Origin: Rhodococcus zopfii NBRC 100606 = JCM 9919
GTDB taxonomy: Bacteria > Actinomycetota > Actinomycetes > Mycobacteriales > Mycobacteriaceae
DNA length: 64,000 nt
Direction: 5' to 3'
NCBI RefSeq assembly: GCF_001895025.1
Contig: NZ_BCXI01000007.1
Coordinates: forward strand, 62,001-126,000
Below are positions 1 to 64,000 of the stretch, piece after piece. The first letter of the stretch is position 1, and each line of letters opens with the position of its first letter. A model generated the notes under the pieces. The model worked only from the letters and a program-made list of their open reading frames with translations. It had not been told where the DNA came from and searched no databases. Both the position numbers and the translations under genes were made by a program.

Positions 1-1
1 A

Positions 2-139
2 GGTCTCGCGCACCTGGCCGACGGCCCGGTCCGGGTTGCGGGCGGCAACTACAAGGCCGCGATCAAGCGCAGCGGCTTCCCTCGCGACGCCATGGTCCGC
101 GGTGCGGCCGAGGCGATGCGCGCACTGCTCAACCGCTGA
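2..139 (+). CDS. Unknown protein, C-terminal 45 residues only
   Basis: This is the 3' end of a gene that begins before the window. The frame starting at base 2 is open until TGA at 137-139 and encodes an alanine- and arginine-rich, probably helical tail ending in MRALLNR. It has codon usage like the neighbouring genes, and a strong hairpin follows seven bases after the stop, which supports a real gene end. I do not recognise the family from so short a piece. Confidence 0.5.
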   Translation, partial: GLAHLADGPVRVAGGNYKAAIKRSGFPRDAMVRGAAEAMRALLNR

Positions 140-145
140 CCCCCC

Positions 146-185
146 GTGCGCGTTTTCGGTAGTTCCCGCTACCGGAAGCGCGCAC
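146..185 (+). terminator. Hairpin after the partial gene (family A palindrome, copy 1)
   Basis: A 17-bp stem (146-162 with 169-185) has two G-T wobble pairs and a short loop, starting seven bases after the stop of the upstream gene. The arm begins GTGCGCG and ends CGGTAG, and the same design recurs at 440-479 and 10557-10596. No strong T tract follows, so termination is inferred from structure and position. Confidence 0.6.
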
Positions 186-439
186 GAGGAGTGTTATGGA
201 AGACGTCCACGACATATGTTGGGCGTCTTCCTTTTTGGTCCCTGCTTCCCCCGCGCTCATCAAGGATTTCGGCAGCGACGCCACGACGGGCGCGTATCGC
301 CGAAGCCCGTGCGGGTGGCGGAGGCTGCCACGGCAAGCCGTGGCCGCAGCGTCCGGTCGTCCGTGAGCCGGAGTCGGACGACTACGTTCGACCGGCGTCC
401 CACCTGACGTCCGCGCTGGACCATCGTCGCCGATGACCC

Positions 440-479
440 GTGCGTGGTTTTGGTAGTTCCAACTACCGAAACCACGCAC
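440..479. terminator. Hairpin at the 3' end of the OYE gene (family A, copy 2)
   Basis: A 17-bp stem with one G-T wobble (440-456 with 463-479) and a six-base loop lies 11 bases beyond the stop of the minus-strand Old Yellow Enzyme gene. The arm starts GTGCGTGGTTTT and ends GGTAG, closely matching the hairpins at 146-185 and 10557-10596. It probably ends the minus-strand transcript. Confidence 0.6.
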
Positions 480-490
480 GGGTCCGGGGG

Positions 491-1636
491 TCACGTCAGG
501 GTGCGCGCGTGCACGCCCTGATCGAATTCGGGGAGTGGACCACCGGCACGCAGGGTCGCGGCGAGGTGCGGATCGGCCAGATGCAGGCGGCCGATCGCGG
601 CGAGATCGAACTCGCCTGCGGCGAGCCGGCGCTCGAGTTCGGGAATGTTGTCGCGGGACGGGGCGGCCGCGCCGAGACGGGTTTCCCGCAACGTGGTCGC
701 GATACCGACGCTGCCGACGGCCATCGACATCGCGCCGGTGAGTTTCTTCGCCCACCCGGCGAGCGACAGGTCGCTGCCCTCGAAGGCGGGGTCGTCGAAG
801 CGGCGGATGCTCGCGTCGAAGACATCGACGCCCGCGGCGGCGAGCGCGCCGAGGATCGTGCCCAGCTCCTCCGGTGTTTCCGCGATCCGCGCGGTGTAGT
901 CCTGCTGCTTGTGCTGCGAGAACCGGAAGAAGACGGGTGTGTCCTCGCCGATCTCGGCCCGGATCGCCGCGACCACCGCGGCCGGGAAGCGGGTGCGTCG
1001 CCCTAGGTCGCCGCCCCAGTCGTCGTCGCGGCGGTTGGTGCTCGCCCACAGGAACGCGTCGAGCAGGTAGCCGTGACCGCCGTGCAGTGCGATCCCGTCG
1101 AACCCGACGTCCAGCGCGGCGCGCGCCGCGCGCGTGTACGCGGAGATCACGTCGGCGATGTCGTCGGCGGTCATCGGCCGGCACGGCCGCGACGCCTGCG
1201 TGACGTACTCGTCCGGGTACGTCGTGACGCCGGGCTCCCCCCACAGGCCCGAGGGCCGCATCGGCGTCAGGTCCGGATCGACTGTGCGGGTCATCGCGCC
1301 CCACAGCGGCCCGACGTGCCACAGCTGCGGGATGATCCGGCCGCCTTCGGCGTGGACGGCGTCGACGACGCGCCGCCAGCCGTCGAGGGCGTCGTCGCCG
1401 TGCATTCGCGGGACCCGCGGATTGTCGACGGCGGTCGGATGGTCGATCGCGACTCCCTCGGTGACGATCAGGCCCGTGCCGCCGCCGGCACGGCGCCGGT
1501 AGTACTCGGCGACGTCGCGTCCCGGCACGCCGCCGGGGGAGTGCGACCGGGTCATCGGCGACATCACGATGCGGTTGGGCAGCTCGAGCGAACGCACCGC
1601 GAGAGGGCGGAAGAGCGGGGACAGGGTACTCGTCAT
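491..1636 (-). CDS. Old Yellow Enzyme family NADH:flavin oxidoreductase
   Basis: Predicted FMN-binding TIM-barrel enzyme that reduces activated C=C bonds, such as enones, with NAD(P)H. The 381-residue protein opens with LSPLFRPLAVRSLELPNRIV, the usual OYE N-terminus. It carries QLWHVG and the ALHGGHGYLLDAFL segment that matches the family H-x-x-HGYL region, then the NRRxDxxGG-like stretch and IGRLHLADP near the phosphate-binding end. The ATG at 1636 was chosen over upstream in-frame starts because the homologous region begins there. It lies four bases after the stop of the upstream LLM oxidoreductase, so the two are probably co-transcribed. A role in reducing steroid or aromatic enones fits the neighbourhood but is inference. 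Confidence 0.85.
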   Translation of the reverse strand: MTSTLSPLFRPLAVRSLELPNRIVMSPMTRSHSPGGVPGRDVAEYYRRRAGGGTGLIVTEGVAIDHPTAVDNPRVPRMHGDDALDGWRRVVDAVHAEGGRIIPQLWHVGPLWGAMTRTVDPDLTPMRPSGLWGEPGVTTYPDEYVTQASRPCRPMTADDIADVISAYTRAARAALDVGFDGIALHGGHGYLLDAFLWASTNRRDDDWGGDLGRRTRFPAAVVAAIRAEIGEDTPVFFRFSQHKQQDYTARIAETPEELGTILGALAAAGVDVFDASIRRFDDPAFEGSDLSLAGWAKKLTGAMSMAVGSVGIATTLRETRLGAAAPSRDNIPELERRLAAGEFDLAAIGRLHLADPHLAATLRAGGPLPEFDQGVHARTLT

Positions 1637-1640
1637 GCGC

Positions 1641-2555
1641 TTATCGGGAACTTTCGTCGATACCGGACGGGGTTTCGGGAGAGGCGGATTCGAACGTGAC
1701 ACCGGCTTCGCCGGCGAACTCGTGCAGCGCCGCGAGCTGATCGCAGTAGTGGTCCGCGTCGGTGGAGACGAACGTCGCGCTCACGACGGTGGCGCCGACC
1801 GCGCAGCGACGTTCGAGGGCGCGCAGGGTGGCGTCGCGGTCACCGAGCGGATCGAGTGGGCGACCGCTGTCGAGGACGACCTCGAATCCGGCCGGCAGAT
1901 CCGCCTTGCGGAGCATCTCGTCGATCTGCTGCACGGTGAGGCCGAACGGCAGCCAGCCGTCGCCGAGCGTGACCGCGCGCCGCAGCGACCGGGTGGTGCG
2001 GCCGCCGATCCAGAACGGCACCCGCGGCTGTACCGCGTGCGGTCGCACCTCGACGTCCGCGTAGTCGTAGAAGGTGCCGTGGAACTCGGGATACGGGGTC
2101 GACAGCCCGCCGCGCAGGGCGAGGAGGGCTTCGTCGGCGCGGGCGCCACGGTCCGCGAAGGGCGCGTCGAGCAGCGCGAACTCCTCTGCGAGGCTGCCGA
2201 CGCCCAGCCCGAGGATCAGGCGACCGCCGCTGACCGCGTCGAGGGTGCCGTAGCGCTTGGCGATCTCGAGGGGATGGTGGTAGCCGAGCACGAGCACGCG
2301 GGTGTTGAGCCTGATCCGGCGGGTGCGTGCCGCGAGGTAGCCGAACGTCGCGAGCGGATCCCAGTAGACGCCGCCGCGTTCGGCGGCGATCCGGGTGGGG
2401 ACGGCAACGTGTTCGCTGCAGGTGACATGGTGGTAGCCGAGCCGGTCGGCGGTCTCGGCGACGCGTGCGAGTTCGTCGATGCCGGCGTGGCGCTCCCACT
2501 CGGTGCGGGAGGCGGGGTGGTCGATGACCACGGGCGATGTGACCCCTATGTGCAT
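1641..2555 (-). CDS. LLM-class flavin/F420-dependent oxidoreductase
   Basis: Luciferase-like monooxygenase-fold protein of 304 residues, probably using F420 or FMN. Diagnostic features are TSPVVIDHPA at the N-terminus, the LGYHHVTCSEH strand-helix, RIRLNTRVLVL, RYGTLDAVSGGRLILGLGVGS, and VPFWIGGRTTRSLRRAVTLGDGW near residue 190. It is the first gene of a two-gene minus-strand unit with the OYE enzyme and is divergent from the IclR regulator across about 250 bp. The substrate is not apparent. A role in the adjacent ring-degradation cluster is suggested only by position. Confidence 0.85.
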   Translation of the reverse strand: MHIGVTSPVVIDHPASRTEWERHAGIDELARVAETADRLGYHHVTCSEHVAVPTRIAAERGGVYWDPLATFGYLAARTRRIRLNTRVLVLGYHHPLEIAKRYGTLDAVSGGRLILGLGVGSLAEEFALLDAPFADRGARADEALLALRGGLSTPYPEFHGTFYDYADVEVRPHAVQPRVPFWIGGRTTRSLRRAVTLGDGWLPFGLTVQQIDEMLRKADLPAGFEVVLDSGRPLDPLGDRDATLRALERRCAVGATVVSATFVSTDADHYCDQLAALHEFAGEAGVTFESASPETPSGIDESSR

Positions 2556-2711
2556 GCGCGAACCCCTCGTACCGAACCCCGGCGCGCGCCCGCGTCACCG
2601 GCTGCCGGCGGCGTGGGTGTGGAGCGCGTGATCGTCTTCCCGATCGTTGTACCCGGTCGGATCGACGGAGGTCGCCGCAGCTTCCTGCTCAGTGGGATGT
2701 TGTGGATCCGG

Positions 2712-2723
2712 CACCGATCGGTG
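2712..2723. promoter_or_regulatory. Perfect palindrome CACCGATCGGTG, candidate IclR operator
   Basis: A 12-bp perfect palindrome lies in the 250-bp divergent gap between the LLM gene and the IclR gene, 83 bases before the IclR start. The surrounding sequence is more AT-rich than average. IclR proteins commonly bind palindromes in their own promoter region; assignment to this regulator is inference. Confidence 0.4.
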
Positions 2724-2805
2724 ATAATTGTTGCGCCGGTCACAAGAATGAATTTCAGTCTCACGGACCCCGGCCTCGGCCGAGGGGCTGGAGGAGGTAA
2801 CAGCG

Positions 2806-3726
2806 ATGCTCGAATCCGGAAATGCCGCAGCCGAATACGCGTCCGCACCGGAGTCGCGGAACGGGTCGTCGGAGTCGCAGCGGGAACTGCCCGCGTCCAT
2901 GGTCGAGCGCATGACGCTGATCCTCGACGCGTTCGACGGTGCCTCCTCCCGGCTGACCCTCGAGGAAGTGGCCTGCCGCACCGGGCTGCCTCGTTCCACC
3001 GTCCACCGCATCCTCGACCAGATGGTCCGCCTCGAGTGGGTCGACCACGCGTCGTTCGGCTACTGTCTCGGCCGCCGCGCCACGTCCCTCGGCGCCGGCG
3101 ACAGCGGCCACGGCCGCATTCGCGAGGCCGCGGCCCCGGTCCTCCACGAACTGCACCTGCAGACCGGGATGGTCGCGCACCTCGCGATCCTCGACCGCGG
3201 CGAGATCGTCTACCTCGACAAGGTCGGCGGGCAGCTCGCCGCCACCCTGACCTCCCGCGTCGGCGGCCGTGTCGCCGCCCACGCGACCGCGTGCGGAAAG
3301 GCGATCCTCGCCGGTCTGCAGCCCGAGCACATCGACGCGCTGTACGGCGCCGGCTTGCCGCGCCGCACCGACCGCACCATTTCCGACCTCGCCGTGCTGC
3401 ACCGCGAGCTGGGCCGCATCCGGCAGCGTCACGGGCTGGCGTACGAAACCGGCGAGGCGATGGCCGGCATGGCGTGCGTCGGCGCGCCCGTCCGCAGCCC
3501 GCAGGGGCCGGTCGCGGGCATCTCGCTGTGCGGCCCGGCGCGTCCCGGTCACCTCGACCGCATCGCGCCACTGGTCGCCGACGCTGCGCGCGACGTCTCG
3601 CGCATGCTCCACCCCGAACTGGGGGCGCCGCGCCGCGCCCGCCGCCTCACCGAGGATTCGGCGTCCTTCGTGCTGCCGGACACGGCCGAACAGTTCGTCG
3701 CCGGAAGAACCGGGGCATGGGCCTAG
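2806..3726 (+). CDS. IclR-family transcriptional regulator
   Basis: The 306-residue regulator has an N-terminal winged helix around residues 30-95 (LTLEEVACRTGLPRSTVHRIL is the recognition region) and a C-terminal effector domain containing VAHLAILDRGEIVYLDKV and HATACGKAILA, both typical of IclR proteins. The first 30 residues are a low-complexity extension. A strong ribosome site (GGAGGAGG, about 2788-2795) precedes the ATG at 2806. It heads the plus-strand run of hydrolase, oxygenase and dioxygenase genes and probably controls them in response to an aromatic or steroid-derived ligand. The ligand is unknown. Confidence 0.9.
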   Translation: MLESGNAAAEYASAPESRNGSSESQRELPASMVERMTLILDAFDGASSRLTLEEVACRTGLPRSTVHRILDQMVRLEWVDHASFGYCLGRRATSLGAGDSGHGRIREAAAPVLHELHLQTGMVAHLAILDRGEIVYLDKVGGQLAATLTSRVGGRVAAHATACGKAILAGLQPEHIDALYGAGLPRRTDRTISDLAVLHRELGRIRQRHGLAYETGEAMAGMACVGAPVRSPQGPVAGISLCGPARPGHLDRIAPLVADAARDVSRMLHPELGAPRRARRLTEDSASFVLPDTAEQFVAGRTGAWA

Positions 3727-3790
3727 CGATCGGTCCCGTTCACCGGGAGCCTGCGCGCACCGCGTCGGCGTCGCTGGGAATGTACCGATC

Positions 3791-4657
3791 ATGACGACGG
3801 ACCTGAGTTGCGAGGAGACCGCGAAGTCCATCACGACCGACCGTGGTGTCCTCCGATACCACGAAGCCGGCGACGGACCGCCCCTGCTGCTGCTGCACGG
3901 CTCCGGTCCGGGAGTGACCGGCTGGCGCAACTACCGCGGTGTGCTCGCCGACCTCGCCGGGCACTTCCGTTGCCTCGTCCTCGAATTCCCCGGATTCGGC
4001 GTCAGCGACCCGTGCAAGGGGCATCCCATGGCGATGGCCCGCCACGCGGTCACCGATTTCCTCGACGCGCTCGGGATCGATCGCGTTTCGATCATCGGCA
4101 ACTCGATGGGCGGCATCGTCGGAACCCAGTTCGCCATCGCCGAACCCGACCGGGTGCACAAGCTCGTCACGATCGGTGGCGCCGGCCGCTCGGTGTTCGC
4201 ACCGTCGCCCGGTGAGGGCATCCGGCTGCTGATGGAGTTCACGGACGACCCGACGCGCGAGAAGCTCGTCCGCTGGCTCCGCTCGATGGTGTACGACCCG
4301 GCGGTCATCACCGACGAATTGATCCAGGAGCGATGGGAACTCGCCACCGAACCCGAGACCCTCGAGATCGCCCGCCGGATGTACAGCACCGCCGCGTTCG
4401 AAGCCGGTACCCGCGCGGCGCTCGCGTCCACCGACACGCCCTACTGGGCGCAGCTCGGCAAGATCACCGCGCCGACGCTCATCACGTGGGGTCGCGACGA
4501 TCGCGTCAGCCCCGTGGACATGGCGATGCTCCCGATGCGCGAGCTGCGCAACGGCGAACTGCACGTGTTCCCCAACTGCGGGCACTGGACGATGATCGAG
4601 GCCCGCGACGCGTGGCTCGACGCCGTTCTCGCCTTCCTCAACCGCAAGGACGCGTGA
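3791..4657 (+). CDS. Meta-cleavage product hydrolase, alpha/beta-hydrolase fold (HsaD/MhpC/BphD-like)
   Basis: Predicted C-C bond hydrolase that cleaves the dienoate formed by extradiol ring opening. The 288-residue protein shows the oxyanion-loop motif HGSGPG at 36-41, the nucleophile elbow GNSMGG with Ser105, an acid in WGRDDRVSP, and the catalytic histidine in NCGHWTMIE. These match MhpC/BphD/HsaD enzymes. The ATG at 3791 starts just before the conserved region; longer in-frame extensions overlap the IclR gene. It is followed by HsaA-like and HsaC-like genes, so the order is hydrolase, monooxygenase, dioxygenase, unlike Mtb hsaACDB. The substrate could be a steroid-derived or simpler alkyl catechol ring-fission product. 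Confidence 0.85.
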   Translation: MTTDLSCEETAKSITTDRGVLRYHEAGDGPPLLLLHGSGPGVTGWRNYRGVLADLAGHFRCLVLEFPGFGVSDPCKGHPMAMARHAVTDFLDALGIDRVSIIGNSMGGIVGTQFAIAEPDRVHKLVTIGGAGRSVFAPSPGEGIRLLMEFTDDPTREKLVRWLRSMVYDPAVITDELIQERWELATEPETLEIARRMYSTAAFEAGTRAALASTDTPYWAQLGKITAPTLITWGRDDRVSPVDMAMLPMRELRNGELHVFPNCGHWTMIEARDAWLDAVLAFLNRKDA

Positions 4658-4758
4658 GCGATAACGCTCACCGCACCCCGATCCCGCTCGGCGGGCGCGA
4701 CTTCCACCGGATGTCCGCCCGGGTGAATCCGGGCACCACACTAGAAAGCCGGTAGATC

Positions 4759-5937
4759 ATGGGACAGGTTCTCGACTCCATCACCCCGTTCGCCGAGGAG
4801 ATCCGCGCCGACGGCGCCGAAGGCGACAAGCTCATGCGGCTCACCGATCGCAGCGCCAAGCGCCTGCGTGACTCGGGGGTCATCAGGATGCTCCAGCCCG
4901 CCGAGTTCGGTGGTCTCGAAGCGCATCCGCGCGAATTCGCCGAGACTGCAATGGGGCTCGGAGCCATGGACGGGGCGACCGGCTGGGTCTCCGGCATCGT
5001 CGGCGTGCACCCCTGGGAGATGGCGTTCTTCGATCCCAAGGCGCAGGAAGAGGTCTGGGGCAACGATCCCGACACGTGGATCGCCTCGCCGTATGCCCCG
5101 ATGGGCGTCGCCACCCCCGTCGACGGCGGCTACATCCTCAACGGCCGCTGGTCCTTCTCGTCCGGCACCGATCACTGCGATTGGGTCATGATCGGCGCGG
5201 CGGTCGGCGACAAGGACGGCAATCGGGTCAGCCCGCCGAAGTCCCTGCACGTGCTGGTGCCGCGCTCGGACTACCGCATCGACCAGGACAGCTGGAACGT
5301 CGTGGGGCTGCGCGGCACCGGGTCCAAGGACCTCATCATCGAGAACGCCTTCCTGCCCGAGTACCGGACCCTGTCCGCCGAACGCGTCATGGGCGGTGTC
5401 GCCTGGCGCGACGCCGGTCGCGACGAGACGCTCTACCGGTTCCCATTCTCGTGCATCTTCCCGCTCGGCATCACCTCGTCGCTGATCGGCATCGCCGAAG
5501 GCGCCCTCAACTGCTACATCGAAACTCAGAAGTCGCGGGTGACCGTGTCCGGCACCGCGATCAAGCAGGACCCGTACGTGCTGTCCGCGCTCGGTGACGC
5601 GGCCGCCGAGATCGCCGCGTCCCGCGCCGCGATCCTCGAGACCGTCGACCGCTTCTGGGACATGACTGAGAAGGGCCGGGAGGTCACGTTCGAGATGCGG
5701 GCCATCGGCCGGCGCACCCAGACCGCCGCGGCCTGGCGCGCCGCGCGCGCCGTCGACGAGATCTTCGCGCGTGCCGGGGGCGGCGCGCTGCAGCTCACCA
5801 ACCCGTTGCAGCGGTTCTGGCGCGATGCCCACGCGGGTCTGAGTCACGCCATCCACGTGCCGGGCTCGATCTTCCACGCGGCCACTCTCACCCAGCTCGG
5901 TGAGGAACCGCAGGGCATGATGCGCTCGATGATCTGA
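4759..5937 (+). CDS. Flavin-dependent aromatic hydroxylase, oxygenase component (HsaA-like)
   Basis: A 392-residue acyl-CoA-dehydrogenase-fold oxygenase of the two-component flavin monooxygenase type. Motifs include PAEFGGLEAHPREFAE, ATGWVSG, the WSFSSGTDHCDWV segment in the middle domain, GLRGTGSKDLII, and a C-terminal helical domain ending HAATLTQLGEE. This pattern fits HsaA, which hydroxylates 3-HSA ortho to the phenol using reduced flavin, rather than a dehydrogenase. It lies upstream of the extradiol dioxygenase gene, and the flavin reductase that could feed it is encoded on the opposite strand at 7406-7921. It is probably a paralogue of the cholesterol HsaA with a different substrate. 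Confidence 0.85.
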   Translation: MGQVLDSITPFAEEIRADGAEGDKLMRLTDRSAKRLRDSGVIRMLQPAEFGGLEAHPREFAETAMGLGAMDGATGWVSGIVGVHPWEMAFFDPKAQEEVWGNDPDTWIASPYAPMGVATPVDGGYILNGRWSFSSGTDHCDWVMIGAAVGDKDGNRVSPPKSLHVLVPRSDYRIDQDSWNVVGLRGTGSKDLIIENAFLPEYRTLSAERVMGGVAWRDAGRDETLYRFPFSCIFPLGITSSLIGIAEGALNCYIETQKSRVTVSGTAIKQDPYVLSALGDAAAEIAASRAAILETVDRFWDMTEKGREVTFEMRAIGRRTQTAAAWRAARAVDEIFARAGGGALQLTNPLQRFWRDAHAGLSHAIHVPGSIFHAATLTQLGEEPQGMMRSMI

Positions 5938-5972
5938 CCGCCGAATCCACTTGTCACGAAGGAATATCGAAC

Positions 5973-6902
5973 ATGACGGACATCCGGGGACTGGGATATC
6001 TCAGGATCCAGACCACAGACATTGCACGGTGGCGCGAACTCGTCGTCGACGGACTCGGGATGGCGGTCGGGTCCGGGCCGGAAGCGGACGGGCTGTACCT
6101 GCGGATCGACGAGCGCCGCGCGCGCCTGATCGTGCTGCCGGGTGACAGCGACAAGGCACTCGCCGTCGGCTGGGAGGTCCGCGACCAGTTCGCGCTCGCG
6201 CGGGTGCGCGAGGCCGTGGAGAAGGCGGGCGTCACGGTCGAGGTGTTGTCGGAGCAGGAGTCGGCGTACCGCGACGCGGAGCAGGTCATCGCGTTCGACG
6301 ATCCGGGCGGCGCCCGCGTCGAGGTGTTCTTCGGCCCCGTGCTCGACCACAGTCCGGTGGTGACACCGTTCGCGAGCCGATTCCACACCGGTGAGGAGGG
6401 GCTCGGTCACGTCGTGCTGCCGAGTTTCGCGTTCGACCGGGTGTACGACTTCTACACCGAGGTTCTCGGGTTCCTGCCGCGCGGCGCGATGCGCGTCGGC
6501 GGTCCGTCGGCACCGCCACCGGCGCGGCGGGTACGGTTCCTCGGCGTCAATCGCCGCCACCACAGCCTCGCGCTGTGCCCGGCGCCGCCGAGCGAACAGC
6601 CGGGCCTGGTGCACCTCATGCTCGAGGTCGATACCCTCGATGCGGTCGGTCAGGCGCTGGATCGGGTTCGTGCCCTGGGTTTCTCGATCTCCTCGACGCT
6701 CGGCCGCCACACCAACGACAAGATGGTCTCGTTCTACGTGCGGGCGCCCGGCGGCTGGGACATCGAATTCGGCACCGACGGCATGCTCGTCGACGAGACG
6801 TTCTACACCGCCGAGGAGATCACCGCAGACAGCTACTGGGGCCACGACTGGTCCGGGTCCGAACCGCTCGCCGCGTTCGCGCCGCCGAGCACGCGATCGT
6901 AG
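5973..6902 (+). CDS. Type I extradiol ring-cleavage dioxygenase (HsaC/BphC-like)
   Basis: A 309-residue two-domain vicinal-oxygen-chelate dioxygenase. By pattern the Fe(II) ligands are His146 (GLGHVV), His214 (LVHLML) and Glu265 (WDIEFG). The second-sphere residues expected of the family are also present: His197 in RRHHSLAL, His246 in LGRHTND and Tyr255 in VSFYVR. The opening IRGLGYLRI and closing YWGHDW closely resemble Mtb HsaC. Start ATG 5973 follows an AGGAA site. It should cleave a catechol made by the upstream HsaA-like oxygenase, giving the substrate of the hydrolase at 3791. No KshA, KstD or HsaEFG gene is nearby, so use on 3,4-DHSA is not assured. Confidence 0.88.
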   Translation: MTDIRGLGYLRIQTTDIARWRELVVDGLGMAVGSGPEADGLYLRIDERRARLIVLPGDSDKALAVGWEVRDQFALARVREAVEKAGVTVEVLSEQESAYRDAEQVIAFDDPGGARVEVFFGPVLDHSPVVTPFASRFHTGEEGLGHVVLPSFAFDRVYDFYTEVLGFLPRGAMRVGGPSAPPPARRVRFLGVNRRHHSLALCPAPPSEQPGLVHLMLEVDTLDAVGQALDRVRALGFSISSTLGRHTNDKMVSFYVRAPGGWDIEFGTDGMLVDETFYTAEEITADSYWGHDWSGSEPLAAFAPPSTRS

Positions 6903-6912
6903 GGAGTGGAGA

Positions 6913-7392
6913 ATGACCGATCCCACCGAACTTGTCGAACAGCTCGCCCGGCGCGTCGAACTGCTCGAGGACACCCTCGCGATCCAGCAACTCGTCACCA
7001 CCTACGGGCCGGCCGTCGACAGCGGCTCGGCCGAAGCGGTCGGCGCGCTGTGGACCGAGGACGGTGTGTACGAAGTCGATTCGGGTGCGTACCGGGGTCG
7101 TGACCAGATCATGGCGATGGTGCGATCCGAGGCGCACCAGGGGTACATCCACGGCGGCTGCGGCCACATGCTGGACCCGTTGAACATCCGAGTCGACGGG
7201 GACACCGCGGTCGTCATCTGCCACTCCCAGTTGATCCTCAACACGGACAAGGGTTTCCGCGTGCAGCGCGTGACCGCCAACCGGTGGGAACTGGTGCGGA
7301 TGGACGGCCGGTGGCAGGTGAAGCTGCGTATCGCTCGGGTCCTCGACGGTCGCGCCGACGCCCGCGACCTCCTCGCCGCGGGCGTGCGCTGA
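6913..7392 (+). CDS. SnoaL/NTF2-fold protein in the ring-cleavage operon
   Basis: The 159-residue protein has the alpha+beta cone fold pattern of the SnoaL/NTF2 superfamily: an N-terminal helix ending in AIQQLVTTYGPAVDSGS, ALWTEDGVYEV, YRGRDQIMAMV, and strands through QVKLRIARVLDG. Relatives include ketosteroid isomerases and ring-hydroxylating dioxygenase beta subunits. The ATG at 6913 has a GGAG site and starts 10 bases after the dioxygenase stop, so it is in the same operon. No catalytic residues can be assigned. It may act as an isomerase or hydratase on a pathway intermediate, or as an accessory subunit. Confidence 0.7.
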   Translation: MTDPTELVEQLARRVELLEDTLAIQQLVTTYGPAVDSGSAEAVGALWTEDGVYEVDSGAYRGRDQIMAMVRSEAHQGYIHGGCGHMLDPLNIRVDGDTAVVICHSQLILNTDKGFRVQRVTANRWELVRMDGRWQVKLRIARVLDGRADARDLLAAGVR

Positions 7393-7405
7393 CGCGGTTC
7401 TGCCG

Positions 7406-7921
7406 TCAGCTGCCGATCCCGAACGCGCCACGGTAGAACAGCATCGGCCGGTCGTCGTCGAGACATTCGAGCTCGACGACCCGGCCGATCACCACATCGT
7501 GGTCACCCGCAACGTGCACGTCGTCGATCTCGGCGTGCACCCGAAGAAGCACCCGCGGCAGGGCCGGCGTGTCCCAGCGCGACCTCTCCCAGCCCAGCCC
7601 GTCGAAGCGGGCGCCGCGGGACGACCCGAACCGGTCGCACAGATCCGTCTGGTCCTCGCGCAGCACGTTGATCGCGAATCGTCCGGTGCGCCGGATCCGC
7701 GGCCACGCCCGGCCCCGATGGTCCGCGCAGAACAGGACCAGCGGTGGCTCGAGGGACACCGACGCGAACGACTGACACGCGAAGCCGACCGGTCCGTCGT
7801 CGTCGAGTCCGGTCACCACCGTGACGCCGGTAGCGAAGTGGCTCATGGCATGTCGCATCTCGGCGGGGGAGACAACGTCGACGTCCTGCGGGTGACCGTA
7901 TGGTCGCGACCGGGTATGCAT
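7406..7921 (-). CDS. Flavin reductase of a two-component monooxygenase (HsaB-like)
   Basis: A 171-residue flavin reductase-domain protein with AEMRHAMSHFATGVTVVTG, the FACQSFASVSLEPPLVLF core and a FAINVLREDQ strand, all typical of HsaB/HpaC-type NAD(P)H:flavin reductases. It likely supplies reduced flavin to the HsaA-like oxygenase at 4759, although it is convergent with that operon, its stop lying 13 bases from the SnoaL-like stop. The ATG at 7921 has GGAG upstream; an in-frame ATG at 7972 would add 17 arginine-rich residues that look non-native. Confidence 0.85.
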   Translation of the reverse strand: MHTRSRPYGHPQDVDVVSPAEMRHAMSHFATGVTVVTGLDDDGPVGFACQSFASVSLEPPLVLFCADHRGRAWPRIRRTGRFAINVLREDQTDLCDRFGSSRGARFDGLGWERSRWDTPALPRVLLRVHAEIDDVHVAGDHDVVIGRVVELECLDDDRPMLFYRGAFGIGS

Positions 7922-8118
7922 GTGCCTCGACTCCGAATCGGTCCGGGGTCGCCTCGGACGGGCGACGCTCACGAATCCGAGCCTATGGCCGGACCCTTCC
8001 GGTCCCGCCGCGGATTCTCGCTCAGCGGACTTTCGCGGTCGCGCCGCGCCGGGCGGGCCACCCCCTGGGCGGGTCGATGGGACAATCGGACGCTATCGGA
8101 AGTGAAAGGGGATCGACA

Positions 8119-8724
8119 ATGCCCAGGATCGGTGTGGCGCGGGACGGCGCCGAACCGTCTTCGGCGGACCAGCGGGAGCGGCACGTGCGGATCCTCGACG
8201 CGGCCGCGCACCTCGCGACCGAACACGACCTCGCGCACGTGCAGATGACCGAGGTCGCCAAGCGGGCCGGTGTCGCGATCGGAACGCTGTACCGGTATTT
8301 CCCGTCGAAGACGCACCTGTTCGTGGGTGTGATGCTGCATCGGCTCGAACGGTTCCCGGGGCGCCGTCCCGCGCCGGATCGCGCCTCGACCGCGCAGGAC
8401 GCGATCTGCGCGACGCTGATCGACATGACCCGCGAGCTTGTCGCGCACCCGTCGCTCGCGCTGGCGATGTTGCAGTCCAACAGCACCGCCGTGGCCGCCG
8501 CGGTTCCCGATGCGTTGCGGATCGAGGAGCAGTTCCAGAACATCCTGATCGCCGCTGCGGGCATCACCGATCCCACCGAGGCGGACCGGGACGTGCTGCG
8601 GTTGCTCTCGATGCTGTGGTACGGCGTCATCATCGCGTTCCTCAACGGCCGGTCGAGTCTCGAGGGAACCGAACGTGATATCCGGCGCAGCTGCCGGCTG
8701 CTGCTGGTCCATCTCGCGGCGTAG
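8119..8724 (+). CDS. TetR-family regulator, KstR-like
   Basis: A 201-residue TetR regulator. The N-terminal HTH reads QMTEVAKRAGVAIGTLYRYFPSK, and the turn-recognition-helix core GTLYRYFPSK matches Mtb KstR as I recall it. The C-terminal ligand domain is much less alike. Start ATG 8119 follows AAAGGGGATCG. It is divergent from the HsaB-like gene and precedes two SDR genes; a palindromic operator candidate lies between it and them at 8789-8806. It could be a KstR paralogue sensing a CoA thioester or a ring-degradation intermediate. Whether it binds the canonical KstR boxes in this window cannot be told from sequence. Confidence 0.8.
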   Translation: MPRIGVARDGAEPSSADQRERHVRILDAAAHLATEHDLAHVQMTEVAKRAGVAIGTLYRYFPSKTHLFVGVMLHRLERFPGRRPAPDRASTAQDAICATLIDMTRELVAHPSLALAMLQSNSTAVAAAVPDALRIEEQFQNILIAAAGITDPTEADRDVLRLLSMLWYGVIIAFLNGRSSLEGTERDIRRSCRLLLVHLAA

Positions 8725-8732
8725 CCGCCGGG

Positions 8733-8768
8733 GAGCACTTCGGGCTGTGTCGACGCCCCGAAGCGCTC
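8733..8768 (+). terminator. Hairpin after the TetR gene
   Basis: An imperfect 12-bp stem (8733-8744 with 8757-8768, one mismatch) with a 12-base loop starts eight bases after the TetR stop and before the operator-like palindrome. It lacks a T tract, so termination is probable rather than certain. Confidence 0.45.
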
Positions 8769-8788
8769 ACCGGGCTCTCACCTACCAA

Positions 8789-8806
8789 ACCAAGCGATTG
8801 CTTGGT
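8789..8806. promoter_or_regulatory. Palindromic operator candidate ACCAAGCGATTGCTTGGT
   Basis: An 18-bp inverted repeat with only the two central positions unpaired lies 56 bases before the first SDR start and 65 bases after the TetR stop. The CAAG/CTTG half sites resemble those of TetR-type lipid regulators such as KstR2, but the spacing is six bases rather than the two in the KstR2 consensus. It is most simply an operator for the adjacent TetR protein. Confidence 0.5.
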
Positions 8807-8861
8807 AAGTTGCTGGGGCGCCCCGCGGAACTGGGCGCACGAAATCGGAGTGGAGGCACGG

Positions 8862-9638
8862 ATGGATCTGGGACTCGACGGCGCAGTCGTGTTGATCACC
8901 GGAGGTGTACGAGGTGTCGGCGCCGGCATCACCCGGACGTTCCTGCGGGCAGGCGCGACGGTCGTGACGTGTGCGCGCCACCGGCCCGAAAAGGGAATCG
9001 AAACCGACGGTCGCGCAGCCGAATTCCTCGAATGCGATGTGCGCGACCCGGACCGGGTCCGTGAACTCGTCGACACCGTCGTGGCCCGTCACGGCAGGCT
9101 CGACGTACTCGTCAACAACGCCGGGGGGTCGCCGTTCGCGCTCGCCGCGGACGCCAGCCCCAAGTTTCACGCCAAGATCGTCGAGCTCAACCTGCTGGCA
9201 CCGCTGATCGTCGCGCAGGCCGCGAACGCGGTGATGCAGCAGCAGGACAGCGGCGGCTCGATCGTGAACATCTCGAGCGTGAGCGCGCACCGGCCCACGC
9301 CCGGCACCGCGGCCTACGGTGCCGCGAAGGCGGGACTCGACAGCCTGTCCAGCACCCTCGGCGTCGAATGGGCACCGAAGGTGCGGGTGAACTCCGTCGT
9401 CGTCGGCATGGTCGACACCGAGCAGTCGCACCTGTTCTACGGCGACGACGAAGGTGTTGCCGCGGTCGGCGCGACCGTCCCGGCGGGCCGGTTGGCCACC
9501 CCCGACGACATCGGCAATTGCGCCGCATTTCTTGCATCCCCGCTGGCGGCGTACGTCAGCGGATCCACACTGACCGTCCACGGCGGCGGCGAACGCCCTG
9601 CCTATCTGGCAGCGGCCCGAACGAAGGAGACAAAGTGA
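8862..9638 (+). CDS. Short-chain dehydrogenase/reductase, Rv3549c-like
   Basis: A classical SDR of 258 residues with the NAD(P)-binding motif TGGVRGVG near residue 14, NNAGG, a catalytic serine in NISSVSAH and YGAAKAG carrying the Tyr and Lys. Together with the next SDR, which overlaps it by four bases, it reproduces the Rv3549c-Rv3548c pair of the Mtb sterol regulon in order and size. The ATG at 8862 follows GGAGG. Probable role: hydroxyacyl-CoA or hydroxysteroid oxidation in sterol catabolism. The exact substrate is unknown. Confidence 0.8.
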   Translation: MDLGLDGAVVLITGGVRGVGAGITRTFLRAGATVVTCARHRPEKGIETDGRAAEFLECDVRDPDRVRELVDTVVARHGRLDVLVNNAGGSPFALAADASPKFHAKIVELNLLAPLIVAQAANAVMQQQDSGGSIVNISSVSAHRPTPGTAAYGAAKAGLDSLSSTLGVEWAPKVRVNSVVVGMVDTEQSHLFYGDDEGVAAVGATVPAGRLATPDDIGNCAAFLASPLAAYVSGSTLTVHGGGERPAYLAAARTKETK

Positions 9639-10549
9639 GTGGACTGCTGGACGGTCGCGTCGTCATCGTGACGGGCGCCGGGCGTGGGCTCGGCCGGGCT
9701 CACGCGCTGGCGTTCGCTGCGGAAGGCGCCAAGGTCGTCGTCAACGACATCGGTGTCGGCGGAGACGGTTCGGCGACCGGAGAGAGCCCCGGGGAGCAGG
9801 TCGTCGAAGAGATCCGTGCGGCCGGCGGCGAAGCCGTGGTCAACGGCGACGACGTCGCCGACTGGGACGGCGCCGCGAACCTGATCAAGACCGCGCTCGA
9901 CAACTTCGGGCGCCTCGACGTGCTCGTCAACAACGCCGGGTTCCTGCGCGACCGCATGCTCGCGAACATGAGCGAAGAAGAATGGGACGCGGTCACCCGC
10001 GTGCACCTCAAGGGCCACTTCGCGCCGATGCGGCACGCGATGACCTACTGGCGGAACGAGGCCAAGGCAGGCAACCCCGTCGACGCCCGGATCATCAACA
10101 CCAGCTCCGGTGCGGGTCTGATGGGCAGCATCGGCCAGGGCAACTACGCCGCCGCCAAGGCCGGAATCGCGGCACTGACGATCCAGGCCGCCGCCGAGTT
10201 CGGCCGCTACGGTGTCACCGTCAACGCGATCGCACCGTCCGCGCGGACCCGCATGACCGTCGGTGCCGGCGGAGCTATGGCCGAGATGATGGCCGCGCCC
10301 GAGGAAGGCTTCGACGCGATGGCGCCCGAGAACGTCTCGCCGCTGGTGGTGTGGCTCGGCAGCACCGAATCCAAGGACATCACCGGGCGCGTCTTCGAGG
10401 TCGAGGGCGGCAAGGTGTCCGTCGCCGACGGCTGGCGTCACGGCGACGTCGTCGACAAGGGCGATCGCTGGGATCCGAAGGAACTCGGGCCGGTCGTCGA
10501 GAAGCTGATCGCCGCGGCTCAGCCGCCGACTCCGGTCTACGGCGCATAA
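9635..10549 (+). CDS. Short-chain dehydrogenase/reductase, Rv3548c-like (MFE-2-type (3R)-hydroxyacyl-CoA dehydrogenase family)
   Basis: A 304-residue SDR with TGAGRGLGRAHA, NNAGFLRDRM and NYAAAKAG, the signature of the MFE-2-type (3R)-hydroxyacyl-CoA dehydrogenase branch that also contains Hsd4A. It starts at GTG 9635, overlapping the stop of the preceding SDR (GTGA), so translation is probably coupled; an AAGGAGA site lies just upstream. It is likely to oxidise a 3-hydroxyacyl-CoA intermediate of sterol ring or side-chain degradation. The operon ends at a perfect 17-bp hairpin shared with the convergent GNAT gene. Confidence 0.82.
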   Translation: MSGLLDGRVVIVTGAGRGLGRAHALAFAAEGAKVVVNDIGVGGDGSATGESPGEQVVEEIRAAGGEAVVNGDDVADWDGAANLIKTALDNFGRLDVLVNNAGFLRDRMLANMSEEEWDAVTRVHLKGHFAPMRHAMTYWRNEAKAGNPVDARIINTSSGAGLMGSIGQGNYAAAKAGIAALTIQAAAEFGRYGVTVNAIAPSARTRMTVGAGGAMAEMMAAPEEGFDAMAPENVSPLVVWLGSTESKDITGRVFEVEGGKVSVADGWRHGDVVDKGDRWDPKELGPVVEKLIAAAQPPTPVYGA

Positions 10550-10556
10550 ACCACCC

Positions 10557-10596
10557 GTGCGCGGTTCCGGTAGCGGGTGCTACCGGAACCGCGCAC
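10557..10596. terminator. Bidirectional hairpin between convergent genes (family A, copy 3)
   Basis: A perfect 17-bp stem (10557-10573 with 10580-10596) and a six-base loop lie between the stops of the SDR (10549) and the convergent GNAT gene (10607). The arm runs GTGCGCGG to CCGGTAG and is nearly identical to the hairpins at 146-185 and 440-479. Confidence 0.7.
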
Positions 10597-10606
10597 GAGT
10601 CGTCGT

Positions 10607-11266
10607 CTATGCGGGCGTGCGGATGATCAGGGTCGAACCGGGGAAATACGCGGCCAGTTCGGTGCGGGCCTGCTTGAGGGTCGCGGTGCCGTAGCCCTGC
10701 TTGCGCAGCGCGGGCCGGACCCAGATGCGGACCTCCACTTCGTGGCCGGTCAGCTCACCGAACGCGAATCCGACGGGCTTGGGCTCGTCCCCGGACAGAT
10801 CCTCCGCGACGAGCCACATCGCGGATTCGTCGTCGATGCGTTCGGCCGCCGCGTCGCGTTCGCTCGCGATCCGGTCGTCGTCGGCCTCGCCGAGCTGGTC
10901 GGCGCAACGCTCCTTGAACAACTCCGTGTCCGTGGTGCTGTCGTTGATCGGCCGCATCCGGAAGTGCGCACCCGTCGCATAGGGGCGTTCGGCCGGCGTC
11001 CAGGTGAGCACGGCGTCGAGGTCCTCGAGCTCCGCGCGAATCTTCTTGCGTTCGGCCTTCGTCAGGCGGCGGAACGGCAGATTCAGCACGGCCTCTGCGC
11101 ACTGTTCGTTCGTGTCGAGCAGTGCAGCGATCGTGGCGACCGCCTCGGACCGGTCGTTGCTCTCGACGATGGCATCGAGTACCTCGTGACGGCGTTCGAG
11201 CGCGCGCAGCAGGGCCGCGGCGATCTCGCGGCGGTCGAGGACCTGATCATGGTTCGTGGTTGTCAT
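10607..11266 (-). CDS. GNAT acetyltransferase with a GyrA/ParC-like helical N-terminal domain
   Basis: A 219-residue protein with two parts. Residues about 10-85 (RREIAAALLRALERRHEVLD, then AVLNLPFRRLTKAERKKI) match the helical coiled-coil segment of DNA gyrase/topoisomerase IV subunit A, including the L-x-x-RRLT-x-x-ER-x-KI signature. Residues about 100-219 form a GNAT domain with WLVAEDLSG, PVGFAFGEL and the acetyl-CoA loop RKQGYGTATL. It is last on the minus strand after fadA5 and ddn, 78 bases beyond ddn. The acetyl acceptor is unknown. The gyrase-like piece might mediate dimerisation or target a topoisomerase, which is inference. Confidence 0.75.
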   Translation of the reverse strand: MTTTNHDQVLDRREIAAALLRALERRHEVLDAIVESNDRSEAVATIAALLDTNEQCAEAVLNLPFRRLTKAERKKIRAELEDLDAVLTWTPAERPYATGAHFRMRPINDSTTDTELFKERCADQLGEADDDRIASERDAAAERIDDESAMWLVAEDLSGDEPKPVGFAFGELTGHEVEVRIWVRPALRKQGYGTATLKQARTELAAYFPGSTLIIRTPA

Positions 11267-11344
11267 CGGGCGACATCCCTTCTCGAGAGCTGGCAGAACC
11301 CTTCCCAGTATCGCCGGTTCCGGCGACGTGGGAAGGGGCGAAGG

Positions 11345-13127
<1,783 letters not shown>

Positions 13128-13168
13128 TCATGGTGCGTGGTGTACCGGCCAGGGCAGGAGAGAGTTCA

Positions 13169-14425
13169 GTGGTGGCGCAGCCCAACATTCCCGAAGACAT
13201 CGACTTCACCGACCCCGACCTTTTCGCGGAGCGGATGCCTTTCGAAGAGTTCGCCGAGCTGCGCCGCACGGCGCCGGTGTGGTGGAACAAGAAATCCCCC
13301 GACAAGGGTGGTTTCCACGACGAGGGCTTCTGGGTCGTTTCCCGGCACGAGGAGGTCCGCGAGGTCTCCCGGCGCAGCGACGTGTTCTCCAGCTGGGAGA
13401 ACACCGCGATCCCGCGCTTCAGCGACGACATGGAGCGCGCCAACATCGAGCTGCAGCGCCACGTCCTGCTCAACAAGGACGCCCCGGAGCACACCAAGCT
13501 CCGCAAGCTCGTCGCCCGCGGCTTCACCCCCCGCGCCATCAACGCCTTGCGCGAAGACCTCGAGACCCGGGCGCGCACGATCGTCGAAGCGGCCGCCAAG
13601 GAAGGCAACGGCGACTTCGTCACCCAGGTCGCGGCCGAGCTGCCGCTGCAGGCGATCGCCGATCTCATCGGTGTCCCGCAGGAGGATCGCACCAAGATCT
13701 TCGAGTGGTCGAACCAGATGACCGGCTACGACGACCCGGAGAACACCGCCGATCCGGCGCTCGCGTCGATGGAGGTGCTCGGCTACGCGTACCAGATGGC
13801 CGCGGCCCGTAAGGAATGCCCCGCCGACGACATCGTCACCAAGCTCATCGAGGCCGACATCGACGGCGACGAGCTCTCGCCCGAGGAATTCGGCTTCTTC
13901 TTCATCGTCCTCGCGGTCGCCGGCAACGAGACCACCCGCAACGCCACCACGCACGGCATGCTCGCATTCCTCGAGCACCCCGAACAGTGGGAGATCTTCA
14001 AGCGCGATCGTCCGAAGACGGCGGTCGACGAGATCATCCGTTGGGCGACACCGGTCACCTCGTTCCAGCGCACCGCCCTCGAGGACACCGAGCTCGGCGG
14101 CCAGAAGATCGCCAAGGGCGACCGCGTCGTGATGCTCTACGCGTCGGCGAACAACGACGAAGAGGTCTTCGAGAACCCGCGGGAATTCGACATCCTTCGT
14201 GATCCCAACCCGCACTTGGCCTTCGGTGGCACCGGTGCGCACTTCTGCCTCGGCGCGAACCTGGCCCGCATGGAGATCGAGATCATCTTCAACGCCATCG
14301 CCGATCTCGTCCCGGACATCACCAAGGTTGCCGACCCCAAGCGCCTGCGCTCGGCGTGGCTCAACGGCATCAAGGAATTCGAGGTCGACTACAAGACCGA
14401 GGGCGGCTGCCCCGTCAAGCACTGA
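13169..14425 (+). CDS. cyp125: Cytochrome P450 CYP125, steroid C26/C27 monooxygenase
   Basis: A 418-residue P450 that begins side-chain degradation by oxidising the terminal methyl of cholesterol or cholestenone to the acid. Matches to Mtb CYP125 run throughout: DFTDPDLFAERMPFEEFAEL, VFSSWEN, VLLNKDAPEHTKLRKL, the I-helix AVAGNETTRN, the ExxR pair in DEIIRWATPV, and the heme loop FGGTGAHFCLG with the Cys ligand. The tandem GTGs at 13169 and 13172 follow AGGAGAG; the longer in-frame ATG at 13118 would overlap the KstR box. It is divergent from fadA5, as in Mtb Rv3545c/Rv3546. Confidence 0.95.
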   Translation: MVAQPNIPEDIDFTDPDLFAERMPFEEFAELRRTAPVWWNKKSPDKGGFHDEGFWVVSRHEEVREVSRRSDVFSSWENTAIPRFSDDMERANIELQRHVLLNKDAPEHTKLRKLVARGFTPRAINALREDLETRARTIVEAAAKEGNGDFVTQVAAELPLQAIADLIGVPQEDRTKIFEWSNQMTGYDDPENTADPALASMEVLGYAYQMAAARKECPADDIVTKLIEADIDGDELSPEEFGFFFIVLAVAGNETTRNATTHGMLAFLEHPEQWEIFKRDRPKTAVDEIIRWATPVTSFQRTALEDTELGGQKIAKGDRVVMLYASANNDEEVFENPREFDILRDPNPHLAFGGTGAHFCLGANLARMEIEIIFNAIADLVPDITKVADPKRLRSAWLNGIKEFEVDYKTEGGCPVKH

Positions 14426-14442
14426 CCCCCGCAGCTCCCGGT

Positions 14443-14485
14443 GATGGGAACCTTCGTTCGGACAATCCGAATGATGGTTCCCATC
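14443..14485. terminator. Long hairpin between convergent cyp125 and the MobA-like gene
   Basis: A 20-bp stem (14443-14462 with 14466-14485; one mismatch and one G-T pair) has a three-base loop. The arm starts GATGGGAACC. It sits 17 bases after the cyp125 stop and just touches the convergent stop codon. A similar GGGAACC/GGTTCC design occurs at 35634-35668. Confidence 0.65.
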
Positions 14486-15077
14486 AACCATTTCCGGGGA
14501 AGTCGAGGTCGAGGCGGCGCAGGTCCTCGGGAGTGTCGATGTCCGCGGCGTCTGCCAGCGACGAACAGTCGAGGCGGCGCACGCGATCGCAGTTCCGGGC
14601 CAGGAACGACCGGGCGCCCTCGTCGCCGGTGGCCTGCGCGGCGGCGGCGACCGCATCGGCGCGGTCGAACACGACGGGGTGTCCGGGCCGGTCGCCGAAC
14701 ACCGGCAGCGTCACCGTTCCCGGTTGGTGCGCCGACAGCACGGTCCGCACGAGCTCGGCGGTGATGCCGGGGAAGTCCACCACGGTCAGCGCCACCGTGG
14801 AGTGCCCGGCCGACGCGCCGACACCCGCCCGCAGCGACGTCGACATGCCCTCCGCCCACAACGGATTACGCGCCACGGTGATGTTCGGGTCGCATTCGGC
14901 GGCGACCTCGTCGCCGTACGCGCCGACGACCACGACGACCTCGTCGCAACCGCCCTCGCGCAGCGCATCGGCGACGGTATGCAGAAGGGGACGGCCACGG
15001 TGGGGCAGAAGCGCTTTCGCGCGACCACCCAACCGTGAACCGTCCCCTGCAGCGAGAACGATCCCGGCCACGGTCAT
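14484..15077 (-). CDS. MobA-like NTP transferase
   Basis: A 197-residue nucleotidyltransferase-fold protein with the loop LAAGDGSRLGGRAKALLP near the N-terminus, VVVGAYGDEV, TVVDFPGIT (metal-binding Asp region), RPGHPVVF and DIDTPEDL. This suits MocA/MobA-type cytidylyl- or guanylyltransferases acting on molybdenum cofactor or a related sugar or alcohol phosphate. It is the last gene of the minus-strand run that starts with the DUF35 gene, 16 bases after the KSI-like stop. No molybdoenzyme gene lies in the window, so a different substrate is possible. Confidence 0.75.
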   Translation of the reverse strand: MTVAGIVLAAGDGSRLGGRAKALLPHRGRPLLHTVADALREGGCDEVVVVVGAYGDEVAAECDPNITVARNPLWAEGMSTSLRAGVGASAGHSTVALTVVDFPGITAELVRTVLSAHQPGTVTLPVFGDRPGHPVVFDRADAVAAAAQATGDEGARSFLARNCDRVRRLDCSSLADAADIDTPEDLRRLDLDFPGNG

Positions 15078-15093
15078 GGGCCGAGGATACCGG

Positions 15094-15507
15094 CTACTCG
15101 ACGGGACGGGCCGTCTTCATGGCCCGTTCGACCTCCCAGAACGCGCGCAGCGACAGGATCTTGCCGTCGCCGTCGACCCGGTACACGAACACACCCTCGG
15201 CGTCGATGACGGTGCCGGCCAGCGTGGTGCGGATCGTGCCGATGTTGACGCACTCGTCGCCGCACACCAGCACGTCGTCGACGAGGAACTCCAGCTTCTC
15301 GGTGTTCGCGATCGTCATGTCGTAGAACGCCGCGATCGCGTCCCGTCCGCGGTGGCCCTTGCCTTCCGGATCGAAACCGGACGGACCTACCGGGTCCTCG
15401 ACGCACGCGTCCTCGGCGAACAGCGCCAGCCACTCGTCCTTGCGCCGCGCGCCGGCGGCGGTCTGCGACGCGCGCGCCGCGATCCGGGCGGGATGTTCCT
15501 CGCTCAT
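15094..15507 (-). CDS. SnoaL/ketosteroid-isomerase-fold protein
   Basis: A 137-residue NTF2/KSI-fold protein: an N-terminal helix, WLALFAEDACVEDPVGPSG, a GHRGRDAIAAFYD helix and strands ending RAFWEVERAM. The conserved ED-x-VGPSGF region resembles steroid delta-isomerase-type proteins. Its ATG overlaps the stop of the upstream LLM gene by four bases, so it belongs to the sterol operon with ltp3/ltp4. A role as isomerase or hydratase for a side-chain or ring intermediate is plausible but unproven. Confidence 0.72.
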   Translation of the reverse strand: MSEEHPARIAARASQTAAGARRKDEWLALFAEDACVEDPVGPSGFDPEGKGHRGRDAIAAFYDMTIANTEKLEFLVDDVLVCGDECVNIGTIRTTLAGTVIDAEGVFVYRVDGDGKILSLRAFWEVERAMKTARPVE

Positions 15508-16385
15508 ACCGCATCCTTTCCGTGAATGTACTTGTCGGCGAAGCGGTGCAACGACTCCAGCTTCGCCTCGAGGGGCGAGTCGAAGCCGTGGCCGTCGAAG
15601 ATCCAGGGCACCACGATGATGTCGGTGACCCCGGCATCGGCGAGTTCGGCGTAGCCGGACGACCCGAACCGGTCGACGGACACCACCTGGATCTCGAACG
15701 GAAGGTCGCTGCGGCCGTACTCGGCGCGCAGCACCCGCAGTCGGTCGATCACGGCGGTCAGGTCGTCGAATTTGATCATCGCCGACGTCCAGCCGTCACC
15801 GACCCGCGCCGCGCGACGCAACGCCACGTCGGTGTGCCCGCCGATGTAGAACGGCACGGGTTTGCTCGGCGCCGGGCTCATCTGCAACCGGTCGAAGTCG
15901 AAGTACTGGCCGTGGTGTTCGACCATGCCGCCGCCGAGGATCAGCTTGATGACCTCGATCATCTCGTCGACACGTTTGCCCCGCCCGGCGTACGGCGCGC
16001 CGCACCATTCGAATTCCTCAGGTGCCCAGCCGATTCCGACGCCGAATCCGAACCGGTTGCCGGTGAGGTTCGCGACCGACCCCACCTGCCGGGCGAGCAG
16101 CACCGGATTTCGGGAACCGAGCTTGAGCACCTGGGTGTAGAACCCGATCGTCGAGGTCACCGCCCCCATCGCCGCGGCCGCGATCAGCGGATCGACCCAC
16201 GGGGTGTCCTCGGTCCACATCCGCGAACCGTCGGGGGTGTACGGGTAGTCGACCGTCTGCTTCTCCATGAAGAACAGCGAATCCGGCAGTGCGATCGACG
16301 AGTACCCGCACTCCTCTGCGGCCCGCGCCAGTTCGGGGAGCTGGTCCAGAGGCGTCATCGCGACGCCGACGGAGAACTTGACCAT
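15504..16385 (-). CDS. LLM-class F420-dependent oxidoreductase
   Basis: A 293-residue luciferase-like enzyme: FSVGVAMTPLDQLPELARAAEECGY, IALPDSLFF, GSVANLTGNRFGFGVGIGW, and VPFYIGGHTDVALRRAARVGDGW. It starts at ATG 16385, 13 bases after the ltp3 stop, and overlaps the KSI-like gene by four bases, making it part of the DUF35-ltp4-ltp3 operon. F420-dependent hydride transfer to a steroid intermediate is the likely chemistry. It is a different subgroup from the Rv3520c-like enzyme at 19716. Confidence 0.83.
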   Translation of the reverse strand: MVKFSVGVAMTPLDQLPELARAAEECGYSSIALPDSLFFMEKQTVDYPYTPDGSRMWTEDTPWVDPLIAAAAMGAVTSTIGFYTQVLKLGSRNPVLLARQVGSVANLTGNRFGFGVGIGWAPEEFEWCGAPYAGRGKRVDEMIEVIKLILGGGMVEHHGQYFDFDRLQMSPAPSKPVPFYIGGHTDVALRRAARVGDGWTSAMIKFDDLTAVIDRLRVLRAEYGRSDLPFEIQVVSVDRFGSSGYAELADAGVTDIIVVPWIFDGHGFDSPLEAKLESLHRFADKYIHGKDAV

Positions 16386-16398
16386 GAAGCTGTCCCTT

Positions 16399-17574
16399 CT
16401 AGTGCGTCGGCCGCTCGGACGAGACGACCCACATCGAGAAGTACTGGGATCCACCACCGTACGCGTGTCCGAGCGCCTTGCGTGCACCGTCGACCTGATG
16501 CTCGCCTGCCTTGCCCATCACCTGGATGGCGGCCTCCGCGAAGCGGATCATGCCGGACGCGCCGATCGGATTCGACGAGAGCACGCCGCCGGACATGTTC
16601 AGTGGGATCCGACCGCCGATCGCGGTGTCTCCGGCCTCGGTGAGCTTCCAGCCGGAGCCTTCCTCGGCGAAACCGAGATTCTCGAGCCACATCGGCTCGA
16701 ACCACGAGAACGGCACGTAGATTTCGGCGCAGTCGATCTCGGTGATCGGGTCGCTGATGCCCGCGTCCCTCCACAACGCCGCCGCGGCGACCCGACCCGC
16801 CTGCGGGTTCACCTGGTCGCGACCGGCGTAGGTGGTCGGTTCGGTGCGCATCGCGGTCGCGTGGATCCACGCGACGCTGTGCCCGGCGGATTCGCGGGCC
16901 GTGGCGGTGTCGGCGTCGCCGATCACCACGGCGCAGGCGCCGTCGGAGGACGGGCAGGTCTCGTCGTAGCGGATCGGGTCCCACAGCATCTGGGATGCCT
17001 GCACCGATTCGAGGGTGATGTCGGGCTGCTTGAGATGCGCATACGGGTTCTTGGCGCCGTTGAGGCGGTCCTTGACCGCGACCATCGCGCCGATGTGCTC
17101 GGGGGCGCCGGACCGACGGATGTACGAGCGGACGTGCGGCGCGAAGTAGCCGCCGGCGCCCGCGCCGACGGGCATCGTGAACGGAACGGGGGTGGACAGC
17201 GCCCACATCGCGTTCGATTCGGACTGCTTCTCCCACGAGACGGCCAGCACGCGGCGGTGCACGCCGGACTGCACGAGGCTCGCGGCGACGTTCGCGGTGG
17301 AGCCGCCGACGGATCCGGCGGTGTGCACGCGCAGCATCGGTTTGCCCGTCGCGCCGATCGCGTCCACCATCGCGAGTTCGGGCATCATCGAGCCCTCGAA
17401 CAGGTCGGGTGCCTTTCCGATGACGACGGCGTCGATGTCGTCCCAGCCGACCTGCGCGTCGAGCATGGCGCGGTCGATGGCCTCGCGGACCAGACCGGAC
17501 ATGGAGACGTCGTGCCGCTTGGCGACGTAGTGTGTCTGTCCCGTTCCGAGGACGGCTGCCGGTTGCTTGGCCAT
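16399..17574 (-). CDS. ltp3: Thiolase-like lipid-transfer protein Ltp3 (sterol side-chain aldolase component)
   Basis: A 391-residue SCP-x thiolase-fold protein. MAKQPAAVLGTGQTHYVAKR, the substrate-loop region RVHTAGSVGGSTAN, PSSDGACAVVIGD, DCAEIYVPFSWFEP and the C-terminal NMSGGVLSSNPIGASGM are Ltp3-like. The thiolase nucleophilic Cys position in HTAGSVGG is not Cys, as expected of retro-aldolase relatives rather than true thiolases. It is encoded two bases after ltp4, in the order of Mtb Rv3522-Rv3523. Ltp3 and Ltp4 were shown in Rhodococcus to be needed for degrading C24-branched sterol side chains. Confidence 0.88.
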   Translation of the reverse strand: MAKQPAAVLGTGQTHYVAKRHDVSMSGLVREAIDRAMLDAQVGWDDIDAVVIGKAPDLFEGSMMPELAMVDAIGATGKPMLRVHTAGSVGGSTANVAASLVQSGVHRRVLAVSWEKQSESNAMWALSTPVPFTMPVGAGAGGYFAPHVRSYIRRSGAPEHIGAMVAVKDRLNGAKNPYAHLKQPDITLESVQASQMLWDPIRYDETCPSSDGACAVVIGDADTATARESAGHSVAWIHATAMRTEPTTYAGRDQVNPQAGRVAAAALWRDAGISDPITEIDCAEIYVPFSWFEPMWLENLGFAEEGSGWKLTEAGDTAIGGRIPLNMSGGVLSSNPIGASGMIRFAEAAIQVMGKAGEHQVDGARKALGHAYGGGSQYFSMWVVSSERPTH

Positions 17575-17575
17575 A

Positions 17576-18637
17576 TCAGTTACGTCCCTCCAGAACGGCT
17601 ACCAGATTCTGTTGCAGCACAGGACCACTCGTCGCATGGGCGAGTGCGCGGCCGGCGCGGCCGTCGATGATCGCTTGCGCGGCGTACCCGATGCGTTCGA
17701 GTCCGCCGGAGAACATCGGGTTGCCGGTCAGGGGGCCACCCGACGGGTTGATCACCGTGGAATCGCCCAGGCCGATCGCCTCACGCAGGATCAGTTCCTG
17801 GTGGGTGAACGGCGCGTGCAGTTCGGCGATGTCGAAGGCGGTGTCCCCGCCGGTGACGGCCCGGGCCGCGGCCTGCGCGGACGGGGCGACGGTGAGATCG
17901 CGGGCGCCGAGGTTCGGCGAGTCGATGCGGTGCTCGATGCCGGTGATCCACGCCGGGTTCTCGCACAGTTCACGGGCACGGTCGCCGGACGCGAGGACGA
18001 TCGCGGCGGCGCCGTCGGTGACGGGCGCGCAGTCGTGCTTGCGCAGCGGATCCGCGACGAACGGCTGCGCGAGCAGTTCCTCGACGTCGAGGTCGCCGCT
18101 GAGCTGTGCCTTCGGGTTGTTCCTGGCGGCGGCGCGGCTGCGCACCGCGACCTCGGCCATCCGGCGTTCGGTCCACTTGCCGGACTCGAGACCGGCACGG
18201 GCCTGCAGGCCGGCGAGGGAGAGCGAGTCGACGCCGAGCGGTGCGACCAGGTACGGGTCGAGCTGCATGGTGAGCGTGCGGCGCAGGGTGCCCGCCGAGG
18301 ACTTGCCGAAGCCGTACACGAGCGCGGTGTCGACCTCGCCGGTGATCAGCTTGACCCACGCCTCGTAGAGGGCCCAGGCCGCGTCCATCTCGACGTGCGA
18401 CTCGTTGATCGGCGGCACGGCGCCGATCGCGTCGATCGCGGAGATGAACGAGAAGGCGCGGCCGGCCAGATAGTCCGACGAGCCGGAGCACCAGAAACCG
18501 ATGTCGGACTTGGTGATTCCGAGATTCGCGTACAGCTCCTGGAAACACGGGATGAGCATTTCGACGCCGTTGGTGGTGCCGGTGGTTTCACGCACGTGGG
18601 GTGCGTGGGCGAAGCCGACGACTGCGATGTCTGTCAT
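17576..18637 (-). CDS. ltp4: Thiolase-like lipid-transfer protein Ltp4 (sterol side-chain aldolase component)
   Basis: A 353-residue thiolase-fold protein: MTDIAVVGFAHAPHVRETTG, the GFWCSGSSDYLAGRAFSF loop, VYGFGKSSAGTLRRTLTM, DGAAAIVLASGDRA, ELHAPFTHQEL and NPSGGPLTGNPMFSGG. It pairs with Ltp3 and the DUF35 protein encoded immediately upstream. Ltp/DUF35 partners form retro-aldolases that release a short acyl-CoA from a branched or tertiary beta-hydroxy side chain. The start ATG is at 18637, 15 bases after the DUF35 stop. Confidence 0.87.
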   Translation of the reverse strand: MTDIAVVGFAHAPHVRETTGTTNGVEMLIPCFQELYANLGITKSDIGFWCSGSSDYLAGRAFSFISAIDAIGAVPPINESHVEMDAAWALYEAWVKLITGEVDTALVYGFGKSSAGTLRRTLTMQLDPYLVAPLGVDSLSLAGLQARAGLESGKWTERRMAEVAVRSRAAARNNPKAQLSGDLDVEELLAQPFVADPLRKHDCAPVTDGAAAIVLASGDRARELCENPAWITGIEHRIDSPNLGARDLTVAPSAQAAARAVTGGDTAFDIAELHAPFTHQELILREAIGLGDSTVINPSGGPLTGNPMFSGGLERIGYAAQAIIDGRAGRALAHATSGPVLQQNLVAVLEGRN

Positions 18638-18652
18638 GGTTCCCGGTGCTCC

Positions 18653-19624
18653 CTAGAGGTGGTGTTTGAAGGTGTCGTAGTCCGCATCGGGTTCGCCCGT
18701 GGGACGGAAGTATTCGATGTTGCGCAGGGTGTGCCCCCACTCCTCGCGCGGTCGCCACTTGGCCTGGACACGCATGCCCATGCGCACATCGGCGGCGTCG
18801 CACTCGAGGATCAGGTGCAGGAACGGGATGTCCGCGCCGTCGAGCAGCACATAGGCCGCGACGTAGGGCGGTTTGATCTGCTGGCCCAGGAACGGGACAT
18901 TGACGATGCAGAACGTGGTGACCGTGCCCTTGTCGGACAGTTCCACCTGCTCCTTGGTGGGGATGCCGTCGGTCGGGCTCGAGCCGCGGGGCGGGACGTA
19001 GACGGGGTCGCCCGGGCCGGTGCGCCCGCCGATGATCTTGCCCTCGGCAAGGCCACGCAGGTAGTAGGACTCCTCGGCGGAGGCGGTGTGCTTGTAGTAC
19101 AGGTCGATGGGGGTGACGATCATCGAGACCGGATCCCCCTCGTCGGCCTGCGGCGCTTCGGTGGCCTCGCCTGGTTCGAACGCGGCGATGTCGTTGATGT
19201 GGCCGACACGCTCGTCGGCCCAGCGCACCCGCACCCGCATGCCGGTCTCGATGTCCTCGGGGGATTCGACGTCCACGGCGTGCAGGATCGAGGAGTCGGC
19301 GCCGTCGAGACGGATGAACGCCCACGCGAACGGGCGGTCGAACGGCTGGCCCGGCAGCGGAAGCGCGTTCCACGTCCAGCTGAGGACCGTTCCGGTCTGT
19401 CCGACCTCGACGAAATCCAGCAGCGGCTCATGGGTGGCCGGGTCGTACTCCGGCGGCGGAACGAGCACCCGCCCGTCGGATCCGCGGGCCCCCACGATCC
19501 GGCCGTTGCGCAGACCTGTGACGAAGGCTCCCACGGTCGGTCCGGTGGATCGGGTGTAGTCGAACTTCAGATTCAGTGGTGCGCTCAGCGGTGGCTCGAC
19601 AACCGCGCTCTTTCCCAGGCTCAC
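18653..19624 (-). CDS. Tandem DUF35/OB-fold partner of Ltp proteins (Rv3521-like)
   Basis: A 323-residue protein with two similar OB-type halves. The first (about 1-155) has LRNGRIVGARGSDGRVLVPP and TVLSWTWNAL; the second (about 165-320) has LAEGKIIGGRTGPGDPVYVPP and TVTTFCIVNVP. Both keep the strand pattern of DUF35 proteins, but the four-Cys zinc ribbon of many single-domain relatives is absent. It heads the minus-strand operon with ltp4 and ltp3, as Rv3521 does in Mtb, and is likely the obligate partner giving the aldolase activity. The GTG at 19624 lies just inside a full KstR box; longer starts would run through the operator. Confidence 0.85.
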   Translation of the reverse strand: MSLGKSAVVEPPLSAPLNLKFDYTRSTGPTVGAFVTGLRNGRIVGARGSDGRVLVPPPEYDPATHEPLLDFVEVGQTGTVLSWTWNALPLPGQPFDRPFAWAFIRLDGADSSILHAVDVESPEDIETGMRVRVRWADERVGHINDIAAFEPGEATEAPQADEGDPVSMIVTPIDLYYKHTASAEESYYLRGLAEGKIIGGRTGPGDPVYVPPRGSSPTDGIPTKEQVELSDKGTVTTFCIVNVPFLGQQIKPPYVAAYVLLDGADIPFLHLILECDAADVRMGMRVQAKWRPREEWGHTLRNIEYFRPTGEPDADYDTFKHHL

Positions 19625-19633
19625 AACTTCGAG

Positions 19634-19647
19634 TAGAACAGGTTCTA
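19634..19647. promoter_or_regulatory. KstR box between the DUF35 operon and the LLM gene
   Basis: TAGAACAGGTTCTA is a full match to TnnAACnnGTTnnA and a near-perfect palindrome. It is 10 bases from the DUF35 GTG and 69 bases from the divergent LLM start, so it can control both. Confidence 0.88.
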
Positions 19648-19715
19648 GGATTTGAGGCAAGGGTAGCGTCCGACCAGGCCGGTTCCGCGCCGACAACCAC
19701 TGCGAAAGGTGCCAT

Positions 19716-20753
19716 ATGAAACTGGGATTGCAGCTCGGCTACTGGGGCGCGCAGCCGCCCGCGAACGCACCGGAACTCGTTGCTGCCGCGGAGGCCGCGG
19801 GCTACGACGCGGTGTTCACCGCGGAGTCCTGGGGTTCGGACGCGTACACCCCGCTCGCCTGGTGGGGATCGGCGACCGAACGGCTGCGTCTGGGCACCTC
19901 CGTCGTCCAGTTGTCGGCGCGCACACCGACCGCCACCGCGATGGCGTCGCTGACCCTCGACCACCTCAGCGGCGGCCGACACATCCTCGGACTCGGTGTC
20001 TCCGGGCCGCAGGTCGTCGAAGGCTGGTACGGGCAACCGTTCGCCAAGCCGCTCGCGCGCACCCGCGAATACGTCGACATCGTCCGAAAGGTCCTGGATC
20101 GCAAGGAACCGGTGACGAGCGACGGGCCTCACTACCCCATGCCCTATACCGGTGAGGGTGCGAGCGGACTCGGCAAGCCGCTCAAGCCGATCACCCATCC
20201 GCTGCGCGCCGACATCCCGATCTGGCTCGGTGCCGAAGGGCCGAAGAACGTCGCGCTCACCGCGGAGATCGCCGACGGCTGGCTCGCCATCTACTACTCG
20301 CCGCGGCTGGCGCCCATGTACAACAAGTGGCTCGACGAGGGCTTCGCCCGCCCCGGTGCCCGCCGTACCCGCGAGGATTTCGAGATCGCGGCGACGTGCC
20401 AGGTCATCGTCACCGATGATCGCGCCGCCACCCTCGCTGCGCAGAAGCCGATCATGGCGCTGTACATCGGCGGCATGGGTGCCCCCGAACTGAACTTCCA
20501 CGCCCAGGTGTACCGGCGCATGGGTTACGACGCGGTCGTCGACGAGGTGACCGAGCTGTTCCGATCCGGCCGCAAAGATGCAGCGGCCGAGGCTATTCCG
20601 GACGAGATGGTGACCGAGACGATGATCGTCGGCAACCGGGACGAGGTTCGGGACGGAGTGCGACGGTGGGAGGATGCGGGGGTGACGATGCTGCTCGTCG
20701 CCTGCCGCGACGCCGACCACGTGCGGTCGCTGGCGGACGTCGTGCTGCGCTGA
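19716..20753 (+). CDS. LLM-class F420-dependent oxidoreductase (Rv3520c-like)
   Basis: A 345-residue luciferase-like enzyme with MKLGLQLGYWGAQPP, YDAVFTAESWGSDAYTPLAWWG, SLTLDHLSGGRHILGLGVSGPQVVEGWYG and the IPIWLGAEGPKNVALTAEIADGW segment. It matches the family of Mtb Rv3520c in size and motifs and keeps its position beside the Rv3521/ltp4/ltp3 block. The ATG at 19716 follows GAAAGG. It shares the KstR-boxed divergent promoter with the DUF35 operon. The steroid substrate is unknown. Confidence 0.87.
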   Translation: MKLGLQLGYWGAQPPANAPELVAAAEAAGYDAVFTAESWGSDAYTPLAWWGSATERLRLGTSVVQLSARTPTATAMASLTLDHLSGGRHILGLGVSGPQVVEGWYGQPFAKPLARTREYVDIVRKVLDRKEPVTSDGPHYPMPYTGEGASGLGKPLKPITHPLRADIPIWLGAEGPKNVALTAEIADGWLAIYYSPRLAPMYNKWLDEGFARPGARRTREDFEIAATCQVIVTDDRAATLAAQKPIMALYIGGMGAPELNFHAQVYRRMGYDAVVDEVTELFRSGRKDAAAEAIPDEMVTETMIVGNRDEVRDGVRRWEDAGVTMLLVACRDADHVRSLADVVLR

Positions 20754-20765
20754 CTGTCCGCTACT

Positions 20766-20837
20766 GTCCGCCTCCGGCGGATCCGAGCGAATGTATCCTT
20801 CGTCTCCTTCAATCGACTGGGTGTACCACTCGCTCAC
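20766..20837 (+). repeat. Left inverted repeat of the cassette (72 bp)
   Basis: It starts GTCCGCCTCCGGCGG and ends ACCACTCGCTCAC. It is about 96% identical to the reverse complement of 21963-22033 and lies 13 bases after the LLM stop codon. Confidence 0.85.
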
Positions 20838-20962
20838 TCCACATTGCGGGAGAACCCGCCCGAGTCGGGTAGTTGTCCACAGGCGGGCAACTTCTCCACA
20901 GCTTCGGCGGTAGTGGTGCTTTCGGCGGCTCAGCGTCGCTACCGGCATCGCATGATCGGTCC

Positions 20963-21919
20963 ATGAGACGAGGGGAGTGGGGCGAGGATCCCGAGATGCT
21001 GATCCGGATCGCGAACCGCGGGATCATCGCCGACGCGACGCTACGGAGGAACGGGGTGTCGGGTTCGGCAATCCATCAGCGATGCAGACCCGGTGGTCCC
21101 TGGGAGCGCGTGCTTCCGGGGATCATCCACCTGCGCAATGGCCGGCTGAGCAACCGTCAGCGGTCCGTTGCCGCGTTGATGTACGGCGGCGACACGGCCA
21201 TCCTGACGGGACGTGCGGCGCTACGTGAATACGGATTCGAAAGCGCCGCTCACGACGCCCACATCCTGCTCCCGGCGGACCAGCGCATCCAGTCGAAAGG
21301 ATTCGTGCTGGTAGAACGTACGCACCGCATGCCGGAACAGGTGAGTCGCCAGGGGCTTCGCTGTGCGCCACTCGTTCGTGCCGTTCTCGACGCGGCACGT
21401 CGTTGCACGACACTCGACGCGACGCGTGCGTTGATCGCCGAAGTCGTGCAACGGAGAGCGGTGACGGTCCCGGAGTTGTCGGAGGAGCTCGAGGTCGGGA
21501 GCGGTCGAGGTTCGGCGTTTCCCCGGACGGTGCTGCGGGAGGTCGCGGCGAACGTACATTCGGTCCCGGAAGCGCACGCACGGAAACTCTGGTTGCGCAG
21601 TGGGTTACCGGAGATGGTGTTCAACCGGGACGTCGTCGATGCCCACGGCAATTTCGTCGCGCGTCCCGACGGCTGGATCGACGAGGTCGCGATGGCGTGG
21701 GAGGTCGACTCGCTCGCATGGCACCTCTCGCCGGCCGACTACAAGAGGACGCTGGAGCGCCGGACGAGAATGCAGGGTCTGGGCATCATCGTTCTGGCGA
21801 CCGCGCCCAGTGCACTTCGGGACAGCCCGGATCGGGTTGTGGCCGAGTTGGTCCGGCACTTCGAGTTGGCGCGGTCGCGTCCACGTCCGAACGTTCGAGT
21901 CGTGATTCCCGGCGAGTGA
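20963..21919 (+). CDS. DUF559/AbiEi-like protein inside the inverted-repeat cassette
   Basis: A 318-residue protein. The N-terminal part (MLIRIANRGIIADATLRRNG, then a PGGPWERVLPGIIHL stretch) resembles the winged-helix AbiEi antitoxin-like domain, followed by ALREYGFES and a helical middle. The C-terminal part (VARPDGWIDE, VAMAWEVDSLAWH, then GLGIIVLATAPSALRDSPDRVVAEL) has the layout of the DUF559/Vsr-like endonuclease fold, with acidic residues at RPDGWIDE and WEVDS. Such proteins are common in multiple copies in Nocardiaceae. No partner toxin or antitoxin gene is adjacent. The ATG at 20963 begins the conserved domain; an earlier ATG at 20873 is possible. Function unknown; defence or addiction is a guess from domain type. 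Confidence 0.7.
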   Translation: MRRGEWGEDPEMLIRIANRGIIADATLRRNGVSGSAIHQRCRPGGPWERVLPGIIHLRNGRLSNRQRSVAALMYGGDTAILTGRAALREYGFESAAHDAHILLPADQRIQSKGFVLVERTHRMPEQVSRQGLRCAPLVRAVLDAARRCTTLDATRALIAEVVQRRAVTVPELSEELEVGSGRGSAFPRTVLREVAANVHSVPEAHARKLWLRSGLPEMVFNRDVVDAHGNFVARPDGWIDEVAMAWEVDSLAWHLSPADYKRTLERRTRMQGLGIIVLATAPSALRDSPDRVVAELVRHFELARSRPRPNVRVVIPGE

Positions 21920-21962
21920 ACCGGGCATCCCGGCTGCGACACCCTCCCCGCACTCCCTGCAT

Positions 21963-22033
21963 GTGAACGAGTGGTACACCCAGTCGATTGAAGGAGACGA
22001 GGGATACATTCGCTCGGACCGCCGGAGGCGGAC
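21963..22033 (-). repeat. Right inverted repeat of the cassette (71 bp)
   Basis: The reverse complement starts GTCCGCCTCCGG and ends ACCACTCGTTCAC. It begins 43 bases after the stop of the cassette gene and merges on its outer side with an 18-bp tandem array. Confidence 0.85.
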
Positions 22034-22083
22034 GGGCACCCGGAGGCGGACGGGCACCCGGAGGCGGATGGGCACCCGGAGGA
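22021..22083 (+). repeat. 18-bp tandem repeat, about 3.5 copies
   Basis: Units cccggaggcggacgggca run at 22021-22038 (first base g), 22039-22056, 22057-22074 (one c-to-t change) and a partial unit to 22083. The first unit overlaps the outer 13 bases of the right inverted repeat, and the core GGAGGCGGAC is the complement of the cassette end. Confidence 0.8.
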
Positions 22084-22123
22084 GAAAGGGGAGTGCGGGA
22101 GGGGGAGGTGGACGACGAGAAGA

Positions 22124-22960
22124 TCAGGCGCCGGTGAATTTCGGCGCGCGCTTCTCGGCGAAGGCGCGGGGGCCTTCCTTGGCGTCGGCGCTCTTGAACA
22201 CCGCGGCACCGAGTTCGGCGTCGATGCGGAAGGCCTCTTCCTCGTGCATGCCTTCGGTCTTGCGGATGGTCTCGAGGATCGCCTGGACGGCGAGGGGGCC
22301 GTTCGCGGAGATGGTTTCGGCGATTTCGAGGGCCTTGTCGAGTGCTCGGCCGTCGGGGACGACGTGACCGATCAGCCCGATCTCCTTCGCCTCGGGCGCT
22401 TTCAGGTGGCGGCCGGTGAGGAGGATGTCCGCGGCGATCGTGTACGGGATCTGGCGGACCAGGCGGACCGCGGAGCCGCCGAGCGGGAACAGTCCCCACT
22501 TTGCCTCGGACACACCGAATTTGGCGCTCTCCCCGGCAACGCGAATGTCGGTGCCCTGCAGGATCTCGGTGCCACCGGCGATGGCGGGGCCCTCGACGGC
22601 GGCGATCAGGGGCTTGGTGAGCCGACGGCCCTTGAGCAGGGCGGGGAGCTTCGACAGGTCCCAGCCGCCGCCTTCGAATTTGTCGCCGGGGGCGGACTTG
22701 TTCATGTCCTTGAGGTCGGCGCCCGCGCAGAACGCGCCGCCCGCGCCGGTGAGGATCGCCACGCGGATCCCGGGATCGCTGTCGACGCGGTCCCACGCCT
22801 CGGCCATGATCCCCATCATTTCACCCGACAGGGCGTTGCGGGCCTCTGGACGGTTCATCGTCACGATGAGTACGTGGCCGCGCTGCTCGACGAGGCAGTG
22901 CGGTGCGCGTTCCGAAATGTCCGAAGATTCGGTGGTGCCGGAGGGCGCGGTAGTGGACAC
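22124..22960 (-). CDS. echA19: Enoyl-CoA hydratase EchA19
   Basis: A 278-residue crotonase-fold enzyme that hydrates the side-chain enoyl-CoA in sterol beta-oxidation. The oxyanion-hole region [15 protein letters not shown], the second motif [19 protein letters not shown] and the [22 protein letters not shown] segment are present, with the catalytic Glu expected in GGTEILQ. The first 18 residues are a Ser/Thr-rich extension relative to Mtb EchA19 (263 residues). It is divergent from fadD19 with a KstR-like box between, the same pairing as Rv3516/Rv3515c. Confidence 0.9.
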
Positions 22961-23013
22961 TGAGAACTCCTGAGGTGTTGTGAACTGGATCTCATTCAGC
23001 TCTTGTCAGAAAC

Positions 23014-23027
23014 GGTAACACGTTCTA
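23014..23027. promoter_or_regulatory. KstR box between echA19 and fadD19
   Basis: GGTAACACGTTCTA fits the consensus except for the first base (G for T). It lies 11 bases before the fadD19 GTG and 54 from the echA19 ATG. Confidence 0.75.
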
Positions 23028-23037
23028 CTTTGTTGGC

Positions 23038-24696
23038 GTGGCCCTTAACATCGCAGACCTCGTAGAGCATGCAATCGACCTCGTTCCGGACCGCGTCGCG
23101 CTCGCGGCGGAGGGTCGCGAGATCAGCTATGCGCAGCTGGAGGAACGAGCCAACCGACTTGGGCACTACCTGCTCGAACACGGCGTCGAGCCGGGTGACA
23201 AGGTGGGCATCTACTCGCGCAACACCATCGAGGCCATCGAGGCCATGATCGCGGTGTTCAAGATCCGCGCCGTGATGGTCAACGTCAATTACCGATACGT
23301 CGAGAACGAGTTGCAGTACATCTTCGACAACTCGGACATGGTGGCGCTGGTGCACGAGCGTCGTTACTCCGACAAGGTCGCGAACGTGCTGCCCTCCGTC
23401 CCGCACTTGAAGACCGTCCTCGTCGTCGAGGACGGCACCGATCTCGACTACTCGGCCACCGGGGCGGTCGAGTACGAGGCCGCGCTTGCACAGAGCTCGC
23501 CCGGGCGGGACTTCGGTGAGCGCAGCCCCGACGACCTGTACATGCTCTACACCGGTGGCACCACCGGCTCCCCGAAGGGCGTCATGTGGCGGCACGAGGA
23601 CGTGTGGCGCGTGCTCGGCGGCGGCATCAACTTCGCCACCGGCGAATACGTCCAGGACGAGTGGGATCTCGCGAAGCAGGGCGCCGAGAACGCCGGCCTG
23701 GTCCGCCTGCCGATCCCGCCGATGATCCACGGCGGCGCGCAGTGGGCGACGTTGCAGGCGCTGTTCGGCGGCGGCAAGGCCGTTCTGCTCGCCGAGTTCA
23801 GCGGCCACGCTGTGTGGCAGACCATCGACGAGCACAAGGTCAACCTCATCTTCATCACGGGCGACGCGATGGCGCAGCCGATGCTCGACGCCCTCGACGA
23901 GGGGCACCCGGAAACCGGTCAGCCCTACGACCTTTCGAGCCTGTTCTTCATCGGCTCGAGCGCGGCGCTGTTCTCGCCGGCGCTGAAGGACAAGTTCCTC
24001 GACCTGCTGCCGAACCGGGTGATCTCCGACTCCATCGGCTCGTCCGAAACCGGCTTCGGCGGCATCGGATTCGTTACCAAGGGCCAGTCGCATGTCGGTG
24101 CGCCCACGGTCAAGATCGACGCGTCCACCTCGGTGCTGGACGACGACGGCAACCCGGTCGAGCCGGGCTCGGGCAAGATCGGTCAGATTGCCCGCAGCGG
24201 CCACATCCCGATCGGCTACTACAAGGACGAGGCCAAGACCGCGGCCACCTTCCGTGAGATCAACGGCGTCCGCTACTCGATTCCCGGCGACTACGCGACG
24301 GTCGAGGCAGACGGCAGCGTCACGATGCTGGGCCGTGGTTCGGTCTCGATCAACAGCGGCGGCGAGAAGATCTATCCCGAAGAGGTCGAGGCGGCCCTCA
24401 AATCGCACCCCGACGTGTTCGACGTCCTCGTCGTCGGTGTTCCCGACGAGCGCTGGGGCCAGCGCGTCGCCGCGGTCGTCGCGACCCGCGACGGCCGGCG
24501 TCCGTCCGCGAACGCGCTCGCCGACGCGTGCCGCACCCTGATCGCGGGATACAAGGTGCCGCGCAGCATCTGGTACGTCGACGAGATCAGGCGGTCCCCG
24601 GCCGGCAAGCCGGACTACCGTTGGGCGCTCGAGCAGACCGATTCGCGTCCCGCGGACGACGACTACGCCAACAGCTCCGCGGCCGCGGCCGGATAG
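23038..24696 (+). CDS. fadD19: Steroid-CoA ligase FadD19
   Basis: A 552-residue ANL-superfamily ligase that activates the C26 acid of the sterol side chain as a CoA thioester. The AMP-binding motif MLYTGGTTGSPKG, SSAALFSPALKDKFLDLLP, GSSETGFGG, the PGDYATVEADGSV hinge region and the catalytic lysine region AGKPDY are clear. It begins at GTG 23038 (MALNIADLVEHAIDLVPDRV), immediately after the KstR-like box, so the transcript may have a very short leader. In Rhodococcus FadD19 is tied to C24-branched sterol degradation, matching ltp3/ltp4 nearby. Confidence 0.93.
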   Translation: MALNIADLVEHAIDLVPDRVALAAEGREISYAQLEERANRLGHYLLEHGVEPGDKVGIYSRNTIEAIEAMIAVFKIRAVMVNVNYRYVENELQYIFDNSDMVALVHERRYSDKVANVLPSVPHLKTVLVVEDGTDLDYSATGAVEYEAALAQSSPGRDFGERSPDDLYMLYTGGTTGSPKGVMWRHEDVWRVLGGGINFATGEYVQDEWDLAKQGAENAGLVRLPIPPMIHGGAQWATLQALFGGGKAVLLAEFSGHAVWQTIDEHKVNLIFITGDAMAQPMLDALDEGHPETGQPYDLSSLFFIGSSAALFSPALKDKFLDLLPNRVISDSIGSSETGFGGIGFVTKGQSHVGAPTVKIDASTSVLDDDGNPVEPGSGKIGQIARSGHIPIGYYKDEAKTAATFREINGVRYSIPGDYATVEADGSVTMLGRGSVSINSGGEKIYPEEVEAALKSHPDVFDVLVVGVPDERWGQRVAAVVATRDGRRPSANALADACRTLIAGYKVPRSIWYVDEIRRSPAGKPDYRWALEQTDSRPADDDYANSSAAAAG

Positions 24697-24708
24697 AAGG
24701 GACCGCGG

Positions 24709-25821
24709 ATGCAGACCGACCTCAGCAAGAAGTTCGGAATCGACTACCCGATCTTCGGGTTCACCCCGTCGGAGCACGTGGCCGCGGCGATCAGCCGGGC
24801 CGGTGGGCTCGGTGTCCTGGGGTGCGTGCGGTTCAACGATCCGGACGAGCTCGACGCGACGCTCACCTGGATGGACGACAACACCGACGGCAAGCCGTAC
24901 GGCGTCGACATCGTGATGCCCGCCAAGGTGCCCACCGAGGGCAGTGCCGTCGACCTCGACAAGCTCATCCCCGCGGAGCACCGCGCATTCGTCGACCGCA
25001 CCCTCACCGAACTGGGGGTGCCCCCGCTCGGGGACGACGCCGAACACGCCACGGGCGTGCTGGGCTGGCTGCATTCGGTGGCGCGGTCGCACGTCGACGT
25101 CGCACTCGCACACCGTCCGGCGCTGATCGCCAACGCGCTCGGCTCCCCGCCGAAGGACGTCATCGACCTCGCGCACGAACACGGTGTCCCGGTCGCGGCG
25201 CTCGCCGGCGCCGTCGACCACGCGAAGCGGCACGTCGAGAACGGCGTCGACATCGTCATCGCACAGGGATACGAGGCCGGCGGCCACACCGGCGAGATCG
25301 CGTCGATGGTGCTGTGGCCCGAAATCGTCGACGCGCTCGGTGATTCCGCGTCGGTGCTCGCCGCCGGTGGCATCGGCTCCGGTCGCCAGATCGCGGCGGC
25401 GCTGGCGCTCGGAGCATCCGGTGTGTGGATGGGCTCGTATTGGCTCACCACGTCCGAGTACAAGCTCGGCGGAGCGGACAAGGGACCCACCGCGATCCAG
25501 CGGGCGCTGCTCGCCGCGACCTCCGCGGACACGGTGCGCTCGCGCATCTACTCGGGCAAGCCCGCGCGGCTGCTCAAGACGAAATGGACCGACGCGTGGG
25601 CGAAACCCGACGCGCCGGCGCCGCTGCCGATGCCGCTGCAGAACATTCTCGTCAGCGAGGCGCACCAGCGGATCTCGGCGGGCAGCGACCCCGAGGTCGT
25701 CGCGATGCCTGCGGGACAGATCGTCGGCCGCATGAACGAGATCCGGCCGGTCGCCGAGATCATCGCCGAATTGGTGGCGGAATACGACAGGACCGTCGAC
25801 CGCCTCGACGCGGCACGCTAG
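24709..25821 (+). CDS. Nitronate monooxygenase-like FMN protein (2-NPD family)
   Basis: A 370-residue TIM-barrel flavoprotein: YPIFGFTPSEHVAAAISRAGGLGVLG, ALIANALGSPP, VDIVIAQGYEAGGHTGE and the FMN phosphate loop VLAAGGIGSGRQIAAALALGA. It lies 12 bases after fadD19 and is probably co-transcribed from the KstR-controlled promoter. Members in steroid clusters (for example IpdC/Rv3553) act as enoyl-CoA reductases on ring-derived CoA esters, so a flavin-dependent reductase role is more likely than nitronate oxidation. It is a paralogue of the gene at 35766. A 15-bp hairpin follows. Confidence 0.85.
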   Translation: MQTDLSKKFGIDYPIFGFTPSEHVAAAISRAGGLGVLGCVRFNDPDELDATLTWMDDNTDGKPYGVDIVMPAKVPTEGSAVDLDKLIPAEHRAFVDRTLTELGVPPLGDDAEHATGVLGWLHSVARSHVDVALAHRPALIANALGSPPKDVIDLAHEHGVPVAALAGAVDHAKRHVENGVDIVIAQGYEAGGHTGEIASMVLWPEIVDALGDSASVLAAGGIGSGRQIAAALALGASGVWMGSYWLTTSEYKLGGADKGPTAIQRALLAATSADTVRSRIYSGKPARLLKTKWTDAWAKPDAPAPLPMPLQNILVSEAHQRISAGSDPEVVAMPAGQIVGRMNEIRPVAEIIAELVAEYDRTVDRLDAAR

Positions 25822-25840
25822 AAGACCCGGGGGAGGGTGC

Positions 25841-25873
25841 AGTGCCCGGGACGGAGAATCCGTCCCGGGCACT
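25841..25873. terminator. Bidirectional hairpin between convergent genes
   Basis: A perfect 15-bp stem (25841-25855 with 25859-25873), arm AGTGCCCGGGACGGA, loop GAA, lies between the stops at 25821 (+) and 25894 (-). It marks the end of the conserved sterol segment and the start of the nitrogen-oxide module. Confidence 0.75.
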
Positions 25874-25893
25874 TGCGTGCCGCGACTCGATGG

Positions 25894-28452
25894 TCACGGC
25901 CGGGGAAGCACCTCGACGACGCCGTGCGCGCCCTTCTCGGCGTCGGTCATCGCGTGCGTGACGAACGGATAGCGACCCGGCTCCGGAAACTCGAGCTCGA
26001 CGAATCCGCCTTGCGCCGGGAACAATCCGAGGGTCTGCGCGCCGCCGGTGCCGGGCCGCAGCCGATACTCGCCCTCGGACCACACCGTGTCGAACTGCCC
26101 GCCGACCACGTGGAACGACGTGCCGCGGTCGGGACCTGCGGGCAGCACCCAGATCCGGACGCGTTCACCGGCACGGGCCTGCAGCGGAGCGTGGTCGTAC
26201 TGATTCGCGTACCCGTTGAACACCACCAGGTCCGGGGTTCCGGCGGCAAGCTTCGCGGCGTCCACCTCTCCGCCCGGGGTACCGAGATACAGCTCCGATT
26301 GCACGAGAACGTATTCGCGGTCCACCCGAGGCAGTTCCGGGGGATCGATGATCACCGCACCGAACATGCCGTTGGCGATGTGCACCGACATCGGCATCGT
26401 CGAGCAGTGGTACAGCCACATTCCGGCGCGGGTCGCGGTGAACCGGTACACCAGCGACTCGCCCGGTGCGATCGTGCGCATCGGACGGTCCGGGGCGAGC
26501 GCACCGGCGTGGAAGTCGATCGAATGCCCGATCGTCCCGTCGTTGACGAGCGTGATCTCGAAGACGTCGCCGATCCGGCCGCGCAGCGTCGGACCGGGGG
26601 CGGTGCCACCGAACGTCCACAACTTCTGCGTGATCCCCGGCGCCACCTCACGCTCCACCTCCGAGACCGGCAGTGTGATCCGGTGATCGGGCCGCGGTGC
26701 CGGTGCGGTCGCGTCGTACGGGACGAACCCGGGGCCGGGGTCGATCGTGAGGCTACGCGAGACGTCCACGGTGTCCGCCGTCGCGGTGTCGTGTCCGCTG
26801 TGCGGTGCGGGTGCGTCCCCGTCGGTGCGAACCTGCAGCGTCATCCCCATCTGGCGGTGACCGGCGACCGAGCACCAGCCGTCGACGGTGCCGCCGATCA
26901 CCCCCGCATCGAGGACGGCGGATTCTCCCGGCGCGATCCGGCCCGTGCGCTTTCCGTCGGCCAGCACCAGATCGTGCCGATCCTCACCGGAATTGACGAA
27001 GTCGATCACCAGACGGTCACCCGCCGGGACGTCGAGCACGTTCGGCACGAAGTGCATGTCCTCGACGCGCACCTGGATCTCGGTGGTGTGTCCGGTCTCC
27101 GCGACCTCCACCGCCCCGACACTCGAAATGCCCACGGCCGCCGGGTCGGCCGCGACACCGCCGGCCGCGGCGAACACCACCACGCCGACACCGGCGGCCG
27201 CGATGCCGAGCCGCCGCGCAGCCGGCACGGGCTCACGCAGCCCCGGTGCGGACGGCACGCCCCGCATGCGGCGGGCTGCCAGCACCGCGCGCACGACCAG
27301 CGGCAGGAACGACGCGAATGCCACCAGCACCAGCATCGAGCACACCACGCGCACGAGACTCGGCACCGGCAGCACGCACAGCACCAGTCCCGCGTTCGCG
27401 ACGGACAGCCGCCAGGGGGCGCCGCGTTCGAGTTCGGTCATCGCGGCCTGCACCGCCGCCCGGCCCCCGATGACCACGGGAGTCAAGTAGGTGAGGGCGC
27501 CGAGCAGCACCTGCGCGACGAACCCTGCGAGCAACGCCGCGGTCACCGCGCTCGCAACCTCGGTGGCCTCGAACGCAGTTGTCGCGGTCGCCAGGCCGAC
27601 CGTCAGGTACACCAGGACGCCGAACAGCCACAGCACACCGGCCAGCACCGACAGGGTCGCGAAGTCGCCGGGATGCTTGCGCCGGATCTCGTCGAGGTGC
27701 GGCTCGAGCACGTAGCCAGCGGCGGCCAGATAGCCCAGGACGCCGACGGCCGTGACGACGGGCTGCCCCGCGATCGCACCGGCGACCCCGACCGTGAGCG
27801 CCGCCAGCAGCGCCGGCAGACCACGTCGCGCGGCGTCCTCGACGCGCTTCGCCATACGCGTGCGCAGCATCGTCGGCCACAGGGTGACGAGGGTGCCGAG
27901 CACGGTGAGGCCCACCCAGCCCAGAACGTTGACGGCCGCGTGCGCGAGGATCAGTCGCTCGTGCGCTTCGCTCGGCAGCCGGGAATCGGCCATCGCCACA
28001 CCTATTCCCGCGCCGACCGGCAGCAACGCCGCGGCGGCGACGTAGTAGCGCACGGTGTGTCCGAACCGGGACGGCAACGCCGACCGCAGTCGGCGCAGCA
28101 GTGTCGTGCCGTGCCACAGGGCAACGACCGCGACGACGCAGCCGCCGACCAGCACGGCCGGCCACCATCCGGACATCATCCCGGCGACCACGGCGACCGC
28201 ACCGGCATTGAACATCAGCAGGCGCGCGGTGTCGGCGCGCCGCGAACCCGCCGGACGACGCAGCAGCGCATCGGTGAAATGGCCGCTCCAGATCAGGATC
28301 GCGTTGCTCACCGCACCGAGACCGAGCACGTGCACGAGCAGCCAGCCGGACTGCGGAATCCACCGGTGCCCGAGGGACACGACGACGAGCGCGGCCAGCC
28401 ACGCCACGACGACCGATCCGGCCCGGAGATGCCAGTTTCCGCGTTCGTTCAC
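25894..28452 (-). CDS. Membrane-anchored copper nitrite reductase-like protein with fused cupredoxin
   Basis: An 852-residue three-part protein. Residues about 10-430 hold roughly ten hydrophobic membrane segments. Residues about 460-560 form a cupredoxin with type-1 ligands in RHDLVL and WCSVAGHRQM. The remainder is a two-domain NirK-like part with GHSIDFHAG (type-2 His and active-site Asp), MWLYHCSTMPMSVHIANGM (type-1 Cys, His, Met) and the third type-2 His in TSFHVVGGQFD. This would reduce nitrite to NO outside the membrane, with the cupredoxin as a tethered electron donor. Its start overlaps the NnrS-like stop by four bases. The full ligand set argues for an active enzyme. Confidence 0.83.
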   Translation of the reverse strand: MNERGNWHLRAGSVVVAWLAALVVVSLGHRWIPQSGWLLVHVLGLGAVSNAILIWSGHFTDALLRRPAGSRRADTARLLMFNAGAVAVVAGMMSGWWPAVLVGGCVVAVVALWHGTTLLRRLRSALPSRFGHTVRYYVAAAALLPVGAGIGVAMADSRLPSEAHERLILAHAAVNVLGWVGLTVLGTLVTLWPTMLRTRMAKRVEDAARRGLPALLAALTVGVAGAIAGQPVVTAVGVLGYLAAAGYVLEPHLDEIRRKHPGDFATLSVLAGVLWLFGVLVYLTVGLATATTAFEATEVASAVTAALLAGFVAQVLLGALTYLTPVVIGGRAAVQAAMTELERGAPWRLSVANAGLVLCVLPVPSLVRVVCSMLVLVAFASFLPLVVRAVLAARRMRGVPSAPGLREPVPAARRLGIAAAGVGVVVFAAAGGVAADPAAVGISSVGAVEVAETGHTTEIQVRVEDMHFVPNVLDVPAGDRLVIDFVNSGEDRHDLVLADGKRTGRIAPGESAVLDAGVIGGTVDGWCSVAGHRQMGMTLQVRTDGDAPAPHSGHDTATADTVDVSRSLTIDPGPGFVPYDATAPAPRPDHRITLPVSEVEREVAPGITQKLWTFGGTAPGPTLRGRIGDVFEITLVNDGTIGHSIDFHAGALAPDRPMRTIAPGESLVYRFTATRAGMWLYHCSTMPMSVHIANGMFGAVIIDPPELPRVDREYVLVQSELYLGTPGGEVDAAKLAAGTPDLVVFNGYANQYDHAPLQARAGERVRIWVLPAGPDRGTSFHVVGGQFDTVWSEGEYRLRPGTGGAQTLGLFPAQGGFVELEFPEPGRYPFVTHAMTDAEKGAHGVVEVLPRP

Positions 28453-29534
28453 GCCGGAACCTCCTGACGTGCGGGCCGCAGCGAGGAGCCGGCCGCGACG
28501 ACGGCGAACGCGAGGATCGCGACGACGCCGAGCGCGCCGCCGGCGGTGACGGCAGGGTCGATGCCGCGCACGTCACCGACCGCGATGCGTAGCAACAACG
28601 ACAGGTGCAGCAGCACCACCGGTCCGTACAGGAGCGGGGTGTACGGCAACGGGCGGCGCACCACCGCGGGAAGAATCACGGGGGCGTGCGCCATGATCAT
28701 CGAGATCACGAAGCCGAGCATCACCGAATGCACCACCGCGTCGTAGCCGGGACCGGACGGGACAACCCCGACGAGAAGCCAGGTCAGCGCCGGGACCATC
28801 AGCCAGCAGTACCCGGCGAGCAGGGACACGGCCATGTAGCGGGTCAGCCCGGCCGCGCGGACGGTGCGGCGCGCGACGTCGAAGCGCGCCAGCCAAACGA
28901 CGAGGGCGAGCAGCGCGGCGCCGAGCAGCGGATAGCCGGCCGACGGCCACAGCAACGTGCCGACGGTGCCCGCCACGATCGCGCACGAAATCGCGACCAG
29001 CAGCGGTTCGGCGCGGGTCCCGAGTGTCGCCACCCGGGCCAGTTCCAGGCGTTCCCCGGCGATGGTGAGGATCAGGAATGTGCACAGCCACGGCAGCAGT
29101 TGGGGGACCGGGATGTGCGCGAGCCACAGCAGTGCGGACCCGGCCCCGAGAACGGCGCCGCCGGCCTGGACGAGGACCGCGGGGTCCGCGGCCCGGCGCC
29201 ACAGCGGCACATAGACCGCGACGAGCGCCGCGGTGCCCGCGAACAGCAGCACTCCCGAAATATTCTGTGGTGCAGGGGAGACCATCACGATCCCGCCGAC
29301 GCCGAGCAGCAGCGGAGCGAGGTATCCGGCGCGACGGCCCAGCGCGACCGCACGTTCGAGCGCGACGGCCGTCCCGACGAACCCGAGCACCAGCAGGATT
29401 CCGTGTATTTCGGGCAGTCGTGCGGTGTCGATCGGGGCGGGCAGGTCGAGCAGCAGCAGCGCGGCGTCGAGGCCGGCGAGCAGGGCCAGCCCACCCGGAA
29501 TCAGCAGCAGCACGCGGAGCGGGACGGGTGTCAT
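28449..29534 (-). CDS. NnrS-like polytopic membrane protein
   Basis: A 361-residue, highly hydrophobic protein with about 10-12 membrane segments. Conserved-looking histidines sit in PEIHGILLVLGF, LAHIPVP, VVHSVMLGFVISMIMAHAPVILP and LLHLSLLLR, the pattern of the NnrS family of NO-stress membrane heme/copper proteins. It lies between the regulator and the nitrite-reductase-like gene with four-base overlaps on both sides, so all three are one operon. It probably protects against, or handles, nitric oxide. The family call rests on His placement and context. Confidence 0.6.
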   Translation of the reverse strand: MTPVPLRVLLLIPGGLALLAGLDAALLLLDLPAPIDTARLPEIHGILLVLGFVGTAVALERAVALGRRAGYLAPLLLGVGGIVMVSPAPQNISGVLLFAGTAALVAVYVPLWRRAADPAVLVQAGGAVLGAGSALLWLAHIPVPQLLPWLCTFLILTIAGERLELARVATLGTRAEPLLVAISCAIVAGTVGTLLWPSAGYPLLGAALLALVVWLARFDVARRTVRAAGLTRYMAVSLLAGYCWLMVPALTWLLVGVVPSGPGYDAVVHSVMLGFVISMIMAHAPVILPAVVRRPLPYTPLLYGPVVLLHLSLLLRIAVGDVRGIDPAVTAGGALGVVAILAFAVVAAGSSLRPARQEVPA

Positions 29535-30256
29535 CGTGGCACCCGGCCGTCGAGCAGTGCGGGGCTGGGAAACGCCGGATCGGGCAGGAACAGCCGGCAT
29601 GCCCCGGGCTCGGCGAAGGGCAGCAGGTCGAGTCCGGGTCCGGTCGCGGCGCCGATCTCCTCGAGCGCGCCTTCGACGATGCCCAGGTGTACCTGGCACA
29701 CCACGGTGGGGTAGCGGCGCGCGGCATCGAGCAGTGGGCACTGCCGCAGTGCGATGCCGCCTGCGCGGCCGGCGTCGTGCGGATCGAACCCGAGCCGGGT
29801 GAGCAGAGCGAGCGCCGATCCGCGCGGATCATCCGGGCTGCAACCGGATTCGCGCGCGAGTTCGTGACCCCAGTCCCGGCCTGCGGCGCGGGCGTCGGTC
29901 ACCGGGTCGAGGCTGGTGCGCGCGAGGTGTCCGGCGAGGGCGATGGCGAGTCCCGCGTACTCGCGGCTCGCGGGGCTCGGGTCGGCGGCCGGGGTCGACC
30001 GGAACACCTTGGCGGGCCGGCCGCGTCCGCGGGCGGGTTCGGTGGTGGTTTCGGCGAGGCCGTCGGCGACGAGTGCGTCGAGGTGTTCGCGCACCGTGTT
30101 GGGGTGCAGGCCGAGGCGTTCGGCGATGTCGTTGATCCGGGTGGCGCCGTGGGCGCGGACGTCGTCGAGGACGGTGATCCGTTGCGGCGACAGAGCCGGG
30201 AGCGACGCCGCTGCGGGCGTCGGTCGGGGCCCGAGGAGGAGATCACTATTTTCCAC
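29531..30256 (-). CDS. Winged-helix regulator with C-terminal Fe-S-type cysteines (SufR-like)
   Basis: A 241-residue regulator. The N-terminal HTH (ITVLDDVRAHGATRINDIAERLGLHPNTVREHLDAL) is ArsR/MarR-like with a wing in RGRPAKVF. The C-terminal domain has QCPLLDAARRYPTVVCQVH (C-x13-C) and a later Cys in GACRLFL, as in SufR-type Fe-S repressors. An Fe-S cluster is a natural NO target, which suits the operon. The GTG at 30256 was chosen because the longer ATG at 30301 would leave only 11 bases to the divergent hemerythrin gene. It likely autoregulates through the 56-bp divergent gap. Confidence 0.72.
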   Translation of the reverse strand: MENSDLLLGPRPTPAAASLPALSPQRITVLDDVRAHGATRINDIAERLGLHPNTVREHLDALVADGLAETTTEPARGRGRPAKVFRSTPAADPSPASREYAGLAIALAGHLARTSLDPVTDARAAGRDWGHELARESGCSPDDPRGSALALLTRLGFDPHDAGRAGGIALRQCPLLDAARRYPTVVCQVHLGIVEGALEEIGAATGPGLDLLPFAEPGACRLFLPDPAFPSPALLDGRVPR

Positions 30257-30261
30257 GGAAA
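30250..30261. promoter_or_regulatory. Palindrome TTTCCACGGAAA at the regulator/hemerythrin divergent promoter
   Basis: A 12-bp palindrome (5-bp arms around AC) overlaps the regulator start codon in an unusually AT-rich stretch that continues to about 30285 (ACTGTAGTAAATTG). It is a candidate operator for the Fe-S-type regulator. Confidence 0.4.
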
Positions 30262-30312
30262 TAACTGTAGTAAATTGGTGGGTGATCGGCCACCTGCACA
30301 AGGAGAGCGGAA

Positions 30313-31107
30313 ATGACCACCGACAACGTCGTCGTCGCGGCCACTGCGGAGGACGCGCACGCCGTCGACGCCATCAGGAACCATCACGCCGAGATCGCCG
30401 GGAGAATCGCGCATCTCACCGACGCACTGCTCGACGCGGTGGAGACGAACACGGATGCCGAGGTCGCCCGCCGCGCCGTGGTCGACTACCTCACCGGCAC
30501 TCTGTTGCCGCACGCTATCGCGGAGGAACAGACTCTCTACCCTGCCGCAGCCCGCCGCGTCGACGCGAAACTGCTCGTCGAGTCCATGATCGCCGTTCAC
30601 CGGCGTATCGCGGCGCTCGTCGACCGCATCGAGCACGAGGTGTCCCCGACTCGCGCCGCGGCCGCCGGGTACGCGCTGCGCAGCATGTTCGATGCGCACC
30701 TCGTCGACGAGAACGATCGGATCCTGCCGGTGGTCGCCGCGGACCCGGACGTTTCGCTCGCCGGTGCCGTCGAGGGAATGCACGACCTGCTCGGCGAACA
30801 CGGCGAACACGCGCCCGCAGACGACCATGCGCCCGAACAGGGGCACGGTGCCCACGCCTGCACATGTGGGGAGAAGGACGAACCCGACCCGGTACTCGAC
30901 GTGCGCGAGATTCCGCACGCGATCCGGCACGCGACGGTCTTCGGTGCGTTCGACGCGGTCCCCGCCGGCGGCGCACTCGTACTGGTCGCCTCGCACGACC
31001 CGATTCCGCTGCTGCGTCAACTCGTCGAACGAACCGACGGCACACTGGCCGTCGACTACGAGCAGCGCGGACCCGATGTGTGGCGGTTGCGGCTCACCCG
31101 CGGGTGA
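30313..31107 (+). CDS. Hemerythrin-domain protein fused to DUF2249
   Basis: A 264-residue protein. Residues about 15-150 form an HHE four-helix bundle with diiron-type ligands: NHHAEIAGR, LLPHAIAEEQTLYP, VHRRIAALVDRIEHE and FDAHLVDENDRILP. A histidine-rich linker containing CTCGEKDE precedes a DUF2249 domain (LDVREIPHAIRHATVFGAFDAV to GPDVWRLRL). Such proteins usually accompany nitrite/NO metabolism and may bind or sense NO or O2. An AAGGAGAG site lies 6 bases before the ATG. It is divergent from the regulator and its operon. Confidence 0.82.
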   Translation: MTTDNVVVAATAEDAHAVDAIRNHHAEIAGRIAHLTDALLDAVETNTDAEVARRAVVDYLTGTLLPHAIAEEQTLYPAAARRVDAKLLVESMIAVHRRIAALVDRIEHEVSPTRAAAAGYALRSMFDAHLVDENDRILPVVAADPDVSLAGAVEGMHDLLGEHGEHAPADDHAPEQGHGAHACTCGEKDEPDPVLDVREIPHAIRHATVFGAFDAVPAGGALVLVASHDPIPLLRQLVERTDGTLAVDYEQRGPDVWRLRLTRG

Positions 31108-31110
31108 CCG

Positions 31111-31692
31111 TCACCGTGTGGTGAGGACGGCGAGGAGTTCCTGGATCTCGTCGACGGCCGGGGTGGTGAGACTGTCCCGGCCGTAGACGAAACCGATGCC
31201 CGCGTACACGAGCGTTCCGGCGCGCACGCGGGCAGCGCGCTCGTCGAAACCCAGTTCGAGAAAGGCATTCTCGATCACCGACATGATCCGCTGATCGAGT
31301 GCGCGTACGGACGCGGCGATCTTCGGGTCGGTGCGGGCCCATTCGCGCACCGCCGCCTCCGCCGCCCAGGCCCGCTCGTCGACGAGCATCGTGCCCATCC
31401 GCGCCAGCCGCTCGCGGACGGGCAGTTCCTCGAGGCTGGTCAGGCCTCGGGCGGCGTCGTTCTCCTGCGACGCGTAGCGGGTCGCGATGGCCTTCATCAG
31501 CTCGTCGATGTCGTCGAAGTGCCAGTAGAAGCTGCCCTTGGTCACGCCGATTTCCTTGCAGAGCCGGGAAATCTTCACCGCCGCACGGCCTTCGGTGACG
31601 AGCAGATGCAGTCCGGCCTCGGTCCAATCCTCGAGCGAAAGCCGCTTCCGCCGCTCCGCCGGACGCCCGGTCTCCGACGATTGCCGCGCCAC
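31111..31692 (-). CDS. TetR-family regulator
   Basis: A 193-residue TetR protein with the [35 protein letters not shown] near residues 30-60 and a helical ligand domain. Three in-frame GTGs lie at 31701, 31698 and 31692. The last has GAGGGAG at a suitable distance and starts the conserved part. The stop lies three bases from the convergent hemerythrin stop. Its target is probably the disrupted region just upstream, which holds esterase, homogentisate dioxygenase and aldehyde dehydrogenase remnants. Confidence 0.8.
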
Positions 31693-31730
31693 GTCCACCA
31701 CTCCCTCGTCCGTCTTCGACCGCGCCGAGC

Positions 31731-32235
31731 CTACACGCCGCCGCGACCGACCGCGTCCAGCGCGAGTGCGCGTGCGAGGCGATCCCGCGGCAACGCGAAG
31801 TGTCCGGCGCAGTTCCCGGGATCGTGGTCCTGCAGCGCGACGACGGCCGTTCCCGGCATCGACGCACCCGTGGCCGGAACGACGAATCCGTCGCACGTCG
31901 AGACGATGTCCGTGTAGCGGACGCCGTCGGTGGACAGTTCCCGCGCGCGCAGATCACGCAACAGGTCCGATCCGTGGATGACCTCGCGGCAGCCCGCGCA
32001 GACCGGGTCGACCAGCGGCCTCTCGAGGCTCAGCACCAGGTCGTACGTGCCGATCCGGCGGCCGAGTTCCTCGGTGGCGGCGAGCCCGCCGATCTCGGTG
32101 CCGTCCCACATCGGGCCGAGTGTCGTCAGCGACCGCACCGACCGTGCTCCGTGGTCCTGCAGATAGCGCTGGACGACGAGACCGCCGACGCCGTGGGCGA
32201 CGACGTCGACGATGCCTGCACCCTCGAGTGCGGTG
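31731..32235 (-). pseudogene. C-terminal remnant of a lipase/esterase
   Basis: The minus-strand frame from about 32235 to the stop at 31731 encodes the end of an alpha/beta-hydrolase lipase: [36 protein letters not shown] and a C-terminal part with [20 protein letters not shown] and [14 protein letters not shown] (catalytic His region). The N-terminal half, including any signal peptide, is missing: upstream of about 32235 the same frame only reads antisense to the homogentisate dioxygenase gene. The nucleophile position reads AHGVGG, with Gly where a lipase has Ser. Truncated and probably inactive. Confidence 0.6.
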
Positions 32236-32249
32236 GCGAGGTCGCGCGC

Positions 32250-33176
32250 ACCGGAATCGCCGTGCACCTGTACGCGATCACCGAGTCGATGGCGGACCGC
32301 TACTTCGTGAACGCCGACGGGGAGATACTGTTCGTCCCGCAGGACGGGGAACTGCTGCTGTGCACCGAATTCGGGCGCCTGACGGTCGCCCCCGGTGAGA
32401 TCGCGGTGATCGGAAGGGCGGTGCGATTCCGCGTCGAACTGCGCGGCGATTCGGCCGTCGGCTATGTGTGCGAGAACTACGGCGCCGCATTCGAACTGCC
32501 CGAACTCGGACCGATCGGCGCGAACGGCCTCGCCCACGCCCGCGATTTCCTGTATCCGACGGCGTGGTACGAGGACCGCACCGGCACCGTCGAACTCGTG
32601 CAGAAGTTCGGCGGCCACCTGTGGGCGACCGAACTCGGCCGTTCGCCGCTCGATGTCGTCGCGTGGCACGGCACGCACGGCGCGTACAAGTACGACATTT
32701 CCCGGTTCAACGTCATGACCACCGGCGGCTGGGACCATCCGGACCCGTCGATCTTCACCGTCCTGATCTCGGCCACCTCGATCCCGGGGCAGGCCAACGT
32801 GGATTTCGCGGTGTTCCCCGAACGCTGGGTCGTCGGCGAGCACACCTTCCGGCCGCCGCACTTCCACCGCAACGTCATGACCGAGTTCATGGGATTGGTT
32901 CGCGGACAGCATGATTCGAAAGCCGAGGGGTTCGTGCCGGGCGGTGCGTCGCTGCACAACCAGTGGGGCGCCCACGGACCCGACGTCGAGACCTTCGAAC
33001 GCGCGAGCGCCGCCGAACTCACCCCCGTCCGGCTCGACAACACCATGTCGTTCATGCTCGAGATCCGGCTGCCGCTGGCCGTCACCGACACCGCCCTCGC
33101 GGCGGCTCACCGTCAGCCCGACTACGACTCGTCGTGGTCCGGCCTCGCTCGTCGCTTCGCTCCGCCCTCACCCTAG
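32250..33176 (+). pseudogene. hmgA: Homogentisate 1,2-dioxygenase, 5'-truncated
   Basis: About 308 residues of a homogentisate dioxygenase without the first 90-130 residues. Recognisable parts are [73 protein letters not shown] and the iron site [17 protein letters not shown] followed by [11 protein letters not shown]. All three metal ligands (His, Glu, His) are present. The frame runs upstream only as antisense of the esterase remnant, so the native start is lost. It might still be expressed from an internal start but lacks much of the N-terminal domain. The stop is nine bases before the next gene. Confidence 0.75.
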
Positions 33177-33185
33177 GAGTCCCAG

Positions 33186-34321
33186 ATGACCGAAACCACC
33201 GCAGCGACCGCCCCACACCCCGTCGTGGTGCCGGAACCGCTGCTGCGCATCGGCGGCCGCGCCGTCCCGGCCCGTTCCGGCGCAACCTTCACCTCCGTCA
33301 ACCCGGCGACCGAGGCGCGGTCGCACAGGTCGCCGCCGGTGGAGCCGAGGACATCGACGTCGCCGTCGACGCCGCGCGCGCCACCTTCGACGAGGGCGCG
33401 TGGTCGCAGATGCCCGGCGCCGAGCGCGGCCGTATCCTTTCGCGTGCAGCCGATCTCATCGAGCAGCACGCGCCCGAACTGTCCGCCCTCGAAACCGCCG
33501 AGATGGGCAAGCTGTACGCCGACACCGTCGCCGGGGACATCCCGGCCGCGGCGGCCTCGTTCCGCCACTACGCCGGGTGGGCCGACAAGATCGCTGGCGA
33601 GGCGATGCTGCTGCCCGACGTGGGACCCCAGCACCGCTTCGGTTACACCCTGCGCCAGCCGCTCGGCGTGGTCGGGGCCATCACCCCGTGGAACAACCCG
33701 ACCGTCGTGATGGGCAACTTCTACCACCAGGGCCAGGTGTGCGCGGCCGGCACCCGCGTCATCGTGCACGAATCCATCGCCGACCAGGTCGTCGAGGGTC
33801 TCGTCGAGTTCGCGCGCGGAGCCGTGGTCGGAGACCCCTTCGACGCCGCGACCACGCAGGGCACCATCGTCAACCGCAAGCAGCTCGACCGGATCCTCGG
33901 CTATATCGACAAGGGCCGCGCCGAGGGCGCCGAGCTGCTCACCGGCGGCGTCCGTGTCGGCGACCGCGGCTTCTTCGTCGAGCCGACCGTCTTCCGCGGG
34001 AACAACGACCTCACGATCGCCCGCGAGGAGATCTTCGGCCCGGTCGCCACCGTCATCACGTTCAAGACCACCGAGGAGGCGGTACGCCTGGCGAACACCA
34101 CCAAGTACGGGCTCAACGCGTTCATCTTCAGCCAGAACCTGTCGACCGTGCACAGCGTGATCCCGCAGCTGCGGGTCGGTACCGTGTGGGTCAACGGCTG
34201 GGGTGTTCCCGACCCGAGCCTGCCCTGGGGCGGACGTGAGGCCAGCGGTATCGGGCGTGAACTCGGCCGCAGCGGTCTCGAGGCGTTCACCGAGGAGAAG
34301 ACGGTCCACCTCGGGTACTGA
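33186..34321 (+). pseudogene. Aldehyde dehydrogenase with a -1 frameshift and a large internal deletion
   Basis: An ATG at 33186 with AGGAG upstream opens a frame reading LLRIGGRAVPARSGATFTSV then NPATEA, the usual ALDH start. Near 33318 the frame breaks by one missing base and resumes at VAQVAAGGAEDIDVAVDAARATF. The domain then runs normally to GAITPWNNPTVVMG and jumps directly to NFYHQGQVCAAGTR, with the catalytic Cys, skipping about 115-130 residues. The lost part includes the NAD+ clamp (GSTxxG) and the general-base Glu (ELGGK). The C-terminal end (EEIFGPVATVITF to GREASGIGRELGRSG) is intact. It cannot be a functional dehydrogenase as read. Confidence 0.85.
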
Positions 34322-34346
34322 CCCGCGAGACGAACGGAAAACAGCA

Positions 34347-35585
34347 GTGACACAGCATGACCCGGCGCATCAGGACCCGACAACACCGGCGGGTGCGCTC
34401 GACGGCATCAGGGTGCTCGAACTGGGCACCCTGATCGCCGGCCCGTTCGCCGGGCGGCTGCTCGGCGACATGGGCGCCGACGTCATCAAGATCGAGGATC
34501 CGAAGCGACCCGACCCGCTGCGCACCTGGGGTCAGGGCGAGAAGGACGGGCACCGGTTCTTCTGGACCGTGCACGCCCGCAACAAGCGGTGCGTGACCCT
34601 CGACCTGCGGTCGGCCGACGGGCAGGGCCTGTTCCGCCGGCTCGTCGCGGAATCGGACGTGGTGGTCGAGAACTTCCGGCCGGGCACCCTCGAGGGGTGG
34701 GGGCTCGGCTACGACGAGCTCGCGGCCGTGAACCCGCGGATCGTGCTCGCGCGGGTGTCCGGTTACGGGCAGACCGGACCCAAGGCGGGGCGAGCCGGAT
34801 ACGCCTCGGTCGCCGAGGCGGAGTCCGGCCTGCGTCATCTCAACGGCTATCCGGGCCAGGCCCCGCCGCGGCTGGCGCTGTCGCTCGGGGATTCCCTGGC
34901 CGGCATGTTCGCCGTCCAGGGCATCCTCGCGGCGCTCGTCTCCCGCGAACGCACCGGACGCGGGCAGGTCGTCGACGTCGCACTCACCGAATCCTGCCTG
35001 GCCATCCAGGAATCGGTGATCCCCGACTACGACGCGGCCGGGGTGGTACGCGGACCGTCCGGCACCCGCCTCGAGGGCATCGCCCCGTCGAACCTGTACC
35101 GCACCGGCGACGACATGTGGATCGTCATCGCCGCCAACCAGGACACCGTGTTCCGCCGGTTGTGCGCCGCGATGGACCGCCCCGAACTGGCCGACGACAT
35201 GCGATTCGCCGATCATCTCGCGCGCGGCGTGCACCAGGACGAGCTCGACGACCTGATCGGCGCCTGGGCGTCGCAGTGGAAGCTCGCCGACCTGCTCGAG
35301 CATCTCGCTTCCGCCGGAGTGGTTGCGGGACCGGTCAATACCGTCGCGGAGGTCGCTGCCGACGAACAGTTCCGTGCGCGCGGCATGCTCGTCGAGCATC
35401 ACGACGAGCGCACCGGATCCGAGGTTCTCGGTCCCGGCGTCGTCCCAGTGCTCGCCGGAACCCCCGGTGGCGTACGCCGCGCCGGTGCACCGGTCGCCGG
35501 ATACGACAATGCCGCGGTGTGGGGCGGGCTGCTCGGCCTCACCGAGCAGCAGCAGGCGGAGTTGAAGGACGCAGGCACCATCTGA
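34347..35585 (+). CDS. CaiB/BaiF family CoA transferase (class III)
   Basis: A 412-residue class III CoA transferase: GIRVLELGTLIAGPFAGRLLGDMGADVIKIEDP at the N-terminus (the catalytic Asp region follows), RNKRCVTLDLR, NFRPGTLEGWGLGYDEL, RVSGYGQTGPKAGRAGY and SERTGRGQVVDVALTE-like GRGQVVDVAL. It starts at GTG 34347, 25 bases after the aldehyde dehydrogenase remnant, and appears intact. It transfers CoA between carboxylic acids, perhaps for the pathway to which the broken hmgA and ALDH belonged. Confidence 0.87.
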   Translation: MTQHDPAHQDPTTPAGALDGIRVLELGTLIAGPFAGRLLGDMGADVIKIEDPKRPDPLRTWGQGEKDGHRFFWTVHARNKRCVTLDLRSADGQGLFRRLVAESDVVVENFRPGTLEGWGLGYDELAAVNPRIVLARVSGYGQTGPKAGRAGYASVAEAESGLRHLNGYPGQAPPRLALSLGDSLAGMFAVQGILAALVSRERTGRGQVVDVALTESCLAIQESVIPDYDAAGVVRGPSGTRLEGIAPSNLYRTGDDMWIVIAANQDTVFRRLCAAMDRPELADDMRFADHLARGVHQDELDDLIGAWASQWKLADLLEHLASAGVVAGPVNTVAEVAADEQFRARGMLVEHHDERTGSEVLGPGVVPVLAGTPGGVRRAGAPVAGYDNAAVWGGLLGLTEQQQAELKDAGTI

Positions 35586-35633
35586 CGCCGGGCACCCTCT
35601 GCCTGGCCCGCGGCCCCCGCTCCCCGGGTGGTG

Positions 35634-35668
35634 GGAACCAATACTCGGTTTGACCGGGTGAAGGTTCC
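35634..35668. terminator. Hairpin after the CoA transferase
   Basis: GGAACC (35634-35639) pairs with GGTTCC (35663-35668), and inner ACTCGG (35643-35648) pairs with CCGGGT (35654-35659) with one G-T. The outer GGGAACC/GGTTCC design resembles the hairpin at 14443-14485. Confidence 0.5.
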
Positions 35669-35719
35669 GATCATCGGGTGGTGCGGGGGCCTCCCCATTT
35701 CGGCACTCCGCAACTAGAG

Positions 35720-35733
35720 TAGAACACGTTCCA
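35720..35733. promoter_or_regulatory. KstR box upstream of the 35766 gene
   Basis: TAGAACACGTTCCA is a full match to the consensus, 32 bases before the ATG at 35766. It shows that this gene, although inside the accessory segment, belongs to the sterol regulon. Confidence 0.85.
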
Positions 35734-35765
35734 GTATGCGACTCGCGTCCTTGAAGGAGTGCCGA

Positions 35766-36896
35766 ATGCACACCCCGCTCTGCGGCGAACTCGGTATCGA
35801 GTTCCCCATCTTCGCGTTCACCCACTGCCGCGACGTCGTCGTGGCCGTCTCCAAGGCCGGTGGCTTCGGCGTCCTCGGCGCCGTCGGGTTCACGCCCGAG
35901 CAGCTCGAAGTCGAGCTGAACTGGATCGACGAGCACATCGGCGACCACCCGTACGGCGTCGACATCGTGATCCCGAACAAGTACGAGGGCATGGACTCGA
36001 ACCTGTCCGCCGAAGAACTCACGAAGATGCTGCAGTCGATGGTGCCGCAGGAGACCCTCGATTTCGGGCGCAAGATCCTCACCGACCACGGCGTGCCGCT
36101 TCCCGAGGGCGACGATAACGCGTTGCAGCTGCTCGGCTGGACCGAGGCCACCGCGACCCCCCAGGTCGAGATCGCGCTGCAGCATCCGAAGGTCACGCTC
36201 ATCGCCAACGCGCTCGGCACTCCGCCTGCCGACATGATCGCCCACATCCACGACGCCGGACGCAAGGTCGCCGCGCTGTGCGGCTCGCCCGCCCAGGCCC
36301 GCAAGCACGCCGACGCCGGTGTCGACATCATCATCGCCCAGGGCGGCGAGGGTGGCGGCCACTGCGGTGAAGTGGGCTCGATCGTGCTGTGGCCGCAGGT
36401 CGTCAAGGAGGTCGCGCCGATCCCGGTGCTCGCCGCCGGCGGTATCGGCAGCGGCCAGCAGATCGCCGCCGCACTCGCGTTGGGCGCGCAGGGCGCGTGG
36501 TCGGGCTCGCAGTGGCTGATGGTCGAGGAGGCGGAGAACACCGCCGTCCAGCAGGCCGCCTACGCGAAGGCCAGCAGCCGCGATACCGTGCGCAGCCGCT
36601 CGTTCACCGGCAAACCCTGCCGCATGCTGCGCAACGACTGGACCGAGGCGTGGGAGAAGGAAGGCAACCCCGCGCCGCTGGGAATGCCATTGCAGTACAT
36701 GGTGTCCGGGATGGCGGTCGCGGCCACGCACAAGTATCCGGACGAGACCGTCGACGTGGCGTTCAATCCCGTCGGTCAGGTCGTCGGCCAGCTCACCAAG
36801 GTCGAGAAGTCGGCCGCCGTCATCGAACGTTGGGTGCAGGAGTACCTCGACGCGACCGGAACCCTCGAACAGTTCAACGAGGCCGCCAACGCCTGA
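35766..36896 (+). CDS. Nitronate monooxygenase-like FMN protein (2-NPD family), KstR-boxed
   Basis: A 376-residue TIM-barrel flavoprotein: FPIFAFTHCRDVVVAVSKAGGFGVLGAVG, TLIANALGTPP, VDIIIAQGGEGGGHCGE and VLAAGGIGSGQQIAAALALGAQG. It is paralogous to the protein at 24709. The ATG at 35766 has GAAGGAGT seven bases upstream; an ATG at 35736 would start inside the region next to the KstR box. The KstR site implies induction by sterol. It likely acts as a flavin reductase or oxidase on an acyl-CoA intermediate. It ends at a 16-bp hairpin shared with the convergent mceF gene. Confidence 0.85.
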   Translation: MHTPLCGELGIEFPIFAFTHCRDVVVAVSKAGGFGVLGAVGFTPEQLEVELNWIDEHIGDHPYGVDIVIPNKYEGMDSNLSAEELTKMLQSMVPQETLDFGRKILTDHGVPLPEGDDNALQLLGWTEATATPQVEIALQHPKVTLIANALGTPPADMIAHIHDAGRKVAALCGSPAQARKHADAGVDIIIAQGGEGGGHCGEVGSIVLWPQVVKEVAPIPVLAAGGIGSGQQIAAALALGAQGAWSGSQWLMVEEAENTAVQQAAYAKASSRDTVRSRSFTGKPCRMLRNDWTEAWEKEGNPAPLGMPLQYMVSGMAVAATHKYPDETVDVAFNPVGQVVGQLTKVEKSAAVIERWVQEYLDATGTLEQFNEAANA

Positions 36897-36901
36897 TCCC
36901 C

Positions 36902-36939
36902 GTCCGGTGCGGCGCGACGATTCTCGCGCCGCACCGGAC
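36902..36939. terminator. Bidirectional hairpin between convergent genes
   Basis: A perfect 16-bp stem (36902-36917 with 36924-36939), arm GTCCGGTGCGGCGCGA, six-base loop, fills the gap between stops at 36896 (+) and 36945 (-). Confidence 0.78.
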
Positions 36940-36944
36940 GTGTG

Positions 36945-38087
36945 CTACCCGGTCGGCAGCAGCAGATCCTCCAGCGTCTGCGGACCCCCGAGCGCGAGAC
37001 GTCCCGGTGCGTAACGGGTTCCGTCCCGCCCGATGTACACCCCGGTGATCGGATCGTAGGTTCCTGCGACGGCCCCCGCGACGCCCTGCTCGACCGCCTG
37101 GTCCCGGCAGGTCTGTACCGTCGCCCCACGCAGGCCCGGGAACTCGAGACACGGCAGATTCCGGGCACCGCGCACCGCGACCGGATCGTCCGACGGTAGC
37201 TTGCAGTACAGGCCGGCGGGTGTTTCCGGCACGTCGAGCTCGGTGGGGGAGCGCCGTTGTCCGGGCGGCAGGAAGCCCTCGATGCACGGCGGCGGGTCGT
37301 TGTACGAGTTGACGAAGAACGTGTTCTGCGAGGGGTTGTCGACGTTCGGCAACGCGGCGGACTGGGTGGACGCCATGATCGACGGGAACAGCACCAGTAT
37401 CTGTTCGATGCCCGGGTTGTACACGGCGGCAACCTGTTCGACCGAGATGAGGTTGGCGAGCAAGAGCGGCAGCGTCGGTTCGATCCGTTGGAAACCCGCG
37501 CGCACCTCGTCGGCGTTGTCCGCGGCTTCCCCGGCGACCGCAGTGGCCGAATCCACCAGTGTCCGCAGGTCGTCGCCGGACGCGCCGATCGCGGTGTGCG
37601 CCTCATCGAGCAGGAGCGCCAGCCGATCCGACCCGACCGACTGCAGGGTGCCGTCGAGCCGGTCGAGGGCGCGGTCGACCGGCTCGGGGAGTGTCACGCG
37701 GTCGCGGGGCAGGACGTCACCGCCCGCCAGGTACGGCGCGTTCTCGTCGCCCGGCACCAGGTCGACGAAGCGTTCGCCGATCGCCGACATGCTGCGCACC
37801 TCTACCGCCGTCGACGCCGGGACCGGCACCGACGAGTCGAGGGAGAGGGTGGCCTCGGCACCGTCGACGGTCATCCGGACGCCGGTGACCCGGCCGATCG
37901 TCACCCCTCGATACGTGACATTCGCGGTCGGGTACAGGCCGCCGCCGTCGGCGAGGTCGAGGCGCACGTCGTAACGCCCGATGCCGAGTTGCCCGGGAAC
38001 CTGCACGAACCACAGCGCGACGGTGAGGATCGCCACGAGGCCGATCGCCAGGAACACGATCAGCCGGTTGCGGACGGACGGCATCAT
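36945..38087 (-). CDS. MceF-type protein of the second mce operon, shortened
   Basis: A 380-residue Mce protein with one N-terminal membrane segment (IVFLAIGLVAILTVALWFV), an MCE domain with GGGLYPTANVTYRGVTIGRV and FVDLVPGD, and the MceF tail LPLLLANLISVEQVAAVYNPGIEQILVLFPS, then CIEGFLPPGQRR and CLEFPG. Aligned by eye with Mce4F (471 residues) it lacks about 56 residues of the helical region between AGEAADNADEV and IEPTLPLL, in frame. It overlaps mceE by four bases. Mce proteins form periplasmic tubes for lipid uptake. No mam genes follow. Confidence 0.85.
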   Translation of the reverse strand: MMPSVRNRLIVFLAIGLVAILTVALWFVQVPGQLGIGRYDVRLDLADGGGLYPTANVTYRGVTIGRVTGVRMTVDGAEATLSLDSSVPVPASTAVEVRSMSAIGERFVDLVPGDENAPYLAGGDVLPRDRVTLPEPVDRALDRLDGTLQSVGSDRLALLLDEAHTAIGASGDDLRTLVDSATAVAGEAADNADEVRAGFQRIEPTLPLLLANLISVEQVAAVYNPGIEQILVLFPSIMASTQSAALPNVDNPSQNTFFVNSYNDPPPCIEGFLPPGQRRSPTELDVPETPAGLYCKLPSDDPVAVRGARNLPCLEFPGLRGATVQTCRDQAVEQGVAGAVAGTYDPITGVYIGRDGTRYAPGRLALGGPQTLEDLLLPTG

Positions 38088-39205
38088 CGAGGAACCCCCA
38101 GCAGTCGGGCGAGCAGACCCATCGGGTCCGTGGCGGCCGGGTCGGCGACGTCCGGGGCGGCCGGGACCGCGGCGGGCGGGCCGGTGAGCGCGTTCTCGAA
38201 CGGGGTGCCGAGCAGCAGCGCGTTCTCGAGGGTCGGCAGCGTCAGGTCCAGGATCACCGTGCCGTTCGCGTAGTCGCCGCGCACCGCGTTGCGGTAGGTG
38301 TCGATGGGGAACGGGAAGGTGAGCAGGTACCGGAGCGACTCGGTGAGTGAATCGCCGGCAGCGGTGAGCGCGGCCATCACGGGTTCGTGGTCGCGGAGAT
38401 TCGCGACCACGTCGTCCCCGGACGCGTCGACGAGATCGCCGGCGATCCGTCCCAGATCCCCGAGGGACGTCAGTGCCTGCGTCAGATCCTCGCGGCGATC
38501 GGACAACTCGGTCAGCGCCGGGGCCAGGGTGTCGGTGGCGTCGGCGAGCACGTCGTTCTGTGCGGACACCTCGACCGCGAGCGCGTCGAGGGATTCCGTC
38601 GCCCCCACGATCTGCGCCTTCTGATCGTCGAGACCGGTGAGCGCGACGTCGAGCTGCCCGAGCAGGGTTCGTACCGACTCCTGCCGGCCGCCCAGGGCGA
38701 GGTTCAGTTCCCGGGAGTTCTCCTGCGCCTGGGCGAGGCCGCCGCCGCTGAGCACCAGCGACAACGCCGACAGGGTCTGCTCGGTGGTGGGGAACCGACC
38801 GGCGCGTTCGAGCGGGATGACGTCACCGTCCTCCAGGGTGCCCGTCGGGGGTTCGGTGATCGGCGGGGCGAGCTCGAGATGTGCGGACCCGAGCAGGCTG
38901 GTCTGCCCGATCCTCGCGGTCGCATTCGCGGGCAGTTCGGTGGCGCCGTCGAGCACCACCGTCACGACCGCGTGATCGGCGTCGAGCCGGATGTCGTCCA
39001 CTCGCCCGACCGTGACATCTGCGACCCGGACCCGCGAATTCCGTTCGAGCGTCGTCACGTTCGGCATCTCGATCTCGACGCTGTGGGCGCCGTCACCGTG
39101 ACCGCGGGTGCCGGGCAGCGTCAGCGAGTTCACGCCGCGCCATTCGCACCCGCTCGTGGCCAGGACGAGCGGCACCAGCAGCAGGGCCGTGCGCGCGGTT
39201 CTCAT
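38084..39205 (-). CDS. MceE-type lipoprotein of the second mce operon
   Basis: A 373-residue Mce lipoprotein. The signal peptide ends in the lipobox ATSGC (Cys20), followed by EWRGVNSLTLPG and an MCE domain with MPNVTTLERNSRVRVADVTVGRV and ATARIGQTSLLGSAHLELAPP, very close to Mce4E. The helical part is co-linear with Mce4E, with no internal gap. It overlaps mceD and mceF by four bases on each side. Confidence 0.88.
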   Translation of the reverse strand: MRTARTALLLVPLVLATSGCEWRGVNSLTLPGTRGHGDGAHSVEIEMPNVTTLERNSRVRVADVTVGRVDDIRLDADHAVVTVVLDGATELPANATARIGQTSLLGSAHLELAPPITEPPTGTLEDGDVIPLERAGRFPTTEQTLSALSLVLSGGGLAQAQENSRELNLALGGRQESVRTLLGQLDVALTGLDDQKAQIVGATESLDALAVEVSAQNDVLADATDTLAPALTELSDRREDLTQALTSLGDLGRIAGDLVDASGDDVVANLRDHEPVMAALTAAGDSLTESLRYLLTFPFPIDTYRNAVRGDYANGTVILDLTLPTLENALLLGTPFENALTGPPAAVPAAPDVADPAATDPMGLLARLLGVPR

Positions 39206-40410
39206 CGCCCTCCCGGAAGAAGCAGGTCCTCGAGCTCGGAGCCGGAGGACACCGGGGCCAGGCCCGGTTCGGTGTGCACGAGCTGGCCGGGCAGAGCGCC
39301 GACGCCCCGGGTCGGATTGATCATGATCGGGGGGTAGTCGACGGCGAGCAGATGCAGGATCGGGCCGAGCTGCTGCACACACAGTTCCGATCCGGTGTGC
39401 GCGTCGACGTCCTCCGCAGCCGCGAGCGCCGAGCAGATGAACTGCACCGGGTTGGCGAAGTTGGTCAACGACAGCGCCGAGACGACCCTGTTGTGCGCGG
39501 GCTGGTAGATGCCCTGCAGATTCGACAGCGCGGTCGGCGCGACGTGGAGGACCTGCGCGACCCCGTCGCGCTGAGCCGCGAGTGTCTCGGCGAGTTCGCT
39601 CGTCCGGTCGACGGTGCCGCCGATCCGCTCGCGGTCGTCGCGCACGAACCGGCCGACATCGTCGAGGGCGGTGTCCAGCGAGCCCAGCGCGGCGCCCATG
39701 TCGTCGCGGTTGGCGTCGAGAATCTGTGTCACCGAAGCCATCCGGTTGTTGAACGAGACGATCTGTTCGTGACTGTTCGACAACGCGTCGACGAACACCT
39801 GCAGGTTGCGGACGACCGCGAACAGGTCGCCGCGACCGTCCGAGACGGTGCGCAGCGCCGCCGACAGTTCCTCGGCGGTCGTGCGCAGATCCGTACCCCG
39901 GCCCTCGACGTTGCTCGCGGCGACGTCGAGGACCTCGCCGAGCGGTCCCTGCGGGTCGTCCGGGGCGGGTCCGAGTTCGGCGGTCAGCTCGGCGAGCTGC
40001 CGGGTCACCTCGTCCCATTCGACCGGCACGGCGGTGCGCTCGATCGGGATCGTCGAGCCGGGAGGGAGCCGGGGGCCTTCGGTGTAGGCGGGAGCGAGCT
40101 GGACGAATCGCGCCGACACGAGCGTCGGCGCCATCACCGCGGCCCGCACCTCGGCGGGCACCGGCCGGTCCGCGTCGATCTCGAACGTGACGAGCACGCG
40201 GTCGCCGTGCGGCTCGAGGCCCGTGACCCGCCCGACGTCGACGCCCATCACGCGCACGTCGTCCCCGACGTACAGGCCACGGGCGGAGGTGAATTCGGCG
40301 GTGAACTCGTGGTCCGACCGCCACGGCGCGATCCCGTAGGACACGACGGCGACCGCGCCGAGCACGAGGAGCGGGATCAGCCACGGCAGCAGCGCACGGA
40401 TGCGGCTCAC
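39202..40410 (-). CDS. MceD-type protein of the second mce operon
   Basis: A 402-residue Mce protein: a membrane segment LIPLLVLGAVAVVSYGI, an MCE domain with SARGLYVGDDVRVMGVDVGRVTGLEP and APTLVSARFVQLAPAY, and a long helical region co-linear with Mce4D up to CVQQLGPILHLLAVDYPPIMINP. It starts at GTG 40410 (VSRIRALLPW), overlapping the stop of the YrbE-MceC fusion by four bases. The C-terminal linker is shorter than in Mce4D. It looks intact. Confidence 0.87.
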   Translation of the reverse strand: MSRIRALLPWLIPLLVLGAVAVVSYGIAPWRSDHEFTAEFTSARGLYVGDDVRVMGVDVGRVTGLEPHGDRVLVTFEIDADRPVPAEVRAAVMAPTLVSARFVQLAPAYTEGPRLPPGSTIPIERTAVPVEWDEVTRQLAELTAELGPAPDDPQGPLGEVLDVAASNVEGRGTDLRTTAEELSAALRTVSDGRGDLFAVVRNLQVFVDALSNSHEQIVSFNNRMASVTQILDANRDDMGAALGSLDTALDDVGRFVRDDRERIGGTVDRTSELAETLAAQRDGVAQVLHVAPTALSNLQGIYQPAHNRVVSALSLTNFANPVQFICSALAAAEDVDAHTGSELCVQQLGPILHLLAVDYPPIMINPTRGVGALPGQLVHTEPGLAPVSSGSELEDLLLPGGR

Positions 40411-41579
40411 GGGGTACCTCCGCTCGCACCGGCCCGTTCGAGCGCGTCGGTCAGCGCCGGTTCGATCACCTCGAGCGGCAGCAGGTTCTGGATGTAGGAG
40501 TTGAAGAACGGGCCGGAGGCGACGGCCTCCCCGAGCTCGGTGGCGTACGGACCGAGCCGCGCGATGGCGAGGGCGATGTTGTCGCGGTTGCGGGTGAGCA
40601 CGTCCAGCACGGCGTCGACCCGTTCCAGCGTGGGAGCGAGCTGTGTCTCGTTGTCGGCCACGAGGTTGGTCAGCTCGACCGACAGCGCGTTCACGTTCCC
40701 GAACAGCGTGGCCAGGGAGCGCTGCCGGAGGTCGAGTTCGCGCAGGATCAGCTCGGCGTCGACGATCAGCCCGTCGACCTGCGCGGTGTCGATGTCCGCG
40801 GCGGTGGTCGTCAGCTCGCCGAGTGCCTCGGTGAGCTGGTAGGGCGCGGTGGTGCGGTCGAGGTCGAACGTCGTGTCCTCGTCCACCTCGCCCGGGCCGG
40901 CGGGCCGGACAGCGGTTCGCGCGACACGGTACTCGCCGGGGCCGACGAGGAGCGTGACCCCGGCGGCGTACGCGCCGGGGTCGACATTCTGCAGCAGAAC
41001 CGAGAAGAAGAAGCCGCCGGTCAGGCCGATCGCGCACACCGCGCCGTTGAGGGTCGCGGCCACCGCGGTCGATGCGAGCGCGCGGGGTACGACGAGCCGG
41101 GCGACCGGGTCGATGCCGAGCACTTCGAGCGCGGCGATCTCCTCGCGGATCGTGCGGGAGCCCAGATCGGCGGCGATCGCGGTGGCCCCCGCGCCCGCGA
41201 CCACGAGCACCGTGACGAGGGGGCCGATCTGGGTGACCGCGCCGAGTCCGGCTCCGGCACCGGACATGTCGCTCGCCCCGATCTCCACGAGCAGGGAGTT
41301 GAGGGTGAAAACGACCAGGACGGTGAACGGGATGGACATCAGGATCGTCGGGACCAGCGAGACGCGCGCGACGAACCAGAACTGGCTGGTGAATTCCCGC
41401 CACTGGAACGGGCCGCGGAACAGTCCGGTCAGTGTGTCGAGCGACAACGAGTAGAAGCTACCCAGGACATGGGCGGCATCGCGCGCTGTCGATCCTCTTC
41501 GCTCCTCCGCTTCCCCCACGGGGCACGCAGGCGGCGTGCACGTCGCCCGAACGTACCGTAGGGTATGTAAGACGGGCAA
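40407..41579 (-). CDS. In-frame fusion of truncated YrbEA and truncated MceC (deletion scar)
   Basis: A 390-residue chimera. Residues about 25-207 match YrbEA permease up to AAGVTLLVG (FRGPFQWREFTSQFWFVARVS, AGAGATAIAADLGSRTIREEIAALEVLGIDP). The sequence then switches to the middle of a MceC protein (ARTAVRPAGPGEVDEDTTFDL, then APYQLTEALGEL) and ends as MceC (RLGPYATELGEAVASGPFFNSYIQNLLP). The end of yrbEA, all of yrbEB, mceA and mceB and the MceC start are missing. MceC also lacks about 60 residues between DTAQVD and GLIVDAEL compared with Mce4C. The true start is uncertain: residues 1-30 of this ORF do not look like YrbE. Confidence 0.85.
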   Translation of the reverse strand: MPVLHTLRYVRATCTPPACPVGEAEERRGSTARDAAHVLGSFYSLSLDTLTGLFRGPFQWREFTSQFWFVARVSLVPTILMSIPFTVLVVFTLNSLLVEIGASDMSGAGAGLGAVTQIGPLVTVLVVAGAGATAIAADLGSRTIREEIAALEVLGIDPVARLVVPRALASTAVAATLNGAVCAIGLTGGFFFSVLLQNVDPGAYAAGVTLLVGPGEYRVARTAVRPAGPGEVDEDTTFDLDRTTAPYQLTEALGELTTTAADIDTAQVDGLIVDAELILRELDLRQRSLATLFGNVNALSVELTNLVADNETQLAPTLERVDAVLDVLTRNRDNIALAIARLGPYATELGEAVASGPFFNSYIQNLLPLEVIEPALTDALERAGASGGTP

Positions 41580-41600
41580 GGGATTGCGGGAGTCGGCCGT

Positions 41601-43232
41601 CTACCCGGCCGCCGCGGTCTCCGATTCGAGCGATACGGCCAGTTCCTCTGTCAGAAGACGGAATTCGTCGTCGCCACGCTCGCGCAGCCACACCGGGTCG
41701 GCGCAGTGCCACCGCTCGGCGCTGAGCGAGCGGGTGAGCACCTTGAAGGTCGCGGTACGCGGGAAGTCGGTGCAGACCCGAATCAGCGTCGGCAACTGCT
41801 TGGGACCGAGATCGGGCTGAGAGTCGAGGAAGCGCGCGAACCCGGCCGGATCGAATGCGGAGTCCGCCGAGGGGATCACCGCCGCCATCACCCGGTCACC
41901 CACATGACGATCGGGCACCGCATACACCGAGACCTGCGCGAACCCCGGATAGCGCAGCAGCACTCGTTCGATCGGGGCCGCGCCGATGTTCTCGCCGTCC
42001 ACCCGCAGCCATCCCGAACTGCGGCCGGCGAAGTACACGAACCCGTCGGCGTCGCGGAATCCGAGGTCGCCGCTGTGGTAGCGACCGTCCCGGACGCGGT
42101 CGGCGTCGGCGCCGGGATCGTTGTAGTACCCGGCGAACTGGCCCGCCCCGCGGACATTGACCAGCTCCCCGGTGGCCTCGTCGGCGTTGACGATGCGACC
42201 GTGGTCGTCGAACTCGGCTGGAGGACAGACACGCCCGGTCTCCGGGTGCAGGATGTGGATGTCGTCGGGCAGCCTGCCGAGCGAACCGGCCGGAGCTCCC
42301 GGCGTCGCGGGGATCGACACCCCGCCCTCGGTCGAGCCGAAGCCGTCGACGACGATCGCGTCGAACCGGCGGCGGAACTCGGCGACCGCGGGCGCGGTCC
42401 CCTCGTTGCCGTACATGATCCGCAGCCGGTTGTCGGAGTCGTGCGGCGTCTCGGGGGTCGCGACAATGTACGAGAGCGGTTTGCCCACGTAATTGGCGTA
42501 GGTGACGCCGAAGTTCCGCAGATCCGGCAGGAACCCGGACGCGGAGAAGCGTCGGCGCAGGGCCACCGCGCACCGGCCGGCCAGCGCGACGGCCCAGCCC
42601 GCCATCATGGCATTCGAGTGGAACAACGGCATCGACAGATACACCACGTCGTCGGCGCCGAGGCCGAACCGCTGCGCGAGCATCCGCCCCGGTGCCGCGA
42701 TCTTCGCGTGCGTGCACCGCACGGCCTTCGGATCGCCGCTTGTACCGGACGTGAAGATCAGCATGAACAGGTCGTCGGGCGAGACCTCGGCAACCTCCGG
42801 AATCGAATCACGGTGCGGTGCCAGAAGCTCGGCCCACTCCGGCGAATCGACGTCGATCACCCGGACGTCGCCGAGATCGAGACCCTCGAGCAGGCCCGCG
42901 TGTGCCTGCTCGGTGAACACCACCTGGCAGTCGGCGAGCGCGATGTCACGGGCGAGGGCGTCGCCGCGACGGGTCGTGTTCAGGCCCACCACGACGGACC
43001 CGGAGAACGCGGCACCGCCGAGTAACAGCGAGAACTCCGGGACGTTGTCCATGAGGATCCCGAAGTGCCGGGGCCGGTCCGGATCGAGCAGGGCACGCAG
43101 CAGCGCGGCCCGGTCGTGGCTGCGCTGTACATGCTGGCGCCACGACAGCGACACGTCCTCGAAACGCAGGCCCCGGTCGTCGATCTCGCGCATCGCGGTG
43201 AGCAAAGCACTCACCGTGGGTGTTTCCGTCAT
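41601..43232 (-). CDS. fadD17: Acyl/steroid-CoA ligase FadD17
   Basis: A 543-residue ANL-superfamily ligase: the AMP-binding loop LIFTSGTSGDPKAVRCTH, MPLFHSNAMMAGW, GFGSTEGGVSIPATPG, SGDLGFRDADGFVYFAGRSSGWLRVDGENI. The last segment lacks the common K in the R-x-K-D-x-I-x-x-G-G-E-N motif, giving a DGENIGAAPIE form. It is third in the minus-strand run fadE26-fadE27-fadD17, the same order as Mtb Rv3504-Rv3506. FadD17 makes steroid-CoA thioesters from side-chain acids. ATG 43232 was chosen at the conserved start. Confidence 0.88.
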   Translation of the reverse strand: MTETPTVSALLTAMREIDDRGLRFEDVSLSWRQHVQRSHDRAALLRALLDPDRPRHFGILMDNVPEFSLLLGGAAFSGSVVVGLNTTRRGDALARDIALADCQVVFTEQAHAGLLEGLDLGDVRVIDVDSPEWAELLAPHRDSIPEVAEVSPDDLFMLIFTSGTSGDPKAVRCTHAKIAAPGRMLAQRFGLGADDVVYLSMPLFHSNAMMAGWAVALAGRCAVALRRRFSASGFLPDLRNFGVTYANYVGKPLSYIVATPETPHDSDNRLRIMYGNEGTAPAVAEFRRRFDAIVVDGFGSTEGGVSIPATPGAPAGSLGRLPDDIHILHPETGRVCPPAEFDDHGRIVNADEATGELVNVRGAGQFAGYYNDPGADADRVRDGRYHSGDLGFRDADGFVYFAGRSSGWLRVDGENIGAAPIERVLLRYPGFAQVSVYAVPDRHVGDRVMAAVIPSADSAFDPAGFARFLDSQPDLGPKQLPTLIRVCTDFPRTATFKVLTRSLSAERWHCADPVWLRERGDDEFRLLTEELAVSLESETAAAG

Positions 43233-43294
43233 CGGTGCATCCTCGCGGCAGACGGGAGTCGGAGTACAGGCGACATCTCGGCGAGCGGGACCGG

Positions 43295-44410
43295 TCAGGC
43301 AGGTGCCGAGGCGAGTGCGGTGCCGAGCGAACGCAGTTGCGTCGTCGCCGAACCGAGCAGGAACTCGTGATGCTTGGCTGCCAGGAAGTAGCGGTGGACC
43401 GGATGGTCCTCGTCGAGCCCGACGCCGCCGTGCACGTGCACCGCGGTGTGGGCGACGCGATGCCCGGCGTCGGCGGCCCAGAACGCCGCGGTACGCAGTT
43501 CGCCGGTGTCCGGCAGTCCCTCGGCGATCCGGAAGGCGGCCTGCCACAGTGTCAGTCGCACCGCTTTGACGTCGATGTATCCGTCGGCGAGGCGTTGGGC
43601 GACGGCCTGGAAGCTGCCGATCGGGCGGTCGAACTGGACCCGCTCGCGGGCGTATTCGGCGGTGAGCTCGAGGGCGCGTTCGAGAACGCCGAACTGGTAG
43701 GCAGCGGAACCGAGCAGCGTGCGGTCGCGCAGCCACGCCGCGACCGCGGCGCCGTCGGTGCCGAGGACCCGGTCCGCGCCGACGCGCGCGTCGGCGAAGT
43801 CGACGATGCCGGCGCTGCCGAAATCGGTGGTGGACTGGCGGGTCACCGTGACACCGGGTGCGCCGGCGTCGACGAGCAGGACCACGACCCCGGATTCGGT
43901 GGTGGCGGGAACCAGGAACAGATCGGCGACCGGCGCCGCGTCGACGACGATCTTGGTGCCGTTCAGGATCCAGCCGTCGCCGGTGCGGGTGGCCCGGGTG
44001 ACGGGCGTGGTCGGGTCGTCGTTCAGTTCCTCGGTGAGTGCGGCGGCGAGGACCTTCTCGCCGGTCGCCGCCGTTTCGCCCCACGCGGTGCGCTGCGCGG
44101 CGGTGCCGAATTCGGCCAGGGCCGTCGCGGACGCGACGACCGAGGTCAGGTAGGGCACGGCCGCGACACCGCGGCCGAGTTCGGCGCAGATGCTGATCTG
44201 CTCGAGCGGGCCGAAGCCGTCGCCGCCGATCGAGTCGGGGAGCGCGGCGCCGAGCACACCGGACGACGCGAGCGCGTCCCACAGTGCATGGTCGATCCGG
44301 TCCTCGGCCGCGTCGAGTTCGCGGAGGTGCTCGTTCGTGGCGATCTCGGTGACGATGCTGCGGGTGAGGCCGGCCAGATCCTGCTGGGCCTCGGTGAGTA
44401 TGAAGTCCAC
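43295..44410 (-). CDS. fadE27: Acyl-CoA dehydrogenase FadE27 (ChsE5-type subunit)
   Basis: A 371-residue acyl-CoA-dehydrogenase-fold subunit: VDFILTEAQQDLAGLTRSIV, SSGVLGAALPDSIGGDGFGPLE, NGTKIVVDAAPVADLFLVPA, FDRPIGSFQAVAQRLADGYIDV and HVHGGVGLDEDHPVHRYFLAAK. In Mtb FadE27 pairs with FadE26 as an alpha2beta2 dehydrogenase (ChsE4-ChsE5) that oxidises the C26 steroid acyl-CoA. It starts at GTG 44410, 35 bases after fadE26. The adjacent order matches Mtb. Confidence 0.9.
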   Translation of the reverse strand: MDFILTEAQQDLAGLTRSIVTEIATNEHLRELDAAEDRIDHALWDALASSGVLGAALPDSIGGDGFGPLEQISICAELGRGVAAVPYLTSVVASATALAEFGTAAQRTAWGETAATGEKVLAAALTEELNDDPTTPVTRATRTGDGWILNGTKIVVDAAPVADLFLVPATTESGVVVLLVDAGAPGVTVTRQSTTDFGSAGIVDFADARVGADRVLGTDGAAVAAWLRDRTLLGSAAYQFGVLERALELTAEYARERVQFDRPIGSFQAVAQRLADGYIDVKAVRLTLWQAAFRIAEGLPDTGELRTAAFWAADAGHRVAHTAVHVHGGVGLDEDHPVHRYFLAAKHHEFLLGSATTQLRSLGTALASAPA

Positions 44411-44445
44411 TGCGGTGGTCCTCTCGTGGTGTGGCGGCTCGGCGG

Positions 44446-45624
44446 TCAGCGCTTGGCGGGCGGCTGGCCGAGGGCGGTCATGGCGATGATGTCGCGCTGC
44501 ACCTCGTTGGTGCCGCCGCCGAACGTCAGGATGAGCGAGCTGCGGTGCATGCGTTCGATGCGTCCGCGCAGCAGCACACCCGGGGTGTTCTGCCGCAGTG
44601 TCGCCGCGGGGCCGAGAACCTCCATGAGCAGGCGGTAGGCCTCGGTGGCGAACTCGGTGCCGAAGACCTTGTTCGCCGACGCGGGTGCCGGCCCCAGGGG
44701 TGCGGTGCTCGACGCGATCTCCCAGTTCATGAGCTTGAGGTATTCGGCCTTGGCGTGCACCCGGGCGAGGTTTATCTGCACCCATTCCTGGTCGATGACG
44801 CGCCGGCCGTCGGGCAGCGTGGTGTTCTGCGCCCACGCACGGACTTCCTGCAGCGCGGTGAGGATCGGACCGGCCGAGGTGAGTGCCACGCGTTCGTGGT
44901 TGAGCTGGTTGGTGACCAGCGCCCAGCCGCCGTTCTCCTCGCCGACGAGCGCCGACGCCGGAACCCGCACGTCCTGGTAGTAGGTGGCGCTGGTGTCCGG
45001 TCCGGCCATGGTGTGCACCGGGGTGTACGAGAATCCCTCCGCCGTGGCCGGCACGATGAGGACGCTGATTCCCTTGTGCTTCTTGACATCCGGATTCGTC
45101 CGGCAGGCGAGCCACACGTAGTCGGCATAGGCGATGAGGCTGGTCCACATCTTCTGGCCGTTGATGACCCATTCGTCCCCGTCGCGCACCGCGGTGGTGC
45201 GCAGCGACGCCAGATCGGTGCCGGCGCCGGGTTCGGAATAGCCGATGGAGAAGTGCAGTTCGCCCGCGGAGATCTTCGGCAGGAAGAACGCCTTCTGCTC
45301 GGGTGTGCCGTAGTGCATGATCGTCGGCGCCACCGAGTTGATGGTGAGGAACGGGACGGGGGCACCGGCGACGGCGGCCTCGTCGGTGAAGATCAACTGC
45401 TCCATCGCGGAACGGTTCTGGCCGCCGTACTCCTCGGGCCAGCCGAGGGTGAGCCAGCCGTCCTTGCCCATCTGCTGCACCACTTCGCGGTACACGTTGC
45501 CGACGCCGTATTCACCGGTCGTCGCTGCCAAAGCCTCGCGCCGTTCCGGCGTCATCAGGTCGGCGAAGTACGCGCGCAGTTCCTCGCGCAGCTTCTGCTG
45601 CTGCGGGGTATAGGTGATGTCCAA
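44446..45624 (-). CDS. fadE26: Acyl-CoA dehydrogenase FadE26 (ChsE4-type subunit)
   Basis: A 392-residue acyl-CoA dehydrogenase subunit beginning LDITYTPQQQKLREELRAYF. It shows LGWPEEYGGQNRSAMEQLIF, FSIGYSEPGAGTDLASL, WVINGQKMWTSLIAYADYVWLA and the C-terminal FGGGTNEVQRDIIAMTALG. It forms the partner of FadE27. The TTG at 45624 is preferred: GGAG lies nearby and homologues begin there; the in-frame ATG at 45678 would include part of the leader near the KstR box. It is first in the minus-strand operon with fadE27, fadD17 and possibly the mce remnant. Confidence 0.9.
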   Translation of the reverse strand: MDITYTPQQQKLREELRAYFADLMTPERREALAATTGEYGVGNVYREVVQQMGKDGWLTLGWPEEYGGQNRSAMEQLIFTDEAAVAGAPVPFLTINSVAPTIMHYGTPEQKAFFLPKISAGELHFSIGYSEPGAGTDLASLRTTAVRDGDEWVINGQKMWTSLIAYADYVWLACRTNPDVKKHKGISVLIVPATAEGFSYTPVHTMAGPDTSATYYQDVRVPASALVGEENGGWALVTNQLNHERVALTSAGPILTALQEVRAWAQNTTLPDGRRVIDQEWVQINLARVHAKAEYLKLMNWEIASSTAPLGPAPASANKVFGTEFATEAYRLLMEVLGPAATLRQNTPGVLLRGRIERMHRSSLILTFGGGTNEVQRDIIAMTALGQPPAKR

Positions 45625-45688
45625 CGAACCGCTCCAATCGTCGCCGCGGGGACGAGTCCGGCAATGTTCCCGAATCATTGCACAGAAC

Positions 45689-45702
45689 TGGAACGCGTTC
45701 TA
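45689..45702. promoter_or_regulatory. KstR box between fadE26 and fdxD
   Basis: TGGAACGCGTTCTA is a full consensus match, 64 bases from the fadE26 TTG and 81 from the fdxD ATG. It likely controls both divergent units. Confidence 0.87.
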
Positions 45703-45783
45703 GCCTTACCGGTGAGGCTCCGTCCGGGGTGGTGCCGGCGGTGTCCGACAGGCTCGGTGTGAATGGGAAGCGAGGGTTTCGGG

Positions 45784-45969
45784 ATGGATATCAAGGTCGA
45801 CTTCGATCGATGTGAGGCGAACGGCGTGTGTGTGGGAATCGCACCGGATCTGTTCGATCTGAACGACGACGACGAACTGACCGTCGTCCACCCGATCCCG
45901 GACGGCCGCGAGGCGGACGCGCGCGAGGCGATCGTTCAGTGCCCGCGGGCCGCGCTGACGGAGGTCTGA
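45784..45969 (+). CDS. fdxD: [3Fe-4S]-type ferredoxin FdxD
   Basis: A 61-residue ferredoxin beginning MDIKVDFDRCEANGVCVGIAPDLFDL. Three cysteines fit a 3Fe-4S cluster: Cys10, Cys16 and Cys53 (VQCPRAAL), with no fourth Cys in the usual place. It occupies the Rv3503c position between fadE26 and hsd4A and probably passes electrons to a sterol P450 such as CYP125. The ATG at 45784 has GAAGCGAGGG-type purines upstream. Confidence 0.92.
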   Translation: MDIKVDFDRCEANGVCVGIAPDLFDLNDDDELTVVHPIPDGREADAREAIVQCPRAALTEV

Positions 45970-45990
45970 CGCTCCGCTCTTGCCAGGAAT

Positions 45991-46004
45991 GAGAACACGT
46001 TCTA
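45991..46004. promoter_or_regulatory. KstR box upstream of hsd4A
   Basis: GAGAACACGTTCTA matches except for G at the first position. It lies 129 bases before the hsd4A ATG and 21 bases after the fdxD stop. Confidence 0.75.
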
Positions 46005-46133
46005 CATTCCGACGGTCCCCGGTTTCGTTCGCCGGAGCGCCGAGCGCCGAGTGCGCCCGATGCGGTGCCGGAAGAGCCGGTAACGAAGAGGCGGGCCGTC
46101 AAGGGCCCGCCGTGGTCGCGAGGAGTGCGATTC

Positions 46134-47069
46134 ATGAGTGTTGACGGCAGTGCCGGTCCCGAGAACGTCACCGATTTCCGAGGAGTCGACCTGACCGGCA
46201 AGGTCGCCGTGGTGACCGGCGCCGGCGCGGGACTCGGCCGCGCCGAGGCGGTGGCGCTCGCGCAGGCCGGCGCAACGGTGGTCGTCAACGACCTCGCCGA
46301 GACCGACGAGGTCCAGGACACGCTCGAGCAGATCCGCGCGATCGGCGGCGACGTCGCGTTCGTGCCGGGCAGCATCGCCGAACGGGCCACGGCCGACGCG
46401 CTCGTCTCCACCGCGCAGGATCGGTTCGGCAGCCTCGACATCGTCGTCAACAATGCCGGTGTCGTGCGGGACCGGATGCTGCCCAACATGTCCGACGAGG
46501 AATGGGACACGGTGATCGCGGTGCACCTGCGCGGACACTTTCTGCTGTGCCGCAACGCGGCCGCGTACTGGCGCGCCAAGTCGAAGGAGGCCGGCGCGCC
46601 CGTCTACGCCCGGATCGTCAACACGGCCTCCGAGGCGGGCCTGCTCGGCCCCGAGGGGCAGGCCAACTACGGCGCGGCCAAGGCCGGCATCATTTCGCTC
46701 ACCCTGTCGGCGGCACGCGGCCTCTCGCGGTACGGCGTACGCGCCAACGCGATCTGCCCGCGGGGCCGGACCGCGATGACCGAGTCGGTGTTCGGCGCCG
46801 CGCCGGCCACCGAGATCGATCCGCTGTCGCCCGAGCACGTCGGAACGCTCGTATCGTATCTGGCCTCGCCTGCCGCGGACCGGGTCAACGGACAGGTCTT
46901 CGTCGTCTACGGGCCGATGGTCGCGTTGATGGCCGCCCCCGTCGTCGAGCAGCGTTTCGATGCAGAGGGCCAGTGGACGCCGGGGGCGCTCGCACAGGAA
47001 CTCGGTGGCTACTTCGAGGACCGCGATCCGGCCCGGATGTTCTCGGCCTCCGAGTTGCTGAAGCTCTGA
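46134..47069 (+). CDS. hsd4A: Hsd4A-type SDR, (3R)-hydroxyacyl-CoA / 17beta-hydroxysteroid dehydrogenase
   Basis: A 311-residue SDR with TGAGAGLGRAEA, NNAGVVRDRMLPNMSDEEWD and NYGAAKAG, the MFE-2-like branch. Homologues (Rv3502c, mycobacterial Hsd4A) oxidise the side-chain 3-hydroxyacyl-CoA and also act on 17beta-hydroxysteroids. The ATG at 46134 has AGGAG 9 bases upstream. It is located between fdxD and mce4 exactly as in Mtb. It has its own upstream KstR-like box and is separated from mce4 by a 467-bp gap. Confidence 0.9.
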   Translation: MSVDGSAGPENVTDFRGVDLTGKVAVVTGAGAGLGRAEAVALAQAGATVVVNDLAETDEVQDTLEQIRAIGGDVAFVPGSIAERATADALVSTAQDRFGSLDIVVNNAGVVRDRMLPNMSDEEWDTVIAVHLRGHFLLCRNAAAYWRAKSKEAGAPVYARIVNTASEAGLLGPEGQANYGAAKAGIISLTLSAARGLSRYGVRANAICPRGRTAMTESVFGAAPATEIDPLSPEHVGTLVSYLASPAADRVNGQVFVVYGPMVALMAAPVVEQRFDAEGQWTPGALAQELGGYFEDRDPARMFSASELLKL

Positions 47070-47245
47070 TCCGTCGTCGGGTGGTGCCGGTCCGGGCCTG
47101 TGCGGAAGAGTCAGCAGTTTGTGCAACTCATAGTGACAGGCACCGTCCTCCTCGGCTAATATTCCGCAGGCTGCCGTCGATCCGAATAGGGTCGACGTGC
47201 AACGCCTTGTGTGCTGCGGCACCCCCCGGCCCCCTCATCCATCAT

Positions 47246-47259
47246 TGGAACCTGTTCCA
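47246..47259. promoter_or_regulatory. KstR box, distal, in the mce4 leader
   Basis: TGGAACCTGTTCCA is a full consensus match and a perfect palindrome. It lies 277 bases upstream of yrbE4A. Confidence 0.85.
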
Positions 47260-47448
47260 TTTTTCGACCCCGTACCGAAGTGGCGGGCGGCGTGATCGCA
47301 CCCGATCGCCGGTTTCGGCCGGATGTCCGCCCAAGTTGTAAAGCTCCACGTAAATCCACTTATCCGAATCGGAATTCGATTCCGCCTCCGAGGTGCGGTG
47401 GCGGTGCGCAGGCATTCGCCACCGTCGCCGGTGCGCATCTTTGACAGT

Positions 47449-47462
47449 GTGAACACGTTCTA
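47449..47462. promoter_or_regulatory. KstR box, proximal, upstream of yrbE4A
   Basis: GTGAACACGTTCTA matches apart from G at the first position. It lies 74 bases before the yrbE4A TTG, followed by AT-rich TAGTTATTATGA. Confidence 0.8.
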
Positions 47463-47536
47463 GTTATTATGACGCGGGTCACACCGCGGCCCGCGTCGGC
47501 CCCTGGCCGACCCAATCATCGAACGGAGGGGAGACG

Positions 47537-48301
47537 TTGGTAGACCTCCTCGAGGTCCCGTTGCGAGCCGTCGGCGGCCTCTTCGCCATGACCGGGGAAA
47601 CCGCGCGTGCGGCATTCTCGCGGCCGTTCCAACGGCGTGAATTCATCGACCAGGCATGGTTCGTCGCACGGGTGTCGCTTCTACCGACCGTCCTTGTGGC
47701 AGTGCCGTTCACGGTTCTGGTCAGCTTCACCCTCAACATCCTGCTCCGTGAGATCGGCGCTGCCGACCTCAGCGGTGCGGGCGCGGCGCTCGGCGCGGTC
47801 ACCCAGGTCGGGCCGATGGTCACCGTCCTCATCGTGGCCGGCGCAGGCGCGACCGCGATCTGCGCCGACCTCGCCGCCCGCACCATCCGTGAGGAGATCG
47901 ATGCGATGCGGGTGCTCGGTATCAACCCGATCCATCGCCTCGTCGTGCCCCGCGTGCTCGCGTCCACGGTCGTGGCGCTTCTCCTCAACGGCCTCGTGTG
48001 CTCGATCGGCATCCTCGGCGGTTTCGCGTTCTCGGTGTTCCTGCAGGACGTGAACCCGGGCGCCTTCGTCAACGGCATCACGCTGCTCACCGGCTTCGGA
48101 GAGCTGATGATCTCCCAGGTCAAGGCCGGTCTGTTCGGCATGATCGCCGGACTGGTCGCCTCCTATCTCGGACTCAACGTCAAGGGCGGTGCCAAGAGCG
48201 TCGGCGACGCGGTCAACCAGACGGTCGTATTCGCGTTCATGGCACTGTTCGTGGTCAATCTCCTCGTCACGGCCGTCGGCATCAAGCTGACGGCCGGATG
48301 A
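47537..48301 (+). CDS. yrbE4A: Mce4 permease subunit YrbE4A
   Basis: A 254-residue MlaE-type ABC permease with about five membrane segments: FIDQAWFVARVSLLPTVLVAVPF, AGAGATAICADLAARTIREEIDAMRVLGINP (coupling-helix region), GFAFSVFLQDVNPGAF and FVVNLLVTAVGIKLTAG. TTG at 47537 is the likely start because GGAGGGGAG lies just upstream and the protein begins VDLLEVPLRAVGG as expected. It is the first gene of the mce4 operon, followed by yrbE4B after 20 bases. With YrbE4B it forms the membrane gate for sterol uptake. Confidence 0.93.
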   Translation: MVDLLEVPLRAVGGLFAMTGETARAAFSRPFQRREFIDQAWFVARVSLLPTVLVAVPFTVLVSFTLNILLREIGAADLSGAGAALGAVTQVGPMVTVLIVAGAGATAICADLAARTIREEIDAMRVLGINPIHRLVVPRVLASTVVALLLNGLVCSIGILGGFAFSVFLQDVNPGAFVNGITLLTGFGELMISQVKAGLFGMIAGLVASYLGLNVKGGAKSVGDAVNQTVVFAFMALFVVNLLVTAVGIKLTAG

Positions 48302-48321
48302 GCGGCTCGGTGGTGGAGTAG

Positions 48322-49170
48322 ATGGCAGTGATTACCGGGCGCTTCCCCCGCATGCGCCGACGTTTACGCGCCGCGTCAAACTCGATCGACGGCATCGGCG
48401 AACAGGCCCTGTTCTTCGGTCGTGCCCTCGGGTCCGCGCCGCGCGCGCTGATGCACTACCCGAAGGAGACGGTCCGGCTCGTCGCCGAGATCAGCATGGG
48501 CACCGGCGCGCTCGCCGTCATCGGCGGCACCGTCGTGATCGTCGGCTTCCTGACCCTGTTCACCGGCGGCATCATCGCCGTGCAGGGCTTCAGTTCCCTC
48601 GGCAACATCGGTGTCGAAGCGCTCACCGGCTTCTTCGCGGCGTTCATCAACGTGCGCATCGCCGCCCCGACCATCGCGGGCATCGGCCTGGCGGCAACGA
48701 TCGGGGCCGGTTCCACCGCCCAGCTCGGGGCGATGCGCGTGTCCGAGGAAATCGACGCGCTCGAGGTGATGGCGATCCCGTCGGTCCCGTACCTGGTGAG
48801 CACGCGGGTGATGGCCGGGATGATCGCGATCATCCCGCTGTACTCGCTCGCGGTGATCGCCTCGTTCATCGCCAGCCGCTTCGCAACGGTCGTGCTCTAC
48901 GGCCAGTCCGCCGGCGTGTACGACCACTACTTCCAGACCTTCCTCATCCCCACCGACATCCTGTGGTCGTTCGTGCAGGCCATCGTCATGGCCATCGCGG
49001 TGATGCTCATCCACACCTACTACGGCTTCAACGCCGGCGGCGGGCCGGTCGGTGTCGGTGTCGCCGTCGGCAACGCGGTGCGCGCGTCCCTCATCGCCGT
49101 CGTCACCGTCACTCTCCTCATCTCGCTCGCGGTCTACGGGATGTCCGGCAACTTCAACCTGTCGGGATAG
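48322..49170 (+). CDS. yrbE4B: Mce4 permease subunit YrbE4B
   Basis: A 282-residue MlaE-type permease. Motifs include LIAEISMGTGALAV-like VAEISMGTGALAVIGG, AAPTIAGIGLAATIGAGSTAQLGAMRVSEEIDALEVMAIPSVPYLVSTR and YYGFNAGGGPVGVGVAVG. It has about five to six membrane segments with an amphipathic N-terminal helix. It pairs with YrbE4A and sits 9 bases before mce4A. In Mtb the matching ATPase (MceG) is encoded elsewhere, and no ATPase gene is in this window. Confidence 0.93.
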   Translation: MAVITGRFPRMRRRLRAASNSIDGIGEQALFFGRALGSAPRALMHYPKETVRLVAEISMGTGALAVIGGTVVIVGFLTLFTGGIIAVQGFSSLGNIGVEALTGFFAAFINVRIAAPTIAGIGLAATIGAGSTAQLGAMRVSEEIDALEVMAIPSVPYLVSTRVMAGMIAIIPLYSLAVIASFIASRFATVVLYGQSAGVYDHYFQTFLIPTDILWSFVQAIVMAIAVMLIHTYYGFNAGGGPVGVGVAVGNAVRASLIAVVTVTLLISLAVYGMSGNFNLSG

Positions 49171-49179
49171 GCGGCATAC

Positions 49180-50358
49180 ATGGACAGCGAATCGTGGAAG
49201 AAGAAACTCGCCGCCTTCGGGATGATCGGCGGGCTCGTCGTGCTCGTCGTCGCGGCGCTGACGCAGTTCGTCGGCGGTTTCACCGCGACCGTCCCGGTGA
49301 CCGTGACCTCCGCGCGTTCCGGCCTGGTGATGGAACCCGACGCCAAGGTCAAGCTCCGCGGCGTCGAGGTCGGGCGGGTCTCGTCGATCGAGCACAGCGC
49401 GGACGGTGCCGTACTGAACCTGGCGATGAATCCCGGCCAGCTGCACCTGATTCCGTCGAACGCGCAGGTGACGATCGAATCGACCACCGTCTTCGGCGCG
49501 AAGTTCGTCAACCTGGTCGTCCCGGACGACGCGTCGCCGGTCCCGCTGCAGGAAGGCGCGGTCATCGCCGCAGACAACGTCACCGTCGAGTTCAACACCG
49601 TCTTCGAGCACCTGAACGACGTACTCGCGCAGGTGCAGCCGGAGAAACTCAACGCCACGCTCGGAGCGATCTCGGAAGGTCTGCGCGGTCGCGGTGACGA
49701 CCTCGGTGCCGCACTCGCGGAGATCGACGACTACCTCGTGACGATGAACCCGTCTCTGCCGCAACTGCAGTACGACCTCCGGGCCGGCGCGGACGTGGCC
49801 GGTGTCTACGCCGACACCGCACCCGACCTGATGACCACGATCGGCAACGCCACCGACGTCGGCAACACCGTCGTCGACGAGCAGGCCAACCTCGATCTGC
49901 TGCTGATGAACGTCACCGGTCTCGCAACCACCGGCCGAGACGTCCTGGGCGAGAACGAGGCCCAGCTGACCAGTGCGCTGGATCTGCTGACGCACACGAC
50001 CACACTCCTCGGCGAGTACTCACCCGAGCTGACGTGCTTCATCGTCGGACTCAACGATGCGCGCATCGCGTTCGAGCCGATGGCCGGCACGGGCAAGTAC
50101 GCGTCGCTGATGCTGAGCACCAGCTTCATGGGCGGCGCCACCATCTACAACCAGGAGCAGGACCTCCCCGTCGTGGGTGCCGGGGGCGGGCCCAACTGCT
50201 ACGGACTTCCGAACTTCGATCCCCGTCGCGACGGACACGCCCAGTTCGCGGTCGCGAACACCGGTGAGGTGCCCTTCAAGCCGTCCACCGAGGCATGGGT
50301 CCGGTACCCGACGATCTTCCAGTACCTGTACGGCGACGACCTTGCGGCAGGGCAGTGA
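49180..50358 (+). CDS. mce4A: Mce4A
   Basis: A 392-residue Mce protein with one N-terminal membrane segment (FGMIGGLVVLVVAALTQFVGG), an MCE domain (SARSGLVMEPDAKVKLRGVEVGRV; ESTTVFGAKFVNLV), a helical region, and the conserved tail CFIVGLNDARIAFEP, then GGPNCYGLPNFDP. It is a subunit of the heterohexameric periplasmic tube that carries cholesterol and related sterols to YrbE4AB. It is followed by mce4B after one base. Confidence 0.93.
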   Translation: MDSESWKKKLAAFGMIGGLVVLVVAALTQFVGGFTATVPVTVTSARSGLVMEPDAKVKLRGVEVGRVSSIEHSADGAVLNLAMNPGQLHLIPSNAQVTIESTTVFGAKFVNLVVPDDASPVPLQEGAVIAADNVTVEFNTVFEHLNDVLAQVQPEKLNATLGAISEGLRGRGDDLGAALAEIDDYLVTMNPSLPQLQYDLRAGADVAGVYADTAPDLMTTIGNATDVGNTVVDEQANLDLLLMNVTGLATTGRDVLGENEAQLTSALDLLTHTTTLLGEYSPELTCFIVGLNDARIAFEPMAGTGKYASLMLSTSFMGGATIYNQEQDLPVVGAGGGPNCYGLPNFDPRRDGHAQFAVANTGEVPFKPSTEAWVRYPTIFQYLYGDDLAAGQ

Positions 50359-50359
50359 C

Positions 50360-51382
50360 ATGAGACCGACCACGATCAAGTTCACGGCCTTCGCCGTCGC
50401 GATGATTCTCGTCTTCGCCGGCCTGGCCGTGGTGTTCAGCCAAGCCCGGTTCTCCGGCAGCGAGGGATACCGCGCGACGTTCACCGACGTGTCCGGGCTG
50501 AAGTCCGGCGACAAGGTGCGCATCGCCGGTGTCCCGGTGGGATCGGTCGGCGGCATCGACATCGGTGACGGCAACGTCGCCGAGGTCGAGTTCGACGTCG
50601 ATTCGAAATACACACTGCTGCAGAGCACCCGCGCGACCGTCCGCTACGAGAACCTCGTCGGCGACCGTTACCTGGAACTGCTCGAAGGTCCCGGCAGCAC
50701 CGGCGAGAAGCTGAAGCCGGGCGAGACCATCCCGCTCGACCGGACCGCGCCGGCGCTCGATCTGGATCTGCTGCTGGGCGGATTCAAGCCGCTGCTCAAG
50801 GGGCTGGATTCGCAGCAGGTCAACGACCTGTCGGGCGCGTTGCTGCAGATCTTCCAGGGACAAGGCGGCACGCTGGTGTCGCTGCTCGGCAACACCAACT
50901 CGTTCACCAACTCGCTCGCCGACCGGGACCAGCTCATCGGCGACGTCATCGACAACCTCAATACCGCGCTGGGCACGATCGGCGACCGCGACCAGCAGTT
51001 CACCGACACCATCGACCGGTTGCACACGCTCGTCGGCGGGCTTGCCGAGGACCGCGATCCCATCGGTGCCGCGATCCCGCAGATCGCCGCGGGTACCGCG
51101 AATCTCGCGTCGCTGCTGCAGAACACCCGGCCGGACCTGCAGTCGGTGATAGCCGAGACCAACCGCACGATGACGCAGCTCGATCTCGGTGAGGACGACA
51201 TCAACCGAACCCTCGACCGGTTGCCGTCGGACTACAAAAAGCTCATCCGTGTCGGTGTGTACGGGAACTTCTTCCAGTTCTTCCTGTGCGCCAACACGTT
51301 CAAGTTCTCCGGGCCGGACGGGACGACGATCCGTTACACGTCGGCGGAGCAGATGACCGGAAGGTGTGCCAAGGTCGAATGA
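50360..51382 (+). CDS. mce4B: Mce4B
   Basis: A 340-residue Mce protein: a membrane helix FTAFAVAMILVFAGLAVVF, then YRATFTDVSGLKSGDKVRIAGVPVGSV and VRYENLVGDRYLELLEGP. The helical region ends with LPSDYKKLIRVGVYGNFFQFFLCA. It starts at ATG 50360 right after the mce4A stop and overlaps mce4C (ATGA). It is a subunit of the Mce4 tube. Confidence 0.92.
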   Translation: MRPTTIKFTAFAVAMILVFAGLAVVFSQARFSGSEGYRATFTDVSGLKSGDKVRIAGVPVGSVGGIDIGDGNVAEVEFDVDSKYTLLQSTRATVRYENLVGDRYLELLEGPGSTGEKLKPGETIPLDRTAPALDLDLLLGGFKPLLKGLDSQQVNDLSGALLQIFQGQGGTLVSLLGNTNSFTNSLADRDQLIGDVIDNLNTALGTIGDRDQQFTDTIDRLHTLVGGLAEDRDPIGAAIPQIAAGTANLASLLQNTRPDLQSVIAETNRTMTQLDLGEDDINRTLDRLPSDYKKLIRVGVYGNFFQFFLCANTFKFSGPDGTTIRYTSAEQMTGRCAKVE

Positions 51383-52437
51383 GCCCTACTCGTGAACGCA
51401 ACCCAGTCCAGGTCGGTGTCATCGGCCTCGGTGTGTGTGCCGCGATCGTGCTCGCGGGCCTGCAGTACGACCAGCTCCCGTTCATCTCCGGGGGACTGAA
51501 CTACTCGGCGCACTTCACCGACGCCGGTGGTCTCGTGCCCGGCGACGACGTCAGCCTCGCCGGTGTCGATGTCGGTTCCGTCACCGGCGTCGAACTCGAC
51601 GGACAGCAGGTGCTCGTGACCTTCACCGTCCGCGACGGCATCGCCCTCGGCGACGCCACCGGAGCCGACATCAAGACCAACACTGTCCTCGGCCGCAAGT
51701 CCCTCGCGGTGCGGCCGTCCGGTGACGGCGTCCTGCGGCCCGGTACGACGATCCCGATCGAACGCACCAACGCGCCCTACTCGCTGCCCGATGCGCTCGG
51801 CGACCTCACCACGAGCGTGTCCGAACTCGACACCGACGGCATCAACGACTCGCTCGACGCGTTGTCCGGTGCACTGCAGGACACCCCGCCCGAGATCAGC
51901 GGTGCCCTCGAAGGGATGCGCCGGCTCTCCGAGTCCATCAACGCGCGCGACGAATCGCTGCAGGAACTCCTCGGCCGCGCCGAGAACGTCACCGGCATCC
52001 TCGCCGAACGCAGCGACCGCATCAACGAACTGATCGTCGACGCCAACGATCTGTTCGGTGAACTGAGCCTGCGTCGCGACGCCATCACCGCGCTCATCAC
52101 GAACGTCTCCTCGGTGTCGCAGCAACTGACCGGTCTCGTGCAGGACAACCAGGCGCAGATGGCACCGACGCTCGAGGTGCTCAACAGGGTCACCGCGAAT
52201 CTGCAAGCGAACAAGGACAACATCGCCGAGGCCCTCGACGGGCTCGGTCCCTACATCAGTTCCCTCGGCGAATCCGTCGGGAGCGGACCGTTCTTCAACG
52301 CGTACGTCTCGAACATCCTGCCCGCCCCGTGGTGGAAGGCGGTCGTCGACGGCATCGTCGCTCCCGAACTCCTGCCGCAGGACCTGGAGGACGTGATTCC
52401 GGACAACCCGCCGTCGATCAAGAAGGATGGCGAATGA
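51379..52437 (+). CDS. mce4C: Mce4C
   Basis: A 352-residue Mce protein: an N-terminal membrane segment VQVGVIGLGVCAAIVLAG, then AHFTDAGGLVPGDDVSLAGVDVGSVTGV and IKTNTVLGRKSLAVRPSG. A long helical region leads to GLGPYISSLGESVGSGPFFNAYVSNILP. It serves as the reference for the shortened MceC piece in the fusion at 40407. ATG 51379 overlaps the mce4B stop. Confidence 0.92.
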   Translation: MSPTRERNPVQVGVIGLGVCAAIVLAGLQYDQLPFISGGLNYSAHFTDAGGLVPGDDVSLAGVDVGSVTGVELDGQQVLVTFTVRDGIALGDATGADIKTNTVLGRKSLAVRPSGDGVLRPGTTIPIERTNAPYSLPDALGDLTTSVSELDTDGINDSLDALSGALQDTPPEISGALEGMRRLSESINARDESLQELLGRAENVTGILAERSDRINELIVDANDLFGELSLRRDAITALITNVSSVSQQLTGLVQDNQAQMAPTLEVLNRVTANLQANKDNIAEALDGLGPYISSLGESVGSGPFFNAYVSNILPAPWWKAVVDGIVAPELLPQDLEDVIPDNPPSIKKDGE

Positions 52438-53759
52438 GCGACACGACCATCGAGAACGGGAAGAAGCCGGGCCGCCCGCAGTGGCTGGTACCGGCGATCG
52501 CGATCGCGGTCGCCGCGGTGCTGATCGCCGGTGTCGCCGCACTCGTACTGCCGGGCTGGGGCAAGCGCACGATCCACGCCGAATTCGTGTCCACCACCGG
52601 GCTGTACGAAGGCGACGACGTGCGGGTCCTCGGCGTGCCGGTCGGGCGCATCACCACCATCGAGCCGGGCAACGACATGTCCCGGGTCACGATGCAGGTC
52701 GACGACTCGGTCGACGTCCCTGCCGATGCCCAGGCCGTGATCATCGCGCAGAGCCTGGTCTCCGCACGGTTCATTCAGTTGACGCCGGTGTACTCCGGTG
52801 GTGAGACGATCGACGACGATGCCACGATTCCGTTGTCGCGCACGGCCTCTCCCGTCGAATGGGACGAGATCAAGACCGAGCTGATGCGCTTGACCGAGGC
52901 GCTGGGCCCGGAAGATCTCGACCCGCAGGGATCACTGGGCCGGTTCATCGACACCGCGGCCGAGAACCTGGAGGGCAACGGCATCACGGTGCGTGAGGCA
53001 CTGCGGGAACTGTCCGACACCATGCGGACCCTCTCCGACGGCCGTACCGACCTGTTCTCCACCGTCCGAAACCTGCAGGCCTTCGTCTCCGTCCTGTCGA
53101 AGAGCAACGAGCAGATCGTGCAGTTCGGCGGCCGCCTCGCCTCGGTGTCCGACGTACTCGCCTCCAGTTCCGACCAGCTCGGTGCCTCGCTCACCGACCT
53201 GAACATTGCGGTCGGCGACGTGCAGCGGTTCGTCCAGGACAACCGCGACGGCCTGACCGAATCCGTCGAACGACTCGCGGACGCCACCGAAGTCCTCGCC
53301 CGCAAGCGCCCCGAGATCGAACGGGTGCTGCACTCCGGTCCCACGGCACTGTCGAACTTCTACAACATCTACAAGCCGGCGCAGGGCTCGCTCACCGGTG
53401 CGCTCTCGATCAGCAACGGCCGCAACCCGATCGAATGGATGTGCGGGTCCGTGGGCGCCGCGGCCAACGCCACCTCCGCGCGAAGCGAGGAACTGTGCCG
53501 ACAGCAGCTCGGACCCGTTCTCGCGTCGCTGTCGAGCAACTACCTTCCGTACCTGATCAACCCGATCGCCGGCGTGCAGGCATTCCCGGACCAGATCCAC
53601 TACACCGAGCCGTGGCTCGAAGAGGCCACGGCCGGACGCGGACTCGCGCCCGAGCAAGCGCCCGCACCGAGCCCGGCCGAAGGACTGCTGTCGGGGCTGC
53701 CGACCGCCGACGTGCCCGGCGACCTGGGATCGTTGCTGCAGCCGGGAGGAGGCCGATGA
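52434..53759 (+). CDS. mce4D: Mce4D
   Basis: A 441-residue Mce protein: a membrane segment WLVPAIAIAVAAVLIAGVAAL, an MCE domain with STTGLYEGDDVRVLGVPVGRI and AQSLVSARFIQLTPVY, a long helical region, CRQQLGPVLASLSSNYLPYLINP and a Pro/Ala-rich C-terminus ending GSLLQPGGGR. ATG 52434 overlaps the mce4C stop by four bases. Confidence 0.92.
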   Translation: MSDTTIENGKKPGRPQWLVPAIAIAVAAVLIAGVAALVLPGWGKRTIHAEFVSTTGLYEGDDVRVLGVPVGRITTIEPGNDMSRVTMQVDDSVDVPADAQAVIIAQSLVSARFIQLTPVYSGGETIDDDATIPLSRTASPVEWDEIKTELMRLTEALGPEDLDPQGSLGRFIDTAAENLEGNGITVREALRELSDTMRTLSDGRTDLFSTVRNLQAFVSVLSKSNEQIVQFGGRLASVSDVLASSSDQLGASLTDLNIAVGDVQRFVQDNRDGLTESVERLADATEVLARKRPEIERVLHSGPTALSNFYNIYKPAQGSLTGALSISNGRNPIEWMCGSVGAAANATSARSEELCRQQLGPVLASLSSNYLPYLINPIAGVQAFPDQIHYTEPWLEEATAGRGLAPEQAPAPSPAEGLLSGLPTADVPGDLGSLLQPGGGR

Positions 53760-55015
53760 CCACGCGCACCGGGCGGCCCGCCGCTTCATTCCAGAGGCGG
53801 CCAGCCGCTCCATCTCCGAGGCGGCTCGCCGCCGTCACCGTCCTGGCGGTCGCCGCCGCGACATTGTCCGGCTGCGAATGGAACGGGCTGAACTCGGTCC
53901 CGATGCCGGGTACTGCCGGGCACGGGGACGGCGCCTACCGGGTGCAGGTCGAGATGCCGAACGTGACGACGCTGTCCCAGAACTCGCCGGTGCGCGTCGA
54001 CGACGTCACCGTCGGGAGCATCGCGAACATCGAGGTCGTCGACTGGCACGCGCTGGTGACCGTGGCGCTCGACCGGGACGTCGAACTGCCCGCGAACGCC
54101 ACTGCCCGCATCGGGCAGACGAGCCTGCTCGGGTCGCAGCACCTGGAGCTGGCCGAGCCGACCGACGAGCCTCCGCAGGGCCGGCTCGAGGACGGCGATG
54201 TCATCCCGCTGGAACGGGCCGGTGCCTACCCGACGACAGAGCAGACGCTGTCGTCGCTGTCGGTGGTGCTCAACGGCGGCGGACTCGCCCAGATCAACGA
54301 CATCACCACCGAACTGAACGCGGCGCTCGTCGGACGCGAGGATTCGCTGCGCGACCTGATGCCGCGCCTCGACGAACTCGTCGGTACCCTCGACCGGCAG
54401 CGCACCGACATCATCTCCGCGATGGAGGGCATGGACCGGCTGGCGTCGACGGTCAACGACCAGACCGACACCCTCGAACGTGCCCTCGACGAACTGCCGG
54501 AGGCGATCGGCGTGCTCTCGGATCAGCGTGTCAACCTGACCGCGGCGCTGAGCTCGCTCGGTGAGATGAGCTCCGTTGCAAGCAGACTCGTCGAGAACGC
54601 CGGTGACGATCTGGACACGAACCTGCGGGCGCTGACCCCGACCCTGCGGGCGCTCGCGGATTCGGGCAACTCGCTCACCCAGGTACTCGGTGTGCTGCTC
54701 ACCTATCCGTTCCCGCAGGCCGGTATCAACAATGCCATCCGGGGTGACTACGCGAACCTCGCCATGACCATCGACCTGACGGTGGACCGACTCGACCTGA
54801 ACTTCCTGACCGGAACCCCGCTCGCCGGCCGGCTCGCCGGCCCCGAAGGCATCCTCGGGCAGGACGCGGGACTCGCGGGCCAGGCCGTCGACCCGTTCCT
54901 GGCCCCGCTGCAGCCGCCGGCTCCGCGGACCGCGCCCGGCCCGGCGACCGTAACCGTCCCGGGACTCGGCGAGTTCACGATTCCCGAACTGCCGCTGGGG
55001 GTGCCCGCACCATGA
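53756..55015 (+). CDS. mce4E: Mce4E lipoprotein (LprN-type)
   Basis: A 419-residue Mce lipoprotein. A signal peptide with an arginine-rich start ends in the lipobox TLSGC (Cys40). EWNGLNSVPMPG follows, then an MCE domain (MPNVTTLSQNSPVRVDDVTVGSI; ATARIGQTSLLGSQHLEL) and a helical region ending with LLTYPFPQAGINNAIRGDYAN. The Mtb counterpart is LprN (Rv3495c). It overlaps mce4D and mce4F by four bases on each side. Confidence 0.92.
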   Translation: MTTRTGRPAASFQRRPAAPSPRRLAAVTVLAVAAATLSGCEWNGLNSVPMPGTAGHGDGAYRVQVEMPNVTTLSQNSPVRVDDVTVGSIANIEVVDWHALVTVALDRDVELPANATARIGQTSLLGSQHLELAEPTDEPPQGRLEDGDVIPLERAGAYPTTEQTLSSLSVVLNGGGLAQINDITTELNAALVGREDSLRDLMPRLDELVGTLDRQRTDIISAMEGMDRLASTVNDQTDTLERALDELPEAIGVLSDQRVNLTAALSSLGEMSSVASRLVENAGDDLDTNLRALTPTLRALADSGNSLTQVLGVLLTYPFPQAGINNAIRGDYANLAMTIDLTVDRLDLNFLTGTPLAGRLAGPEGILGQDAGLAGQAVDPFLAPLQPPAPRTAPGPATVTVPGLGEFTIPELPLGVPAP

Positions 55016-56427
55016 TGCTCTCGAAGTTCGTCCGGATCCAGTTGGTGATCTTCGCGATCCTCACGGTGATCGGTCTGGTCGTCATGTCGGCGCAGTACGT
55101 GCGACTGCCGCAGCTGTTCGGGGTCGGGCGGTACACGGTCACCGCCGAACTGCCGTCGACCGGTGGTCTGTACCGGCATTCCAATGTCACCTACCGCGGC
55201 ACGAACGTCGGTGTGGTCGAGTCGGTTTCGCTCACCCCCGCCGGTGTCGAGGCAGAGATGGCGATCGACAGCGACTACAAGATCCCCGCAGACGTCGACG
55301 TCGCCGTGCGCAGCGTGTCCGCGGTCGGCGAGCAGTTCATCGATCTGGTTCCCCACGAGAATGCCTCCGGAGACACGCATCTCGCCGACGGGGACGTTGT
55401 CCCCGTCGATCGGGCGAGCGTGCCGCAGGAGGTCGGGGCACTGCTCGACCAGGCGGACGTGCTGCTCGCGAGCATCAGCGACACGCGCCTCCAGACCGTC
55501 GTGGACGAGGCGTTCGACGCGTTCAACGGGTCCGGTCCCGACCTGCAGCGACTGATCGACTCGACGCGGCTGTTCGTGCAGGAGGCCAACGCCAACAGCG
55601 CTCCCACGCAGCAACTGCTCGACGAACTCGGCCCGCTGCTCGACACCCAGGTCGTCACCAGCGACGCGATCCGTTCCTGGACACGGGACATGGTGACCTT
55701 CACCGACCGGCTCCGCACCAGCGACCCGGATCTGCGAGCGCTGATGGAGAAGGGGCCCGACGCGGCGACCGAGGCCGAGCAACTGCTGCAGGGCCTGAAG
55801 CCCACACTGCCGCTGCTGCTCGCGAACCTCGTCAGCGTCGGCGAGGTCGGTGTCGTCTACAACGCCGGTATCGAACAGATTCTGGTGCTGTACCCGCCGA
55901 TGACCACGGCGCTGATGACCGCTGCGGGCAGCGGGCCGGCCGAGGACGGCGCGCTCGTCGACTTCCACCTCCAACTGCACGATCCGCCGCCGTGCCTGTC
56001 CGGCTTTCTTCCGGCCGACCAGTGGCGCAGCCCCTCCGACGAGTCGATGATCGACTCACCCGGCGACCTGTTCTGCAAACTGCCGCAATCGGATCCGAAC
56101 ACGGTGCGCGGTGCCCGCAACATTCCCTGCATGGAGTTCCCGGGTCGTCGCGCCCCGACACCGGAGCAGTGCCGGACCGGTTACCAGCCCGAATACAGCG
56201 ACAATCCGTGGATCGGCCCCCCGACCCCGGTGGAATCCGCGGACGATGTCCCCCAGCCCGCGTCGTACTCCGACGGTTCCGGCGCCGCCGCACCCGCGGG
56301 CGTGACCGCACGCCGGATCGATCCGGCGACCGGCACGTACATTGGTCCCGACGGCACCGTCTACCACCACGCGGACACCGGGGGAGAAACGAGTTTGGAG
56401 ACGTACATGAAGGCACAGCAGGGCTGA
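55012..56427 (+). CDS. mce4F: Mce4F
   Basis: A 471-residue Mce protein: a membrane helix FVRIQLVIFAILTVIGLVVMSA, an MCE domain with TGGLYRHSNVTYRGTNVGVVESV and VGEQFIDLVP, the conserved LPLLLANLVSVGEVGVVYNAGIEQILVLYPP, then CLSGFLPADQWR and CMEFPGRRAP. It carries a long Pro/Ala-rich tail. It is the full-length reference for the shortened MceF at 36945. Its TGA overlaps the mam4A ATG by one base. Confidence 0.92.
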   Translation: MMLSKFVRIQLVIFAILTVIGLVVMSAQYVRLPQLFGVGRYTVTAELPSTGGLYRHSNVTYRGTNVGVVESVSLTPAGVEAEMAIDSDYKIPADVDVAVRSVSAVGEQFIDLVPHENASGDTHLADGDVVPVDRASVPQEVGALLDQADVLLASISDTRLQTVVDEAFDAFNGSGPDLQRLIDSTRLFVQEANANSAPTQQLLDELGPLLDTQVVTSDAIRSWTRDMVTFTDRLRTSDPDLRALMEKGPDAATEAEQLLQGLKPTLPLLLANLVSVGEVGVVYNAGIEQILVLYPPMTTALMTAAGSGPAEDGALVDFHLQLHDPPPCLSGFLPADQWRSPSDESMIDSPGDLFCKLPQSDPNTVRGARNIPCMEFPGRRAPTPEQCRTGYQPEYSDNPWIGPPTPVESADDVPQPASYSDGSGAAAPAGVTARRIDPATGTYIGPDGTVYHHADTGGETSLETYMKAQQG

Positions 56428-56951
56428 TGGCGGACACGAACAAGGCACCCGAAGACGCCTCGGCGCGGCGGACCTGGACTCTGCCGGTCTCGATCGGCGC
56501 GGCGGTCCTCATCGTCCTGCTGATCGTGTCCGGAATATGGCTGCTGATCGACCGGCAGTCGATCCGCGACCGCGACGAACGACGCGAGGCGTACCTGCAG
56601 GCCGCGCGGCAGACGGTGCTGAATCTGACCACGATCCACAGCGACACCGCCGACGCCGATGTCCAGCGCCTGCTCGATGGAGCCACCGGTGACTTCAAGG
56701 CCGAGTTCGAAGGTCGCGAGGGTCCGTTCGTGGAGGTGGTGCAGAAGGCCGGGGTCGACACCACCGGGGAAGTGGTGGAGGCGGGCATCCAGACCGAGGA
56801 CGGCCCGTGCACGTCGTCGCTGGTCGCCTCGCGCATGATGGTGTCCAACGCCGGCCAGCCCGACGCCTCGCCGCGTGACTTCCGGTTGCGGGTGACGATC
56901 TGCGACGAGGACGGACGGCTGTTGGCATCGAAGGTGGAGTTCGTACCGTGA
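56427..56951 (+). CDS. mam4A: Mce-associated membrane protein Mam4A
   Basis: A 174-residue protein with one membrane segment (VSIGAAVLIVLLIVSGIWLLI, about 21-41) and an extracytoplasmic NTF2-like domain (DVQRLLDGATGDFKAEFEGREGPF to TICDEDGRLLASKVEFVP). It corresponds to Rv3493c. Mam proteins are thought to stabilise or assist the Mce complex. It is translationally coupled to mce4F and overlaps mam4B by four bases. Confidence 0.88.
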   Translation: MADTNKAPEDASARRTWTLPVSIGAAVLIVLLIVSGIWLLIDRQSIRDRDERREAYLQAARQTVLNLTTIHSDTADADVQRLLDGATGDFKAEFEGREGPFVEVVQKAGVDTTGEVVEAGIQTEDGPCTSSLVASRMMVSNAGQPDASPRDFRLRVTICDEDGRLLASKVEFVP

Positions 56952-57598
56952 GCGACGAGAACCGGACCGAGAAGAACGACGGCAAGGACGAGACCGTGGT
57001 CCTCGAGAAGAGCAGTGAGACCCTCGACGAGGGCAACGAGCTCGACACCGCGTCGGACACGTCCGCCGATGACGCCGTGCCCCCTGCCGATGATGCTGTG
57101 ACCGCCACCGGAACGGGGGGTGTTCCACGGGCGCTGGCCGGTGCGCTCGTGGCCGTCGCCGTCGTGCTCGCCGCGGTCGTCGGCTGGCTGGCCTACGGCA
57201 AGAGCCAGGACAACGCCGCCGAGGCGGCACGCACCGACGCGGTGCAGGCCGCCGAGGAGCAGGCCGTCGCCGTGCTCGCGTACAGCTACGACAAGGTCGA
57301 CGAGCAGGTCGCCGCCGCCGCGGAGGGACTGACCGGCGACTTCCGCGAGGAATACCTGAACCTGATGAACAACGTGATCGCGCCGGGCGCCAAGGAGAAG
57401 TCGATCAGCGTTCAGGCCGTCGTGCAATCGTCGTCGATCGTGTCGGCCGAGGCCGACCACGCCGTCACCATGTTGTTCGTCAACACGATCAGCACCAACT
57501 CGGAGTACCCGGAGGCTGTCAGCAGCGCCAGCCGGGTACGAGTCGAACTGGAGAACGAGAACGGTCGCTGGCTGGTGAGCCGGCTGGCGCCGATCTGA
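56948..57598 (+). CDS. mam4B: Mce-associated membrane protein Mam4B
   Basis: A 216-residue protein with an acidic, Asp/Glu-rich cytoplasmic start of about 58 residues and one membrane segment (ALAGALVAVAVVLAAVVGWLAY). The outer NTF2-like domain carries LTGDFREEYLNLMNNVIAPGAKEKSISVQ. GTG 56948 overlaps the mam4A stop. It is the last gene of the mce4 operon and matches Rv3492c. The 137 bp to the convergent otsA stop holds no strong hairpin that I can see. Confidence 0.88.
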   Translation: MSDENRTEKNDGKDETVVLEKSSETLDEGNELDTASDTSADDAVPPADDAVTATGTGGVPRALAGALVAVAVVLAAVVGWLAYGKSQDNAAEAARTDAVQAAEEQAVAVLAYSYDKVDEQVAAAAEGLTGDFREEYLNLMNNVIAPGAKEKSISVQAVVQSSSIVSAEADHAVTMLFVNTISTNSEYPEAVSSASRVRVELENENGRWLVSRLAPI

Positions 57599-57735
57599 AT
57601 CTCGCCACCGATGAGCGTGTTCCGGCTGCACTGAGCGCTGACCCGCCGACGCGGGAGACATCCGCGCGTTGCCGGACGCCCGCGGCTGTCCGACGGGCTA
57701 GAGCATGACCGCCCGAGCGTCGATCGCCGGGCCGC

Positions 57736-59235
57736 TCACCGCTCGGTGAGCTCCGGTTCGGGTGTCTCCTCGGGTGCGATCAGCGCGGGACCCGCGGCGC
57801 CGCCGTGCGCGAGCGCGTCGAGGAACGCGCGTGCCCAGCGGTCCACGTCGTGGGTGAGAACCTGCCGCCGCAGTGCCCGCATGTGCCGCCGTCCGTCCTC
57901 ACGGGGCTGCGACAGCGCGGCCTCCATCTGGTCCTTCACGTTCTCCAGATCGTGCGGATTGCAGAGGAAAGCCTGTCGCAATTCTGCTGCAGCGCCTGTG
58001 AATTCGCTCAACACCAGGGCACCGCCCAGGTCGCTGCGGCACGCCACGTACTCCTTGGCGACGAGGTTCATCCCGTCGCGCAGGGGAGTCACCAGCATCA
58101 CGTCGGCCGCGACGAAGAACGCGATGAGTTCGTCGCGGGGGACCGGGCGGTGGATGTAGTGCACCACCGGCCGGCCGACCTCGGCGTACTCGCCGTTGAT
58201 GCGGCTGACCATCTTCTCGATCTCGCCGCGCATGTGGATGTAGGACTCGACCCGTTCACGGCTCGGAGTCGCGAGCTGCACCATCACCGTCTGCGACGGG
58301 TCGACGCGACCCTCGGCGATCAGCTCGTGCAGGGCGTCGAGCCGGACGTCGATGCCCTTGGTGTAGTCGAGCCGGTCGACGCCGAGCATGATGTGCTTCG
58401 GATTGCCGAGTTCCTTGCGGATCTGCTTGGCGCGGTCGCGAATCGACTTGCGCCGGGACTGTTCGTCGAGCTCGCCGGACGCGATGGAGATGGGGAACGC
58501 GCCGACTCGGACGGTGCGGAAGCCGACCTGCACGACACCGAGCTTCGACCGGACACCGACGTTGCCGCGGGAGGTCTGGTGCCCGGCCAGCCGCCGCGCG
58601 AGGTACAGGAAGTTCTGGGCTCCGCCGGGCAGGTGGAAGCCGATCAGATCGGCGCCGAGCAGGCCGTCGACGATCTCGGTGCGCCACGGCATCTGCATGA
58701 ACAGCTCGACCGGCGGGAACGGAATGTGGAGGAAGAAGCCGATAGTCAGGTCCGGGCGCAGCATCCGCAGCATCTTCGGCACGAGCTGGAGCTGGTAGTC
58801 CTGGATCCACACGGTCGCGCCCTGCGCGGCGGCCTTCGCTGCCGCTTCCGCGAACCGGCGGTTCACCTCGACGTAGGCGTTCCACCATTCGCGGTGATAC
58901 TCGGGACGGACGATGACGTCGTGGTACAGCGGCCACAACGTGGCGTTCGAGAAACCTTCGTAGTAGTCGGCGATCTCCTGGGCGCTGAGCGGCACCGGGT
59001 GCATCACCAGGTCGTCGTCGACGAGCGGATCGACGTCGGCGTCTGCGATCCCGGCCCAGCCGACCCACGCACCGCGGTGGGTGCGCAGGATCGGCTCGAG
59101 CGCGGTCACGAGACCGCCGGGGCTGCGCTTCCATCGGGTCGTGCCGTCCGGAAGGCGTTCGAGGTCGACAGGCAGCCGGTTGGCGACCACAACGAAGTCG
59201 GATTCGGTGAAGGTCGTCGGATCGGCTACGGGCAC
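57736..59235 (-). CDS. otsA: Trehalose-6-phosphate synthase OtsA
   Basis: A 499-residue GT20 glycosyltransferase that makes trehalose-6-phosphate from glucose-6-phosphate and an NDP-glucose. It shows [95 protein letters not shown] and [19 protein letters not shown]. Length equals Mtb OtsA (500 residues), and it keeps the Rv3490 position next to mce4. The ATG at 59235 is 42 bases after the small gene upstream. Confidence 0.94.
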
Positions 59236-59277
59236 GTCGTGTCCTCTTCTCTGGCTGCGTGGCTTCGGAGCGGACGG

Positions 59278-59451
59278 TCAGTTCGACTTGTCGGCGGGTC
59301 CGATACCGAGCATCGACAGCAGCATGCGGCACTCGTCGGCGTCCTCGGCGTAGGCCGCGACGACGCGCTGCGCCTGCCGTGCGGTCTCGTCGGCTACGGG
59401 CTCGAGATCCTCGTCGGCGATGTCGGTATCGGTGGTCACGTCGGCGGCCAT
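59278..59451 (-). CDS. Small acidic protein upstream of otsA
   Basis: A 57-residue acidic protein (MAADVTTDTDIADEDLEPVA, then ECRMLLSMLGIGPADKSN) with an amphipathic helix through ARQAQRVVAAYAEDADECRMLL. The ATG at 59451 has GGGAGGAAAC upstream, a good ribosome site; a longer in-frame ATG at 59712 would read through the promoter region. It lies 42 bases before otsA and is probably co-transcribed. Family not recognised. It may modulate OtsA, which is only a guess from linkage. Confidence 0.65.
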   Translation of the reverse strand: MAADVTTDTDIADEDLEPVADETARQAQRVVAAYAEDADECRMLLSMLGIGPADKSN

Positions 59452-59729
59452 GGTGTTTCCTCCCGGGAGTGCTGCTCGGCTCGAGCAGGTCATTCGTAAC
59501 TCGACTCTAGGAGAATCGAACAGCCGCACGCCACCCGCGACCCGGGGCACCGCGTGCCGGGTGGGGTCTGTATCGATAAGGGGCCGACGCGCTGCTGCCG
59601 GTCTGTCCTCCGCTTGCGCGGCGTTCTGCGGTCCGTTCGGTGTGACCCGGCCGCGCGGTACGGTGGACCCGGCCCGTGCGCTCGTGTCGACGAGGCCGTC
59701 CCGCAGCGACATTTTCGAGGAAGGTCTTC

Positions 59730-60530
59730 ATGCCCATCGCGACGATCAACGGCATCCCGCTGAATTACCAGGTCAAAGGGGCCGGCGACCTCGTTGTACT
59801 CATCATGGGAACCGGGAGCCCCGGGCGGGTGTGGGACCTGCATCAGGTGCCCGCGCTGGTCAAGGCCGGCTACCGGGTGGCCACGTTCGACAACCGCGGT
59901 ATCGCTCCGTCGGGTGAGGGTCTCGACGGAATCACGATCGAGGATCTCGTCGCCGACACCGCGGGCCTGATCGAACTGCTCGGCGGGCCGGCCTACGTCG
60001 TCGGGACGTCGATGGGTGCCCGCGTCGCGCAGGAACTGGCGCTCGCGCGGCCGGATCTGGTCCGCAAGGCCGTCTTCCTTGCCGGACACGCGCGAATGGA
60101 CCAGTTCCAGCTCACGTTGACCGAGGGTGAACGCCAATTGTTCGACAGCGGCGTGGAACTTCCGGCCAAGTACCGGGCTGCGGTCACCGCGGTGATGAAC
60201 CTGTCTCCGGCGTCGCTCGTGGATGCGAACGCCGCGCGCGACTGGCTCGACGTCTTCGAGTTCACCGGCGGCAAGACGTCGCCGGGTGTGCGGGCGCAGC
60301 TTTCGATGGATCGCGAGTTCGATCGACGCTCGGCCTATCGTGCTGTGAGGGTGCCCTGCCTCGCGGTCGGATTCGCCGACGACCGGATGATCCCGGCGTA
60401 CCTCTCGAAGGAGGTGGCCGACGTGATCCCGAACGCCGTCTACGAGGAGATCCCGGACGCCGGCCACTACGGATACCTCGAGCGGCCGGAGGCAGTGAAC
60501 AAAGTGATTGTGGACTTCTTCGCCGGCTGA
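59730..60530 (+). CDS. Alpha/beta hydrolase
   Basis: A 266-residue alpha/beta hydrolase: MPIATINGIPLNYQVKGAGDLVVLIMGTG, FDNRGIAPSGEG, the nucleophile elbow GTSMGA with its Ser, ADDRMIP (acid) and PDAGHYGYLERPE (His). Members of this group include non-heme haloperoxidase-like esterases and enol-lactonases. It is divergent from the otsA unit across 278 bp and ends at a strong terminator before the siderophore genes, so it is its own unit. The substrate is unknown. Confidence 0.82.
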   Translation: MPIATINGIPLNYQVKGAGDLVVLIMGTGSPGRVWDLHQVPALVKAGYRVATFDNRGIAPSGEGLDGITIEDLVADTAGLIELLGGPAYVVGTSMGARVAQELALARPDLVRKAVFLAGHARMDQFQLTLTEGERQLFDSGVELPAKYRAAVTAVMNLSPASLVDANAARDWLDVFEFTGGKTSPGVRAQLSMDREFDRRSAYRAVRVPCLAVGFADDRMIPAYLSKEVADVIPNAVYEEIPDAGHYGYLERPEAVNKVIVDFFAG

Positions 60531-60552
60531 GGCGCAGCTTCGCGACGAACGG

Positions 60553-60582
60553 GCGCGGTGGGATCGAACGATCCCACCGCGC
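60553..60582 (+). terminator. Intrinsic terminator after the alpha/beta hydrolase
   Basis: A 13-bp GC-rich stem (60553-60565 with 60570-60582) around the loop GAAC is followed by TCAATTCTTTTC. It is one of the few hairpins here with a T-rich tail. Confidence 0.8.
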
Positions 60583-60671
60583 TCAATTCTTTTCGGGACT
60601 TTTGTCAGGTGCGATCGGTGGCCGTCGGAGGGCGAGCGCCGGTTGGGGAGCTGTTGATAGGCTCACCAAAC

Positions 60672-60690
60672 AAAGGATAGCCTGAGCTAC
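60672..60690. promoter_or_regulatory. IdeR/DtxR-type iron box
   Basis: aaaggatagcctgagctac resembles the IdeR/DtxR consensus TTAGGTTAGSCTAACCTAA, sharing the AGG-TAG-CT-A-CTA pattern. It lies 63 bases before the N-hydroxylase start, so iron-dependent repression is expected. Confidence 0.7.
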
Positions 60691-60752
60691 CTTCGACCCG
60701 AGTCGATCGAAACCCGGCTGCGGCTGTGGCCCCCGAGCGCGAGAGATGAGCA

Positions 60753-62144
60753 ATGACCGATCGATCCAGCACACCCCCCGAGGACTCGGGGATTCCGGAC
60801 TTCCCGCCGGGGGACATCCTCGACATCGTCGGTATCGGATTCGGGCCTGCCAACCTGGCGTTGAGCATCGCGATCGAGGAACACAACGCCGCCGAGCCGG
60901 GTTCACCGGTCCGGGCGCGATTCTTCGAGAAGCAGCAGTCGTTCTCCTGGCACCCGGGGATGCTCCTCGAAGGCGCCACGATGCAGATCGCCTTCCCGAA
61001 GGACCTGGTCACCTTCCGGAATCCGACCAGCAGCTACAGCTTCTTCTCCTACCTGCACACGCGCGGACGGCTCGTCGACTTCGTCAATCACCAGACCTTC
61101 TTCCCCACCCGCCACGAATTCCAGGACTACCTCCGGTGGGCGGCGGAGCGCGTCGACGCCGACGTCCGTTACGGCACCGAGGTCATCGGCGTCGACGCCG
61201 TGCGTGTCGGCACGGGCAACGCGGACCTGTTCGCGGTCCGCGCCGCCGACGGCGACGTCGTGCACGCCCGCAACATCGTGCTGGGCATCGGACTGCGGGC
61301 CCGGATCCCCGAGTGGGCCACCGAATCCGCGCGCTGCTTCCACAACCACCAGTTCCTGTTCCACCTCGCCGAGATGCCGGCGCCGGTGCACCAGCGCTTC
61401 GTCGTCGTAGGTGCCGGGCAGTCCGCCGCCGAGGTCGTGCGGTACCTGCACGGCAACTACCCCGGCGCCGAGGTGCACAACGTGTTCGGCCGGTTCGGGT
61501 ACAGCCCCGCCGACGACAGCCCCTACGCGAATCGCATCTTCGATCCCGCCACGGTCGACGAGCTCCACAGTGCTCCCCGCGAGGAACGCGAACGGCTGCT
61601 CGAACTGCACCGCAGCACCAACTACTCGGTTGTCGATCCCGACCTGATCGCCGAGATCTACGCCACCGAATACCGTGAGCGCATCTCGGGCAAGCGGCGC
61701 CTCTTCATGCGCCGGGTCTCGGAGGTCACCGGCATCGACGAGACCGCGACCGGTATCGAGGTGCAGGTCCGCAGTGGACTCGACGGACTCACCGACACCC
61801 TGGTCTGCGACGCCGTCGTCCTCGCGACCGGGTTCGCGCCGGCGCCGCTGGCCCCGCTGCTCGGGTCCCTTGCGCCCGCCGACATGCCGTTGCATCACGT
61901 CGCCCGCGACTACCGATTGCCCACACCCACCGACGTGGAGGGCGGGATCTATCTGCAGGGCGGCACCGAGAAGACCCACGGCATCACCGCGTCGCTGTTG
62001 TCGAACACGGCGATCCGCGCCGGCGAGATCCTCGGTGCGGTGCTGGAACGGCGCAGGGCGAACCTGCCGGGCGCCCGTGGGGAGCTGCCGCTCCTTGGTA
62101 GGATTCCCGACCAGCACACCTACGCAACAAGTGAGGCGAGATGA
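60753..62144 (+). CDS. Lysine/ornithine N-monooxygenase for siderophore synthesis (MbtG-like)
   Basis: A 463-residue flavin N-hydroxylating monooxygenase. The FAD motif [59 protein letters not shown] (substrate and FAD region), the NADPH motif [13 protein letters not shown] and the C-terminal ATGFAPAPL plus [20 protein letters not shown] are clear. It hydroxylates the side-chain amine of lysine or ornithine for hydroxamate siderophores. It is controlled by an iron box and overlaps the MbtH-like gene by four bases. No NRPS gene is in the window, so the assembly line must be elsewhere. Confidence 0.9.
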
Positions 62145-62380
62145 GCACGAATCCATTTGACGACGAAGACGGCCGCTTCTACGTCCTCGTGAACGACGAG
62201 GAGCAGTATTCGCTGTGGCCGACCTTCGCTGAGGTCCCGCAGGGGTGGCGGGTCGTGTTCGGCGAGGAATCGCGCGCTGCGTGCGTCGAATACGTCGAGC
62301 AGAACTGGACCGACATGCGTCCGAAGAGCCTGCGCGACGCCATGGAAGCCGACGAGAAGGCTCGTCAGGGCAACGCCTGA
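62141..62380 (+). CDS. MbtH-family NRPS accessory protein
   Basis: A 79-residue MbtH-like protein: [26 protein letters not shown], then [33 protein letters not shown]. The conserved N-x-E-x-Q-x-S-L-W-P and G-W, W-T-D-x-R-P-x-S signatures are present. Such proteins bind and activate adenylation domains of siderophore or peptide synthetases. ATG 62141 overlaps the hydroxylase stop (ATGA). Confidence 0.94.
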
Positions 62381-62399
62381 CCTTCAGCCCGCCTGACCT

Positions 62400-63896
62400 T
62401 CAGCTCCTCCGAAAGTCACGCCGCAAGCGAGCGACGCGCGGCGTGACTTTCGTCGTTTCCGGGGTGGGCGATGCCGTCCTGGCCCGCCGTGGCCTGGCCC
62501 GGCGCAGCGCCGGCCGACGCAGTGTCCCGGCTCGACGCATGCTGCGCGGGTACCGCGCGGTCCGGGCCATCCACTCGCCGAGCGTGACCCCGGCCGCCAG
62601 TCCGCACCCGATGCCGAACGCGGCGAACAGGGCGGTCAATCCGACCAGCAGTTCCGTCTGCAGGATTGCGTACAGACCCCGGTACAGCGCGAGGCCGGGC
62701 AGCAGCGGCGTGATCCCCGCGACCGCGACGACCAGCGGCGGAGTGTAGGCGCGGCGGGCCATCAGGCCACCGGCGAAGCCGACCACCGTCGCGGCGGTTG
62801 CCGACGCGATGATCGGACCCACGCTCAGCCCCAGAGCCAGCTGATACACCAGCGCACCCACCGCGCCGCCCAGGGCCGCCGCCGTCAGGGCCCGCCGCTC
62901 GGCGTAACAGGCCAGTGCGAAGAACAGCGACGCGGCAGCGCCGGCCGCGACCTTCGACGGCAACTGGGTCAGACCGGTGGTCACGACATAGTTGATGACC
63001 GGCAGGTCCGAACCCAGCACCGCGGCGATCCGCAGCGTCGTCGCGACGCCCGCGATGATGCCGCCGGTCATCATGACCAGCTCGAAGAAGCGGGCCGACG
63101 CCGTGATGGGCGCACCCGTGATCGCGTCCTGTACCGAACCGACCAACGACAGGCCCGACAGCAGCACCGTCACGCCGGCCGCGATGATCAGCCCCGGCGA
63201 CACCGATATCCCCAACTGTTCCCGGAACGCGTACAGCGTGATCGCCGGGGCGGTCGCGATGATGCCACCGACCAGGTGCTGGAAGAAGAAGGGCAGACCC
63301 AGCCCGTTGAGGTACCGGTTCACCCGGTCGATCACCAGCGTCGACGCGAACGCAACGGCCGCGACGAGCAGCCCACCGCCGAGCAGTACCGCGATCGACG
63401 CGGCCATCGCCGACCACGCGAGGGTTGCCACCCACCGGTGGTAGGGGTGCGGAGCCGACGTGATCGCGAGCAGTTCCTCGCGGGCCTGGGCCGGGGAGAT
63501 CGCGTCCCGGCGGATCCGGCGGGTCAGCCGGTCCACCGCCGCGAGCCGGGTGAAGTCCATCGACCGGTAGTGCACGATCCGCATCGTGCTCGCCGGTGGC
63601 ATCGTCGGACCCCGATGTGCCGACAGCACGATCGAGTTGTACGTCACGTCCACGTCGCATCGGGCCAGGCCGTACGTCGCGGCGACGAACTGCACCTGGT
63701 CCGACGTGTCGATCGCGCCGGTACCGGCGGCGAGCAGCACCTCACCGACCCGCACCGCGACGTCGAGGGCTTCGGCGACCGTCGCGTCGTCGGTCAGATC
63801 GATCGGCTGCAGCGGCGCCGGTGCCTCGGTGACCGCGTCGACGGTCGCCCGGCGATCCAGGACGAGTTTTCCGAGAACCGCGCTCAGCACGTTCAC
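62400..63896 (-). CDS. ThrE-type threonine/serine exporter family protein (DUF1212)
   Basis: A roughly 498-residue membrane protein. The N-terminal cytoplasmic domain (VAVRVGEVLLAAGTGAIDTSDQVQFVAATYGL, CDVDVTYNSIVLS) and ten or so membrane segments, including GLSLVGSVQDAITGAPITASARFFELVMMTGGIIAGVATTLRI and AGITPLLPGLALYRGLYAIL, are typical of ThrE/DUF1212 exporters. The C-terminus is a basic tail. The start is uncertain: GTG 63896 begins the conserved part, and an ATG at 63986 would add 30 unlikely residues. It is convergent with mbtH, the stops being 20 bases apart. Confidence 0.82.
   Translation of the reverse strand: MNVLSAVLGKLVLDRRATVDAVTEAPAPLQPIDLTDDATVAEALDVAVRVGEVLLAAGTGAIDTSDQVQFVAATYGLARCDVDVTYNSIVLSAHRGPTMPPASTMRIVHYRSMDFTRLAAVDRLTRRIRRDAISPAQAREELLAITSAPHPYHRWVATLAWSAMAASIAVLLGGGLLVAAVAFASTLVIDRVNRYLNGLGLPFFFQHLVGGIIATAPAITLYAFREQLGISVSPGLIIAAGVTVLLSGLSLVGSVQDAITGAPITASARFFELVMMTGGIIAGVATTLRIAAVLGSDLPVINYVVTTGLTQLPSKVAAGAAASLFFALACYAERRALTAAALGGAVGALVYQLALGLSVGPIIASATAATVVGFAGGLMARRAYTPPLVVAVAGITPLLPGLALYRGLYAILQTELLVGLTALFAAFGIGCGLAAGVTLGEWMARTARYPRSMRRAGTLRRPALRRARPRRARTASPTPETTKVTPRVARLRRDFRRS
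62410..62452. terminator. Hairpin in the mbtH/exporter convergent end
   Basis: A perfect 15-bp stem (62410-62424 with 62438-62452, arm CGAAAGTCACGCCGC) lies 30 bases after the mbtH stop. It is inside the last codons of the minus-strand exporter gene, so it probably terminates the plus-strand siderophore transcript. Confidence 0.65.
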
Positions 63897-64000
63897 CGTC
63901 GCGTGCCCCCGGGGGAGGGAACCTGGGTCTGCACCGGGAAAACCATGCACCCCACCGTAACCAAACCGGCCGGTGGCGCGTGGCACCTGGGGATGCCATA

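Follow-up and report, generated by a model that had tools for sequence, protein, structure and literature searches.

In REPtrons, the units built on TnpA-REP (RAYT) genes, one gene stands between two palindromes in inverted orientation; every gene type is paired with a palindrome family of its own, whose members are scattered between genes, and the unit does not obviously hop (as set out in passages of PMC6006769 and PMC3733652). Stand-alone and AbiEi-fused DUF559/REase_MTES_1575 proteins belong to the same nuclease family as the protein described here; REase_MTES_1575 is named as a Vsr-family REase in passages of PMC3710099 that leave flanking and dispersed palindromes unmentioned ('inverted repeat' occurs 0 times in the text of that paper). 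In the excerpts of the open-licence literature that were searched, no description of palindromes flanking DUF559/AbiEi-nuclease genes was found.

The present locus lies in the window, i.e., the whole 64,000-nt stretch of Rhodococcus zopfii DNA that was analysed. It shares with REPtrons the bracketing of a gene by inverted palindromes whose family is dispersed in the genome, with one such family per gene type (exceptions are given below). It differs from them (i) in its enzyme, which combines a PD-(D/E)XK nuclease of Vsr/EDxHD type with an AbiEi-like part, whereas that of REPtrons is a HUH Y1 tyrosine transposase, and (ii) in its palindromes, which are ~50 nt long and have no visible GTAG/CGTC end tag. 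Since the anatomy of a REPtron is matched in the points compared, exceptions aside, and its defining enzyme is missing, the unit would work like a REPtron but is not one. Unlike the AbiEi antitoxin of the AbiE type IV toxin-antitoxin system, the gene has no AbiEii toxin gene adjoining it and its product carries an extra C-terminal nuclease. Homing endonucleases reside in an intron, an intein or a broken host gene; in contrast to the EDxHD homing endonuclease I-Bth0305I and the Vsr mismatch endonuclease, the unit described here is intergenic, between inverted palindromes, and does not interrupt a gene. With somewhat better than even confidence, we read it as a counterpart of the REPtron in which the enzyme is an unrelated nuclease; this nuclease would bind, cut and disperse its own palindromes.

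The features of the locus are collected in the table. An earlier note on this DNA had reported ~72-bp near-identical inverted repeats around one gene, and this description holds: when one is inverted, the arms (72 and 71 bp) align over 72 columns with an identity of 95.8%, and the single gene between them (ATG at 20963, stop at 21919) has an alternative start further upstream, an in-frame TTG at 20873. The gap-free cores of the two arms (20782-20837 and 21963-22018) lie 1125 nt apart, and their complementarity is 96%. When the 64 kb were scanned in 121 sliding 3.9-kb segments for inverted pairs 500-1500 nt apart, the arms were the sole pair with E <1e-10 (7.7e-22), the runner-up being at 4.5e-5. 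The two flanking ORFs, whose Rv3520c-like and echA19-like labels were taken over from the earlier note, are convergent and both complete in the window.

Features of the arm-gene-arm locus and its surroundings (positions counted within the window)
Feature	Position	Strand	Remarks
Upstream arm	20766..20837	+	72 nt; palindromic core GAGCGA...TCGCTC at 20785-20835
Downstream arm	21963..22033	-	71 nt, inverted copy of upstream arm; core 21965-22015
Gene for AbiEi-like protein with predicted Vsr/EDxHD-type PD-(D/E)XK nuclease	20963..21919	+	318 aa; D236 to H254 = 21668-21724
Tandem repeat, 18-bp GC-rich unit, ~3 copies	22015..22086	.	overlaps outer end of downstream arm and extends outside
Rv3520c-like flanking gene	19716..20753	+	beside nuclease gene in many Rhodococcus
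echA19-like flanking gene	22124..22960	-	context
Lone type C palindrome	438..479	.	second palindrome family
Lone type C palindrome, second in window	10555..10596	.	

The 18-bp tandem repeat probably does not belong to the arm-gene-arm unit; TCCGCCTCC flanks resembling it adjoin further palindrome copies (L034 and L006). The two lone type C palindromes (CCGTGCG..GGTAG...CTACC..CGCAC) have their cassette elsewhere in the same genome, at contig C25:37087-38267. The window gave no Rfam match at gathering score, and 12 loci of the same genome gave sub-threshold matches to miRNA families only.

The window protein itself has no Pfam, NCBIfam or PHROGs family match and matches PADLOC AbiEi (5e-12), so that the name 'DUF559/AbiEi-like' used in the earlier note is right through its relatives only. 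A profile built from 76 relatives can be aligned, over almost its whole length, with paralogues matching AbiEi_4, MTES_1575, DUF559 and, in one case, Vsr; in hhalign, the window family and the AbiEi/DUF559/MTES_1575 paralogues match with probability 99.6 and E 5e-24. The same 76-row profile found no match below E 0.16 in a PDB sequence search. Fold comparison marked the N-terminal part as AbiEi-like and the C-terminal part, the examination of which had been proposed earlier, as a PD-(D/E)XK nuclease fold of Vsr/EDxHD type with its catalytic residues kept. The protein is described here as an AbiEi-like part joined to a predicted nuclease, the type of which is assigned on fold and catalytic residues. 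One paralogue (L046/L188, Rhodococcus sp. SMB37) has lost the nuclease core in frame with its arms still present, and in a relative of it (L037, Rhodococcus sp. HNM0563) the core is kept.

The earlier note viewed the locus as a single cassette; the arrangement is common to much of the gene family. A search of the genus found 28 homologous loci, including paralogues down to 27% identity elsewhere in the genomes. At 26 of them BLAST aligned two inverted arms with E no higher than 1e-3, and a strict inverted-pair score placed 27/28 above all 156 control ORFs (0/156 above score 14); strict mismatch penalties were used, weak ones letting inverted pairs run into coding sequence. The remaining locus, L055, is flanked on each side by type C palindromes, as judged by eye. 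In the 27 loci measured for spacing, the upstream arm lies 2-99 nt before the start codon (taken as the first after the arm), and the downstream arm lies 2-10 nt past the stop (13 loci), overlaps the gene end (11) or lies 25-44 nt past the stop (3, the window's own included). The arms are wholly different between gene clades and form types A to H, e.g., GGGGAGGTTGTGT... (B) and CCGTGCGYGGTTYYGGTAG... (C).

Beyond the genus, an 11-row profile retrieved 120 relatives; the 80 best were kept, and 79 of these were scored. Scores of at least 15 were reached by 50/79 of these actinobacterial loci (best 80 of 120 relatives) vs. 1/92 neighbour ORFs, and by 41/70 loci after removal of nine repeats of genomes already covered. 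These loci are reported as scores of at least 15 against the control distribution because p<0.01 is unreachable (0/79) with 92 controls, one of which is itself a hairpin pair. The pair in that single control (score 37; L150 799-2356, Antrihabitans) brackets a 518-aa ORF beside a DUF559-like gene and leaves that gene itself outside. The 29/79 loci below 15 (again among the best 80 of 120) include all those of Kutzneria, Kitasatospora and Streptomyces and several of the Rhodococcus group, among which L132 and L133 have diverged arms. Across 40 loci, arm similarity tracks protein identity (Mantel r 0.385, 0/2000 permutations).

The core of the arm is a ~51-nt palindrome. The earlier note had suggested searching for the arm in its own genome, and the core was indeed found at 28 further places at E<=7e-5: with an 81-nt arm query, 49 matches came up at an E threshold of 10, and 30 of these (both arms included) have E values no higher than 7e-5. 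The copies are ~51-nt imperfect palindromes of the form GAGCGAATGTA-Y-CGTTCG-TCTCCTTCAATCGA-...-CATTCGCTC, and many of them are enclosed by TTTCC...GGAAA. None of the 30 places lies inside an ORF of at least 200 aa with GC3 >0.85 by a crude test, in which L005 and L022 stand at 0.85. The copy most like the arms, L003 (98% over 53 nt), occurs at the same place in genomes G004 and G015, and the corresponding intergenic region of G002 and G013, both of which are without the gene, has no palindrome. An AbiEi-REase-like gene without arms is located at the site of L003 in two further genomes (L213 in G007 and L214 in G001).

The same palindrome was sought in 18 genomes of the genus with a half-palindrome pattern allowing at most 2 mismatches, the reversed pattern giving 0 throughout. 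It was present in 6/6 genomes carrying the gene (G000, i.e., the R. zopfii genome, 32; G004, 20; G015, 32; G001, 16; G017, 5; G011, 3) and in 1/12 others (G007, 2; the other 11 genomes, 0). The six carriers have the gene at 68-100% identity beside an Rv3520c-like and/or echA19-like gene; the G015 contig ends before echA19. Because the genomes are related, this co-occurrence is not independent evidence on its own. Type C palindromes are found in 9/18 genomes, six of which have a type C gene (not G004, G012 and G010), and type B palindromes in 8/18, six of which have a type B gene (not G003 and G011); the genes were all collected in a single search, using the window protein as query, that was not designed for type B and C genes, so some of these were possibly missed.

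Comparable families exist outside Rhodococcus. The arm pattern of Kibdelosporangium/Amycolatopsis, derived from four genes, occurs at 66, 107, 49 and 81 places in the four respective genomes, at 38 in A. thailandensis, at 40 in Prauserella muralis and at 0 in 12 others, and the Pseudonocardia pattern at 75, 34, 71 and 330 places in four Pseudonocardia genomes and at 0 in 14 others; reversed-pattern controls gave 0 for both types. A. thailandensis is one of the exceptions, since its own gene carries arms that differ from its 38 Amycolatopsis-type palindromes. Judged from these sequence patterns, and exceptions aside, the arm type of a gene is the type of palindrome scattered in its genome, and the association of gene and palindrome itself is near certain.

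Could the arms be passive, belonging to an independent repeat family that is moved by another enzyme, with the gene merely tolerating or attracting a copy on each side? Dispersed copies without a nearby gene, the many old sites common to several genomes, and the genomes having palindromes of type C (G004, G012 and G010) or type B (G003 and G011) and no matching gene found would suit this explanation. We nevertheless consider it quite unlikely, given that bracketing is nearly confined to the gene family (27/28 loci vs. 0/156 controls above 14, and 50/79 among the best 80 of 120 relatives vs. 1/92 at 15), that arm type follows gene clade, and that the classical REP transposase is absent from most of the genomes concerned. 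The Y1/RAYT domain PF01797 is missing genome-wide from 4/6 carriers of the window's gene type, type A (G001, G004, G015 and G017), and from 5/6 genomes with the type B gene (G005, G006, G008, G009 and G014), and it is present in G000, G007, G010, G011 and G012; the search was positive in 5/14 control genomes, E. coli included. A RAYT acting in trans was therefore rejected for these genomes, which leaves the transposase-in-trans suggestion of the earlier note unsupported as far as Y1/RAYT enzymes are concerned.

Under another explanation, the protein would be an AbiEi-like regulator, the arms would autoregulate its gene, the scattered copies would form a regulon and the nuclease domain would serve another purpose. 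This is unlikely in our judgement: no operator use is obvious for a downstream arm that, in the 27 loci measured for spacing, lies at most 44 nt from the stop or overlaps the gene end, yet this arm is kept as well as the upstream one; moreover, the catalytic residues are kept, and 34-330 copies are a high number for a regulon.

Comparison of the site among relatives showed how the cassette changes. The Rv3520c-echA19 junction holds a gene of the family in R. erythropolis, R. qingshengii, R. globerulus, R. wratislaviensis, R. tibetensis, R. opacus, R. koreensis, R. jostii and Antrihabitans. Between R. erythropolis and R. qingshengii the Rv3520c distance is zero, and yet the nuclease genes are ~0.42 apart and the arms unrelated; between R. 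wratislaviensis and R. opacus the corresponding values are 0.02 and ~0.49, with different arms and opposite orientation. Gene and both arms change together between sister species at this locus. At the junction of R. ruber (G007) stands a lone palindrome, of that species' own type D; a third type D palindrome lies ~560 nt beyond the R. ruber cassette (L038 3195-3245). In G010 and G012 (L062 and L065) the junction is occupied by an unrelated gene, presumably encoding a class II glutamine amidotransferase, and the junction therefore accepts inserts. The possibility raised earlier, that the arms might occur only here with gene and arms fixed in all relatives, does not agree with the dispersal of the arms, nor with a junction whose content varies among relatives from other cassettes to a solitary palindrome or a gene of another kind.

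Ordinary homologous recombination might keep the arms alike by flipping or conversion and swap cassettes by way of the flanking genes, the nuclease playing no part. The flanking genes are indeed conserved, and the orientation of the gene relative to them in R. opacus, R. koreensis and R. jostii is the reverse of that in R. wratislaviensis and others; however, a simple flip of one cassette fails because the two orientations carry different alleles and different arm types, and the genome-wide cognate copies are left without account. As the sole cause, such recombination is very unlikely.

The turnover of the palindromes is slow, and the dispersed copies are mostly old. Sites common with the 30 loci of G000 amount to 12/18 in G004 (all of its non-arm places) and 14/20 in G015 (of 32 places), and the unshared copies do not resemble the arms significantly more (p 0.065 and 0.75). 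Two type B sites of G006 that were presumed empty in G009 are present there in mutated form. The comparison of relatives envisaged in the earlier note, aimed at exact ends and a target duplication, yielded no clean empty site with duplication, the compared sites being shared, divergent intergenic sequence or a broken half-palindrome, and no fresh palindrome insertion was documented in these comparisons. Palindromes were seen at breakpoints in three cases, which are anecdotes: (i) at the R. erythropolis junction, by our reading of the alignment, foreign DNA starts within the remnant of an older arm type; (ii) at a dispersed G004 site, only a half-palindrome is left in G000 and the other flank is different; and (iii) in G015 (L033 ~2492-2648), foreign sequence, resembling the end of an insertion sequence, interrupts the downstream arm at its loop, close to where the contig ends.

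When folded as RNA and compared with shuffles, the arm windows of the 50 loci scoring at least 15 gave a mean z of -6.5 (42/50 below -2) and the 29 loci scoring below 15 a z of -0.3 (2/29 below -2). The window's own arms, folded as DNA, are weak alone (z -0.01 and -1.7; a dispersed sibling, L013, gave -7.5), and there only the arm-to-arm identity is therefore preserved. In type C, pairing is kept through C-G/T-A exchange in 57 distinct sequences, a set chosen by a pattern admitting only C/T opposite A/G at the exchanged pairs, and single-strand or cruciform structure therefore probably matters in this family. Intrinsic terminators were rejected: in 61 full type A copies of 66 examined (G000, G004 and G015), TTTT followed the stem within 14 nt at 0/122 strand ends, and AAA at 46.

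This wrong polarity also bears on a reading in terms of defence, in which the protein would be an AbiEi-type antitoxin or an anti-phage nuclease and the palindromes self-marks or terminators. The PADLOC match and the AbiEi-like fold agree with it; in contrast, no nucleotidyltransferase (AbiEii) toxin gene adjoins the gene, here or in relatives, the immediate neighbours being the conserved Rv3520c-like/echA19-like pair. We regard it as highly improbable.

The REPtron-like reading builds on observed features, namely the anatomy, the clade-wise pairing of gene and palindrome, their co-occurrence, the co-replacement of gene and arms, the pair-preserving changes in one family, and the conserved residues and fold. 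Of the three possibilities offered by the earlier note, its nuclease-driven cassette fits best: dispersed arms, an arm type that follows the clade, the joint change of gene and arms and the nuclease fold all speak for it, and the action on its own repeats is what we infer. In the proposed mechanism, the product of a single gene joins an AbiEi-like winged-helix DNA-binding part to a nuclease of Vsr/EDxHD type (PD-(D/E)XK) at the C-terminus; the gene is bracketed by an inverted pair of cognate ~50-nt palindromes, with solo copies scattered between genes. The protein would recognise palindromes of its own type when these are extruded or single-stranded in the course of replication, and the nuclease would cut them. 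Repair could then copy palindromes to new places, keep both arms alike and allow exchange of the arm-gene-arm cassette at a site. The host may or may not benefit from such a nuclease-palindrome unit.

The layout in Rhodococcus and many related actinobacteria suggests a previously unnoticed DNA system, selfish or housekeeping. We see an about even chance that there is a second class of REP-like replicators, of independent evolutionary origin, with AbiEi-DUF559 (MTES_1575/Vsr-like) proteins as its enzymes, in which each nuclease clade would co-evolve with the palindrome it cuts and disperses, across much of Actinomycetota and in tens to hundreds of copies per genome. If so, a widespread family of genes, at present annotated as antitoxin or DUF559, would gain a function, the scattered palindrome families of Rhodococcus, Amycolatopsis and Pseudonocardia would be explained, and a nuclease-palindrome partnership independent of HUH enzymes would make the question of selfishness versus chromosome upkeep askable. 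The model predicts that each nuclease recognises its own palindrome only. The link between DUF559 and palindromes may also reach beyond AbiEi fusions, to small stand-alone DUF559 proteins.

A phylum-wide DUF559 set (119 genomes) yielded 30 loci, 28 of which were scored; only 8/28 passed p<0.01, which counts against the REPtron-like reading. Four small stand-alone DUF559 genes (~110-150 aa; L077-L080) have inverted CCCTCCC...GGGAGGG-like flanks, two of the four passing p<0.01, and one further DUF559 gene (L105) is located between long multi-unit inverted repeats (239 nt, 85%).
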